DNA of 39,024 nucleotides, taken from contig VIQU02000035.1 of the NCBI GenBank assembly GCA_010206225.2, forward strand, positions 1 through 39,024, written 5' to 3'. Of the stretch, positions 1 through 39,024 are shown piece after piece. The position numbers were made by a program, and so were the translations under genes. The notes beneath the pieces are model-generated. The model did no database searches. It saw nothing but the letters and a program-made list of their open reading frames with translations, and was not told where the DNA came from. Source of the DNA: Lachnospiraceae bacterium MD308 (lineage in GTDB: Bacteria > Bacillota > Clostridia > Lachnospirales > Lachnospiraceae). Every line of letters begins with the position of its first letter. Position 1 is the first letter of the stretch.

Positions 1-273
1 ATGTCCTATGGAGAACTGATGGATGACCTATCATCAGCCTGGCGTAGAACAGATGCCCCGGAAGAACCGGCAACAGATGATGGATACTGGGTCCACACAC
101 TGCGGATTGTATTTGAGGAACTTGAGACCTTAGGTCTGTCAAAACCGATACCAAAGCCAGCACCCCAAAAACGTGGCCGTAAACCCAAGCCCAAAGATCC
201 GTCCGAGCAGAAGCCAAAGCGCCCACGTGGTCGCCCTAGAAAGAATTCATCCCAATCTGCCGATGCTCTATAG
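1..273 (+). CDS. C-terminal fragment of a basic AT-hook-like protein
   Basis: The frame is open from the first base of the window, so the ATG at position 1 may be internal and the gene probably begins upstream. The visible 90 residues start acidic and turn strongly basic and Pro-rich. Near residues 57-65 and 74-81 lie two AT-hook-like stretches, KRGRKPKPK and RPRGRPRK, the kind of segment that binds the minor groove of AT-rich DNA. The stop codon sits in the loop of a perfect 13-bp stem-loop. A transposase C-terminus is possible, since such tails occur in insertion-sequence proteins, but no catalytic motif is in view. No function is assigned. Confidence 0.5.
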   Translation: MSYGELMDDLSSAWRRTDAPEEPATDDGYWVHTLRIVFEELETLGLSKPIPKPAPQKRGRKPKPKDPSEQKPKRPRGRPRKNSSQSADAL

Positions 274-288
274 TCCGGCAGATTGGGA
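250..288. repeat. Perfect 13-bp stem-loop spanning the stop codon of the first gene
   Basis: Positions 250-262 are exactly complementary to 276-288, around a 13-nt loop that contains the TAG stop at 271-273. No T-run follows on the plus strand, so it is not a textbook terminator. It could be an end structure of a mobile element or an mRNA-stabilising hairpin. Confidence 0.7.
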
Positions 289-372
289 AAGTATTAATTA
301 AAATACAACCTCAAAAAACATATAATTTTTCTGATTTTTAAAGCATTTATTTATCCGTTATCTCCCGCAAGA

Positions 373-400
373 AAAGGACGCCCCCACCTTGGCGTCCTTT
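373..400 (+). terminator. Rho-independent-type terminator
   Basis: A perfect 10-bp stem (373-382 with 391-400) closes an 8-nt loop. The stem is GC-rich in the middle and ends in T residues, and a T-rich stretch follows. It lies about 100 bp after the first gene and would end its transcript. Confidence 0.75.
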
Positions 401-435
401 CCTTGTTTGTTTTCTTTTGTCTCTTCTTTTACCTA

Positions 436-564
436 GGAAGACTGTGACCTGCATCGCTGTACAACGGCAGACGTGACACAGATAAATATTTTTACTTTTT
501 CGCAATGTAATCTTTTCAACTTAGAAACAATCACTTCCCGCGGCGATGCTTGTCACAGTCTTCC
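436..564. repeat. 129-bp unit bounded by 22-bp inverted repeats (mini-element-like)
   Basis: Positions 436-457 and 543-564 are inverted copies of each other, matching at 20 of 22 positions, and they flank an AT-rich core without a gene. No convincing target-site duplication is visible. The size and symmetry resemble a MITE-like element or a long stem-loop RNA. The rest of the 274-641 gap shows no supported gene. Confidence 0.5.
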
Positions 565-641
565 CAGCAGAATCAACATACAGAGCTATTATCAGGTGCC
601 GTAACAGAGCGACTGGATGATCTCTATTATGGCTTAGTCGG

Positions 642-1118
642 CTACTCGATGAAGACTCCGTCTGTAAAACTATCGCTTCCATCATTGTTTGCAGAATGAA
701 TGCACTTAACCCGATAATAATAGCCGCCTTCTACTTCTAACTCTTTACTGGAAGCTATCCTATCCGTATTCTCTTCGTGCAAGATCCATCCGTCATATCC
801 CTCCCACGAAGTATCCTCTTCCTTCGCTCTCTCGATAATAACAGCAAGTCCGATCCTCTCCACAGTCTGACATGCGATGGTAGTTCCTCCAACGTAGAGA
901 TGACCATTCGGCAGTCTGACACATTTGGAATATCCTGCCAGCAAATCCTCGCCGCGGGTAATCTTCGTATCATATCCGATCGATTCACTCTCGTCAGTCA
1001 GATAAGAACCATCAATCTGCTTTCTGTCTTCTTGTGCATGCACGTTAAGACTAACTCCAGACATGCAAAATACTAACATTAAGATAAAGCTAATAGACAT
1101 CACTTTCGTTTTCTTCAT
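642..1118 (-). CDS. Small secreted protein of unknown function (DUF6147-like)
   Basis: The 158-residue product has a clear N-terminal signal peptide: a Lys-rich start, a hydrophobic core at about residues 6-24, and a likely cleavage after VHA near residue 28. The mature part contains the stretches RGEDLLAGYSKC and YVGGTTIAC, and a C-terminal section ending SFTDGVFIE. From memory this pattern fits small exported Lachnospiraceae proteins grouped as DUF6147, whose function is unknown; that assignment is unverified. The start is an ATG at 1118 preceded by GGAGGT five bases upstream (1124-1129). It lies 68 bp downstream of the anti-sigma-type gene on the same strand and could be co-transcribed with it. 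Confidence 0.75.
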   Translation of the reverse strand: MKKTKVMSISFILMLVFCMSGVSLNVHAQEDRKQIDGSYLTDESESIGYDTKITRGEDLLAGYSKCVRLPNGHLYVGGTTIACQTVERIGLAVIIERAKEEDTSWEGYDGWILHEENTDRIASSKELEVEGGYYYRVKCIHSANNDGSDSFTDGVFIE

Positions 1119-1186
1119 CTTTTACCTCCATCCCTCCCTAACTCTCATATAATAGACACATTACTCGCCAAAAACTGACGGCATTT

Positions 1187-2032
1187 TTACAAAAAATACA
1201 AATTTTTTAAAATTGATTTGAATTCTTCTTTTTCTATCTTTCCAGTCAAAAAATATTCCAACTTCTGATATGTAAAATGAGCCGAACATTTAATCGCGTC
1301 TGTCTTTTTAATCTTATATACTGTCAGCTCTATGTCATTCCCGTCCACTTCCATAATCTCTTTATCTATAATTTCATCGTCCGTATCAAAGCCAAAAGAA
1401 GAATCATAATATCCTGCACTGACTACATACAAAAGAGTTTGATTATCATATTGATACATTATTTCCGCCGTTTGTAAATTCTCTTCCATATTCATCTGGA
1501 TAAATTTTATACCTTTTTTTAAATTCGTTACTCTAACCGGAAACACCCCAAACGTATCTTTAATTTCCTGATATGCTTTCTGTTCCTCCTCATTTTCCGA
1601 TACTTTATTTTCTTCATCGGAATTTACCTTCATTACTTTTCTTCCCCCAACAACCTGCTCTATCACTGACGCAAATTTTTCAGCTCCGCCCATACTTGTC
1701 ATTCCAACAGTCAGCACCAGCACAGCAGCCGCGGCTGTTGCCGCATACATTTTCCATCTTCTTTTCCTGCGCGCTTTCTTTGCCGCAGAACGCTCCTCCT
1801 GAAGCTTGCGTCCCAGCTTAAGCGCTTCTCTGTCTTTTTCAGAAAGTCCGGCATATGCCTGCTCTTCTTCGTAAGCATCAATGCGTTCCTGCAGCTTAGA
1901 TCGGATATCATTTTTAAGAGCGCTTGATACCTCTTCTATCTCAGACGCATTCACTTCTCTTTGAATCGACTCTGCCTCTCTGTACAGATCCTCTTTTATT
2001 ACCTGTTCCAAATCATCTTTATACATTGTCAT
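1187..2032 (-). CDS. Single-pass membrane protein, anti-sigma-type with DUF4367-like C-terminus
   Basis: The N-terminal 90 or so residues are charged and helical, probably cytoplasmic. An Arg/Lys cluster (KKARRKRRWK) and one membrane segment follow, then a roughly 170-residue outside domain ending in a YFLTGKIEKEEFKSIL-type stretch typical of DUF4367. Proteins of this layout often act as anti-sigma factors or envelope sensors. I chose the ATG at 2032 because a GAGGTA ribosome site (2039-2044) lies six bases upstream; an in-frame start at 2083 adds 17 basic residues without such a site. The nearest sigma gene (3301-3876) is on the same strand but is separated by the oppositely oriented murG, so a partnership is only inferred. 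Confidence 0.75.
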   Translation of the reverse strand: MTMYKDDLEQVIKEDLYREAESIQREVNASEIEEVSSALKNDIRSKLQERIDAYEEEQAYAGLSEKDREALKLGRKLQEERSAAKKARRKRRWKMYAATAAAAVLVLTVGMTSMGGAEKFASVIEQVVGGRKVMKVNSDEENKVSENEEEQKAYQEIKDTFGVFPVRVTNLKKGIKFIQMNMEENLQTAEIMYQYDNQTLLYVVSAGYYDSSFGFDTDDEIIDKEIMEVDGNDIELTVYKIKKTDAIKCSAHFTYQKLEYFLTGKIEKEEFKSILKNLYFL

Positions 2033-2075
2033 GACAAATACCTCATAAAACCGGTTGTTCACCCGTCTCTTTCTC

Positions 2076-2102
2076 TTGACCAAATCCCGTCGGATGTATA
2101 AT
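2076..2102 (+). promoter_or_regulatory. Possible promoter for murG
   Basis: TTGACC at 2076-2081 and TATAAT at 2097-2102 are separated by only 15 bp, shorter than usual. It is the best candidate in the gap before murG. Confidence 0.35.
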
Positions 2103-2196
2103 ATATATATAGCAGTTCTTTTACAGATACTGCATAAACTGTTTAAACTTCAATTGAGCTTTACTTGTAATTAATGATTTCTTTTCGGAGGTTCTT

Positions 2197-3261
2197 ATGA
2201 AACGTATTATCTTAACAGGCGGCGGCACCGCCGGCCATGTCACTCCTAACATCGCTCTCCTTCCCCGTCTCAAGGAGCTTAAGTACGACATCCACTATAT
2301 TGGCTCCTACAACGGAATCGAGAAGGAACTCATTGAGCAGTTCGGCATCCCTTATCATGGGATCGCCACTGGAAAACTCCGCCGTTATTTCAGTCTCCAG
2401 AACTTTACAGATCCATTCCGTGTCCTTAAGGGAATGAATGATGCAAAAAAACTTGTAAAGATTCTGAAGCCTGACGTTATTTTTTCCAAAGGCGGCTTTG
2501 TATCTGTCCCTGTTGTACTTTCCGGAAAAAGATGCCATGTTCCAGTCATTATCCATGAATCAGATATGACTCCCGGACTGGCCAATAAGCTTTCCCTGTC
2601 AGCAGCCACAAAGGTATGCTGTAATTTCCCGGAGACCTTAGAGCTTCTTCCTGACGGGAAAGCCATTCTCACCGGCTCGCCTATCCGTCAGGAGCTGTTG
2701 TCCGGCGACAGGTTCAGAGCACGCGAGGCCCTCGGGTTTACCTCTGATAAACCAGTAATCCTCGTCGTGGGGGGGAGCCTTGGAGCCGTTGCTGTCAACA
2801 ACGCAGTACGCATGGTACTTCCCGAGCTTTTAAAGTCCTATCAGATCATCCACCTGTGCGGGCGCGGCAAACTTGACGAATCACTAAAAGGACTTGAAGG
2901 ATACGCTCAGTTTGAATATGTCAAAGAAGAATTAAAAGATTTTTTCGCGCTCACAGATATCGTTATTTCCAGAGCAGGAGCCAATGCAATCTGTGAACTA
3001 CTTGCATTACATAAGCCGAATCTCCTGATCCCGCTCTCTGCCAACGCAAGCCGCGGCGACCAAATTCTAAATGCCCGTTCTTTTGAACGACAAGGATTCA
3101 GTATCGTCCTTGAAGAAGAAAATCTGACAGATAGCACCCTGCTCAATGCAGTAAATAGCCTTTATGAACACCGCGAACAATATATGCATGCAATGAAGAA
3201 CTCTTCCCAACAGAATTCTATAGATACAATCATTGATTTAATTGAATCAGTCACAGCATAA
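2197..3261 (+). CDS. murG: MurG: UDP-GlcNAc:lipid I N-acetylglucosaminyltransferase
   Basis: This GT28-type enzyme transfers GlcNAc to undecaprenyl-pyrophosphoryl-MurNAc-pentapeptide, forming lipid II on the inner face of the membrane. At 354 residues it has normal length. Visible motifs are GGGTAGHVTPNIAL at residues 7-20, SKGGFVSVPV and HESDMTPGLANKL in the acceptor domain, GGSLGA in the linker, and a UDP-GlcNAc-binding segment with RAGANAICELLAL followed by SRGDQILNA. A GGAGG site precedes the ATG. It stands alone, not in a dcw cluster, and lies between minus-strand genes that may belong together. A second copy of murG elsewhere in the genome is possible. The bidirectional terminator at 3275-3302 ends the gene. 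Confidence 0.93.
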   Translation: MKRIILTGGGTAGHVTPNIALLPRLKELKYDIHYIGSYNGIEKELIEQFGIPYHGIATGKLRRYFSLQNFTDPFRVLKGMNDAKKLVKILKPDVIFSKGGFVSVPVVLSGKRCHVPVIIHESDMTPGLANKLSLSAATKVCCNFPETLELLPDGKAILTGSPIRQELLSGDRFRAREALGFTSDKPVILVVGGSLGAVAVNNAVRMVLPELLKSYQIIHLCGRGKLDESLKGLEGYAQFEYVKEELKDFFALTDIVISRAGANAICELLALHKPNLLIPLSANASRGDQILNARSFERQGFSIVLEEENLTDSTLLNAVNSLYEHREQYMHAMKNSSQQNSIDTIIDLIESVTA

Positions 3262-3274
3262 TACTATTACAAAT

Positions 3275-3302
3275 AGAAGGTGCCGAAAAAGCACCTTCTT
3301 TT
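3275..3302. terminator. Bidirectional terminator between murG and the sigma factor gene
   Basis: A perfect 9-bp stem (3275-3283 with 3291-3299) closes a 7-nt loop. Four T residues follow on the plus strand and A residues precede it, so it can serve both converging genes. It abuts the sigma gene's stop codon. Confidence 0.85.
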
Positions 3303-3876
3303 ATGTTTCATTTAGGCGGTCATATTCTTCTCTGTATTTTCTTTGTATCCACTTCTTTGCACGATACAACGTACTGTGCAACACTTCTAACGACACTCCC
3401 ATATTCTCTGCTACCTCTTTCTGCGGCTTTCCCAGAAGATATGTGATTGTAATCGCGTCATACCACCGCTCATTCATCCGATGTAAATCACTGAATATCT
3501 TTTCCACAAATTCGTGATACTCTCTATCGTGCAGAACAGTCATAACCCCTTCTTCCGTGCTGCACACAAGAAGATCTGAATCCTCATCTTCAAAGATATC
3601 TCCCTTGAGAATTTCATGCCAGCCATCTCTTTTACGATTACGCACCATATTTTTCGCTGTCGTAACCAGCCATGCATTGACTGCCTCCGCATTTACATTT
3701 TCTTTGCTGATATATAATTTCAGGAATACTTCTTGTACAATTTCCTCTGCTACATGCTCATTTTGAGAATAATACAATGCTGTCCGATAGACCGTGGACA
3801 TATTTTCTTCATAAATCTTATCAAAATCTACGCTTCTAATAGAGTCCATTCCACTGGTAATTCCTTTGTCTTCCAC
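3301..3876 (-). CDS. RNA polymerase ECF-type sigma factor
   Basis: The 191-residue protein has sigma region 2 at about residues 20-85 (DFDKIYEENMSTVYRTALYY, then EEIVQEVFLKLY and WLVTTAKNMVRNRKR). Sigma region 4 at about residues 130-182 carries a helix-turn-helix reading PQKEVAENMGVSLEVLHSTL. It redirects RNA polymerase to specific, usually stress-responsive, promoters. The start is a GTG at 3876, supported by GAGGA 8 bases upstream; an ATG at 3849 is the alternative. It follows the HIT gene by 44 bp on the same strand. The only nearby anti-sigma-type gene lies beyond murG. Its target promoters cannot be deduced here. Confidence 0.88.
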   Translation of the reverse strand: MEDKGITSGMDSIRSVDFDKIYEENMSTVYRTALYYSQNEHVAEEIVQEVFLKLYISKENVNAEAVNAWLVTTAKNMVRNRKRDGWHEILKGDIFEDEDSDLLVCSTEEGVMTVLHDREYHEFVEKIFSDLHRMNERWYDAITITYLLGKPQKEVAENMGVSLEVLHSTLYRAKKWIQRKYREEYDRLNET

Positions 3877-3920
3877 TGTTCTTTCCTCATTCGTAATAGT
3901 ACACTCTTGCCAGTAAAATC

Positions 3921-4325
3921 TTACATCTTAGACAGTATATCCTCCCTGTCCGTCTCCGTTAACTCATTTAATTTCCAACCGAGTCCCACCCCATCATCTT
4001 TATACCGCGGAATGAGATGCAAGTGAAAATGGAATACTGTCTGCCCTGCACATTCTCCATTATTTTGAACTAGATTATAGCCATCACAGCCCAATACATC
4101 TGTCATCTTTGCAACCATCTTCTTTGCAAGAATCATCGCCTTACCCGCAAGTGATTCTTCCAACTCATACAGATTGGCATAATGCTCCTTCGGGATAATG
4201 AGCGCGTGTCCTTTTGAAGCCGGATTCGCATCCAATATCACCCGAAAATCTTCATCCTCATAAAGTGTAGCCGTCGGAATCTCTCCGTTGGCAAGTTTGC
4301 AGAAAATACAATTATTATCTTTCAT
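3921..4325 (-). CDS. HIT family nucleotide-binding hydrolase
   Basis: Histidine-triad proteins hydrolyse AMP-linked substrates such as adenosine phosphoramidates or dinucleoside polyphosphates in the cytoplasm. The 134 residues carry the catalytic triad as HFHLHLIPR near residues 98-106 and a N-terminal CIFC pair typical of the zinc-containing HinT-like subgroup. The core stretch ANPASKGHALIIPKEHY is also typical. The ATG at 4325 has a GGAGAGGG site directly upstream. The gene is followed by the sigma factor gene on the same strand and may share its transcript. Confidence 0.92.
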   Translation of the reverse strand: MKDNNCIFCKLANGEIPTATLYEDEDFRVILDANPASKGHALIIPKEHYANLYELEESLAGKAMILAKKMVAKMTDVLGCDGYNLVQNNGECAGQTVFHFHLHLIPRYKDDGVGLGWKLNELTETDREDILSKM

Positions 4326-4416
4326 TTCCCTCTCCTCTTTCTAAAAATATTTGTAAATTTGATTGATTATTTTATCGACCAGTGCTAAACTCTCTAACAG
4401 AAAGGCGGTATTTACT

Positions 4417-5169
4417 ATGTTTTCAGAAACAGATTTCGACAAATTACAGCAGATAATGGAAGAAAGCCCTGAAAGAAAAGAACTTCTTCAGCGTCTTCTT
4501 GAATCACATCAGATGACAATCAGTGCAATCAGCCACGAAATCCGCAATCCGCTGACACTTATTTACAGCACTCTGCAGCTTATCGCCTCACAGCATCCGG
4601 AAACAGCTTCTTTTAAATATTGGAATCAGCTTATGGAAGATGTGAAATACACAAATCTCTTGCTTGAAGAACTATCCGTCTATAATAACAGCGACAGATT
4701 GAGCCTGACTCAGACGAACACGGTTTCTTTTTTCAGAACAGTTTCCCTTTCCTTTGCAGCGTCAATTACAGACACCGACATTGAATTTACATCCCGGATT
4801 CCTGACCGTCTCCCTGATTTTGACTGCGACACTGTAAAGCTGCGGCAGGTACTCTTGAATCTATTACACAATGCCAGAGACGGCGTGATGCTCCGCGAAC
4901 ATACTGCTCATAAAATCTGTCTGGATGTATCCACAACAGAGGATATTCATCAGAGAACTTATATCTGCGCAAAAATATCCGATAACGGCTGCGGTATCCC
5001 GCTAGAGAATCTTGGACACATTTTCGAACCATTTACTACATATAAGACAGGCGGAACCGGCCTCGGCCTTGCCATAGCGAGCCGCATCGCAAGGGCTCAC
5101 AAAGGCTCTCTCTCCGTAACATCAGTTCCAAACGATCTGACTACTTTCACGCTTTTGCTTCCGGTATAA
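4417..5169 (+). CDS. Soluble orphan sensor histidine kinase
   Basis: The protein has no membrane segment and no recognisable sensor domain. A short helical N-terminus leads to a HisKA domain with the phospho-acceptor in ISHEIRNPLT. The HATPase_c domain follows: an N-box LLNLLHNARDG, a G1 box DNGCGIP, the FEPF motif, and a G2 box GGTGLGLAIA. The start at 4417 (250 residues) has AAAGGCGG nine bases upstream; an upstream ATG at 4363 adds 18 unconvincing residues. No response regulator gene is adjacent. Its 3' end overlaps the converging rhomboid gene by 48 bp. It resembles kinases that are stimulated by partner proteins, but that is inference. Confidence 0.87.
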   Translation: MFSETDFDKLQQIMEESPERKELLQRLLESHQMTISAISHEIRNPLTLIYSTLQLIASQHPETASFKYWNQLMEDVKYTNLLLEELSVYNNSDRLSLTQTNTVSFFRTVSLSFAASITDTDIEFTSRIPDRLPDFDCDTVKLRQVLLNLLHNARDGVMLREHTAHKICLDVSTTEDIHQRTYICAKISDNGCGIPLENLGHIFEPFTTYKTGGTGLGLAIASRIARAHKGSLSVTSVPNDLTTFTLLLPV

Positions 5170-5748
5170 AAGAACCGCAAAGAGAAATCCTGACAGCAGC
5201 CCGCCTACGTGGGCTGCATTATCCACTCCTGTACTTGAAAAGCCATAATACAGCATAAGAAGAATCATAAAGATGAGCCTTCTGCCAGAAATACCCCCGC
5301 TCCTTCCCCTGTCACAAAGCGACACATACAAAAGTGCGCCGATCAAACCGAAGACTGCGCCAGAGGCTCCCGCCGACACAACATATTCCCCGATCCGAAT
5401 ATCCCAGACAGCAGAGACTATATTTCCGCATAACCCGCTTGCTATATAGATAACTAGATATCTTATCTTTCCCACTGTCAATTCCAAATTCCATCCGACA
5501 AGAATCAAGACTATCATATTATTCATCAGATGATCGAATCCAAAATGCAGAAACATACAAGTAAACAGACGGTAATACTCACCGCTTTCCGCTACATAAG
5601 GCACATACATCGCCCCGTGACGAAGCATAAACTCCGCATCCTCCGTCATGCCCCGCAGCGATAACAGCAAAAATACAATAATATTAGCGCCGGCCAGCAG
5701 CATTGTCATACTAGATGTCTTTTTCTGATATCTTCCATAATTCTCCAT
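5122..5748 (-). CDS. Rhomboid family intramembrane serine protease
   Basis: Rhomboids cleave membrane-spanning substrates inside the bilayer using a Ser-His dyad. Here the serine lies in GASGAVFGLIGAL on one membrane helix and the histidine in NAAHVGGLLSGF on a later helix. The HLMNNM region after HFGFDH matches the oxyanion-stabilising segment of the family. At 208 residues with about six hydrophobic helices it is a basic-core rhomboid. A GGAGAG site lies eight bases before the ATG. Only 18 bp separate it from the carboxypeptidase gene upstream, so the two probably form an operon. Its last 48 bp overlap the opposite-strand kinase gene. Confidence 0.9.
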   Translation of the reverse strand: MENYGRYQKKTSSMTMLLAGANIIVFLLLSLRGMTEDAEFMLRHGAMYVPYVAESGEYYRLFTCMFLHFGFDHLMNNMIVLILVGWNLELTVGKIRYLVIYIASGLCGNIVSAVWDIRIGEYVVSAGASGAVFGLIGALLYVSLCDRGRSGGISGRRLIFMILLMLYYGFSSTGVDNAAHVGGLLSGFLFAVLLYRKQKRESSQIVWN

Positions 5749-5766
5749 ATCTTAGTCTCTCCATTA

Positions 5767-7314
5767 TCAGAAATAGCCTTCAAACCGTACTCTGTCCTCC
5801 GCCTTTTTTTCCTCTTCCGCTTTTTCGTCCTCCTCTAACTGTCTGGTCAGCCGCCTGTACCTGACAAGCAGCACAATAAACGCTGTAACCAGCACAATCA
5901 GAAGGGCGGATGCCGCTGCCAGTACATACTTATCCCTCTTGCTTTTCTCAGATATCCCAAGTTTCTTCCAAAGATACGATATGCCTGGAATTTTAAAAAT
6001 TCCATTCTTTTCTTTGATTTCTTCTTTTTTTTCTTTCTTATTTTCCCGCTTATTACCAGAGTTTTCCTTTATCTCTGGTTCTTTTGCAGCTTCTGTATAC
6101 GCTTTTATATAAGACTCACTGAGCTTTACATTCGCAGAACCCACATAATTCCCGCGATACGTATAAGTCAGTGTCGCCCTGTCTTTTAAATCCTCTTCTG
6201 GAGTAATCTCCACATCCAAGTCTGTAAACGCAGCTCCTTTCGGCAGAATCACATAATTATCTCCCGGGACGGCTTCCTTTACATTCTCCGACTGCACCTG
6301 TTGCGTTACATCTATTTTAGAAAAATTCTTAAAACCATATTCCAACAGCTTTGTAGTATCCGGATAAACATTTTTCCCGTGAGTACGAAGCACTACGCAG
6401 ACAAGCTGTACCCCATCCTTTTCTGCCATCGTAACCAGCGTAGACAATGCATCCGACGTGAAACCTGTCTTTCCGCCGATGGCATATTTATAATAATTAC
6501 TGTCCTCCGGTCTTAACATCTTATGCTTTTGCTGAAATACATGCTCTTCCACAACCTTCGATTGGGGTATCTTGTATTCTAATGTCTGAACTATCTCAAA
6601 AAATTTTAGATCGTTAAAAAGCTCTCTTCCAACCAAAGCCATATCTCTCGCACATGTATAATGCTGTGCATCGTGCAGTCCGTTCGTATTGACAAAGTGA
6701 GAATTCACGCCTCCAAGCTGCTGTACTCTCGCATTCATCTGCTCAATAAACCAGTTATAATCATAACCTGCTTTTCTTCCTACATTCTCTCCCACAGCAT
6801 ATGCAGCTTCATTGGCCGATGCCAGAAGCATCGCATAAAGCGCCTGTTCCAGCGAGATAACATTCCCTTCTTTTAAGCCTACAGAAGAATCCCCGGGCTG
6901 CAAAAAAGCTACGCTGTCATGAGAAAACGTTACCTCATCTGATAACTCTCCATTTTCCAGCGCAACCAATGCGGTGAGAATCTTTGTGATACTCGCCGGA
7001 TATTGCTTTGAATCTATACTTTTAGCATAAAGAATCGCTCCTGTTGAAACCTCCATAACAATAGCGGCTTCTCCATATGTTCCGGGACCTTTCACCCATC
7101 CCTCCCATGCATTAGATTCCGTCGGGATCTTATATGCCTTATCAAGCTCTTCCTGCATTCTTTTTTCTTCTTCTGTCAATTCCTTTTTTTCGGCATTTTC
7201 GGTCTTTTTATCACCAGACTGCGTTGTCTCTGCGGCAAATGCTGTCATCCCTAAAGTCATGCACAGTACAAATACCAGTGCTGTCGACATTAGTCTTTTG
7301 CAGTCCCTTCTCAT
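5767..7314 (-). CDS. D-alanyl-D-alanine carboxypeptidase (DacF/PBP5-like)
   Basis: This low-molecular-mass penicillin-binding protein trims the terminal D-Ala of peptidoglycan stem peptides outside the membrane. A signal peptide covers roughly residues 1-28. The catalytic motifs are SITK (S108, K111), SAN (166-168) and KTG (282-284). A PBP5-type C-terminal domain occupies about 330-410, followed by a Lys/Glu-rich linker (412-437), a true membrane helix at about 463-484, and a charged cytoplasmic tail. At 515 residues it is longer than DacA-type enzymes, because of the linker and the C-terminal transmembrane anchor in place of an amphipathic helix. A GGAGG site lies seven bases before the ATG. 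It heads a two-gene unit with the rhomboid. Confidence 0.93.
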   Translation of the reverse strand: MRRDCKRLMSTALVFVLCMTLGMTAFAAETTQSGDKKTENAEKKELTEEEKRMQEELDKAYKIPTESNAWEGWVKGPGTYGEAAIVMEVSTGAILYAKSIDSKQYPASITKILTALVALENGELSDEVTFSHDSVAFLQPGDSSVGLKEGNVISLEQALYAMLLASANEAAYAVGENVGRKAGYDYNWFIEQMNARVQQLGGVNSHFVNTNGLHDAQHYTCARDMALVGRELFNDLKFFEIVQTLEYKIPQSKVVEEHVFQQKHKMLRPEDSNYYKYAIGGKTGFTSDALSTLVTMAEKDGVQLVCVVLRTHGKNVYPDTTKLLEYGFKNFSKIDVTQQVQSENVKEAVPGDNYVILPKGAAFTDLDVEITPEEDLKDRATLTYTYRGNYVGSANVKLSESYIKAYTEAAKEPEIKENSGNKRENKKEKKEEIKEKNGIFKIPGISYLWKKLGISEKSKRDKYVLAAASALLIVLVTAFIVLLVRYRRLTRQLEEDEKAEEEKKAEDRVRFEGYF

Positions 7315-7519
7315 ATTCCATCCTCCAAAACTTTCTACACAAATATATCTATATCGCCAATCCGGACCTCCGAATCATAAAACTTACAAGTCTTATATTG
7401 AATAATTGCATACCTGAAAAAAGACTGCAACAAAAAATCGCCCCAACTCAGTACCATCAGCGCCCCCATGCCTCAAACAGTAACGGGATGTTTTGCCGAA
7501 ATTCAGATGACATTTTACA

Positions 7520-8323
7520 TTATATCTCCTCCTCTTCAATATATAATCCGTCCCAGTCTCCCCATTTTGGTTTCTTCCGCCGGTTAAGAAAACGTTTTAC
7601 CGGCGTCCACATATTTTCTGTCTCCTCCATGATTAAATTCCCGTGGTGCTGTTTCTTTATCCACTCATGCTGCGCGCTGTCATATTTTACTGCATTCACT
7701 CCATGACTGGCATGATTTCTTCCCTCCCATCCATTTTCTTCATCTCTGTCCTCTTCCTCATCATACAGTTTCTGGACTCTGATACTGCTCCTTTTTTCTC
7801 CCTGATCCGCCTCCTTTTTTTCCTCCATACACTCCTTCACGATCTTTTCCAGACTATAATTTTCCACCATCGTCTCTTTATGAAGAATAAAAACAATCCG
7901 TACACTTTCTTTATCCTCATAATCTGCCTGCTTTACAAAATACTCCGTCAGTTTGTGAATCTCAGACCATAGCTCCTGCTTCGCCTGCGGATAATAACAA
8001 AAGTAAAATCTATTGTCCTCATAAAAAATAAACTCCGGTTCCAGAAGTATACAGTGGATATTAAGCAGATAATTCTCTATTTCCCGTATTACTGCCAGTA
8101 ACTGCCGCAAAAATAGTCTCAGATCCTCTCCGCTGATTTTTGTTCTCTCATACATCGCCTGCATAGATACTTTTCCGCTTACATTATAATCATAAAATGA
8201 CGCACCATCTATTCCTCTGCCCTTCACCGGAAGAATCCCTTCTATCTCATTTACTTGAAGCATTCTCATCTGGTAATCCTCGTGATAGACCGCTGTCTCC
8301 TCAATTGTGATCTTTCGCTCCAT
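7520..8323 (-). CDS. DUF6382-like protein of the Tad locus, lacking an FHA domain
   Basis: The first 170 or so residues match, from memory, the DUF6382 region commonly encoded at the end of Lachnospiraceae Tad loci. Family members usually continue into a C-terminal FHA phosphothreonine-binding domain. This 267-residue product instead ends in a charged linker and EEEEI, with no FHA motif. The ATG at 8323 is chosen because AAGGAG lies seven bases upstream; an in-frame TTG at 8329 would be only one base from it. The gene overlaps the upstream TadE gene by 23 bp, placing it last in the pilus operon. Its role is unknown, possibly regulation of pilus assembly. Confidence 0.75.
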   Translation of the reverse strand: MERKITIEETAVYHEDYQMRMLQVNEIEGILPVKGRGIDGASFYDYNVSGKVSMQAMYERTKISGEDLRLFLRQLLAVIREIENYLLNIHCILLEPEFIFYEDNRFYFCYYPQAKQELWSEIHKLTEYFVKQADYEDKESVRIVFILHKETMVENYSLEKIVKECMEEKKEADQGEKRSSIRVQKLYDEEEDRDEENGWEGRNHASHGVNAVKYDSAQHEWIKKQHHGNLIMEETENMWTPVKRFLNRRKKPKWGDWDGLYIEEEEI

Positions 8324-8747
8324 CTGCAATCTCCTTTACCCTCCTGACATCCCGGATATGATTCTCCGGGTCCGTAACTGCCGCCTTTTTTATAACAGAC
8401 AACCCAAACCGCCCTTTGCGGGCAGAGGCTTTTATACAAATTTCTGACTTTCCTATGCTGGCACTGACGCTGCTGCCCGCAAACAGAATGCATTTTTTGC
8501 CCGCCCGCTCACGGAATAAGCTTTTCAATTCTCCCTCCGTCACCTTATCTTTCTCCCGCATCTTTGTACTTCCTGCCACTGCCGTCTCATAGGCAGCTCC
8601 TGCCAGTATATTTTTATCATGAAAATAAAATGATGCCAGTATACTACTCATAATCAGCAATAAAATAATCGGCATAAGAAACGACATTTCAACTGTCATG
8701 CTTCCCTTTAAGACTCTGCCAGAATACTTCATAATACCTCTATCCAT
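8301..8747 (-). CDS. TadE-like pseudopilin
   Basis: TadE-type minor pilins help assemble or anchor Flp pili. The protein (148 residues) has a short basic leader, a class III-like processing region (KGSMTVEMSFLMP, with Glu at +5 of the likely cleavage) and one hydrophobic helix at about residues 19-42. A roughly 100-residue outer domain follows. Its ATG immediately follows the stop codon of the prepilin peptidase gene (TAG then ATG), and its 3' end overlaps the DUF6382 gene, which indicates translational coupling within the operon. Confidence 0.82.
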   Translation of the reverse strand: MDRGIMKYSGRVLKGSMTVEMSFLMPIILLLIMSSILASFYFHDKNILAGAAYETAVAGSTKMREKDKVTEGELKSLFRERAGKKCILFAGSSVSASIGKSEICIKASARKGRFGLSVIKKAAVTDPENHIRDVRRVKEIADGAKDHN

Positions 8748-9179
8748 CTATACTCCAATCTCCCCTGTCAACCAAAAAATGTAACTTGCCGTTAAAAATG
8801 GGTAAAACGGCAGCGCAATTTTACGCGACATCTTTTTCCTTGCCAAAACGATCATCGCACATAATGCCAGTAAGAAAAACGCACCTGCAAGCACCTCAAA
8901 AAGCTTCCACAATCCAAGATATATTCCCATTCCTAAAATACCCAGACTGTCTGCGTATCCTACTCCCTCTTTCGTTATTCTGCTTATAGTCAGAAATACT
9001 ATGCCTATTGCCATGCCTCCTGCAATCAGCGCAACATCCTCTCCACGACGCAGACATTGAAAAATAAGTGCTCCGACATTCATTGACGCTAAAATTCCTA
9101 CCGGAATTTTTCGGCATTTGATATCTATTGCAGATACGATAATTAAAATTCCCAGACATACCGCCTGATCCGCTTTCAC
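8748..9179 (-). CDS. Prepilin peptidase, A24/TadV-CpaA-like
   Basis: Type IV prepilin peptidases are membrane aspartyl proteases that remove the leader from Flp prepilin and TadE-like proteins. This 143-residue, polytopic protein has the first catalytic aspartate in SAIDIKCRKIP near residue 19. The second lies in VGYADSLGILGMG, where the usual G-x-G-D reads G-Y-A-D, so the Gly before Asp is replaced by Ala. The length matches the minimal, methylase-free TadV type. The start is a GTG at 9179 with AGGGGA upstream. It sits between two TadE-like genes, its expected substrates. Confidence 0.85.
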   Translation of the reverse strand: MKADQAVCLGILIIVSAIDIKCRKIPVGILASMNVGALIFQCLRRGEDVALIAGGMAIGIVFLTISRITKEGVGYADSLGILGMGIYLGLWKLFEVLAGAFFLLALCAMIVLARKKMSRKIALPFYPFLTASYIFWLTGEIGV

Positions 9180-9250
9180 TTTCTCATCCCCTTTCTGTGG
9201 TACATCTATATTTATTTAGCCGTAACATGTTCGTCGATTCTTCCTACAGG

Positions 9251-10147
9251 TTATTTCCCGCATTTTGAACATGCACGCTTCCCCGCCGCCTCTGAAACAG
9301 GGACTGCATAAACTGTTCTTTTTAATCCGCTGCAGGACAGAGAACTATGATAACGGTCTCCCGTATCGGTAATATAGACTCCGCCTCCTGCCCCTTTGCC
9401 GCATCGTTCGCATACATGGTATTTGCCGCCGCTCTTATTGCGAAGCAGTTTTACCTCTTCCGACTGCACCATGCGGATGGACAGCTCAAGATGTGTGCAG
9501 TGATAATCCCGGTGATAGACCAGTCCCGTCTCTGTCATATATACAATTCCCTCATCTTTTGTTCCGAATCCGCCCTTCTCATATCCGTTCCACACTTTAA
9601 CCTGCATCTTATCTTCAAAAGCAATCACCGCGATATGGAACGCCGGCACGGGAATCCGTATCTTATATTTTACTGACAACTCTCCAATTCCAGTAATCGG
9701 CGATATTCTGGAAGCACGGCAGTCAATCCCGCTGCTCCCGCCTGCTACGATACTGCGTTCTAAACGCCTTGCGCCAATTGCGTTCACCACATCTGACTTC
9801 ACTGTGGAGGGCGAACACGTCACCGTCGCATATGCCTCCTGCACCGCTCTCTTTCCTGCATATTGAAGCCCTGAACGAACTGCCGTCTGGACTGCCATAA
9901 TTTCCATGAGATATAAAAGACATACAACGGCAAAGAAGAACAATGGGACGGCCATAGCCGCCTCCACAGTAATACTTCCTTTTTTGGAGGTGAAGGCAGA
10001 TGCCCTTCTGGAGCATATGAGACTGGTATTTCGTGTGGGGAGTATACCATTCAATATCAAACGAATCGTTCTCCTTTCTTCATAGATTTTTTTGGGGATG
10101 TATAAAATGTTGATAATAAAAAGAGTTTTAGAACTCCAAAAGGGCAT
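9251..10147 (-). CDS. TadE-like protein with two C-terminal Cys-rich modules
   Basis: The N-terminus is unusual, with about 55 Arg-rich residues before a TadE leader (KKGSITVEAAMAVP) and a membrane helix. The middle resembles a TadE/pseudopilin domain. The C-terminal 100 residues hold two related modules. The first runs from VYMTETGLVYH to CERCGK and the second from VYITDTGDRYH to CSKCGK. Each has an early Cys and a late C-x2-C, which suggests a metal site or disulfides outside the cell. The ATG at 10147 has a near-perfect AAGGAGGT site eight bases upstream, so the long N-terminus is probably real. It lies 30 bp after the DUF5702 gene in the pilus operon. The function of the modules is unknown. 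Confidence 0.8.
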   Translation of the reverse strand: MPFWSSKTLFIINILYIPKKIYEERRTIRLILNGILPTRNTSLICSRRASAFTSKKGSITVEAAMAVPLFFFAVVCLLYLMEIMAVQTAVRSGLQYAGKRAVQEAYATVTCSPSTVKSDVVNAIGARRLERSIVAGGSSGIDCRASRISPITGIGELSVKYKIRIPVPAFHIAVIAFEDKMQVKVWNGYEKGGFGTKDEGIVYMTETGLVYHRDYHCTHLELSIRMVQSEEVKLLRNKSGGKYHVCERCGKGAGGGVYITDTGDRYHSSLSCSGLKRTVYAVPVSEAAGKRACSKCGK

Positions 10148-10177
10148 CTGTCTTCACCTCCTTCTTTTTTGCTTTTG

Positions 10178-11542
10178 CTAATTATATCCAAAATACGTCT
10201 TGAATCTATATGTAATTCCCCGCCGCAGCCGAACGGTGCTTTTTACTTCCATTCTGCTGATGCAGCAATCAGCCTTAAAAAATTTTGCGCCATGTAATAT
10301 TTTTAAATTCTGTTCTATCATATCCAGTGCACGCATACTTGTATTTTGCTTTTTTTCCAAAAACAACATCATTCTGAGATACTCCTTATAAAGCAGTCCA
10401 TCCCTGCAGTCGCGCCCATCATTTGTATCACCGCTTTCTCCAAGTTTCAAAAGCCCCGAAATAGACAACTGCCAGCTCTCCTCTGACTTTGTGAGAGGTA
10501 TTCTGCTCCCATTTAAAAGTGCCCGCAGATCCACAATCGACTCTCCAAATGCCCACACAAGAAGTATGACCTGTGCCGCAGCCTTAGAAAGAGCAGGGAG
10601 CGCCGCCAGTGAACACAAAGTTAGCGCCAGACTTTCTGCCTCTGCACGTTTTGCAGCGCTATTCTGAAGAAAAAGATAGTTCGGTACAAATCGCATCAGT
10701 AGCAGTTTTTTTGCAACAGTCTCAAGATTCTCCCGATCGCTTCCTTTCCCGGCGCAGATGTATTCCAATTCATAATCCAGAGCTCCTTTGGGTTTCTCAT
10801 CTGTCGCCATAGAAAAATGTTCCAGCAGATATTCCCCGAACATTAGCGAGGACAGTGTGCTGCCACCCTCCGCAACATCGGAAAAGTCACCGTATCCTTT
10901 ATTTTTGTCTCTCCTTGCCAGACTCTCATTCAAATCGATTTCCTTATTAGAAACCTGTTTATGATCAGGCATAATAAGTTCCAGCAGTGATTTCTTTTTT
11001 AGCTGTGATACATGTGCGATCGGATTATCCTGCCTGGGCAGCTCTCCTCCGGCCTCTCCTAAAAGTTTATCCAGCTCTTCTTCCTTTTTATGGCTTTCCT
11101 TTTCATAAGCACTGGCTTTTTCTTCTTGTACTTTCCATGAATCCGTCATAGAAAGCTTGTCTTTTAGATGATTCAGCCCATATTTATGATGCATATAATA
11201 TGTCACCTGTTCAAAAAATGCTTCGGCGCCGTTATCTGTCAGAAACTGTATTCTTTGGATGTCATTCTCTATATTGTCAGCCCCAAAATATTTCAACCGT
11301 TTCTCTATCAGTCTCTGCGAATATTTCCCGCTTTCATATGTTCCTTCGAGCGAAAAAATATCATAATCTTCTAAAAGTTCTTTCTGATATTCTGCAAAAA
11401 CCGATTCCATTGCCCGGTTCACATCCGCCCGGCGGTAATTTTTCGCCATCTGGATAGAGGCGCTCTCCATAATACCTCCAATAAAAGTCACAAGCAGGAT
11501 AAAGGTAAGACTTAAAAATGCGGTTACTTCCGCCCTTCCCAT
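10178..11542 (-). CDS. DUF5702 (TadG-like) pilus-locus protein
   Basis: A short N-terminus (MGRAEVTAFLSLTF) leads to a hydrophobic helix and then about 400 mostly helical extracytoplasmic residues. A second hydrophobic stretch lies near residues 310-345, and the C-terminus contains the pair CC. From memory this is DUF5702, a Lachnospiraceae Tad-locus protein occupying the TadG position. The start is uncertain. The ATG at 11542 lies four bases after the pilin stop codon and gives the family-like N-terminus, while a GTG at 11566 would overlap the pilin gene by 20 bp but lacks a clear ribosome site. Reinitiation after the pilin gene is likely. Confidence 0.8.
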   Translation of the reverse strand: MGRAEVTAFLSLTFILLVTFIGGIMESASIQMAKNYRRADVNRAMESVFAEYQKELLEDYDIFSLEGTYESGKYSQRLIEKRLKYFGADNIENDIQRIQFLTDNGAEAFFEQVTYYMHHKYGLNHLKDKLSMTDSWKVQEEKASAYEKESHKKEEELDKLLGEAGGELPRQDNPIAHVSQLKKKSLLELIMPDHKQVSNKEIDLNESLARRDKNKGYGDFSDVAEGGSTLSSLMFGEYLLEHFSMATDEKPKGALDYELEYICAGKGSDRENLETVAKKLLLMRFVPNYLFLQNSAAKRAEAESLALTLCSLAALPALSKAAAQVILLVWAFGESIVDLRALLNGSRIPLTKSEESWQLSISGLLKLGESGDTNDGRDCRDGLLYKEYLRMMLFLEKKQNTSMRALDMIEQNLKILHGAKFFKADCCISRMEVKSTVRLRRGITYRFKTYFGYN

Positions 11543-11546
11543 ACCT

Positions 11547-11735
11547 CTAGATTCCCGAACTTTCACTTGTTATTTTCTTGAAAATATTCTGCACCAGACT
11601 GGTAAGCTGCGACTTGAATATAATGACAAGACCTATAAGAACTACTAGAATCAAAATAACCTCCACAACTCCTACACCATCTTCCTCTGTCAGGATGTCT
11701 CTGATCCTGTTTTTCAAATACCATATTCTCCACAT
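11547..11735 (-). CDS. flp: Flp-type (type IVb) pilin
   Basis: This 62-residue protein is the likely major pilin of the Tad system. A leader of 20 residues ends in EEDG. A mature N-terminus VGVVE, with the conserved Glu at +5, then runs into a long hydrophobic helix, the standard arrangement for prepilin peptidase processing and pilus packing. The short polar tail ends SESSGI. AGGAGG lies seven bases before the ATG. It is placed between tadC and the DUF5702 gene, matching Flp1-type pilin position in monoderm Tad loci. Confidence 0.88.
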   Translation of the reverse strand: MWRIWYLKNRIRDILTEEDGVGVVEVILILVVLIGLVIIFKSQLTSLVQNIFKKITSESSGI

Positions 11736-11776
11736 ATCGTATCCTCCTTCTTTCTATCATTCTATTGTTTCTTTTG

Positions 11777-13045
11777 CTACATCTGCACAGACATAAAGGC
11801 CGGTACTATCACTATAATAAGCACTACAGCAAGCATTAGGAACATCGGCGCAAGCAGTTTTGTTCCTGCCTCTTCACCAAGTCTTTTTGCTCTTGCTTTC
11901 CTTTCTTCAAAGGACTGTATGGCCTCTGTCTGTAAGATCTGATTCAATCCTTTTGTCCCTTTACGCAGATTCTGAGAAAGTAACGCCCCCATCTTCGTAT
12001 ATGTCTGAAGACCGCACCGTCTGCCAAACCGCTCATAACTTTCTGCCTCTGTAATTCCGCTGTCCATCTCGTTACATGCCTGTCTCATCTCCTCGTAAGC
12101 ATGCCGGACTCCCCAGATATGTTTTTCTTCCTCATAATCCACCGTGATTTTCCTCCACGCTCTTTTTACCGTCATTCCAGCTCCCAGAAGAAGCGTGAGC
12201 TTATTAATGATCTCCGGATAATCGAGCTGCATCTGGGTCCTTTTTTCAGATAATTCTCTCTCCTGATTTTGCTTTTCAAGCGCCAAAAGAAGAATACCTA
12301 TTAAAACCGCCATCGCCATCAGCACTGCTCCCCTGCTGTCTGGCGCCGCAAAAAAGAGAAGTGGTTTTCCATCTAATTCCTGAGGTAATGTAAGGATCTT
12401 TTCTGTCTGTGTCTTTTTATCTGTTTCCAGAATTACCTTCTCAATATCCGCGGCCTGCTGTTCTCTTTCATTAAGCGTCTTTGGGAATACCATTGCCGTA
12501 CGTTCATAAAGTACCTGTTTACTTGAATCTTCACTGTATGTCAGCACCCCTTTCAGCGCGACCAAAGTTCCTTCCTTTGCAAGCCCTTCATCCTGAATCT
12601 CACCATATACATTCATCACATCATAACGGTCCAGTTCCCATGATATCTCTATCGGGACGCCTTCTATTTTTGCGGGCAGATACATATCCGATTCGATATG
12701 GTCCAGACTTCTATTGTTCCCAAGTATCAGCTTATCCATCTGCACAATACATCTCTGGAACATACTTTTAAGCTCTTCGCCGGAATATGCCTGTTCCGAC
12801 ACATGTACTTCTATCTTCTCTCTCTCCCCCTCCCCTGCCGTAACTTCCAGTTCTTCCGTTTTGCTTCCTGCTCCGTAAGAATTTCTCGTTAATCCTCCTT
12901 CAAGCGCCAATCTGGAATTCACAAAATCAGCGGCAAAAAGCAGCGTTCCTCCAAAGAACATCAATACAAGCAGTAGTAACATCAGACCTCTATTTTTACC
13001 AGCCTTACACCAAATGCGTAAGCGGCCAAATAAACCAAAAGACAT
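11777..13045 (-). CDS. tadC: TadC-like type II secretion F-domain protein with extracytoplasmic insertion
   Basis: The C-terminal 150 residues form a T2SF-type inner-membrane platform domain (DYPEIINKLTLLLGAGMTVKRAW, then a final membrane helix). The N-terminal half is different, with one membrane helix near residues 20-40 and then about 190 residues predicted outside before a second helix. Thus about half the protein faces outward, a feature I recall in other Lachnospiraceae Tad loci. The ATG at 13045 is preferred over an in-frame TTG at 13087, because GGGAG lies about 10 bases upstream. It overlaps tadB by 64 bp, implying coupled translation. It would form the platform with TadB for pilus extension by CpaF. 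Confidence 0.82.
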   Translation of the reverse strand: MSFGLFGRLRIWCKAGKNRGLMLLLLVLMFFGGTLLFAADFVNSRLALEGGLTRNSYGAGSKTEELEVTAGEGEREKIEVHVSEQAYSGEELKSMFQRCIVQMDKLILGNNRSLDHIESDMYLPAKIEGVPIEISWELDRYDVMNVYGEIQDEGLAKEGTLVALKGVLTYSEDSSKQVLYERTAMVFPKTLNEREQQAADIEKVILETDKKTQTEKILTLPQELDGKPLLFFAAPDSRGAVLMAMAVLIGILLLALEKQNQERELSEKRTQMQLDYPEIINKLTLLLGAGMTVKRAWRKITVDYEEEKHIWGVRHAYEEMRQACNEMDSGITEAESYERFGRRCGLQTYTKMGALLSQNLRKGTKGLNQILQTEAIQSFEERKARAKRLGEEAGTKLLAPMFLMLAVVLIIVIVPAFMSVQM

Positions 13046-13770
13046 ACGCTCATCACTCCCGTTCCAATCATATTTCCATAAAGACAATCCATAAATTCGG
13101 GAAAACTAAGCAGCATATAGGCAATAATCACATATGGAATTACAGCCATCACTTTAAATTCATACCTCTTTGCAGCAAGAATCGTATCTATTTCCCGCCT
13201 GACGTCTATCTTGTCACCAATCTGGTTCACCGTATTTTGAATAATGGCAATCATATCACCCCCGCTTCGCTTTGCGGCTGCAAACACATTGGCAAAATTA
13301 CGGACATCCTCAAGCCGGACTCTTTTTGCAAAATCTTCAAAAATCTGCTCCGCCGGTATCTTAATCTGTATCTGCTGTACCATAAAATTTAGTTCTTTAC
13401 AAATCATTTCGTTCTTTGAATACATTAGAAGCATATCCTTTTGCGTCTCTCTTACTGCATTCTCTACGGAATAGCCAGTATGCAAGGAGGCTGCCATACT
13501 TTGAACCGCTTCCTTAAACTGCACGAGAAACTCACTTTTCTTTATCTCCATGCTCTCACTTTCAAGCCCACGGTAATACCATACCCCCAGAGGCCATAAA
13601 ACGACAAGCGGCCACACAGAACGATAATAAAGCCATACTGTCAGAACCACAATTCCCACTGACTTGCTAAGCATCAGCACCTTCTGCCGCTTCTTTATAG
13701 CCTGCCGCCAGCAGTTTTCCGGTGTGCGTAAGATTGTGAACCTTTTTCCAAACTCCCTGAATCTTTCCAT
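12982..13770 (-). CDS. tadB: TadB-like type II secretion F-domain protein
   Basis: Two N-terminal membrane helices (about residues 35-65) are followed by a cytoplasmic T2SF domain: FLVQFKEAVQSMAASLHTGYSVENA, then FAAAKRSGGDMIAIIQNT. Two further helices lie at the C-terminus. This is the TadB arrangement; TadB and TadC form the membrane platform of the Tad pilus. The start is uncertain. The ATG at 13770 has a GGAG site but overlaps cpaF by 104 bp. An ATG at 13674 would overlap cpaF by only 8 bp (ATGCTTAG) but leaves almost nothing before the first helix. The longer form is given. Confidence 0.85.
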   Translation of the reverse strand: MERFREFGKRFTILRTPENCWRQAIKKRQKVLMLSKSVGIVVLTVWLYYRSVWPLVVLWPLGVWYYRGLESESMEIKKSEFLVQFKEAVQSMAASLHTGYSVENAVRETQKDMLLMYSKNEMICKELNFMVQQIQIKIPAEQIFEDFAKRVRLEDVRNFANVFAAAKRSGGDMIAIIQNTVNQIGDKIDVRREIDTILAAKRYEFKVMAVIPYVIIAYMLLSFPEFMDCLYGNMIGTGVMSVCLLVYLAAYAFGVRLVKIEV

Positions 13771-14896
13771 TTTTTTCTCCTGTCTCCTTAAAGCTGTAAA
13801 TGGGCTGGAGCAGTATCTCACCATTCTCATAATCTAAAATCTCCGTGACTTCCAGTACCTTTCTGCTTTTATCTCTAAGCCTCCCCAGATGAATGATTAA
13901 GTCTATACCTGAGGCGATCTGCCTGCGGATTGCCGGAAGCGGAAGCTCCATACCCATAAGTACCATTGTTTCCAGACGGCTTAGCATGTCCTTCGGACTG
14001 TTGGCATGTCCCGTACTAAGACTTCCGTCATGCCCTGTATTAAGCGCCTGCAGCATATCAATGGCCTCCGCTGAGCGCACCTCTCCAACAATAATTCTTG
14101 TTGGACGCATACGCAGTGCCGACTTGATCAAGTCCCGTATCGTGACTTCCCCTGTTCCTTCTGCGTTGGCATTTCTGGCTTCTAAACTCACCAGATTAGC
14201 AACACCCAGTATTTTAAGTTCTGCATTATCTTCGATGGTTATTATTCTCTCATCCTTTGGAATATACTGCGAAAGTGCATTTAAGAATGTGGTTTTCCCA
14301 GATCCGGTTCCACCGCTGATGAATATATTGTAGCCTGCCGCCACATATATTGCTAAGATTCCCGCAACCTCTTTGCTGACGGAATTCCATTTAATGAGCT
14401 GTTTCATAGTAACAGCTTCTTTGGGGAATTTTCGAATTGTAACGATTGGTCCATTGAGCGCTACCGGTGCCAGAATGACATTTACTCTTGATCCGTCTGA
14501 CAATCTGGCATCTACAATCGGAGACGCTTCGTTAACCAGCCGGTTTGAACCTGCTGCAATCTGCTGAATAACATCTTCCAGTTTTTCTTTTGACAAAAAC
14601 CGCTTTTCAGATTGATACAGTCTGCCATCCTTTTCATAAAAAATATTTTGCGTACCGTTAATCATGATCTCCGTGATTTCCTCATCTTCCAGAAATTCCT
14701 GCAGCAGATCTAATTTACGAAAAGCATTGAATAACTCCTTTCCAAGTACGGTTCTTTGATTAAGGGATATATATTCCCTTTCTCCAGCCTCTTTTAATAC
14801 TTGATGGATAATCTTTGTCAGTTCTTCATCTTCTACCTCCCGTGTCAAATCCAATTCCTCAAGGATTCTCGCATGGAGCTGTTCTGCTTCGATCAT
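13667..14896 (-). CDS. cpaF: CpaF/TadA-type secretion ATPase
   Basis: This is the hexameric ATPase that powers Flp pilus assembly from the cytoplasmic side. The 409 residues include an N-terminal helical domain, the Walker A GGTGSGKTT at 195-203, the Asp-box-like ITIEDNAELK, and a VGEVRSAEAIDMLQALNTGH stretch holding Walker B and the His box (STGHANS). Length and motif order match CpaF. AGGAGGA lies five bases before the ATG. Its first four bases overlap the upstream TadZ-like gene stop as ATGA, so the genes are coupled. Confidence 0.94.
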   Translation of the reverse strand: MIEAEQLHARILEELDLTREVEDEELTKIIHQVLKEAGEREYISLNQRTVLGKELFNAFRKLDLLQEFLEDEEITEIMINGTQNIFYEKDGRLYQSEKRFLSKEKLEDVIQQIAAGSNRLVNEASPIVDARLSDGSRVNVILAPVALNGPIVTIRKFPKEAVTMKQLIKWNSVSKEVAGILAIYVAAGYNIFISGGTGSGKTTFLNALSQYIPKDERIITIEDNAELKILGVANLVSLEARNANAEGTGEVTIRDLIKSALRMRPTRIIVGEVRSAEAIDMLQALNTGHDGSLSTGHANSPKDMLSRLETMVLMGMELPLPAIRRQIASGIDLIIHLGRLRDKSRKVLEVTEILDYENGEILLQPIYSFKETGEKNGKIQGVWKKVHNLTHTGKLLAAGYKEAAEGADA

Positions 14897-15810
14897 GCGG
14901 CTCCTCCTTTCTGAATGATTTTTTTCAGAATATCATCATACCCCAAAAGACTTATCTCATGCTCAAACTGTAAGATCTTAGACTTAGAATATTCGTCTTC
15001 TAAAACAAGCATATGGATTTCCGTACAGCATTTTAAAAGCGTATAAAGTTCCGGAATTCCGTCACTGATATCCAAAACAAGAGTTTCATAGATACTCTGC
15101 TCTAATATCTTCTTCATCAGTTCTACCCACTCCGAGCCCCTGATTTCTTTCATGTCCTCAGAAACCGGCATAGGCTGTACATAGTCAAGATTACCTCTAT
15201 GGCACACCAAAGTAGTTAACAGCAGCCCGAGATTACCTTTTTCCTGCCGGGCATAATAAAGAACGTCTGAAAGCGTCTGGCCGCTCTGCTCAAAATGCCC
15301 TCCCAGTCCTGCAAAAACCTCCAAATTCAGATATAGTACATTCTCTGATTCCGCCAATTCTTCTCCAAGCCTGAATGCATACATTGTTTTCCCAATTCGG
15401 CATACAGGTGAAAACACTCCGATAATTTTTCGTTCCTTATTTCCGGATATGCTCTGCACCATATCCCCTGCGTCAAAAATGTCTGCGCACTCTCTGAGAA
15501 TACCGCTAAGCAACTTTTCTCCCGGCTGATATTTAAACAACACTGGAAATTCTGTCTTCTCGTCGAATTTTTTTCCTGTACTTAATATGAATACTTTTTC
15601 TGCTTTCACTTTTTCCTGTACTTTTTTTGCATACTCCGCTGCCACCAGCAAAATATCCGCCCGGATTTCTTCACCCAAATCTTCGGCATGGCTGATACTG
15701 CTGCACACATGAACCTGAAGCATCAATTCTTTTTTTCTCATAAAATACACGGCAAGTGCCTTGGCATACTCCTCTTCCGTATCGCATACTACAAGATTCT
15801 TACTTCTCAC
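14893..15810 (-). CDS. TadZ/CpaE-like ATPase-fold protein
   Basis: CpaE/TadZ proteins are MinD/ParA relatives with an atypical receiver-like N-terminus, and they localise the pilus machinery. The first 120 residues here look receiver-like (LVVCDTEEEYAKAL, ADILLVAA). From about residue 130 there is a P-loop ATPase region with the deviant Walker A SPVCRIGKTMYA, then LYLNLEVFAGLG and LVLDISDG. The lysine is kept but the Gly pattern is degenerate. The start is GTG at 15810 with an AGGAG site upstream. It is the first gene of the pilus operon, behind a 139-nt leader. Confidence 0.82.
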   Translation of the reverse strand: MRSKNLVVCDTEEEYAKALAVYFMRKKELMLQVHVCSSISHAEDLGEEIRADILLVAAEYAKKVQEKVKAEKVFILSTGKKFDEKTEFPVLFKYQPGEKLLSGILRECADIFDAGDMVQSISGNKERKIIGVFSPVCRIGKTMYAFRLGEELAESENVLYLNLEVFAGLGGHFEQSGQTLSDVLYYARQEKGNLGLLLTTLVCHRGNLDYVQPMPVSEDMKEIRGSEWVELMKKILEQSIYETLVLDISDGIPELYTLLKCCTEIHMLVLEDEYSKSKILQFEHEISLLGYDDILKKIIQKGGAA

Positions 15811-15926
15811 ATATTATCACTCCTGTTCCTCCTGTTACGCGATTTTGCTTTTTCCTGTGAATCTTCGCCGATACTGGCTTGAATTCTTTGAACTGCATGA
15901 AACTATCAATAGATAAACAATCAGAT

Positions 15927-15948
15927 ACAAGTCCTTGACTCGACTTGT
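15927..15948 (-). other. Hairpin at the 5' end of the Tad operon leader
   Basis: ACAAGTC (15927-15933) and its complement (15942-15948) form a 7-bp stem around an 8-nt loop. The predicted transcript begins within a base or two of it, so the mRNA would start with a stem-loop, which often protects against 5'-end decay. Confidence 0.45.
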
Positions 15949-15955
15949 GAGATCG

Positions 15956-15984
15956 ATTATAGTCTTTCATTTCTCATCTGTCCA
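15956..15984 (-). promoter_or_regulatory. Promoter of the Tad pilus operon
   Basis: On the minus strand, TGGACA (15979-15984) and TATAAT (15956-15961) are spaced 17 bp apart, a near-consensus vegetative promoter. Transcription should start near 15949, leaving about 139 nt of leader. I looked for a c-di-GMP riboswitch in this leader and saw no convincing core. The remainder of the 15811-16117 gap holds only this promoter, the hairpin and the ABC-operon terminator. Confidence 0.7.
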
Positions 15985-16076
15985 CTGTTTTTTTCAAAAA
16001 GAACAATCTTTGTGAATACTCAACAAATTTTGCGGTAAAATTTCTCCAATTATTCCAATAAAAAAATATAGTAAAA

Positions 16077-16106
16077 CCGCAATGAAAATAGGATATTCCA
16101 TTGCGG
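16077..16106 (-). terminator. Terminator of the amino-acid ABC transporter operon
   Basis: An 8-bp perfect stem (16077-16084 with 16099-16106) has a 14-nt loop, followed on the minus strand by TTTTA. It lies 11 bp after the ATPase gene stop and separates this operon from the Tad promoter. Confidence 0.75.
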
Positions 16107-16117
16107 CTTTAAAAAAA

Positions 16118-16852
16118 TCATTTCAACTGATCTAAAAATCTCTTCATACGTTCGTTCTGAGGATTGATAAACATATTCTCCGGAGTCCCCTCTTCTAAAA
16201 TCATTCCATTATCCATAAACAATACTCTGTCAGCTATCTCCTGCGCAAAACGCATCTCATGTGTCACGATCAGCATCGTCCGTTTATGCTCCTTTGCCAG
16301 TCTGCGGATAATTTCTAAGATCCCGGTAACCAGTTCCGGATCCAGCGAAGAAGTCGGTTCATCAAACAACATTACTTTTGGATTAACCGCCATAGCTCTC
16401 GCTATTCCTACTCTTTGCTGCTGCCCTCCTGACAGCCGGGACGGATACGCGTCGATCTTATCCGTAAGCCCAACCTGCCGAATGTATTCCAACGCATTTG
16501 TCTGGGCTGTCTGCTTATCTATTTTCTGTACTGCCGTCATCGGCAGCATCACATTTTGCAATACTGTCTTATTTTTAAAAACATTATAATTCTGAAAAAC
16601 CATAGAGGCCTTCATCCTGAAATTCCTGATTTCTTTCTCTTTACAAGTCTGCGCATCAACTTCTATCCCGTCTATTTCTAATATTCCTTTCTCGGGCTTT
16701 TCAATAAAATTAATACATCGCAAAAATGTTGATTTCCCCATCCCTGACGGTCCGATAACTGCAACGACTTCTCCTTCCGAAGCTGTAAAATCTATTCCTT
16801 TTAAAACCTGTAGGGCTCCAAAACTTTTATGGAGGTTACGTATTTTGATCAT
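16118..16852 (-). CDS. Polar amino-acid ABC transporter ATP-binding protein
   Basis: The 244 residues carry a Walker A (GPSGMGKST), Q-loop region, signature (LSGGQQQRVGIARAMA), Walker B (VMLFDEPTSSLDPE) and H-loop (LIVTHEMRFA), in the order and length of the GlnQ/HisP/TcyN family. It would energise import of a polar amino acid or a cystine-like substrate through the permease encoded upstream. Its start overlaps the DUF169 gene by 4 bp (ATGA), so all three proteins are translated in a coupled way. The substrate cannot be read from the ATPase. Confidence 0.94.
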   Translation of the reverse strand: MIKIRNLHKSFGALQVLKGIDFTASEGEVVAVIGPSGMGKSTFLRCINFIEKPEKGILEIDGIEVDAQTCKEKEIRNFRMKASMVFQNYNVFKNKTVLQNVMLPMTAVQKIDKQTAQTNALEYIRQVGLTDKIDAYPSRLSGGQQQRVGIARAMAVNPKVMLFDEPTSSLDPELVTGILEIIRRLAKEHKRTMLIVTHEMRFAQEIADRVLFMDNGMILEEGTPENMFINPQNERMKRFLDQLK

Positions 16853-17673
16853 TCTGTTTCCCCATTTCTTAGTTGTTCATACTTTTGCGGATTGACATAT
16901 GCCTTCCCCTCTTTGCCGTAATGAAGATTATCATCGATAAAAATACCAAGTTCGTCTGATTTTTGAAGCCGTTCCCGAATCGCTTTTTTTCTCTCTGGAT
17001 ATTCAATATAATTCAGTGTTTCAATAATGCCTTCAACCAGCGGTGTAAGTTTTTGAATCGGGACTCCTACCCCCAGTTCATCATCCTGCCAGCCGCACAT
17101 TTTTCTGGTTCCCGCACACAACACTGAAAAATTCAAATCATTTTTTTCAAACGGGCTTGCCGTCAGATCTGCGCAAACTCCCTGATTCCCTGCCATACAT
17201 AAATTCTTCGGAATTCCATATTTATAAGAATAACCTTCCACTACTCTCATCAACTGATATGCATTTACCATAAACAATACAACGTCCGCATCATCCATCT
17301 CCTCCAGCGGCCCTGCCTCAATACCGTATATCCGCTGTTTTATGCGTGAAATATCTTTTGTGACCGCCTTTGCGACCGCCCTGCTTTCGTACAATTTTAT
17401 ACTGTAATAACGCTCTCCGGATTCCACACATTCCATTTCCGTATCCAGCCCCAATGCCTCCACGGCACATCTGCAAGCAAAATTTTTTGCCGAAGCCTTT
17501 AAATGACCGCCAGACATCGCCTTTTGAATCATCATACAATAGCTGGTTTTTTTCCCATACTCTTCAATATTTAAACCTTCATATTCTGTTTTAAAATATA
17601 AAAATCTAACGCCAATGATCTTTCGTTTTAACCCTAACGATTTATCCAAACGTTCAACGTCGTATTTCTTCAT
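16849..17673 (-). CDS. DUF169 family Cys-rich protein within an ABC transporter operon
   Basis: The 274-residue soluble protein has no signal peptide. It fits DUF169 from memory: IGVRFL near residue 20, a Cys-rich core (SYCMM, NFACRCAVEALGL), a central DVVLFMVNAYQLMR, then NLCMAGNQGVCADLT and SVLCAGTRKMCGW. At least ten cysteines are present, several in conserved-looking positions, suggesting a metal, cofactor or thiol role. The function of the family is not known to me. An AGGAGG site lies five bases before the ATG. The gene sits 9 bp after the permease gene and overlaps the ATPase gene by 4 bp, so it is an integral part of the transporter operon and may act on, or sense, the imported substrate. 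Confidence 0.82.
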   Translation of the reverse strand: MKKYDVERLDKSLGLKRKIIGVRFLYFKTEYEGLNIEEYGKKTSYCMMIQKAMSGGHLKASAKNFACRCAVEALGLDTEMECVESGERYYSIKLYESRAVAKAVTKDISRIKQRIYGIEAGPLEEMDDADVVLFMVNAYQLMRVVEGYSYKYGIPKNLCMAGNQGVCADLTASPFEKNDLNFSVLCAGTRKMCGWQDDELGVGVPIQKLTPLVEGIIETLNYIEYPERKKAIRERLQKSDELGIFIDDNLHYGKEGKAYVNPQKYEQLRNGETE

Positions 17674-17682
17674 CGAATCCTC

Positions 17683-18348
17683 CTATAAATACTTGCATAT
17701 TCTGACTTCCATTATCTTTAATATCCTGTCGACCACAACTAATACCACCCAATACACAATTCCTACGGCTATATATGCCTCAAAGAAATTCAAACTTGAT
17801 GCACCCATCATCTTTGCCTGCGATAACAATTCTACTACTCCTATTGTAAAACCAATTGCTGTATTTTTGATCATGGTAATAAAGGAATTCCCCAAAGACG
17901 GAAACGCCGCCACAAAAGCCTGCGGCAGTATAATCTCTTTATACATTGTAGCAGGGCTCAGACCAATTGACAAACCGGCCTCCTTCTGCCCCTTATCAAC
18001 AGAAAGCAAACCGCCTCTGATAATCTCTGAAATAAAAGCAGATGAATTCATAGCAATCGTTATAACGAGTGCCGTACTTCCAGTAACATCCTTCATAAAA
18101 TCAAATAGCTGCGGTAATCCAAAATAGAAAATAAACAACTGCGTAATATACGGCGTCGAACGAAAATATGAAATATAAATACCCGCCAATCCTCTTATAA
18201 CACGATTTTTGGACGTATAACAAATCTCCAAAAAAAGCCCCAGCACAAACGCCGCCGCAAAAGCTATAATCCCAAGCCACAGTGTATAAGGAATTTTTAA
18301 TATAAGCTTGGGAAAACACGAAAGAAAAAATTCATTATCAAATCTCAC
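17683..18348 (-). CDS. Polar amino-acid ABC transporter permease (HisM/GlnP-like)
   Basis: This inner-membrane subunit has about five hydrophobic helices and the ATPase-contact EAA loop reading EAGLSIGLSPATMYKEIILPQAF. A YFRSTPYITQLFIFYFGLP stretch typical of the family lies upstream of it. The start is placed at the GTG at 18348, with GAGG nine bases upstream. A GTG at 18396 would lie inside a terminator stem and is rejected. A strong stem-loop with a T-run separates this gene from the substrate-binding protein gene, probably setting the ratio of binding protein to membrane parts. No second permease gene is present, so the transporter is likely a homodimer. Confidence 0.92.
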   Translation of the reverse strand: MRFDNEFFLSCFPKLILKIPYTLWLGIIAFAAAFVLGLFLEICYTSKNRVIRGLAGIYISYFRSTPYITQLFIFYFGLPQLFDFMKDVTGSTALVITIAMNSSAFISEIIRGGLLSVDKGQKEAGLSIGLSPATMYKEIILPQAFVAAFPSLGNSFITMIKNTAIGFTIGVVELLSQAKMMGASSLNFFEAYIAVGIVYWVVLVVVDRILKIMEVRICKYL

Positions 18349-18379
18349 GATTTCAATCCTCACATAATATAATTTCAAA

Positions 18380-18410
18380 AAAGGGCGCTCCCGCACCAGA
18401 AGCGCCCTTT
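18380..18410 (-). terminator. Intra-operon terminator between binding protein and permease
   Basis: A perfect 10-bp stem (18380-18389 with 18401-18410) encloses an 11-nt loop, and the minus-strand transcript then reads six or more T residues. It lies 10 bp after the binding-protein stop and 30 bp before the permease start. Partial termination here would raise the level of the binding protein. Confidence 0.85.
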
Positions 18411-18420
18411 ACTTATCTAT

Positions 18421-19248
18421 TTACTCTACTATATCTGTCACATCGCGATGATAATACTGCTCTGATAACTTTGAAAGCGTCCCATCTTCCCTCATCTCTT
18501 TGATGCTCAAATTAAATGACTCGACCACATCCGAATCAGCTTCTTTTGAAAATGGAAATGCCTGATAGTCTACAATAATCGGATCTCCGATCAGTTTAAA
18601 ATCGTATTCTCCCTTTTCATTAATAGAATCAAAAGACAATTCGGTAATAGGAAATGCATCATAGTGTCCAACTGCTAATTCGTCATATATATTGCCAGAT
18701 GTGACTACCATCTCAATCTTCTTGTCATCCGGAAGATCCGCATTATAATCATTGAAAAACGTCTCTAATACCGTGCCAAATTCAATACATACTTTTCTTC
18801 CCTGAAGGTCATCCACGGACTCTGCCTCATCATCCCCGCGAACAGCCATCCGTATATTATTGGAAGCATATTTTTCTGTAAATGTATATGTCTTCTCCCG
18901 CTCATCCGTTACAGAAACTTGACCTGCGATCGTATCGTATTTTCCGCTGTCAAGACCAGAAAACATAGCGCTATAGTCATCGGACAGTTCCCACTTCACT
19001 TCAAATCCTGAACGCTTGGCGATTTCTTCTATCACATCATGCTCAAATCCTGTCAGCTCGCCATTATCATCCGTGTAAATGATCGGATAAAAACTTCCGT
19101 TTCCCACGACAGTAATCTCTTTTTTCTCTTCCGTCTCAGTTCCGTCTTCCTTTTCTCCGGTTTCCCCAGTTGAACCGGAGCCACAGCCCATGATCAATAC
19201 TGCAGTCATTGAAACACATAACAACATACCAATTAATTTTTTCGTCAT
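18421..19248 (-). CDS. Polar amino-acid ABC transporter substrate-binding lipoprotein
   Basis: The N-terminus is a lipoprotein signal with lipobox VLIMGC near residues 18-23, so the protein is anchored to the outer face of the membrane. After an acidic, low-complexity linker the SBP family 3 fold follows: FYPIIYTDDNGELTGFEHDVIEEIAKR, then FSGLDSGKYDTIAGQVSVTDEREK and GRKVCIEFGTVLE. These are typical of polar amino acid and cystine binders. The ATG at 19248 has GAGGAG nine bases upstream; an ATG at 19287 adds 13 residues with no better site. It is the first gene of the four-gene transporter operon. Confidence 0.93.
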   Translation of the reverse strand: MTKKLIGMLLCVSMTAVLIMGCGSGSTGETGEKEDGTETEEKKEITVVGNGSFYPIIYTDDNGELTGFEHDVIEEIAKRSGFEVKWELSDDYSAMFSGLDSGKYDTIAGQVSVTDEREKTYTFTEKYASNNIRMAVRGDDEAESVDDLQGRKVCIEFGTVLETFFNDYNADLPDDKKIEMVVTSGNIYDELAVGHYDAFPITELSFDSINEKGEYDFKLIGDPIIVDYQAFPFSKEADSDVVESFNLSIKEMREDGTLSKLSEQYYHRDVTDIVE

Positions 19249-19395
19249 ACTTCTTCTCCTCTTTTGCAATAATAATAGTGATTTCAATATATCATTTCCA
19301 GTTCATGTTAACAAATCGATTATTCATATAATTAATTTGTATATATTTGTTATTTCTATAAGTGAAATTGCACTCCCGCTATTCTTTCTATTTCT

Positions 19396-19443
19396 TATAG
19401 GGTATTTTATTTTTTTCTTGATTATAAACATAAATATCCTATA
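19396..19443. promoter_or_regulatory. Inverted repeat in the divergent gap, possible operator
   Basis: Positions 19396-19410 and 19430-19443 are near-perfect inverted copies, differing by one substitution and one extra base. They lie between the divergent ABC operon and the PPTase gene, and overlap a weak plus-strand promoter candidate (TTGATT at 19418-19423, TATGAT at 19442-19447). The factor that would bind is unknown. Confidence 0.4.
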
Positions 19444-19493
19444 TGATTAATATAACAAATACTTCAGCATTACAGACACAGAAAGGCCGTCCA

Positions 19494-20264
19494 ATGAAAT
19501 TAAATTATCTTTCTACAAACCTTTTAACCAAAAAAAATATTTCTTTTCCTGAAACTGATACGATTGATATTTGCATATTTTCTGTTAAAAACTTTTCTTA
19601 CTTATCGAAAAGCATGAATGTTCTTTCCGCACAGGAACAGGAAAAAGCAAATTCTTTCCGTCAGGAACAGGGGCGTATGCATTTTATTGCAAGCCGTATT
19701 CTTCTGCGCAGAACCTTAAGTCTGTATCTGTGCTGCCCAGCAAAAGAACTCTCGTTTCAAACAGGGCCGCACGGAAAACCTTATCTGTGCCCGCATAAAA
19801 ATAATTTCCCCAAAATACACTTTAACCTCTCTCATTCCGGTGAATTTGTCGCTCTTGCTTTTTCTTCGGCATCGCCTGTCGGAATTGACATTGAAACCGT
19901 ACGCATGAAACTTTGCGTTGAAACTTTAGTCCGGCGTTTTTTTCATCCGGATGAATATTCTGAATTTCTCAGGCTGGATGAAACCGGGCAAAAAGATTTT
20001 GTATTCCGCAGATGGACTGTCCGCGAAGCATTTTTAAAGGGAATCGGAAGCGGATTAACGATATCTCCGGATTCTTTCTATATACAGGAACTCCCGTCAA
20101 TGTTTTGCATTAAAAAAAGCCAGAAAGATTACTCTTCCTGGCGCATAGAACCGGTCCCTGTGCCTGACAGCTATTACTGCAGCATCGCATATCAAATACC
20201 AAACTCTGAAAGTCCTCATCGCTCTGTTTCCGATATTAACGCTGCATATCAGCCGCCCGTATAA
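19494..20264 (+). CDS. Sfp-type 4'-phosphopantetheinyl transferase
   Basis: The enzyme moves phosphopantetheine from CoA to a serine of carrier proteins (acyl, peptidyl or aryl). The 256 residues show the two-lobed Sfp layout. IHFNLSHSGEFVALAF and VGIDIETV carry the Mg/CoA-binding acidic residues, and RRWTVREAFLKGIGSGL is the W-x-x-K/R-E-A motif. The ATG at 19494 has AAAGG eight bases upstream; an earlier ATG at 19443 adds 17 residues without a clear site. No carrier protein or synthase gene is in view. Its last 16 bp overlap the converging BofA-like gene. Confidence 0.9.
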   Translation: MKLNYLSTNLLTKKNISFPETDTIDICIFSVKNFSYLSKSMNVLSAQEQEKANSFRQEQGRMHFIASRILLRRTLSLYLCCPAKELSFQTGPHGKPYLCPHKNNFPKIHFNLSHSGEFVALAFSSASPVGIDIETVRMKLCVETLVRRFFHPDEYSEFLRLDETGQKDFVFRRWTVREAFLKGIGSGLTISPDSFYIQELPSMFCIKKSQKDYSSWRIEPVPVPDSYYCSIAYQIPNSESPHRSVSDINAAYQPPV

Positions 20265-20455
20265 AAAGCAATTCCGTATAATAATGCGACTCCTGGCGTT
20301 CCAAAGACACCGGACGTCGCAAAAGTCACGGGGTTTAGCCCCACCTGCGCGGAAATTCCTTTCGACGCAAGAAATTGATTGATAAAAAATATAAAAGCCA
20401 TTCCTACTACTGCGCGAATTAAAAACTGAACAATAAAAGAGGTTTTCTGCTCCAA
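20249..20455 (-). CDS. BofA-like pro-sigma-K processing inhibitor family protein
   Basis: The 68-residue protein has two hydrophobic segments and the family signature GLNPVTFATSGVFGTPGVALL. In Bacillus, BofA is a membrane protein of the forespore that holds back cleavage of pro-sigma-K; in Clostridia its role is less clear. The start is a TTG at 20455, supported by GGGGGAG eight bases upstream. It follows the dCMP deaminase gene by 70 bp on the same strand and converges with the PPTase gene. Confidence 0.82.
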   Translation of the reverse strand: MEQKTSFIVQFLIRAVVGMAFIFFINQFLASKGISAQVGLNPVTFATSGVFGTPGVALLYGIAFYTGG

Positions 20456-20525
20456 TTTTAAAGCTCCCCCGTCTTCATCTTTTGTTCATATATATTCGGC
20501 AGTCACAGGCAATATGACAGCATGT

Positions 20526-21014
20526 TTATAAATTTATCTTTATCTCCCGCTTTGTCTCATGATATTCATGATAATTTACCCCTGCAGCGTCAAACATTCT
20601 CATGGAAGCTTTTACGGACGGCGTATCCTCATACTTGTTCGATCCATAGATAACCTCTTTAATTCCGCTCTGGATAATCGCTTTCGCACATTCATTACAG
20701 GGGAACAAGGACACATACAGCTTTGCTCCCTCAAGACTCCCGCCTCTGTAATTTAGAATTGCATTCAATTCACTATGCACTGTATAAAAATATTTCGTTT
20801 CTAGCGGATCGTCCCCTTCTCTCGTCCACGGAAAACTATCATCCGAACATCCTGTAGGCAGGCCGTTATATCCCATAGACAGAATCTTATTATCCTGACT
20901 TACGATACAGCATCCCACCTGTGTATTCGGATCTTTTGAACGCATCCCTGAAAGAAGGGCTACTCCCATAAAATATTCGTCCCAACTGATATAATCTGCT
21001 CTTTTATCTCCCAT
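20526..21014 (-). CDS. dCMP deaminase
   Basis: The 162-residue protein is a zinc-dependent cytidine/deoxycytidylate deaminase. The zinc ligands and catalytic Glu appear as HSELNAI near residues 80-86 and PCNEC near residues 105-109. WDEYFMGVALLSGMRSKDPNTQVG at the start is typical of the deoxycytidylate (ComEB-like) group. It makes dUMP from dCMP for thymidylate synthesis. AGGAGG lies seven bases before the ATG. It lies 43 bp after the Sua5 gene, so the two probably share a transcript. Confidence 0.93.
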   Translation of the reverse strand: MGDKRADYISWDEYFMGVALLSGMRSKDPNTQVGCCIVSQDNKILSMGYNGLPTGCSDDSFPWTREGDDPLETKYFYTVHSELNAILNYRGGSLEGAKLYVSLFPCNECAKAIIQSGIKEVIYGSNKYEDTPSVKASMRMFDAAGVNYHEYHETKREIKINL

Positions 21015-21057
21015 CAGACATCCTCCTTAGTCCCATAACATTCACTTTCTTCTCACT

Positions 21058-22107
21058 TTATACTTGTATAATATGATACCCCGCCGCCTTAAGAAGCCGG
21101 TTCATAACCGCATCTCCGATTCCGCTTTCAGAAAATGCCTCGCTCAGAATACAATCCACCCTCTCCTCATCAAACTCCCGCAGAACCGCATAGAGATGAT
21201 TGGCAATGGTTGCTTCATCCTGTCTTGTTCCAATACATTTTACGACTCCGTTCAAATAGTTGCCGACCGTCTCCTGCGTTCCGATAATCCCTACCTTTTT
21301 TCCTTCCCGCATGCTTTCATCCGTTATCCGGTTAATCTCTTTTACAACTGCCGCTTCATCTCCTTCTACAACACACAGCTTTGCTTTCGGAGCATAATGG
21401 CGGTACTTCATCCCCGGAGCTTTCGGCGCTTTTTTACTGTCTTCATCAAACAATGCGGCATCCACCGCCACCTCTCCTAAAAGTTCCTCCAACATCTCTT
21501 TTGTAACGGCTCCCGGCCTCAGAAGCATAGGGGGTGTAACTGACATATCGAGAATCGTAGACTCTACGCCGATTTCCACTAAGCCTCCGTCCACAATCAT
21601 ATCAATCTTTCCTTTCAGATCCGCTTCTACATGCTCTGCTCTTGTAGGGCTCGGACGTCCGGATGTATTGGCGCTGGGCGCCGCAATATACCCTCCGCCT
21701 GCCTCTATCACTGCACAGGCAATTTCATGAGACGGCATCCGTACTGCCACTGTATCAAGACCGCCCGTCGTGCCATAAGGTACGATACCACTCTTATTAA
21801 AAATCATAGTAAGAGGCCCCGGCCAGTACTTCTCTGCAACAATACGTGCCGACGCAGGAATATGGGAAACAATTTTTTCGAGCGCATCTATGTTCGTAAT
21901 ATGGACGATCAGGGGATTATCCGACGGTCTTCCCTTCGCAGCATATATCTTTTTTGCAGCATTTTCATTCAATGCATCCGCGCCCAACCCATACACTGTT
22001 TCTGTCGGAAATGCCACAAGCCCGCCTTCCCGCAATATATTGCCGGCTTTTTTAATAACATCATTATTCAATTGTCGATTATCAATTTTACTTATTATTG
22101 TCTTCAT
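21058..22107 (-). CDS. Sua5/YwlC threonylcarbamoyl-AMP synthase
   Basis: The enzyme makes threonylcarbamoyl-AMP from threonine, bicarbonate and ATP, the first step of t6A modification of ANN-decoding tRNAs. The YrdC domain fills residues 10-205 (GGLVAFPTETVYGLGADA, KGRPSDNPLIVHI, APSANTSGRPSPT) and a C-terminal Sua5 domain follows (PGMKYRHYAPKAKL). The total of 349 residues fits the two-domain Sua5 type. The ATG at 22107 gives the family N-terminus (MKTIISKID) but has no Shine-Dalgarno site. The promoter at 22115-22143 would start transcription almost at this ATG, so the mRNA may be leaderless. Confidence 0.93.
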   Translation of the reverse strand: MKTIISKIDNRQLNNDVIKKAGNILREGGLVAFPTETVYGLGADALNENAAKKIYAAKGRPSDNPLIVHITNIDALEKIVSHIPASARIVAEKYWPGPLTMIFNKSGIVPYGTTGGLDTVAVRMPSHEIACAVIEAGGGYIAAPSANTSGRPSPTRAEHVEADLKGKIDMIVDGGLVEIGVESTILDMSVTPPMLLRPGAVTKEMLEELLGEVAVDAALFDEDSKKAPKAPGMKYRHYAPKAKLCVVEGDEAAVVKEINRITDESMREGKKVGIIGTQETVGNYLNGVVKCIGTRQDEATIANHLYAVLREFDEERVDCILSEAFSESGIGDAVMNRLLKAAGYHIIQV

Positions 22108-22114
22108 GTGTTTT

Positions 22115-22143
22115 ATTATACTACACTCCATTTTCTTTTCCAA
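22115..22143 (-). promoter_or_regulatory. Promoter for sua5 inside the end of the amidase gene
   Basis: TTGGAA (22138-22143) and a perfect TATAAT (22115-22120) are 17 bp apart on the minus strand. The expected start point is about 22108, one base before the sua5 ATG. The -10 box ends right after the amidase stop codon. Confidence 0.65.
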
Positions 22144-22813
22144 TGATTTTCAGTATTCCATCGCAGATTGCTTCCGCCACCTTATCCTGATATTCCTCGT
22201 TGCACAGATTCTCCGCATCCTCGGCATTGGACAGGAAACCACATTCTACAATGATTGTCGGAACATCCGTCCGCTTTAACAGATAGTATGTATCATTGGC
22301 TTTCGCCTGCCTTGTATTATCTTCATCAATGGAAAGCAATGCATTCTGCATAATCTTCGCGGCATTTTCCCCTTCTGAAGATCCCGAATAATAGAATACC
22401 TGCGCACCGTGAACAACGGCATCCTGATAACTGTTCTGATGAATACTCACGGCAAGCTGCGGCGCTTCCTCATTGATAATTCTTACCCGTTCCTTCATAT
22501 CTGCCACTTTTGTTCCTGTACTTTCTTCCCCGGCTAACATCGTATCCGCTTCTCTTGTCATAATTACCTTGACCTTCTCTTTTTTCAACAACTGTTTTAC
22601 TTTTTTTGCAATCTGAAGATTGATTTCCTTTTCAACTACATCTCCCACGCCTACTTTTCCTGGATCGCCTCCTCCGTGTCCTGCATCAAGAACTACCGTG
22701 TTCTTCTGAACAGTTATTTTGTCCGAGGATACTTGTTCCTCCAAATTACGGTTTAATACAGCAAGACTGGCAATCAGGAAAATCAGAATCGCCAGCTCAA
22801 TTTTCTTCTTCAA
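22121..22813 (-). CDS. cwlD: N-acetylmuramoyl-L-alanine amidase, CwlD-like
   Basis: This is an Amidase_3 zinc enzyme that cuts the bond between MurNAc and L-Ala. CwlD-type members act with PdaA to make muramic-delta-lactam in spore cortex. An N-terminal signal anchor (about residues 6-21) is followed by zinc-site motifs VLDAGHGGGDPG, the Glu of EKEINLQIAKK, SIHQNSY, and IIVECGFLSNAEDAENL with the catalytic Glu. At 230 residues it has CwlD length. It starts with TTG at 22813. Its GGGAGG site lies within the 3' arm of a terminator-like hairpin, which suggests controlled translation. It sits between the GH18 gene and sua5. Confidence 0.88.
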   Translation of the reverse strand: MKKKIELAILIFLIASLAVLNRNLEEQVSSDKITVQKNTVVLDAGHGGGDPGKVGVGDVVEKEINLQIAKKVKQLLKKEKVKVIMTREADTMLAGEESTGTKVADMKERVRIINEEAPQLAVSIHQNSYQDAVVHGAQVFYYSGSSEGENAAKIMQNALLSIDEDNTRQAKANDTYYLLKRTDVPTIIVECGFLSNAEDAENLCNEEYQDKVAEAICDGILKIIGKENGV

Positions 22814-22820
22814 AAAAATA

Positions 22821-22863
22821 CCTCCCGACAGTCTGTATTAATTCAATATATGACTGCCGGAGG
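22821..22863 (-). terminator. Imperfect hairpin after the GH18 gene that also holds the amidase ribosome site
   Basis: Positions 22821-22833 pair with 22852-22863 apart from one bulge and one mismatch, and the minus-strand RNA continues with seven T residues. The 3' arm contains GGGAGG, the ribosome site of the TTG-started amidase. It can act as a terminator or hide the ribosome site. Confidence 0.6.
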
Positions 22864-22883
22864 CATTTTATTTAGTTTGTTAT

Positions 22884-25055
22884 TTAATTTACATATTGCT
22901 GGATCAGCGGCCATACATCCGACGACTCTTGCCCCAGCGCCCATGCGGCGCTTCCTGCAAGTCCGTATTCTTTCATGAGTTTTAACTTCGGCTCCAACGA
23001 TTTCACATCCTCCAGCCAGATTTTATATGTCGTATCTCCATCTGTCCATGTCGCGAAATTCTGTTTTGCCTCTTCATCCCACGTGATGTCCGCCCCGGCC
23101 TCTGTCACTTTTTCTTTTGCTTTTGACATGCCGTATGCCTCACTCTTTACCTCAGTCGCATATTGCGCCGCTTCGGTTCCCTGATCTTTCGCAAGCTGCT
23201 CCTGTGTCTTTGGTTTCTCGCTCCATAGGCGGGTGAAAAACGGCACCCCGCTGATCACTTTCTCCGCCGGTACTTCTTTCAGCGTCTCCTCAATTCCTTC
23301 CTGAACAAAATTATAAGAAGAGACTGAGCCCGCCTCGGGCGAACCGCCGTGATGCTCATCATATCCCATAATGATCACGTAATCCGCAAACACTCCCTGC
23401 TCCTTCCGGTTATATTGCATATTGTAATTCTTTGGAACATAGTTGTCTACAGATAATACCAAAGCACTTTGCCTGCATCTAACAGACAGTTCACGGATAA
23501 ACTGGATATAGTGCTCACCGCACTCTTCCGATACTTTTTCAAAGTCAACATTAATACCTGCGATATTCGTCTGCAGCGCATCTGAAATCAATTGATTGAT
23601 CAGCTTCTCACGTTTTGACGTCGAACTTAAAAGCTCATAGGTCTCACTCTGCGAATTAATCCCGCCATCAAAATCTCTTACTGTGGCCCACACATCCACT
23701 TTTAACTGACGTGCCTTTTCCACATAATCTGCCGATGAGAGAGATTCCAAATCACCATCCGTATTCTTCACATGATACCATGTCGGCGCAATCGTTGTAA
23801 GACCTTTTGTCTCTGCTATCTTATCTAGCACATTATTATTCGCCTCACGGTTCGTTACGTTATGCCATACTAAATTAACGGTATAATCCAATGAAATATT
23901 CGTATAATCTGGTTCCTCGAATTTTCTGGCAAGCTTCTTTTTCTCGGTTTCCTTCAGCGCACTGTTTTTAACATAACCGATAAAACCGTCTTTCGTGCGG
24001 ACTTTTTTCCAGTTTTCTTCTTCTTCAAGAACGACAACCTCATCCTTTTTCTTAACTTCTGACAGGACAGGGCTTTTCACTCCTCCCCGATAACGAACCT
24101 GTGTATTTTTCTTCACCTGTGCAACAGGAGTCTCCCCCCATTCACTGACAATCATCACACGTCCTGGATTTTCATATACCGCGTAATCAATATTCATGTA
24201 CTGCTGAATAAAGTCAAGAGCAATGTATGCTGTGCTTCCTTCGGTTTTTAAAATAACGTAGTCTTCACTGTTCTTATCGTTTGAAACCATATAATCTTTG
24301 CTGCCGACTTCTACAGACACAATATCCTTAGGCAGAGTATAAAGAAGTTTATTCTCTTTAGAGTCCCAGTAAAACCGGTTGCTGATATGATCCCGCACCG
24401 TCTCATACTGGACATAAGCCTTACCCTCCGAAATCATCCCGTGCGGTTCTGTAATCTCATTATTAATTGTAATAGCAAGCTGTCCTTCCTTTTCTATTCC
24501 ATAATATTCTTTCAAGTCTGCTTTTTCTTTAGACGGGCTGTATTTCTTCCATAAAAATGCACCCACCACTGCAGCTATTAACAATATAACAAAAAGGATC
24601 ATCTTCAATACGAGATTTCTCTTTCTTCTTCTTCGGTTCTGTTTTCTTCTTGCCTGTCTGCCTCCGTCTGACGAACGCCTCTGCCGGCGCCTTACCGGAA
24701 CTTCACTTCCTTCCGGCCTTCTTCTCTCCACAGAGCTTCCGCCCTCTTCCGGCCTTCTTCTCTCCGTAGAAATTCTGGCTCCTTCCGGCCTTCTTCTCTC
24801 CGCAGAGACCTTATTTCCTTCCGGTCTCCTGCGCTTTGCCGTTGTCCCGGCACTCCCGGTTGTTCTGCGTCTCGCACCCTGTATGTCTGAAAGCCTGCCC
24901 ACAGAAGCTTGATCTCCCGCCGCTCTTCTTCTGACTGTCCTTTGTCCAGGCATTGCTCTTTTGGCTGTTTGCCCTTCTGATATTCCGATATCCTCAGAAG
25001 TATTTTTTGTCGGCTGATTCGAATTTGTGCGGCTTAATTTCTCATTTTCTTCCAT
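22884..25055 (-). CDS. Membrane-anchored GH18-family protein with SH3 domain (YaaH/SleL-like)
   Basis: The 723-residue protein probably acts on peptidoglycan or spore cortex from outside the membrane. Residues 1-148 are a strongly basic cytoplasmic tail containing four 12-residue repeats of RRRPEG type (75-116), and one membrane helix follows at 149-168. About 185-305 looks like a copper-amine-oxidase-N-like stalk domain. About 315-370 is an SH3b domain (VRTKDGFIGYVKNS). The GH18 barrel from about 385 to the end has the catalytic DxE as NVDFE (D504, E506). AGGAGGT precedes the ATG. It heads the group cwlD-sua5-dCMP deaminase. Confidence 0.9.
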   Translation of the reverse strand: MEENEKLSRTNSNQPTKNTSEDIGISEGQTAKRAMPGQRTVRRRAAGDQASVGRLSDIQGARRRTTGSAGTTAKRRRPEGNKVSAERRRPEGARISTERRRPEEGGSSVERRRPEGSEVPVRRRQRRSSDGGRQARRKQNRRRRKRNLVLKMILFVILLIAAVVGAFLWKKYSPSKEKADLKEYYGIEKEGQLAITINNEITEPHGMISEGKAYVQYETVRDHISNRFYWDSKENKLLYTLPKDIVSVEVGSKDYMVSNDKNSEDYVILKTEGSTAYIALDFIQQYMNIDYAVYENPGRVMIVSEWGETPVAQVKKNTQVRYRGGVKSPVLSEVKKKDEVVVLEEEENWKKVRTKDGFIGYVKNSALKETEKKKLARKFEEPDYTNISLDYTVNLVWHNVTNREANNNVLDKIAETKGLTTIAPTWYHVKNTDGDLESLSSADYVEKARQLKVDVWATVRDFDGGINSQSETYELLSSTSKREKLINQLISDALQTNIAGINVDFEKVSEECGEHYIQFIRELSVRCRQSALVLSVDNYVPKNYNMQYNRKEQGVFADYVIIMGYDEHHGGSPEAGSVSSYNFVQEGIEETLKEVPAEKVISGVPFFTRLWSEKPKTQEQLAKDQGTEAAQYATEVKSEAYGMSKAKEKVTEAGADITWDEEAKQNFATWTDGDTTYKIWLEDVKSLEPKLKLMKEYGLAGSAAWALGQESSDVWPLIQQYVN
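24693..24836 (-). repeat. Four 36-bp in-frame repeats encoding RRRPEG units
   Basis: The period is 36 bp (12 residues) and each unit starts with Lys/Glu-Arg-Arg-Arg-Pro-Glu. The copies diverge mainly in the last four residues. They encode part of the basic cytoplasmic tail of the GH18 protein and are not a CRISPR array. Confidence 0.85.
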
Positions 25056-25077
25056 GCTGCACCTCCTACCCGAACCT

Positions 25078-25106
25078 ATTATAACAATAATTGTGACCTA
25101 CGTCAT
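25078..25106 (-). promoter_or_regulatory. Promoter of the GH18 gene
   Basis: ATGACG (25101-25106) and TATAAT (25078-25083) are spaced 17 bp apart on the minus strand, about 23 bp before the start codon. Confidence 0.55.
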
Positions 25107-25150
25107 TATTTATTTCGACATTTTTCTTTTTATTTGAGGGGTATTTACGC

Positions 25151-25375
25151 TCATTTTTGTATAATAACGTCCGTAAAACACAGCTCTTTGATATCTCCCT
25201 TCTCATTCATAACATAATCACGCATATAAATTACATCTTCTCGCAGAATATGCGCCTGAACAACCTGCATAGGACTCGCCGCCAATCCATTCAGCGTAAT
25301 GTCAACGCCTTTCTTTTCATAGCCGTTCAGTTCCGTAAAGAGATTCTGGACATCCTTTTTTTCGTACCCACTCAT
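25151..25375 (-). CDS. Small hypothetical protein
   Basis: I do not recognise this 74-residue protein. It starts MSGYEKKDVQNLF and contains ITLNGLAASPMQVVQAHIL and IYMRDYVMNEKGDI. It has no signal peptide or membrane helix and is mildly charged. The ATG at 25375 has a strong AGGAGG site six bases upstream; an in-frame start at 25501 would add 42 implausible residues. It is followed by the GH18 gene 95 bp away on the same strand, with that gene's own promoter in the gap. Confidence 0.65.
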   Translation of the reverse strand: MSGYEKKDVQNLFTELNGYEKKGVDITLNGLAASPMQVVQAHILREDVIYMRDYVMNEKGDIKELCFTDVIIQK

Positions 25376-25769
25376 TTTTTTCCTCCTCCTCAATGCATTG
25401 CGATGATAACCACATCCATTTCCACATATATTAAAACCAGAAGAAAAGTGTTGTGATACATTTTCTAAATTCAAAAAACTAAAAGATAGCCTGCTTTGCA
25501 TATACTTTATTTTTAGTAAGTTTATTTTCTGTAAATGATTGCTTTGTGATACTTGTGTCGAATTGACATCTCTGATTGTTTTCTGATTGTTTACATTGAT
25601 AATTTACTAGATATTACATTGAGAAAAAGTAAATTCGTGAAATTCTCCCTCCTTTGTTCTAAGAACGTGGTTATCAGGGAAAACTATCTCTTAGTGTTAT
25701 TATTATATCCGATAGAAACATGTAAAGCAAGCACTTTTTTATTTTATACTTATTTTATTAAACCTATTA
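25376..25769. other. Intergenic region with no supported gene
   Basis: This AT-rich gap lies between the divergent small hypothetical gene and mecA. I see no coding frame with a start site and no strong stem-loop. The upstream signals of the small gene must lie here but are not clear. Confidence 0.5.
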
Positions 25770-25799
25770 TTGAACATTCCGCATTCCCTATGCTATACT
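25770..25799 (+). promoter_or_regulatory. Promoter of mecA
   Basis: TTGAAC (25770-25775) and TATACT (25794-25799) are 18 bp apart, with a TG one base before the -10 box (extended -10). It lies 23 bp before the start codon. Confidence 0.65.
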
Positions 25800-25822
25800 A
25801 AATTAGAAGGAAGTGATAAATT

Positions 25823-26557
25823 ATGAAGATTGAGAAGATCAACGATAATCAGATACGCTGTACTCTCACACGGACTGATTTGGCTGAACGCCAGCTTCAA
25901 TTAAGCGAACTGGCTTATGGAACCGAAAAAGCAAAATCACTTTTCCATGATATGATGCAACAGGCGGCATACGAATTTGGTTTTGAGGCAGAAGATATTC
26001 CTTTAATGATAGAAGCCATTCCTGCCTCCGCCGATTCTATTGTACTGATAATTACTAAAGTGGAAGACCCAGATGAACTTGATACCCGGTTTTCAAAATT
26101 TGCACCTTCTCCGTCCGACGAATTCGGACATAAAAAGTATGAAGCACTTGATAAACTTGAAGGAGCAGAAACCCTGTTAAATCTTCTGGGAAAAGTGAAA
26201 GAAAAAATGGAGGCCGTAAAAGAAGCTGCTTCTGAGAAGCAGTCCGAAAAAGAAGAGAGTACGGTATCTCTCCGCTTATTCTCATTCGCAACTATGGAGC
26301 ATGTATTAAAGGCAGCGCAATTACTTGGCGGTATGTACCATGGTTCCAATACTCTTTATAAAGATACTGCCGAGAATATATACATCCTCGCAATTATGCA
26401 GAACGACCATTCAATTAACGACTTTAACCGAATCTGTAACATGCTCACAGAATTTGGGACTCTGGAGAAATCCTCCGGAGCTGCGTTAGCATTCTTGGAG
26501 GAACACTGTGAGCTGCTGGTTTCTAATAATGCAATTCAACAATTATGCGCCATTTAA
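25823..26557 (+). CDS. mecA: Adaptor protein MecA
   Basis: MecA adaptors bind substrates through the N-terminal domain and deliver them to the ClpC ATPase, with ClpP degrading the cargo. The 244 residues show the MecA layout: an N-terminal domain (MKIEKINDNQIRCTLT, LSELAYGTEKAKSLFHDMM), an acidic or Glu/Lys-rich linker (about 120-150), and a C-terminal ClpC-binding domain (LRLFSFATMEHVLKAAQLL, NDFNRICNMLTEFG). A GGAAGTG site lies eight bases before the ATG. It is a single-gene unit with its own promoter and terminator. Confidence 0.9.
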   Translation: MKIEKINDNQIRCTLTRTDLAERQLQLSELAYGTEKAKSLFHDMMQQAAYEFGFEAEDIPLMIEAIPASADSIVLIITKVEDPDELDTRFSKFAPSPSDEFGHKKYEALDKLEGAETLLNLLGKVKEKMEAVKEAASEKQSEKEESTVSLRLFSFATMEHVLKAAQLLGGMYHGSNTLYKDTAENIYILAIMQNDHSINDFNRICNMLTEFGTLEKSSGAALAFLEEHCELLVSNNAIQQLCAI

Positions 26558-26564
26558 AATCTAT

Positions 26565-26600
26565 AAAAAATGCTTCGGTAATTCATCCGAAGCATTTTTT
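26565..26600. terminator. Bidirectional terminator between mecA and the DUF1858 gene
   Basis: A perfect 14-bp stem (26565-26578 with 26587-26600) closes an 8-nt loop, with A-run and T-run forming the base of the stem. It serves both converging genes. Confidence 0.92.
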
Positions 26601-26608
26601 TACTTATC

Positions 26609-26833
26609 TTATTCTCCCAACGCGGCACCGATTGTCGCATTAAGCTTCGCAACCAGAAGATCCGGATCTACTCCATGCCCCATGGCGCCCTGCTCAATTG
26701 ATTCCATCTGGGAATGCGGACACCCAATACATCCCATCCCTGCTTCCATAAGATCATCCACAATCTTTGGACATTTCTCATAATATGTCATAAGCAGTTC
26801 ACCAAAAGTCATATCTTTAGAAACATGTGCCAT
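26609..26833 (-). CDS. DUF1858 domain protein
   Basis: The 74-residue soluble protein matches DUF1858: MTFGELLMTYYEKCPKIVDDL, then GMGCIGCPHSQMESIEQGA and a HGVDPDLLVAKLNATI tail. The conserved C-x2-C pair (GCIGC) suggests a redox or metal role; these proteins occur with hydrid cluster and disulfide enzymes, but the function is not established. The ATG at 26833 has AAGGAGGTG six bases upstream. An in-frame GTG at 26842 overlaps that ribosome site and is rejected. It is a single-gene unit with a strong promoter at 26867-26895. Confidence 0.88.
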   Translation of the reverse strand: MAHVSKDMTFGELLMTYYEKCPKIVDDLMEAGMGCIGCPHSQMESIEQGAMGHGVDPDLLVAKLNATIGAALGE

Positions 26834-26866
26834 ATATGACACCTCCTTTGTAATTCAGTATTATTC

Positions 26867-26895
26867 ATTATAGCTACTTTTATCCATTGTGTAAA
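26867..26895 (-). promoter_or_regulatory. Promoter of the DUF1858 gene
   Basis: TTTACA (26890-26895) and TATAAT (26867-26872) are exactly 17 bp apart on the minus strand. This is one of the best vegetative promoters in the window. Confidence 0.75.
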
Positions 26896-27045
26896 CATTT
26901 TTGTACAATTTCTTCTCAATATTTGACTACTTAGAAGTCAACATATTTTTTGATTTTTTTCTCTGAAACATCATTTTTATTATAACTCCACAAAACGTTC
27001 GTTCTTTTTTTACTCAAAATAATCCACCGTATTTTAACCTTTTTA

Positions 27046-27125
27046 TGTGGATAATGTGGATAAATTTTTAAAAACATTAATCTTTCCACCTTTTTTTATG
27101 GTTTTAGTGTGGATAACTTGGATAA
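27046..27125. promoter_or_regulatory. DnaA-box cluster in an AT-rich gap
   Basis: TGTGGATAA, the complement of the DnaA box TTATCCACA, occurs exactly at 27046-27054, immediately again at 27055-27063, and at 27108-27116. A weaker copy (two mismatches) is at 27117-27125, and imperfect copies in the opposite orientation are at 26880-26888 and 27020-27028. The flanks are very AT-rich. The gap 26834-27288 holds no gene. No dnaA or dnaN is nearby, so it may be a DnaA-titrating or regulatory site, not the main origin. Confidence 0.7.
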
Positions 27126-27213
27126 GTCCTTTTTCTTTTTTTATACATTTTTTTACAAATTTGTACAATTTGTACATTCTGCAAGTTTAATTTCATATGA
27201 TAACCTTCACATA

Positions 27214-27252
27214 AAAATTCAGGACAAGGCTTTTCACCCTATCCTGAATTTT
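27214..27252 (-). terminator. Terminator of the NlpC/P60 gene
   Basis: A perfect 11-bp stem (27214-27224 with 27242-27252) encloses a 17-nt loop; on the minus strand it ends in a short T-run. It lies 36 bp after the stop codon. Confidence 0.8.
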
Positions 27253-27288
27253 AACGCTTTCAAATCATAAAAGTCTTGATCCGCCGTA

Positions 27289-28263
27289 TTACAATATCCT
27301 TCTTACTGTAATAATATTTGCATAAGTGGCAGACAATACCCCAATACCTTTTGAACGATTGATCGCATTTACAATCTGTCCGTCTCCCATATAGATTCCT
27401 ACATGCCCATCGTAGCAGATTACATCCCCCGGAATAGCTTCGCTATAGCTTACTCCTGTTCCTGCGCCCCGCATCTGGCCGGAAGTTCTTGGCAGACTGA
27501 CGCCAAAATGTTTATACACTGACTGCACAAATCCAGAACAGTCCGCTCCATTTGTCAAGCTTGTACCTCCCCATACATATGGGTTTCCAATAAACTGACA
27601 GGCATAATCTACAATTGCTTGTCCTGAGCCAGCTTTTTCTTTTGCTTCCTCTTCAGCCTTCTTTCTGGCTTCTTCCTCTCTCCTGCGTGCCTCTTCAGCT
27701 TCCTTTTCAAGTCTGGCTTCCTCTTCTTCTTTTGATTCTGCATATTCAAATATTTGCTCTGGTTTTTCTAAAACCTCTTCTTTTTCAGGATTTTCTTTTT
27801 CTATCTTTTTTTTCTCAAGCCTTTTTTCTTGTTTTTTCTTGACAATCTTCTGTGCTTTTTCTTCTGCTTTTTTCCCTACTGTAATATATTTAGAATATAC
27901 ATAACCGGTAACACTTCCTGACTGTACTTTTGTCCACTCGTCCACCGGCCCCATAATTTTGGCTGCATCATCGGGGTATAATTTGCCCACCCATTCACTT
28001 TCCGTCGTAGGTTCGCTTCTAATATAAAGAAATGTCTCTACGTCGGCAAATGCCATATCTAAATACTCACCCTTCTTTGTCGGCACCAGATATTTTTCAA
28101 TCTCTATCTCCTTTCCTGAAGAATAACAATGATCCAGCACCTCTTCAATTCCCACACTTGGCAGTTCACTTTGCGTATCTGCTGCCTTCGCCGTCACAGG
28201 AAGCAACATGGCGGCTCCTGAAAAAGTAACTAAGAACAATCCTTTCTTAAGATTAGAATACAT
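27289..28263 (-). CDS. Secreted SH3-NlpC/P60 peptidoglycan endopeptidase
   Basis: The enzyme cuts stem-peptide bonds of peptidoglycan outside the cell. A signal peptide (residues 1-27, ending AKA) is followed by an SH3-like domain (about 75-130: FLYIRSEPTTESEWVGKL, GYVYSKYITVG). A long Glu/Lys/Arg-rich coiled coil spans about 130-212. The C-terminal NlpC/P60 domain has catalytic Cys in GADCSGFVQSVYKHFG, His in GHVGIYMG, and a third residue near NAINRS. At 324 residues it is of normal size. AGGAGG lies six bases before the ATG. A near-consensus promoter and a WalR-like site lie upstream. Confidence 0.93.
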   Translation of the reverse strand: MYSNLKKGLFLVTFSGAAMLLPVTAKAADTQSELPSVGIEEVLDHCYSSGKEIEIEKYLVPTKKGEYLDMAFADVETFLYIRSEPTTESEWVGKLYPDDAAKIMGPVDEWTKVQSGSVTGYVYSKYITVGKKAEEKAQKIVKKKQEKRLEKKKIEKENPEKEEVLEKPEQIFEYAESKEEEEARLEKEAEEARRREEEARKKAEEEAKEKAGSGQAIVDYACQFIGNPYVWGGTSLTNGADCSGFVQSVYKHFGVSLPRTSGQMRGAGTGVSYSEAIPGDVICYDGHVGIYMGDGQIVNAINRSKGIGVLSATYANIITVRRIL

Positions 28264-28300
28264 AAATAACCTCCTTTATGTTTTCTTATCTTTTGTAAAT

Positions 28301-28317
28301 ATTACAGAATTGTTACA
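28301..28317 (-). promoter_or_regulatory. WalR(YycF)-like binding site before the NlpC/P60 gene
   Basis: On the minus strand the site reads TGTAAC, five bases, TGTAAT, which fits the published WalR pattern TGT(A/T)A(A/T/C)-N5-TGT(A/T)A(A/T/C). It begins 14 bp after the -10 box, which would favour repression. More TGTAA-type half-sites lie at 28424-28452, but with different spacing. Confidence 0.5.
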
Positions 28318-28331
28318 TACGTTACGCCCTA

Positions 28332-28359
28332 ATTATAACATGACATTTTTACCTGTCAA
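28332..28359 (-). promoter_or_regulatory. Promoter of the NlpC/P60 gene
   Basis: A perfect TTGACA (28354-28359) and a perfect TATAAT (28332-28337) are separated by 16 bp on the minus strand, with TG one base before the -10 box. Confidence 0.75.
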
Positions 28360-28464
28360 GCGTATAAATCAATATTTTATATACATATTCTTCCAAATCC
28401 TCTAATATTATTACCATTTTTTTACATTTAAATGTTACAAATTGTTACATACAAAAATATTTTG

Positions 28465-28493
28465 TTGACAAAAACATCCCATCCATGTATGCT
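28465..28493 (+). promoter_or_regulatory. Promoter of the perR-like gene
   Basis: A perfect TTGACA (28465-28470) and TATGCT (28488-28493) are 17 bp apart. The expected start point lies inside the Per box that follows. Confidence 0.7.
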
Positions 28494-28495
28494 AA

Positions 28496-28510
28496 TTATA
28501 ATAATTATTA
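28496..28510 (+). promoter_or_regulatory. Per box-like operator before perR
   Basis: The 15-bp site matches the Per box TTATAAT-N-ATTATAA at all but one position. It follows the -10 box directly, so bound repressor would block transcription, consistent with autoregulation. Confidence 0.7.
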
Positions 28511-28537
28511 TCATTATTATTTGAAAGGAGATTCTGC

Positions 28538-28939
28538 ATGGCTATATTAAAATACAGTCGCCAGAGAGCTTCTATCCAAGAATATCTCTTGCAAACTCAT
28601 GAACATCCGACTGCTGATACCGTATATCTGCATGTAAAAAAAGAATTTCCAAACATCAGCCTCGGTACTGTATACCGTAATCTCAATCTTCTTGCCGATA
28701 TGGGAGAAGCGCAGAAAATACCGACTTCACACGGCGGCGACCGCTTTGACGGGCGAACAGACTTTCATTACCATGTAATATGTAACGCCTGCGGAAATGT
28801 ATCCGATCTGGAACTCTCTCCCGAACATATTACAAAGATCAACCAGCTTGCCGACCGCCATTTTGACGGACAGATAGATTCACATACCATGATATTTAAC
28901 GGGATCTGTTCACATTGTCTTAGTAAGAAAATGAAATAA
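28538..28939 (+). CDS. perR: Fur family regulator, PerR-like
   Basis: The 133-residue protein has the Fur/PerR winged helix (HPTADTVYLHVKKEFPNISLGTVYRNLNLLADMGE at about 22-57). The dimerisation domain holds metal-site residues HYHVICNACG and a second C-x2-C (CSHC), together the structural zinc site. A peroxide-sensing role is inferred from the Per-box operator and the reverse rubrerythrin gene next door; Fur or Zur function cannot be excluded from sequence alone. A GAAAGGAG site lies seven bases before the ATG. It is transcribed toward the rubrerythrin gene, which has its own promoter. Confidence 0.87.
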   Translation: MAILKYSRQRASIQEYLLQTHEHPTADTVYLHVKKEFPNISLGTVYRNLNLLADMGEAQKIPTSHGGDRFDGRTDFHYHVICNACGNVSDLELSPEHITKINQLADRHFDGQIDSHTMIFNGICSHCLSKKMK

Positions 28940-28961
28940 ATATAAAATCATGAATTGCCGA

Positions 28962-28990
28962 TTGACAAGCATAAATAACTATGATAACTT
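28962..28990 (+). promoter_or_regulatory. Promoter of the reverse rubrerythrin gene
   Basis: A perfect TTGACA (28962-28967) and TAACTT (28985-28990) are 17 bp apart, with TG one base before the weak -10 box. Confidence 0.55.
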
Positions 28991-29017
28991 AATATCAGTA
29001 ACTATTACTGATATTAA
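28989..29017 (+). promoter_or_regulatory. Perfect 12-bp inverted repeat at the rubrerythrin promoter
   Basis: Positions 28989-29000 are exactly complementary to 29006-29017 around 5 bases. The repeat starts in the -10 box and covers the expected transcription start, the position of a repressor operator. It differs from the Per box ahead of perR, so another factor or a variant PerR site is possible. Confidence 0.65.
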
Positions 29018-29048
29018 ATAAATTTTATAAAAGAAAAGGAGAAAAATC

Positions 29049-29591
29049 ATGAAAAAATTTGTATGTAGTGTTTGTGGTTATGTTCACGAAGGAGATTCTG
29101 CACCGGAGAAATGTCCACAGTGCGGCGTTGGAGCTGACAAGTTCACAGAGCAGGCAGAAGGTTTAAGCTGGGCTGCGGAGCATGTTGTAGGTGTGGCTCA
29201 AGGTGTAAGCGAAGATATAATTGAAGACTTAAGAGCGAATTTCAACGGAGAATGCTCAGAGGTTGGTATGTATCTCGCTATGGCAAGAGTTGCTCACAGA
29301 GAAGGTTATCCAGAAATCGGATTATATTGGGAGAAGGCTGCTTATGAAGAAGCAGAGCATGCTGCTAAATTTGCAGAATTACTTGGCGAGGTAGTAACTG
29401 ACAGCACAAAGAAGAATCTTGAGATGAGAGTTGCTGCTGAGAACGGTGCTACAGCAGGCAAGTTTGACCTTGCAAAACGTGCTAAAGCTGCCAACCTTGA
29501 CGCTATTCATGATACAGTGCATGAGATGGCCAGAGATGAGGCTAGACATGGAAAAGCTTTCGAAGGACTTCTTAAGAGATACTTCGGCTAA
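29049..29591 (+). CDS. Reverse rubrerythrin (peroxide-scavenging)
   Basis: The N-terminal rubredoxin-like iron site appears as [27 protein letters not shown] at residues 2-28, with two C-x2-C pairs, followed by a four-helix diiron domain. The helix ligands are visible as [37 protein letters not shown] and [12 protein letters not shown]. This domain order is reversed relative to classical rubrerythrin, and such proteins reduce H2O2 or O2 in Clostridia. At 180 residues it has normal length. A GGAG site lies seven bases before the ATG. It stands alone between its promoter and a strong terminator. Base use looks highly expressed, with rather uniform codons. Confidence 0.93.
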
Positions 29592-29622
29592 GAGGAAAAC
29601 GGCATAAAATAAGACTTTTTAG

Positions 29623-29656
29623 GAGGATGGACAAGTTGTTGTCTGTCCTCTTTTTT
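29623..29656 (+). terminator. Terminator of the rubrerythrin gene
   Basis: A 12-bp stem (29623-29634 with 29639-29650, two wobble pairs) with a 4-nt loop is followed by six T residues. Confidence 0.92.
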
Positions 29657-29940
29657 GCTTTAAAACAAGGGATTCCCGTTGTCTGGTTTGGGACAAGTTT
29701 GGGACTTCCATATTAATCTGGAAATATTCTTCCTAGAATTGGGACTTGATATCTCTTTAACAGACCCTCGGAAGCCTTGCTGTGTCTGCCGTTGCTAAGA
29801 GATATGGTAAAATTGGAAACATATCATTAAATAAATGTATCCCTTGAAGCTGCCTGTCGAAAACCATCTGTATCTTTCGTGGTATAACAGCCAATAATCC
29901 TGTTATTTTCAATATTTACGTGATTTGCGAAATTTTTATA
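29657..29940. other. Gene-free stretch with TTTGGGAC repeats
   Basis: No supported gene is present. TTTGGGAC occurs at 29687-29694 and 29698-29705 (period 11), and ATTGGGAC at 29738-29745. Such repeats recall arm-type integrase sites near integrated elements, but no integrase is visible. A short open frame near 29766-29840 lacks a start site. Confidence 0.35.
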
Positions 29941-29941
29941 C

Positions 29942-29970
29942 TGGTCAAACAAACGGATTTGATATATGAT
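29942..29970 (+). promoter_or_regulatory. Possible promoter of the CapA-like gene
   Basis: TGGTCA (29942-29947) and TATGAT (29965-29970) are 17 bp apart, and the -35 box is a weak match. Confidence 0.4.
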
Positions 29971-30003
29971 TAAAATGTACTTTAGAAGACTGGAGGATTT
30001 GAT

Positions 30004-31125
30004 ATGAATAAGATTTTTAAAAAATTTAAATTCCGGACAACTCTGTGTCTTACTTTATCAGCTGCCTTGCTGCTTCCGTATATCCCGGTATCAGCCGCCG
30101 AAACTAAAACAGTAGAACTTGTAGCTGTCGGCGATGATCTTATCCATTCACCCATTTATAAGTCGTGCAAAACACGAAAAGGATATAACTTTGATTCTCT
30201 TTTCAAACATATAAAAAAGGATATTCAAGCAGCAGATATTTCTGTTATCAATCAGGAAACGATACTTGTAGACAAGAATTATTCAGGATATCCGTCTTTC
30301 GGAAGTCCAAAGGCCGTGGCAGATGCCATCGCCAAAGCCGGATTTAATGTTGTTACTCACGCTACCAACCATACTCTTGACAGGGGTACAGGCGCAATTA
30401 CCGGCACACTCAAGTACTGGAACCGAAAATATCCAAATATAAAAGTCCTCGGTATCCACAAAAACAAAAATGCAGCCAATAAAATTACTGTAGTTAAAAA
30501 AAATGGGATTAAAATTGCAATGCTCAATTATACCTACAGTCTGAACGGCCGCCGGCTTCCGGCCGGCAAAAGCTATATGGTCGATCTTCTTAAATCGAAG
30601 AATAAAAATAAGATTAAAAAGGATATTAAATCAGCAAAGAAAAACAGTGATCTTGTGATCGTATTTACACACTGGGGAACGGAATACAGATATTCCGTTG
30701 ATGCCAGCCAAAAAAAATGGACAAACTTTTTCTTAAACAACGGTGTAGACATCCTGATCGGAACACATCCCCATGTGTTAGAGCCATATAAAATGCTGAA
30801 AGGAAAGAATGGACGAAAAATGCTTGTATATTATTCCCTCGGCAACTTTGTTTCCTCTCAGAAAAAAGTTCCGCGCCTCCTTGGGGGAATGGCAAAAATA
30901 ACAATCGCTAAGGACTCCAAAGGTGTATATATCAAAAATTATACAATGGATCCTCTGGTAACTCATATTGGTCAAAAATACAAATCCTATACGGTATATA
31001 AGCTGAATGATTATACAGACGCATTAGCAAAGCAAAACTATATCCGCAGGATTTCGCCCCATGAAGCTTTCTCTGTAAATGCACTGAGAAAATTATACAA
31101 AAGAATAACCGGAAAGGCCGCATGA
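30004..31125 (+). CDS. Secreted CapA family metallophosphatase-like protein
   Basis: CapA/PgsA-type proteins have a calcineurin-like metallophosphatase fold and are linked to poly-gamma-glutamate or other capsule work, although many stand-alone copies have no known substrate. A signal peptide covers residues 1-32. Fold motifs follow in order: VELVAVGDDLIH (about 36-47), ISVINQETI, VVTHATNHTLDRG, IVFTHWGTEY, IGTHPHVLEP and VYYSLGNFVSSQ. The C-terminus is Lys-rich. At 373 residues it is of normal size. GGAGG lies seven bases before the ATG. It is a single-gene unit; no pgsB or pgsC is nearby, so polyglutamate synthesis is not supported. Confidence 0.87.
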   Translation: MNKIFKKFKFRTTLCLTLSAALLLPYIPVSAAETKTVELVAVGDDLIHSPIYKSCKTRKGYNFDSLFKHIKKDIQAADISVINQETILVDKNYSGYPSFGSPKAVADAIAKAGFNVVTHATNHTLDRGTGAITGTLKYWNRKYPNIKVLGIHKNKNAANKITVVKKNGIKIAMLNYTYSLNGRRLPAGKSYMVDLLKSKNKNKIKKDIKSAKKNSDLVIVFTHWGTEYRYSVDASQKKWTNFFLNNGVDILIGTHPHVLEPYKMLKGKNGRKMLVYYSLGNFVSSQKKVPRLLGGMAKITIAKDSKGVYIKNYTMDPLVTHIGQKYKSYTVYKLNDYTDALAKQNYIRRISPHEAFSVNALRKLYKRITGKAA

Positions 31126-31142
31126 TATAAATCAGCGGCCTT
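31114..31142 (+). terminator. Terminator-like stem overlapping the CapA-like gene stop
   Basis: An 8-bp stem (31114-31121 with 31135-31142) has a 13-nt loop that contains the TGA stop. Only a short T-rich tail follows. Confidence 0.6.
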
Positions 31143-31150
31143 CGTTTATA

Positions 31151-32311
31151 TCACAGTTCACCGCATTCATCAATTTTCTGCTTCTTAAGCTTCAGATACA
31201 CAATCTCCCTGAACAACGCATAAAACACTGACACCACTGGAATGAATACCAACATCCCCACAACTCCCATAAGGCTGCCGCCAATGCTGACTGCCGCCAA
31301 TACCCAGATGGAAGGCAGTCCCACCGAATTGCCTACTACATGGGGATAGATAAGATTACCTTCTATCTGCTGTAATACTAAAAATAATACGATAAAAGCA
31401 ACCGCTTTCATAGGATCAACCATAAAGATTAAGAAAGCGCCCACAAAACATCCGATAAAAGCTCCAAAAATAGGAACCAATGCTGTAAACGCAATTACAA
31501 TGCCAATCAAAAGTGCATAGGGAAGCTTGAAAATTGCCATAGAAACTACAAACATGCAGCCAAGTATCACCGCTTCCACACACTGTCCCGTAAGAAAATG
31601 GGAAAATGTCTGGTAAGTCAGCGACAGCACTTCAAGCACAGCCTCCGCTCTTCCTTTGCGCACAAATGCAAACAATACCTTTTGGGACTGAACCTGCAGC
31701 TTCTCTTTTTGCATCAGAATATAAATTGCAAATGCGAATGCAATGAAAAATGTCGTAATCCCATTTATAATACTTTTCGCAGCAGAAATCGTAGAATCCA
31801 GAACACTTCCCGCACCGCTCGTGAAGAAATCAAATCCCGTATTCATTATCTTATTCCAGTCAAATTCCAGATGGTTTATTACATCCATCACTTCCTTATT
31901 ATTGTGAAACAAGACTTCTGCCCATTCCTGTATCTGCGGAATGAAATTCTGTATGCTCTGTCCCAGATTTGCAAAGGTATTTCCAAGCTGTGGGATTAAT
32001 ACAAACATGACAAGCCCAACTGTCGCAATCACTAAAAATAATACTATCAGCATACTGACCGGACGAGCTAATTTATTCCATATCTTATTATGTTCTATCC
32101 GTTCCTGCGGGAAAAGATGCCTTTGTATAAAATTCATCGGTACATTCAGAACGAATGCAATCGCACCGCCTAAAATGAACGGGCGTACAACTCCCCATAT
32201 GAAGAACAGAATCTTAAGCGACGCCTCATATTTCCACAAACACACAACGATTACCGCAGTGAACACGATCAAGCCTCTAAGCTTTTTCACATTTTCTTTC
32301 GTTAAATCCAT
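31151..32311 (-). CDS. AI-2E family membrane transporter
   Basis: The 386-residue protein has about eight hydrophobic segments and family stretches: RPFILGGAIAFVLNVPM early, ILMQKEKL in the middle, and ALVPIFGAFIGCFVGAFL plus QQIEGNLIYPHVVGNSVGLPS late. Members range from autoinducer-2 exporters to sodium/proton antiporters, so the substrate is not predictable. AGGAGG lies five bases before the ATG and overlaps the end of the calcium pump gene (10 bp gap), so the two are an operon and may share a role in ion handling. Confidence 0.9.
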   Translation of the reverse strand: MDLTKENVKKLRGLIVFTAVIVVCLWKYEASLKILFFIWGVVRPFILGGAIAFVLNVPMNFIQRHLFPQERIEHNKIWNKLARPVSMLIVLFLVIATVGLVMFVLIPQLGNTFANLGQSIQNFIPQIQEWAEVLFHNNKEVMDVINHLEFDWNKIMNTGFDFFTSGAGSVLDSTISAAKSIINGITTFFIAFAFAIYILMQKEKLQVQSQKVLFAFVRKGRAEAVLEVLSLTYQTFSHFLTGQCVEAVILGCMFVVSMAIFKLPYALLIGIVIAFTALVPIFGAFIGCFVGAFLIFMVDPMKAVAFIVLFLVLQQIEGNLIYPHVVGNSVGLPSIWVLAAVSIGGSLMGVVGMLVFIPVVSVFYALFREIVYLKLKKQKIDECGEL

Positions 32312-32321
32312 AAATGCCTCC

Positions 32322-34853
32322 TTATTTTCTACATCTTACCCACTTTAAACCCTGTACGACCACAAGAGTCAGAAATGCCAGTCCATATACTTCTATAAGT
32401 TGCCCTGCACTTAAAACTGTAACCTTAAATACATCTCGCAGCGGCGGCAGCATTACAACATTTGTAATCAATAGTGCACCGATTATAAATGCCCCCAGCA
32501 GATATCTGTTGTTCCAAAACAACTTTGTAAATAACACTGGACGCTCTGACTTACAGTTAAATCCATGAAACAATCTTCCCATACAAAGCGCTGCGAATGC
32601 CATTGTACTGGCAGTCATATAATCGCCGTCTTTATATCCGGTGAAAAATGCCGCCATCGTAACAATTCCTATTATCAAGCCCTCCAGACCTATACTGACA
32701 AGATACTTTCTATTCAAAATCGATTCATCCGCCGGTCTCGGTTTTTCTCTCATAACATCTGTACTGTGAGGCTCCAATCCTAATGCAATTGCCGGCAGAC
32801 TGTCCGTCAGCAGATTGATAAATAAAAGATGCACCGGAGCAAAAGGTACCGGAAGTCCCGCCGCCGCTGCATAGAGTACGGCGAGAATCGCCCCAAAATT
32901 CCCCGATAGAAGAAATTGGATAGAATTTTTAATGTTCCGGTATATGTTCCTGCCATTTTCCACTGCTTTTATAATAGTCGCAAAATTGTCATCTGTCAAA
33001 ACCATTGCCGCAGCATCTTTGGAAACTTCACTTCCGGTAATTCCCATCGCCACGCCAATGTCTGCCTGTTTTAACGCCGGAGCATCATTCACGCCATCCC
33101 CGGTCATAGCTACCATATTCCCTTTTTCCTGCCATGCACGCACAATTCTTATCTTATGTTCCGGCGATACTCTGGCGTATACAGATATCTTTTCCACAAA
33201 ATCTTTCAATTCCTCATCTGTCATTTCTTCAATTACGGCGCCCTCGCACGCTTCTGATTCCTCCTCCAGAATTCCGATACGTTTTGCTATGGCTGCTGCT
33301 GTAATTTTATGATCCCCCGTAATCATAACAGGTTTGATTCCTGCACGGATACAGTCTCTCACTGCTGTTTTCGATTCCTCACGCGGCGGATCCATCATAG
33401 CTGCTAACCCTAAAAATGTAAGACCGCTCTCCTCTATCACCGCGTTAGCTGTCATTTTCTTATATGCAAATGCAAGTACTCTCAGGCCGTTTTGCGAAAA
33501 CCTTATATTCTGTTTCTCTATCTTCTGAAGATCTTCTTTGGAGACTTCTCTTTCCACCTCCCCCTCTCTGATTCCTGTCAAACGTTTGAGGAGTACATCT
33601 ACTGCTCCCTTCGTTACTGCAAAATACTCTCCTTCACAGAAGTGAAGTGTTGTCATCAGTTTTCTGTCACTGTCAAAAGGTATTTCTGAAATTCTTGGAT
33701 ATTTCTCCCTGACCTCGTCTGCCAATACGCCAAGTCGGTGTCCCGCTCCTACCAAAGCTGTCTCTGTCGGATCTCCGATATGATGACCTTCTTTTACAGA
33801 AGAATCATTGCAGAGAATGCTCCCGTAAAGCAGTCTTTTTTCATTCCCGCTTTCTATGCAAATCTTGTCTGATGCCTTTTCTTTTCCATCCACATAGTAA
33901 TACTCTACCATCATATTATTCTGAGTCAGCGTTCCTGTCTTATCAGAACAGACTACCGATACGCTCCCCAATCCCTCAACTGCCTGCAGTTTTCTTATAA
34001 TTGCATGTTCTTTTGCCATCTTACGTGTTCCAAAGGAAAGCACGATCGTCACAATAGAGCTTAATGCCTCTGGGATCGCTGCCACTGCAAGCGCTACCGC
34101 AAAGAGAAATGCAGCAACGATATCCCCGCCTTTTAAAACATTTACTGCAAAAATGATACCACAAAATACCAATATGATTACGGAAAGCTTCTTTCCAAAA
34201 TCATCCATGTTTTTTTGAAGCGGAGTTCTTTTATCCGACGCTTGATTAAGCAATTCCGCTATCTTTCCTACCTCCGTATCCATACCTATTCTTTCCACTT
34301 CAAAATTTCCATGCCCATAGGTTGCGAAGCATCCGGAAAATACCCGATTCGTCTGATCTCCAAGCGCTGCCCCCTCTGGGACATCCTCAAGAGATTTATC
34401 TACAGGAATACTCTCGCCTGTCAGAGCACTTTCATCTACCTGAAGACTGGCGAGGCTGAGAAGTTTTCCGTCTGCCGGTATAAAGTCCCCGGCTTCAATC
34501 ACTACCTCATCGCCTACTGTAACCTCTCTGGACGGAACCATCATCAATTTCCCGTCGCGAACTACCTTCGTCTCCGGCGCAGAGAGCTTTTTAAGACCGT
34601 TAAGCGACTGCTCCGCCTTTACCGTCTGCACTGTCCCAAAAACTGCATTCATCGTGATCACAAAAAATATTACAATTGCACTTTCCGCTTCATGCAGCAA
34701 CCCGGACACTACCGCAGCTACAATTAAAATAATGACAAGGAAGTCCAGGAACTGTTCCATAAAAATCTGCAGCAAACTTTTCTTTTTTCCCTCTGTCAAT
34801 TCATTGAATCCGTATTTCGCTTGATTTTCTTTTACCTGCTTACTTGTGAGCAT
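32322..34853 (-). CDS. P-type calcium-transporting ATPase
   Basis: This is a P2-type cation pump of 843 residues. It has an N-terminal cation-ATPase domain, an actuator TGES motif (ALTGESIPV), and the phosphorylation site SDKTGTLT. TGDGVNDAPALKQADIGVAMG forms the hinge, and about ten membrane helices are present. PEALSSIVTIVLSFG in helix 4 resembles the calcium-site segment of PMCA/SERCA-like pumps, so calcium export is the best guess; sodium or manganese cannot be excluded. GGAGGG lies six bases before the ATG. It is the first gene of a two-gene operon with the AI-2E transporter. Confidence 0.92.
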   Translation of the reverse strand: MLTSKQVKENQAKYGFNELTEGKKKSLLQIFMEQFLDFLVIILIVAAVVSGLLHEAESAIVIFFVITMNAVFGTVQTVKAEQSLNGLKKLSAPETKVVRDGKLMMVPSREVTVGDEVVIEAGDFIPADGKLLSLASLQVDESALTGESIPVDKSLEDVPEGAALGDQTNRVFSGCFATYGHGNFEVERIGMDTEVGKIAELLNQASDKRTPLQKNMDDFGKKLSVIILVFCGIIFAVNVLKGGDIVAAFLFAVALAVAAIPEALSSIVTIVLSFGTRKMAKEHAIIRKLQAVEGLGSVSVVCSDKTGTLTQNNMMVEYYYVDGKEKASDKICIESGNEKRLLYGSILCNDSSVKEGHHIGDPTETALVGAGHRLGVLADEVREKYPRISEIPFDSDRKLMTTLHFCEGEYFAVTKGAVDVLLKRLTGIREGEVEREVSKEDLQKIEKQNIRFSQNGLRVLAFAYKKMTANAVIEESGLTFLGLAAMMDPPREESKTAVRDCIRAGIKPVMITGDHKITAAAIAKRIGILEEESEACEGAVIEEMTDEELKDFVEKISVYARVSPEHKIRIVRAWQEKGNMVAMTGDGVNDAPALKQADIGVAMGITGSEVSKDAAAMVLTDDNFATIIKAVENGRNIYRNIKNSIQFLLSGNFGAILAVLYAAAAGLPVPFAPVHLLFINLLTDSLPAIALGLEPHSTDVMREKPRPADESILNRKYLVSIGLEGLIIGIVTMAAFFTGYKDGDYMTASTMAFAALCMGRLFHGFNCKSERPVLFTKLFWNNRYLLGAFIIGALLITNVVMLPPLRDVFKVTVLSAGQLIEVYGLAFLTLVVVQGLKWVRCRK

Positions 34854-34931
34854 ATTTTTCCCTCCTTTCTACGCAACAGTTTCTCTTTTATAATAGCTTT
34901 CCCATTTCCGCAAAATACAGACAATTAAAAA

Positions 34932-34972
34932 GAGACCTCTATTGCATACTTCTATTCTGCAATAAAAGTCTC
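34932..34972 (-). terminator. Terminator of the signalling cluster
   Basis: An imperfect stem of about 14 bp (34932-34945 with 34958-34972) is followed on the minus strand by CTCTTTTT. It lies about 140 bp after the Hpt gene. The rest of the 34854-35112 gap shows no gene. Confidence 0.6.
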
Positions 34973-35112
34973 ACCATTTCATCACGATGCGGATGATTAC
35001 TCATCGTACTGACGCATTCGCAAACGCTCTGTCTTTTCTAAAACCAAGCGCCGATTACTCCCTTTTATTAATAACTACTATATTCCAAAAACCATCATAT
35101 GTCAAATACAAT

Positions 35113-35460
35113 TTACAATTGGCTAATCGCCGCTATTGTCCTTTCATATTCTCTCGTTATTATATCCATCAGCTCTCTAGCGCCTTCCGTACTGCCTGCT
35201 CTCAGTATCTCCGCCAATTCACTGCTTGGCTTATACAATGCATCAAAAGCCAGATTCTGTGCAACTCCCTTCAGAGTGTGCGCTGCGCGAAATGCTTCTT
35301 CAATATTACCTGCACTCAGATTGTCCTGCAGATTTTTGAAGCTGTCATCATCTAAAAACTTTTTTGTGAATTTTGTGACAAGAGCTTCCTTTTTCATCAT
35401 TCTTTGATATACAGCCTCATAATCGCCGCCAATCGTCTCATAACATTCTTTTATCGTCAT
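35113..35460 (-). CDS. Hpt domain phosphotransfer protein
   Basis: The 115-residue helical protein has the Hpt phospho-acceptor motif AAHTLKGVAQNL near residues 59-70. It would shuttle phosphoryl groups between a kinase and a receiver domain. Its ATG lies 3 bp after the stop of the HD-GYP/GGDEF gene, with GGAG inside that gene's end, so the two are translated together. In related proteins I recall the Hpt being linked to the same REC/HD-GYP/GGDEF module. Its kinase partner is not identified; the orphan kinase at 4417 is one candidate. Confidence 0.88.
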   Translation of the reverse strand: MTIKECYETIGGDYEAVYQRMMKKEALVTKFTKKFLDDDSFKNLQDNLSAGNIEEAFRAAHTLKGVAQNLAFDALYKPSSELAEILRAGSTEGARELMDIITREYERTIAAISQL

Positions 35461-35463
35461 ATC

Positions 35464-37107
35464 TTACTCCTCTCCATCTATAGAAGATATCGCTGATAAT
35501 ATCTCTTTCATTGAATCATCATAAAAACAATACTGGGCGCGCCCTGCCTGCTTTGCCGTGTAAAGCGCCTTGTCTGCGCAGCAAAACAAACTCTCATAGT
35601 CACGTCCCACTCTCTTAGAACATGAAATTCCCATACTGATAGATATATCAAAGCCCTCATATTTACCGGAAAGCGCATGGAAAATACGGTCGATAATACT
35701 ATCTATACCTGACATATCCTCCATAAAAATCATGAATTCATCGCCGCCCACTCTTGCCGTTATGTCATAATCTCTGGTACTGCCGCGAAGCTTGTCTGCC
35801 ATATGCTGAAGCACCTTATCTCCAAACATATGACCGCATCTATCATTCGCATTTTTAAAATAATCAATATCAAAAATTGCCAAAATGAAATCTTTTCCTT
35901 CGCCCTCATGAAGCCGTTCCTTCACAAGCCGTTTGGATGTGGACTGATTGAGAAGCCCTGTCAGCCCGTCATAGGATGCCATTCTCTGCAAGTTTTTAAT
36001 CTTCTCATACTCCTCATGTATATCTACAATCTTCCCAATACATCCTGTCATATACGGCTGTTCTTCATATGCCCACATACTACGGCAGATCACGCGGCTC
36101 CAACGCAGTTCTTCGTTAATAAGAAGCTCTCCATCATACTGAATAACCGGAGACTCTGGAGTAGATGCCATCACCAGATTTCTAATCTCCTCCAGAATTT
36201 TTTCATCAGCAATACTCGTAATCTTTTCGTCCTCAAACGGATTCATAGTAATCTCTGCCGCATTAAGCAGCTTTGCACCTACATCTGACAAAGTAAGCAT
36301 AGAGGGTTCTTCCGTATATTCAAACTGAACCTCCGAAGACAAGGAAGCAAAAAACTGGTATTTTGTCCGTTCATGCTCTAAGAGCCTTAAAGTCCTCTCT
36401 GATGCCGAAAGGTCTTCATAGTGAAGCAAATCTTCCGTAATATTGCGTATATTCCTATCACTTTCCTGCTTAATAGAATTGACTGCCAATTGTTCCCTGA
36501 TACTGTCCGTACTTTCTAATAAACACTGTAAAAGCAATGGATTAAAAGCACCGCATTCTCCATTCGTAATCATCTCTATTGCTTTTTCATGAGAAAACGC
36601 AGGTTTATATACACGCACACTTGTCAAAGCATCGTAAACATCCGCCAACGCAACGATCTGGGCCGCAATCGGTATCTCCTCACCCGCCAACCCGTCAGGA
36701 TAGCCTCTGCCGTCATATCTCTCATGATGCCACCGGCAAATCTGATACGCTACTTTCACTAACGCTTCGTCTTTATAATAAGTAAGCTGATCAAGCATCT
36801 CCGCTCCTACCAGAGTATGCGTCTTCATCGTATCAAATTCTTCCTTTGTGAGCTTGCCTGGTTTATTAAGAATCTCTCCAGGAATAGAAATCTTCCCGAT
36901 GTCATGCAAAGCCGATGCCATAGTAATAATAGGAATATCTGAGCGCTTTAAATTATACTTATCCGTCTTGCGCATCACTGTCTGCAGAAGAATCTCCGTC
37001 ATCATATTAATATGTAGCACATGCATGCCGCTCTCTCCATTACGAAATTCGACAATATGGCTGAGGATGGATACCATCAGATTATTACTTCTTTCTTTCT
37101 TTCTCAT
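35464..37107 (-). CDS. HD-GYP / PAS-like / GGDEF c-di-GMP enzyme
   Basis: The 547-residue protein combines both activities of c-di-GMP turnover. An HD-GYP phosphodiesterase domain fills about 10-205, with HDIGK, HTLVGAEML, CRWHHERYDGRGYPDGL and ALADVYDALTS motifs. A PAS-like middle lies at about 255-375. An intact GGDEF domain follows at about 380-540 (DYFKNANDRCGHMFGD, then VGGDEFMIF). Both domains look catalytically intact. The ATG at 37107 has no ribosome site and overlaps the upstream receiver gene by 23 bp. The junction looks like a split of one protein by an extra AAAG unit. The Hpt gene follows directly. Confidence 0.9.
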   Translation of the reverse strand: MRKKERSNNLMVSILSHIVEFRNGESGMHVLHINMMTEILLQTVMRKTDKYNLKRSDIPIITMASALHDIGKISIPGEILNKPGKLTKEEFDTMKTHTLVGAEMLDQLTYYKDEALVKVAYQICRWHHERYDGRGYPDGLAGEEIPIAAQIVALADVYDALTSVRVYKPAFSHEKAIEMITNGECGAFNPLLLQCLLESTDSIREQLAVNSIKQESDRNIRNITEDLLHYEDLSASERTLRLLEHERTKYQFFASLSSEVQFEYTEEPSMLTLSDVGAKLLNAAEITMNPFEDEKITSIADEKILEEIRNLVMASTPESPVIQYDGELLINEELRWSRVICRSMWAYEEQPYMTGCIGKIVDIHEEYEKIKNLQRMASYDGLTGLLNQSTSKRLVKERLHEGEGKDFILAIFDIDYFKNANDRCGHMFGDKVLQHMADKLRGSTRDYDITARVGGDEFMIFMEDMSGIDSIIDRIFHALSGKYEGFDISISMGISCSKRVGRDYESLFCCADKALYTAKQAGRAQYCFYDDSMKEILSAISSIDGEE

Positions 37108-37537
37108 AAATCTGATCGGAAACCAACTCTATCAGCCGTTTCTGCTTTGCATAAAGCATAATCGTATTAATCACACGCCGATGTACAATCTGTCCATCAA
37201 AGGGCCTGCTAATGAAATCTGTCACTCCAAGCTCATATGCATGTTCTATATAAGAAGAAGTATTTTCCGCAGATATCATAATAACCGGAATATCCTGAAT
37301 CCAATTACGTCGGTTCATCACCGCCAAAACCTCAAACCCATCCATATTTGGCATTACAATATCAAGCAGCATCAGAGAAATATCCGTGCTGTCCATATTC
37401 AACCTTGCAACCGCCTCAGCTCCATCAACTGCTTCAACTATCTCATATTCATCTCCAAGCATATCAGCCAGAATCGAACGATTCATCTCTGAATCATCAA
37501 CTATCAATATCTTCTGCTTCTCGTTTCCTGTACTCAT
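37085..37537 (-). CDS. Response regulator receiver domain, apparently split from the HD-GYP protein
   Basis: The 150-residue protein is a single REC domain with acidic pocket (LIVDDSEMN), phospho-acceptor Asp (LMLLDIVMPNMDG, about residue 59) and the Ser/Thr position (MISAEN). The usual conserved Lys is replaced by Arg in ISRPFD. The tail ends SDQIYEKERKK. In relatives, as I recall them, the equivalent of YEKE runs on into SNNLMVSILSHIVEF, which here lies in the +1 frame. So it probably was, or can be, the N-terminal part of the HD-GYP/GGDEF protein. The ATG at 37537 has AAGGG upstream. Confidence 0.87.
   Translation of the reverse strand: MSTGNEKQKILIVDDSEMNRSILADMLGDEYEIVEAVDGAEAVARLNMDSTDISLMLLDIVMPNMDGFEVLAVMNRRNWIQDIPVIMISAENTSSYIEHAYELGVTDFISRPFDGQIVHRRVINTIMLYAKQKRLIELVSDQIYEKERKK
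37089..37104 (-). repeat. AAAG tetranucleotide tract at the REC/HD-GYP junction
   Basis: On the minus strand the tract reads G then AAAG three times then AAG. With three units the receiver frame meets TAA just after the tract. With two units the frame would run on into the HD-GYP domain. Confidence 0.85.
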
Positions 37538-37644
37538 TTAAAACCCTTCCTTATGCCATCACATTTCTGACATCACTTTTAGTATACCGATATCAGCGTT
37601 TCGTGTCAACATTCTAACAATCAAGAATTCCTTTTCATTATAAC

Positions 37645-37678
37645 AAAAAACTCTTTAAAGAACTTCTTCTCTAAAGAG
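37645..37678 (-). terminator. Terminator of the rRNA-tRNA transcript
   Basis: A 7-bp stem (37651-37657 with 37672-37678) is followed on the minus strand by six T residues, 13 bp after the last tRNA gene. Confidence 0.75.
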
Positions 37679-37690
37679 CTTTTGTGCTGA

Positions 37691-37763
37691 TGAGCGTGCG
37701 GGGATTCGAACCCCGGACAACTTGATTAAAAGTCAAGTGCTCTACCACCTGAGCTACACGCCC
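37691..37763 (-). tRNA. tRNA-Lys (anticodon TTT)
   Basis: The minus strand folds into a complete cloverleaf: acceptor GGGCGTG with CACGCTC (one G-U pair), TAGCTC D-arm, anticodon loop CTTTTAA with TTT, and a TTCGAAT T-loop. Discriminator A. No CCA is encoded. Confidence 0.95.
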
Positions 37764-37790
37764 AACTAAATATCTTATAAGAAAGACAAA

Positions 37791-37863
<73 letters not shown>

Positions 37864-37915
37864 AAATGTTCACTAATACATATTGCTGTGCACACTCTCA
37901 ACTGCAACATGTAAA

Positions 37916-37989
<74 letters not shown>

Positions 37990-38023
37990 ATATTATATTA
38001 TGCTGTTCTATTCAAAGAACAAA

Positions 38024-38096
38024 AGCCGATGATCGGACTCGAACCGATAACCTGCTGATTACAAATCAGCTGCTCTGCCAATTGAGCCACATCGGC
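38024..38096 (-). tRNA. tRNA-Thr (anticodon TGT)
   Basis: Acceptor GCCGATG pairs with CATCGGC; the anticodon loop is TTTGTAA. The base at the discriminator position is T. No CCA is encoded. Confidence 0.94.
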
Positions 38097-38193
38097 ACAT
38101 TCAGACCAAAAACCGCTTAAGGATATTCTAAAATAAAACTTTAGAACGACTTGAACTCCAAGCTCAAAAAACTAGCTAAGTGTTCAATGTCAA

Positions 38194-38275
38194 TGGATGG
38201 AGGTGGATTCGAACCACCGAAGCAACTTGCAACAGATTTACAGTCTGCCCCCTTTGGCCACTCGGGAATCCATCC
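38194..38275 (-). tRNA. tRNA-Tyr (anticodon GTA)
   Basis: This class II tRNA has a long variable arm. Acceptor GGATGGA pairs with TCCATCC; the anticodon loop is CTGTAAA. Discriminator A. Confidence 0.95.
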
Positions 38276-38287
38276 AAACTAATTAAG

Positions 38288-38360
38288 TGGGACCAATAGG
38301 GCTCGAACCTATGACCCTCTGCTTGTAAGGCAGATGCTCTCCCAGCTGAGCTATGATCCC
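38288..38360 (-). tRNA. tRNA-Val (anticodon TAC)
   Basis: Acceptor GGGATCA pairs with TGGTCCC (one wobble pair); the anticodon loop is CTTACAA. Discriminator A. It is 12 bp from tRNA-Tyr. Confidence 0.95.
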
Positions 38361-38442
38361 AAAATATTTCACCTCTGCACTATACCTAGAGATGGACTTT
38401 CGCACCGGATTCGGGAATACCTCCTCAAGTGTTTAACGTCAA

Positions 38443-38516
38443 CGACCCAGAAGAGACTCGAACTCTCGACCTCCGCCGTGACAGGGCGGCGCTCTAACCA
38501 ACTGAGCCACTGGGCC
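38443..38516 (-). tRNA. tRNA-Asp (anticodon GTC)
   Basis: Acceptor GGCCCAG pairs with CTGGGTC, the anticodon loop is CTGTCAC, and the discriminator is G as expected for Asp. It is the first tRNA after the 23S gene. Confidence 0.95.
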
Positions 38517-38600
38517 TTATTGTAACTCATGTACCTTCAAAACTGCATACAAGCAACGCTTCCTTACTCTATCTCTCCATCCTTGCCCTTCCCCTTCACT

Positions 38601-39024
<424 letters not shown>

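Follow-up and report, generated by a model that had tools for sequence, protein, structure and literature searches.

The gene for a REC-HD-GYP-GGDEF response regulator in Lachnospiraceae bacterium MD308 is divided in two at a run of four AGAA units in the codons that link the receiver to the rest of the protein, and none of the relatives closest to it in our search has its gene split there. We think that the division is probably the result of a spontaneous and recent slippage duplication of 4 bp, revertible in principle, which uncouples the input of the regulator from its output, and that the repeat is not an evolved contingency locus. The junction also occurs a second time in the assembly of the same genome, with one unit fewer; this second copy, with its other repeat state, is new here. 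The window referred to below is the whole stretch of DNA analysed, 39,024 nucleotides of contig VIQU02000035.1 (our contig C86).

The divided gene and its repeat

35113..35460, minus strand: Hpt gene (Pfam), directly downstream of the HD-GYP-GGDEF ORF
35464..37107, minus strand: HD-GYP-GGDEF ORF, 547 aa, its first ATG inside the overlap with REC; Pfam HD_5/HD and GGDEF (PF13487, PF01966, PF00990)
37085..37537, minus strand: response regulator receiver (REC) ORF, 150 aa, ending within the repeat; Pfam Response_reg (PF00072), E 2.4e-24
37089..37104, minus strand: period-4 tract (AGAA)4, 16 bp; the nearest congener and the copy on contig C41 have 12 bp
37581..37609, minus strand: sigma-70-like promoter TTGACA-17-TATACT upstream of REC, 11/12 consensus match

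A first-pass annotation of this DNA described a 23-bp overlap of the two ORFs, an AAAG repeat within it, and an HD-GYP frame that is +1 relative to the receiver frame. All three are borne out by the ORF coordinates and by the position of AAAGAAAGAAAG, which lies at 37091-37102 on the minus strand, inside the overlap. The number of units depends on the rotation in which they are counted, three versus two for AAAG and four versus three for AGAA. The window contains no other exact match to AAAGAAAGAAAG, and 100 shuffles of the window gave a mean of 0.05 matches, with at least one match in 4 of the 100. The 16-bp tract is the sole period-4 tract of at least 12 bp in the window, and a period-4 tract longer than 14 bp appeared in none of 40 first-order simulated windows.

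The key motifs of the REC, HD-GYP and GGDEF domains are in place, divided over the two ORFs, as judged by Pfam and by an alignment with 20 relatives (alignment A1). D14, D15, D59, H210, D211 and G277-Y278-P279 are invariant in that alignment, and GDEF at 597-600 is found in 18 of the 20 aligned relatives, the remaining two being without that part of the protein. Comparison with L005, the locus of the nearest congener, revealed no further frameshift in the HD ORF. Receivers usually carry Lys at the place corresponding to L005 residue 111; all 20 aligned relatives have Arg there, before a nearly invariant Pro.

A similar Hpt gene is found at 69 of 80 relative loci (the best 80 of 130), each time no more than 400 bases from the end of the HD match. 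Because it is so often present there, Hpt and REC-HD-GYP would seem to form a conserved module, linked by phosphorelay.

The junction in relatives

Is the division peculiar to this genome? A scan of contigs with the HD-GYP-GGDEF ORF found 130 relatives, the best 80 of which were kept. REC and HD are in one frame at all 80 loci (the L068 contig stops within REC), and no split at the REC/HD junction was seen among these best 80 of 130. All five congeneric genomes, which by contig coordinates are the genomes of L005-L009, have a single open frame of 689-710 aa. A search of 299 genomes of the family gave matches at E <= 1e-25 in 195 of them; among the matches listed, 51 of the best 52 (E <= 3.1e-69) cross the junction in one frame, the exception being the window's own genome. 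Eight lower listed matches that begin at query residue 29-74, not at 1-3, were left out of the 52. Some genomes may be counted in more than one of these three samples (80 loci, five congeners, family search), so that the samples are not independent. The earlier statement that related proteins are single chains with the same junction is supported by these 80 loci. A conserved two-gene organisation is rejected on the same count.

Two relatives have an in-frame stop elsewhere, inside HD-GYP: L016, at match residue 231, and L162 (genome G153), with an internal TAG; G153 is among the 51 family matches that cross the junction in one frame. These may be sporadic broken alleles or sequencing errors.

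The number of repeat units at the junction is one in 75 of the 80 relatives, none in 2, two in 2, and three in L005 only. The L005 junction reads ...YEKERSNNLMVSI..., exactly one 4-bp unit fewer than the window, and L005 encodes one chain of 689 aa. The continuous frame that the first-pass annotation obtained by removing a single unit has its counterpart in L005, and the copy on C41, discussed below, is one unit shorter as well. Because the relatives share one frame and L005 has exactly one unit fewer, the comparison indicates that the window carries a derived +4 frameshift.

How recent is the change? Identity to L005 is 94.4% at the nucleotide level over 4,970 columns (~5 kb), and there are 0 substitutions in the 432 nt of REC, where the one-unit change is the sole difference. 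The region of identity extends beyond REC:

36671..37670, no strand: 1-kb stretch free of substitutions versus L005, with the 4-bp gap only

Each adjoining 100-base step (36571-36670, 37671-37770 and 37771-37870) has one mismatch to L005; beyond these, toward lower coordinates, 3-15 mismatches per step are the rule, but a few steps have 0-2, two of these near 35.4-35.6 kb. Identity to L006, L008 and L009 is 82-85% across REC and the 5' end of HD versus 77-80% for the later parts, so that this block appears to be conserved, not invariant. It is possible that the 1-kb stretch reflects a recent exchange or recombination between lineages, or an assembly chimera, with the extra unit arising afterwards. 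Across the HD ORF the window and L005 differ by 42 synonymous and 6 non-synonymous codons. When these changes are polarised with L006-L009, 3 non-synonymous and 5 synonymous changes fall on the window branch and 0 and 9 on the L005 branch; 3 and 28 could be assigned to neither (window versus L005 branch, Fisher P = 0.08). The contrast hints weakly that constraint has been relaxed on the window branch, in which case the lesion would be older than we propose.

A second copy of the junction and an IS element

The second copy of the junction lies at the tip of contig C41 of the window's own assembly. The first 445 bases of C41 match window positions 37021-37469 with 0 mismatches, minus one repeat unit, and so both repeat states are present in the data of one assembly. 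After the junction copy, C41 has a 223-bp fold-back, with 9 nt between the arms, and then the end of an IS.

37237, no strand: point in REC where the C41 copy passes into the IS end; the window itself is uninterrupted there

Seven further copies of this IS end start at the identical base, with different flanks, and this genome has nine left ends of the IS in all, on C12, C41, C62, C67, C72, C96, C119 and C137 (two). Among the five congeners one (G002) has a match and the other four have none, with G003 only 89% and G005 only 77% complete. A recent expansion of the IS in this genome is probable, and an insertion in REC may be a further lesion of the divided gene.

What can be made of C41? The contig, whose tip is our locus L085 (1-2923), contains two single Ns and, within the IS region, two exact duplications of 299 and 210-213 bp. 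Because of the fold-back, the single Ns and the duplicated ends we regard C41 as a stitched scaffold, a poor witness that gives weak evidence for linkage. One might suspect that the tip is contamination from the G003 lineage, as the G003 junction block is that of the window except for the unit. Provided that the tip is one molecule, this is unlikely, because G003, at its 89% completeness, shows no match to the IS.

Slippage as the likely cause

From these comparisons we infer that (AGAA)3 became (AGAA)4 by slippage, in the codons that join the receiver of a conserved REC-HD-GYP-GGDEF response regulator to its enzyme part. With the short tract, one protein would hold all of the REC, HD-GYP and GGDEF domains. 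With the long tract, the frameshift would end the receiver as a free protein of 150 aa, and translation of the HD-GYP-GGDEF part, should it occur, would have to restart at the ATG at 37107, 37077 or 37026. The phosphorelay input, probably passing through the neighbouring Hpt protein, would then be uncoupled from c-di-GMP output, and the likely effect is that regulated c-di-GMP turnover would be lost or uncoupled. The shorter-tract state appears to coexist in the same assembled data, and reversion would be possible, as at the lacI CTGG hotspot. The differences seen are those of a hotspot of the lacI type: three versus four AGAA units, with 0 substitutions in REC relative to L005 and 0 mismatches to the C41 copy. 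A strain mutation, which had been listed earlier as one alternative to a phase switch, fits the data better than the switch does. The presence of two states in one assembly is, however, also expected from a switch, and to that extent counts against the slippage explanation.

With the longer tract, the enzyme part would depend on a restart within the message.

37024..37026, minus strand: in-frame ATG at codon 28 of the HD ORF, downstream of the first, with GGAGAGAG before it as a plausible ribosome site

The view that the HD-GYP start has no ribosome site stands for the ATG at 37107, where a purine-rich site is absent just upstream, but fails for the ATG at 37026, with GGAGAGAG before it. The latter is a possible, putative restart for a shortened enzyme part. 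Pairing energies with the 16S tail, in kcal/mol, are -6.1 for the ATG at 37107 and -6.0 for that at 37077, versus -8.7 for REC and -12.9 for Hpt. The measure separates starts poorly, and since 8 of 27 mechanically chosen long ORFs of the window score weaker than -6.1, it is weak evidence that the HD ribosome site is missing. As for transcription, promoter-like sites in the region number 9 versus 8.1 expected in shuffles, a count that is not significant.

Alternative explanations

Might the gene be decaying by more than one route? In such a scenario, which is compatible with slippage as the cause of the split and which we entertain as a tentative, minority reading, one allele has the +4 frameshift and another an IS insertion in REC. 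The junction of REC at 37237 to a true IS end, shared by seven other copies with differing flanks, is what such an insertion would leave, and the abundance of the element here, with nine left ends versus a match in one of the five congeners and none in four, is in keeping with it, as are the HD-GYP stops of L016 and G153. Those stops, however, are possibly sequencing errors, and the C41 tip includes stitched joins as well as the 223-bp fold-back. Nor did the junction of REC with the other end of the IS turn up: among this genome's listed matches, only C86 and C41 closely match REC.

A more mundane explanation is that the true genome has the shorter tract and that C86 carries a false extra unit, through an error of assembly or consensus. 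The shorter version is indeed present in the same assembly with no other difference, and joining artefacts are visible on C41; an error in either copy, C86 or C41, is possible. The window contig, on the other hand, has no N, and a tract of 16 bp, made of tetranucleotides and not of a single base, is short relative to the usual length of a read. We consider a false unit on C86 unlikely.

The first-pass annotation had suggested a possible phase switch; in its evolved, slipped-strand form it would join or uncouple sensor input and c-di-GMP enzyme. Several features have the look of one: the one-frame and split states differ by exactly one unit, both occur within one assembly, and the split state has two ORFs with overlapping ends. 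The tract, however, is short, at 12-16 bp, and is not conserved, with one unit or none in 77 of the 80 relatives and three units in L005 only. Nor is there a split relative among the best 80 of 130 or among the 51 other best listed family matches. For these reasons we judge an evolved switch to be quite improbable. In its fullest form, the proposal would be that AGAA copy number reversibly switches the coding frame, that the OFF state is uncoupled, not null, with a free receiver and an unregulated HD-GYP-GGDEF enzyme, and that one gut Lachnospiraceae population contains both phases; this too we consider improbable.

Is the repeat part of a wider system? Genome-wide, the 12-mer has 8 matches at 7 places, versus 2 for a control with the pattern reversed, which would favour a switch, but the mean of the window shuffles, scaled to the genome, predicts about 5.6. 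The motif is not clearly above chance, though a modest excess is possible. The other six places show no broken gene; five sit in open frames of 126-530 aa, and the sixth, where a 51-aa ORF begins, is equal in net length to its counterpart in congener G003. A genome-wide AAAG contingency system is thus unlikely, even with the modest excess that 8 matches versus 2 may represent.

Programmed +1 ribosomal frameshifting, which would yield a fused product from the longer tract and was also raised in the first-pass annotation, agrees with the +1 position of the HD frame but is scarcely credible and is rejected, as 80 of 80 relatives are in one frame and need no shift, leaving neither a conserved shift site nor a conserved need for one.

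If there are indeed two states in one population, this would be a simple route by which a gut anaerobe could disconnect c-di-GMP output from sensor input, and the locus would offer a test of whether slippage outside the classical contingency loci feeds adaptation to the gut. Otherwise, it is a routine frameshift that would mislead annotation, giving two genes here versus one in relatives.

Comparison with known systems

By profile, the domains are those of known REC-HD-GYP-GGDEF response regulators, with solved relatives such as 4r8z and 4mcw for HD-GYP and PleD 1w25 for GGDEF. Among the 60 listed of 186 matched sequences, the best stretch of each covers a single region of the profile, and none is a solved chain with the full architecture. 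In the excerpts consulted from work that relates slipped-strand and SSR variation to c-di-GMP and diguanylate cyclases, including PMC8115180 and PMC11868660, a tetranucleotide switch of a REC-HD-GYP protein was not found.

The closest likeness is to the (CTGG)3 repeat of lacI, a measured +/-4 hotspot at which gains and losses of one unit are, in the excerpt of PMC3485313, the largest class of lacI-inactivating mutations. There, as here, three tandem 4-bp units lie in a coding sequence, and the gain or loss of one shifts the frame of the gene. The differences are that our event is deduced by comparison, that two ORFs result, and that the gene is a c-di-GMP regulator.

The tetranucleotide phase-variable genes of Haemophilus influenzae also have 4-bp units in the reading frame, so that frame sets expression, and an excerpt of PMC2651432 states that such SSRs change at about 1e-4 per generation. 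The present tract, in contrast, has three to four units and is not conserved in relatives. Is it simply too short to be a switch? Its four AGAA units (16 bp) fall below the cut-off of at least five tetranucleotide units given for the PhasomeIt survey of the Campylobacter phasome in the excerpt of PMC6321876, but not below the 3-4 units of the H. influenzae survey (PMC2651432). As the cut-offs differ, length alone is indecisive.

Clostridioides difficile offers a parallel of another kind. The c-di-GMP phosphodiesterase of pdcB/pdcC is phase-variable through inversion of promoter DNA, according to excerpts of PMC9286219 and the review PMC11868660, so that c-di-GMP turnover varies stochastically in this gut member of the Clostridia, as it would here if the tract switched. 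The mechanism there is promoter inversion, not slippage in a coding frame. Since c-di-GMP enzymes of C. difficile are phase-variable, the outcome of a switch in MD308 would have a precedent, reached by another mechanism.
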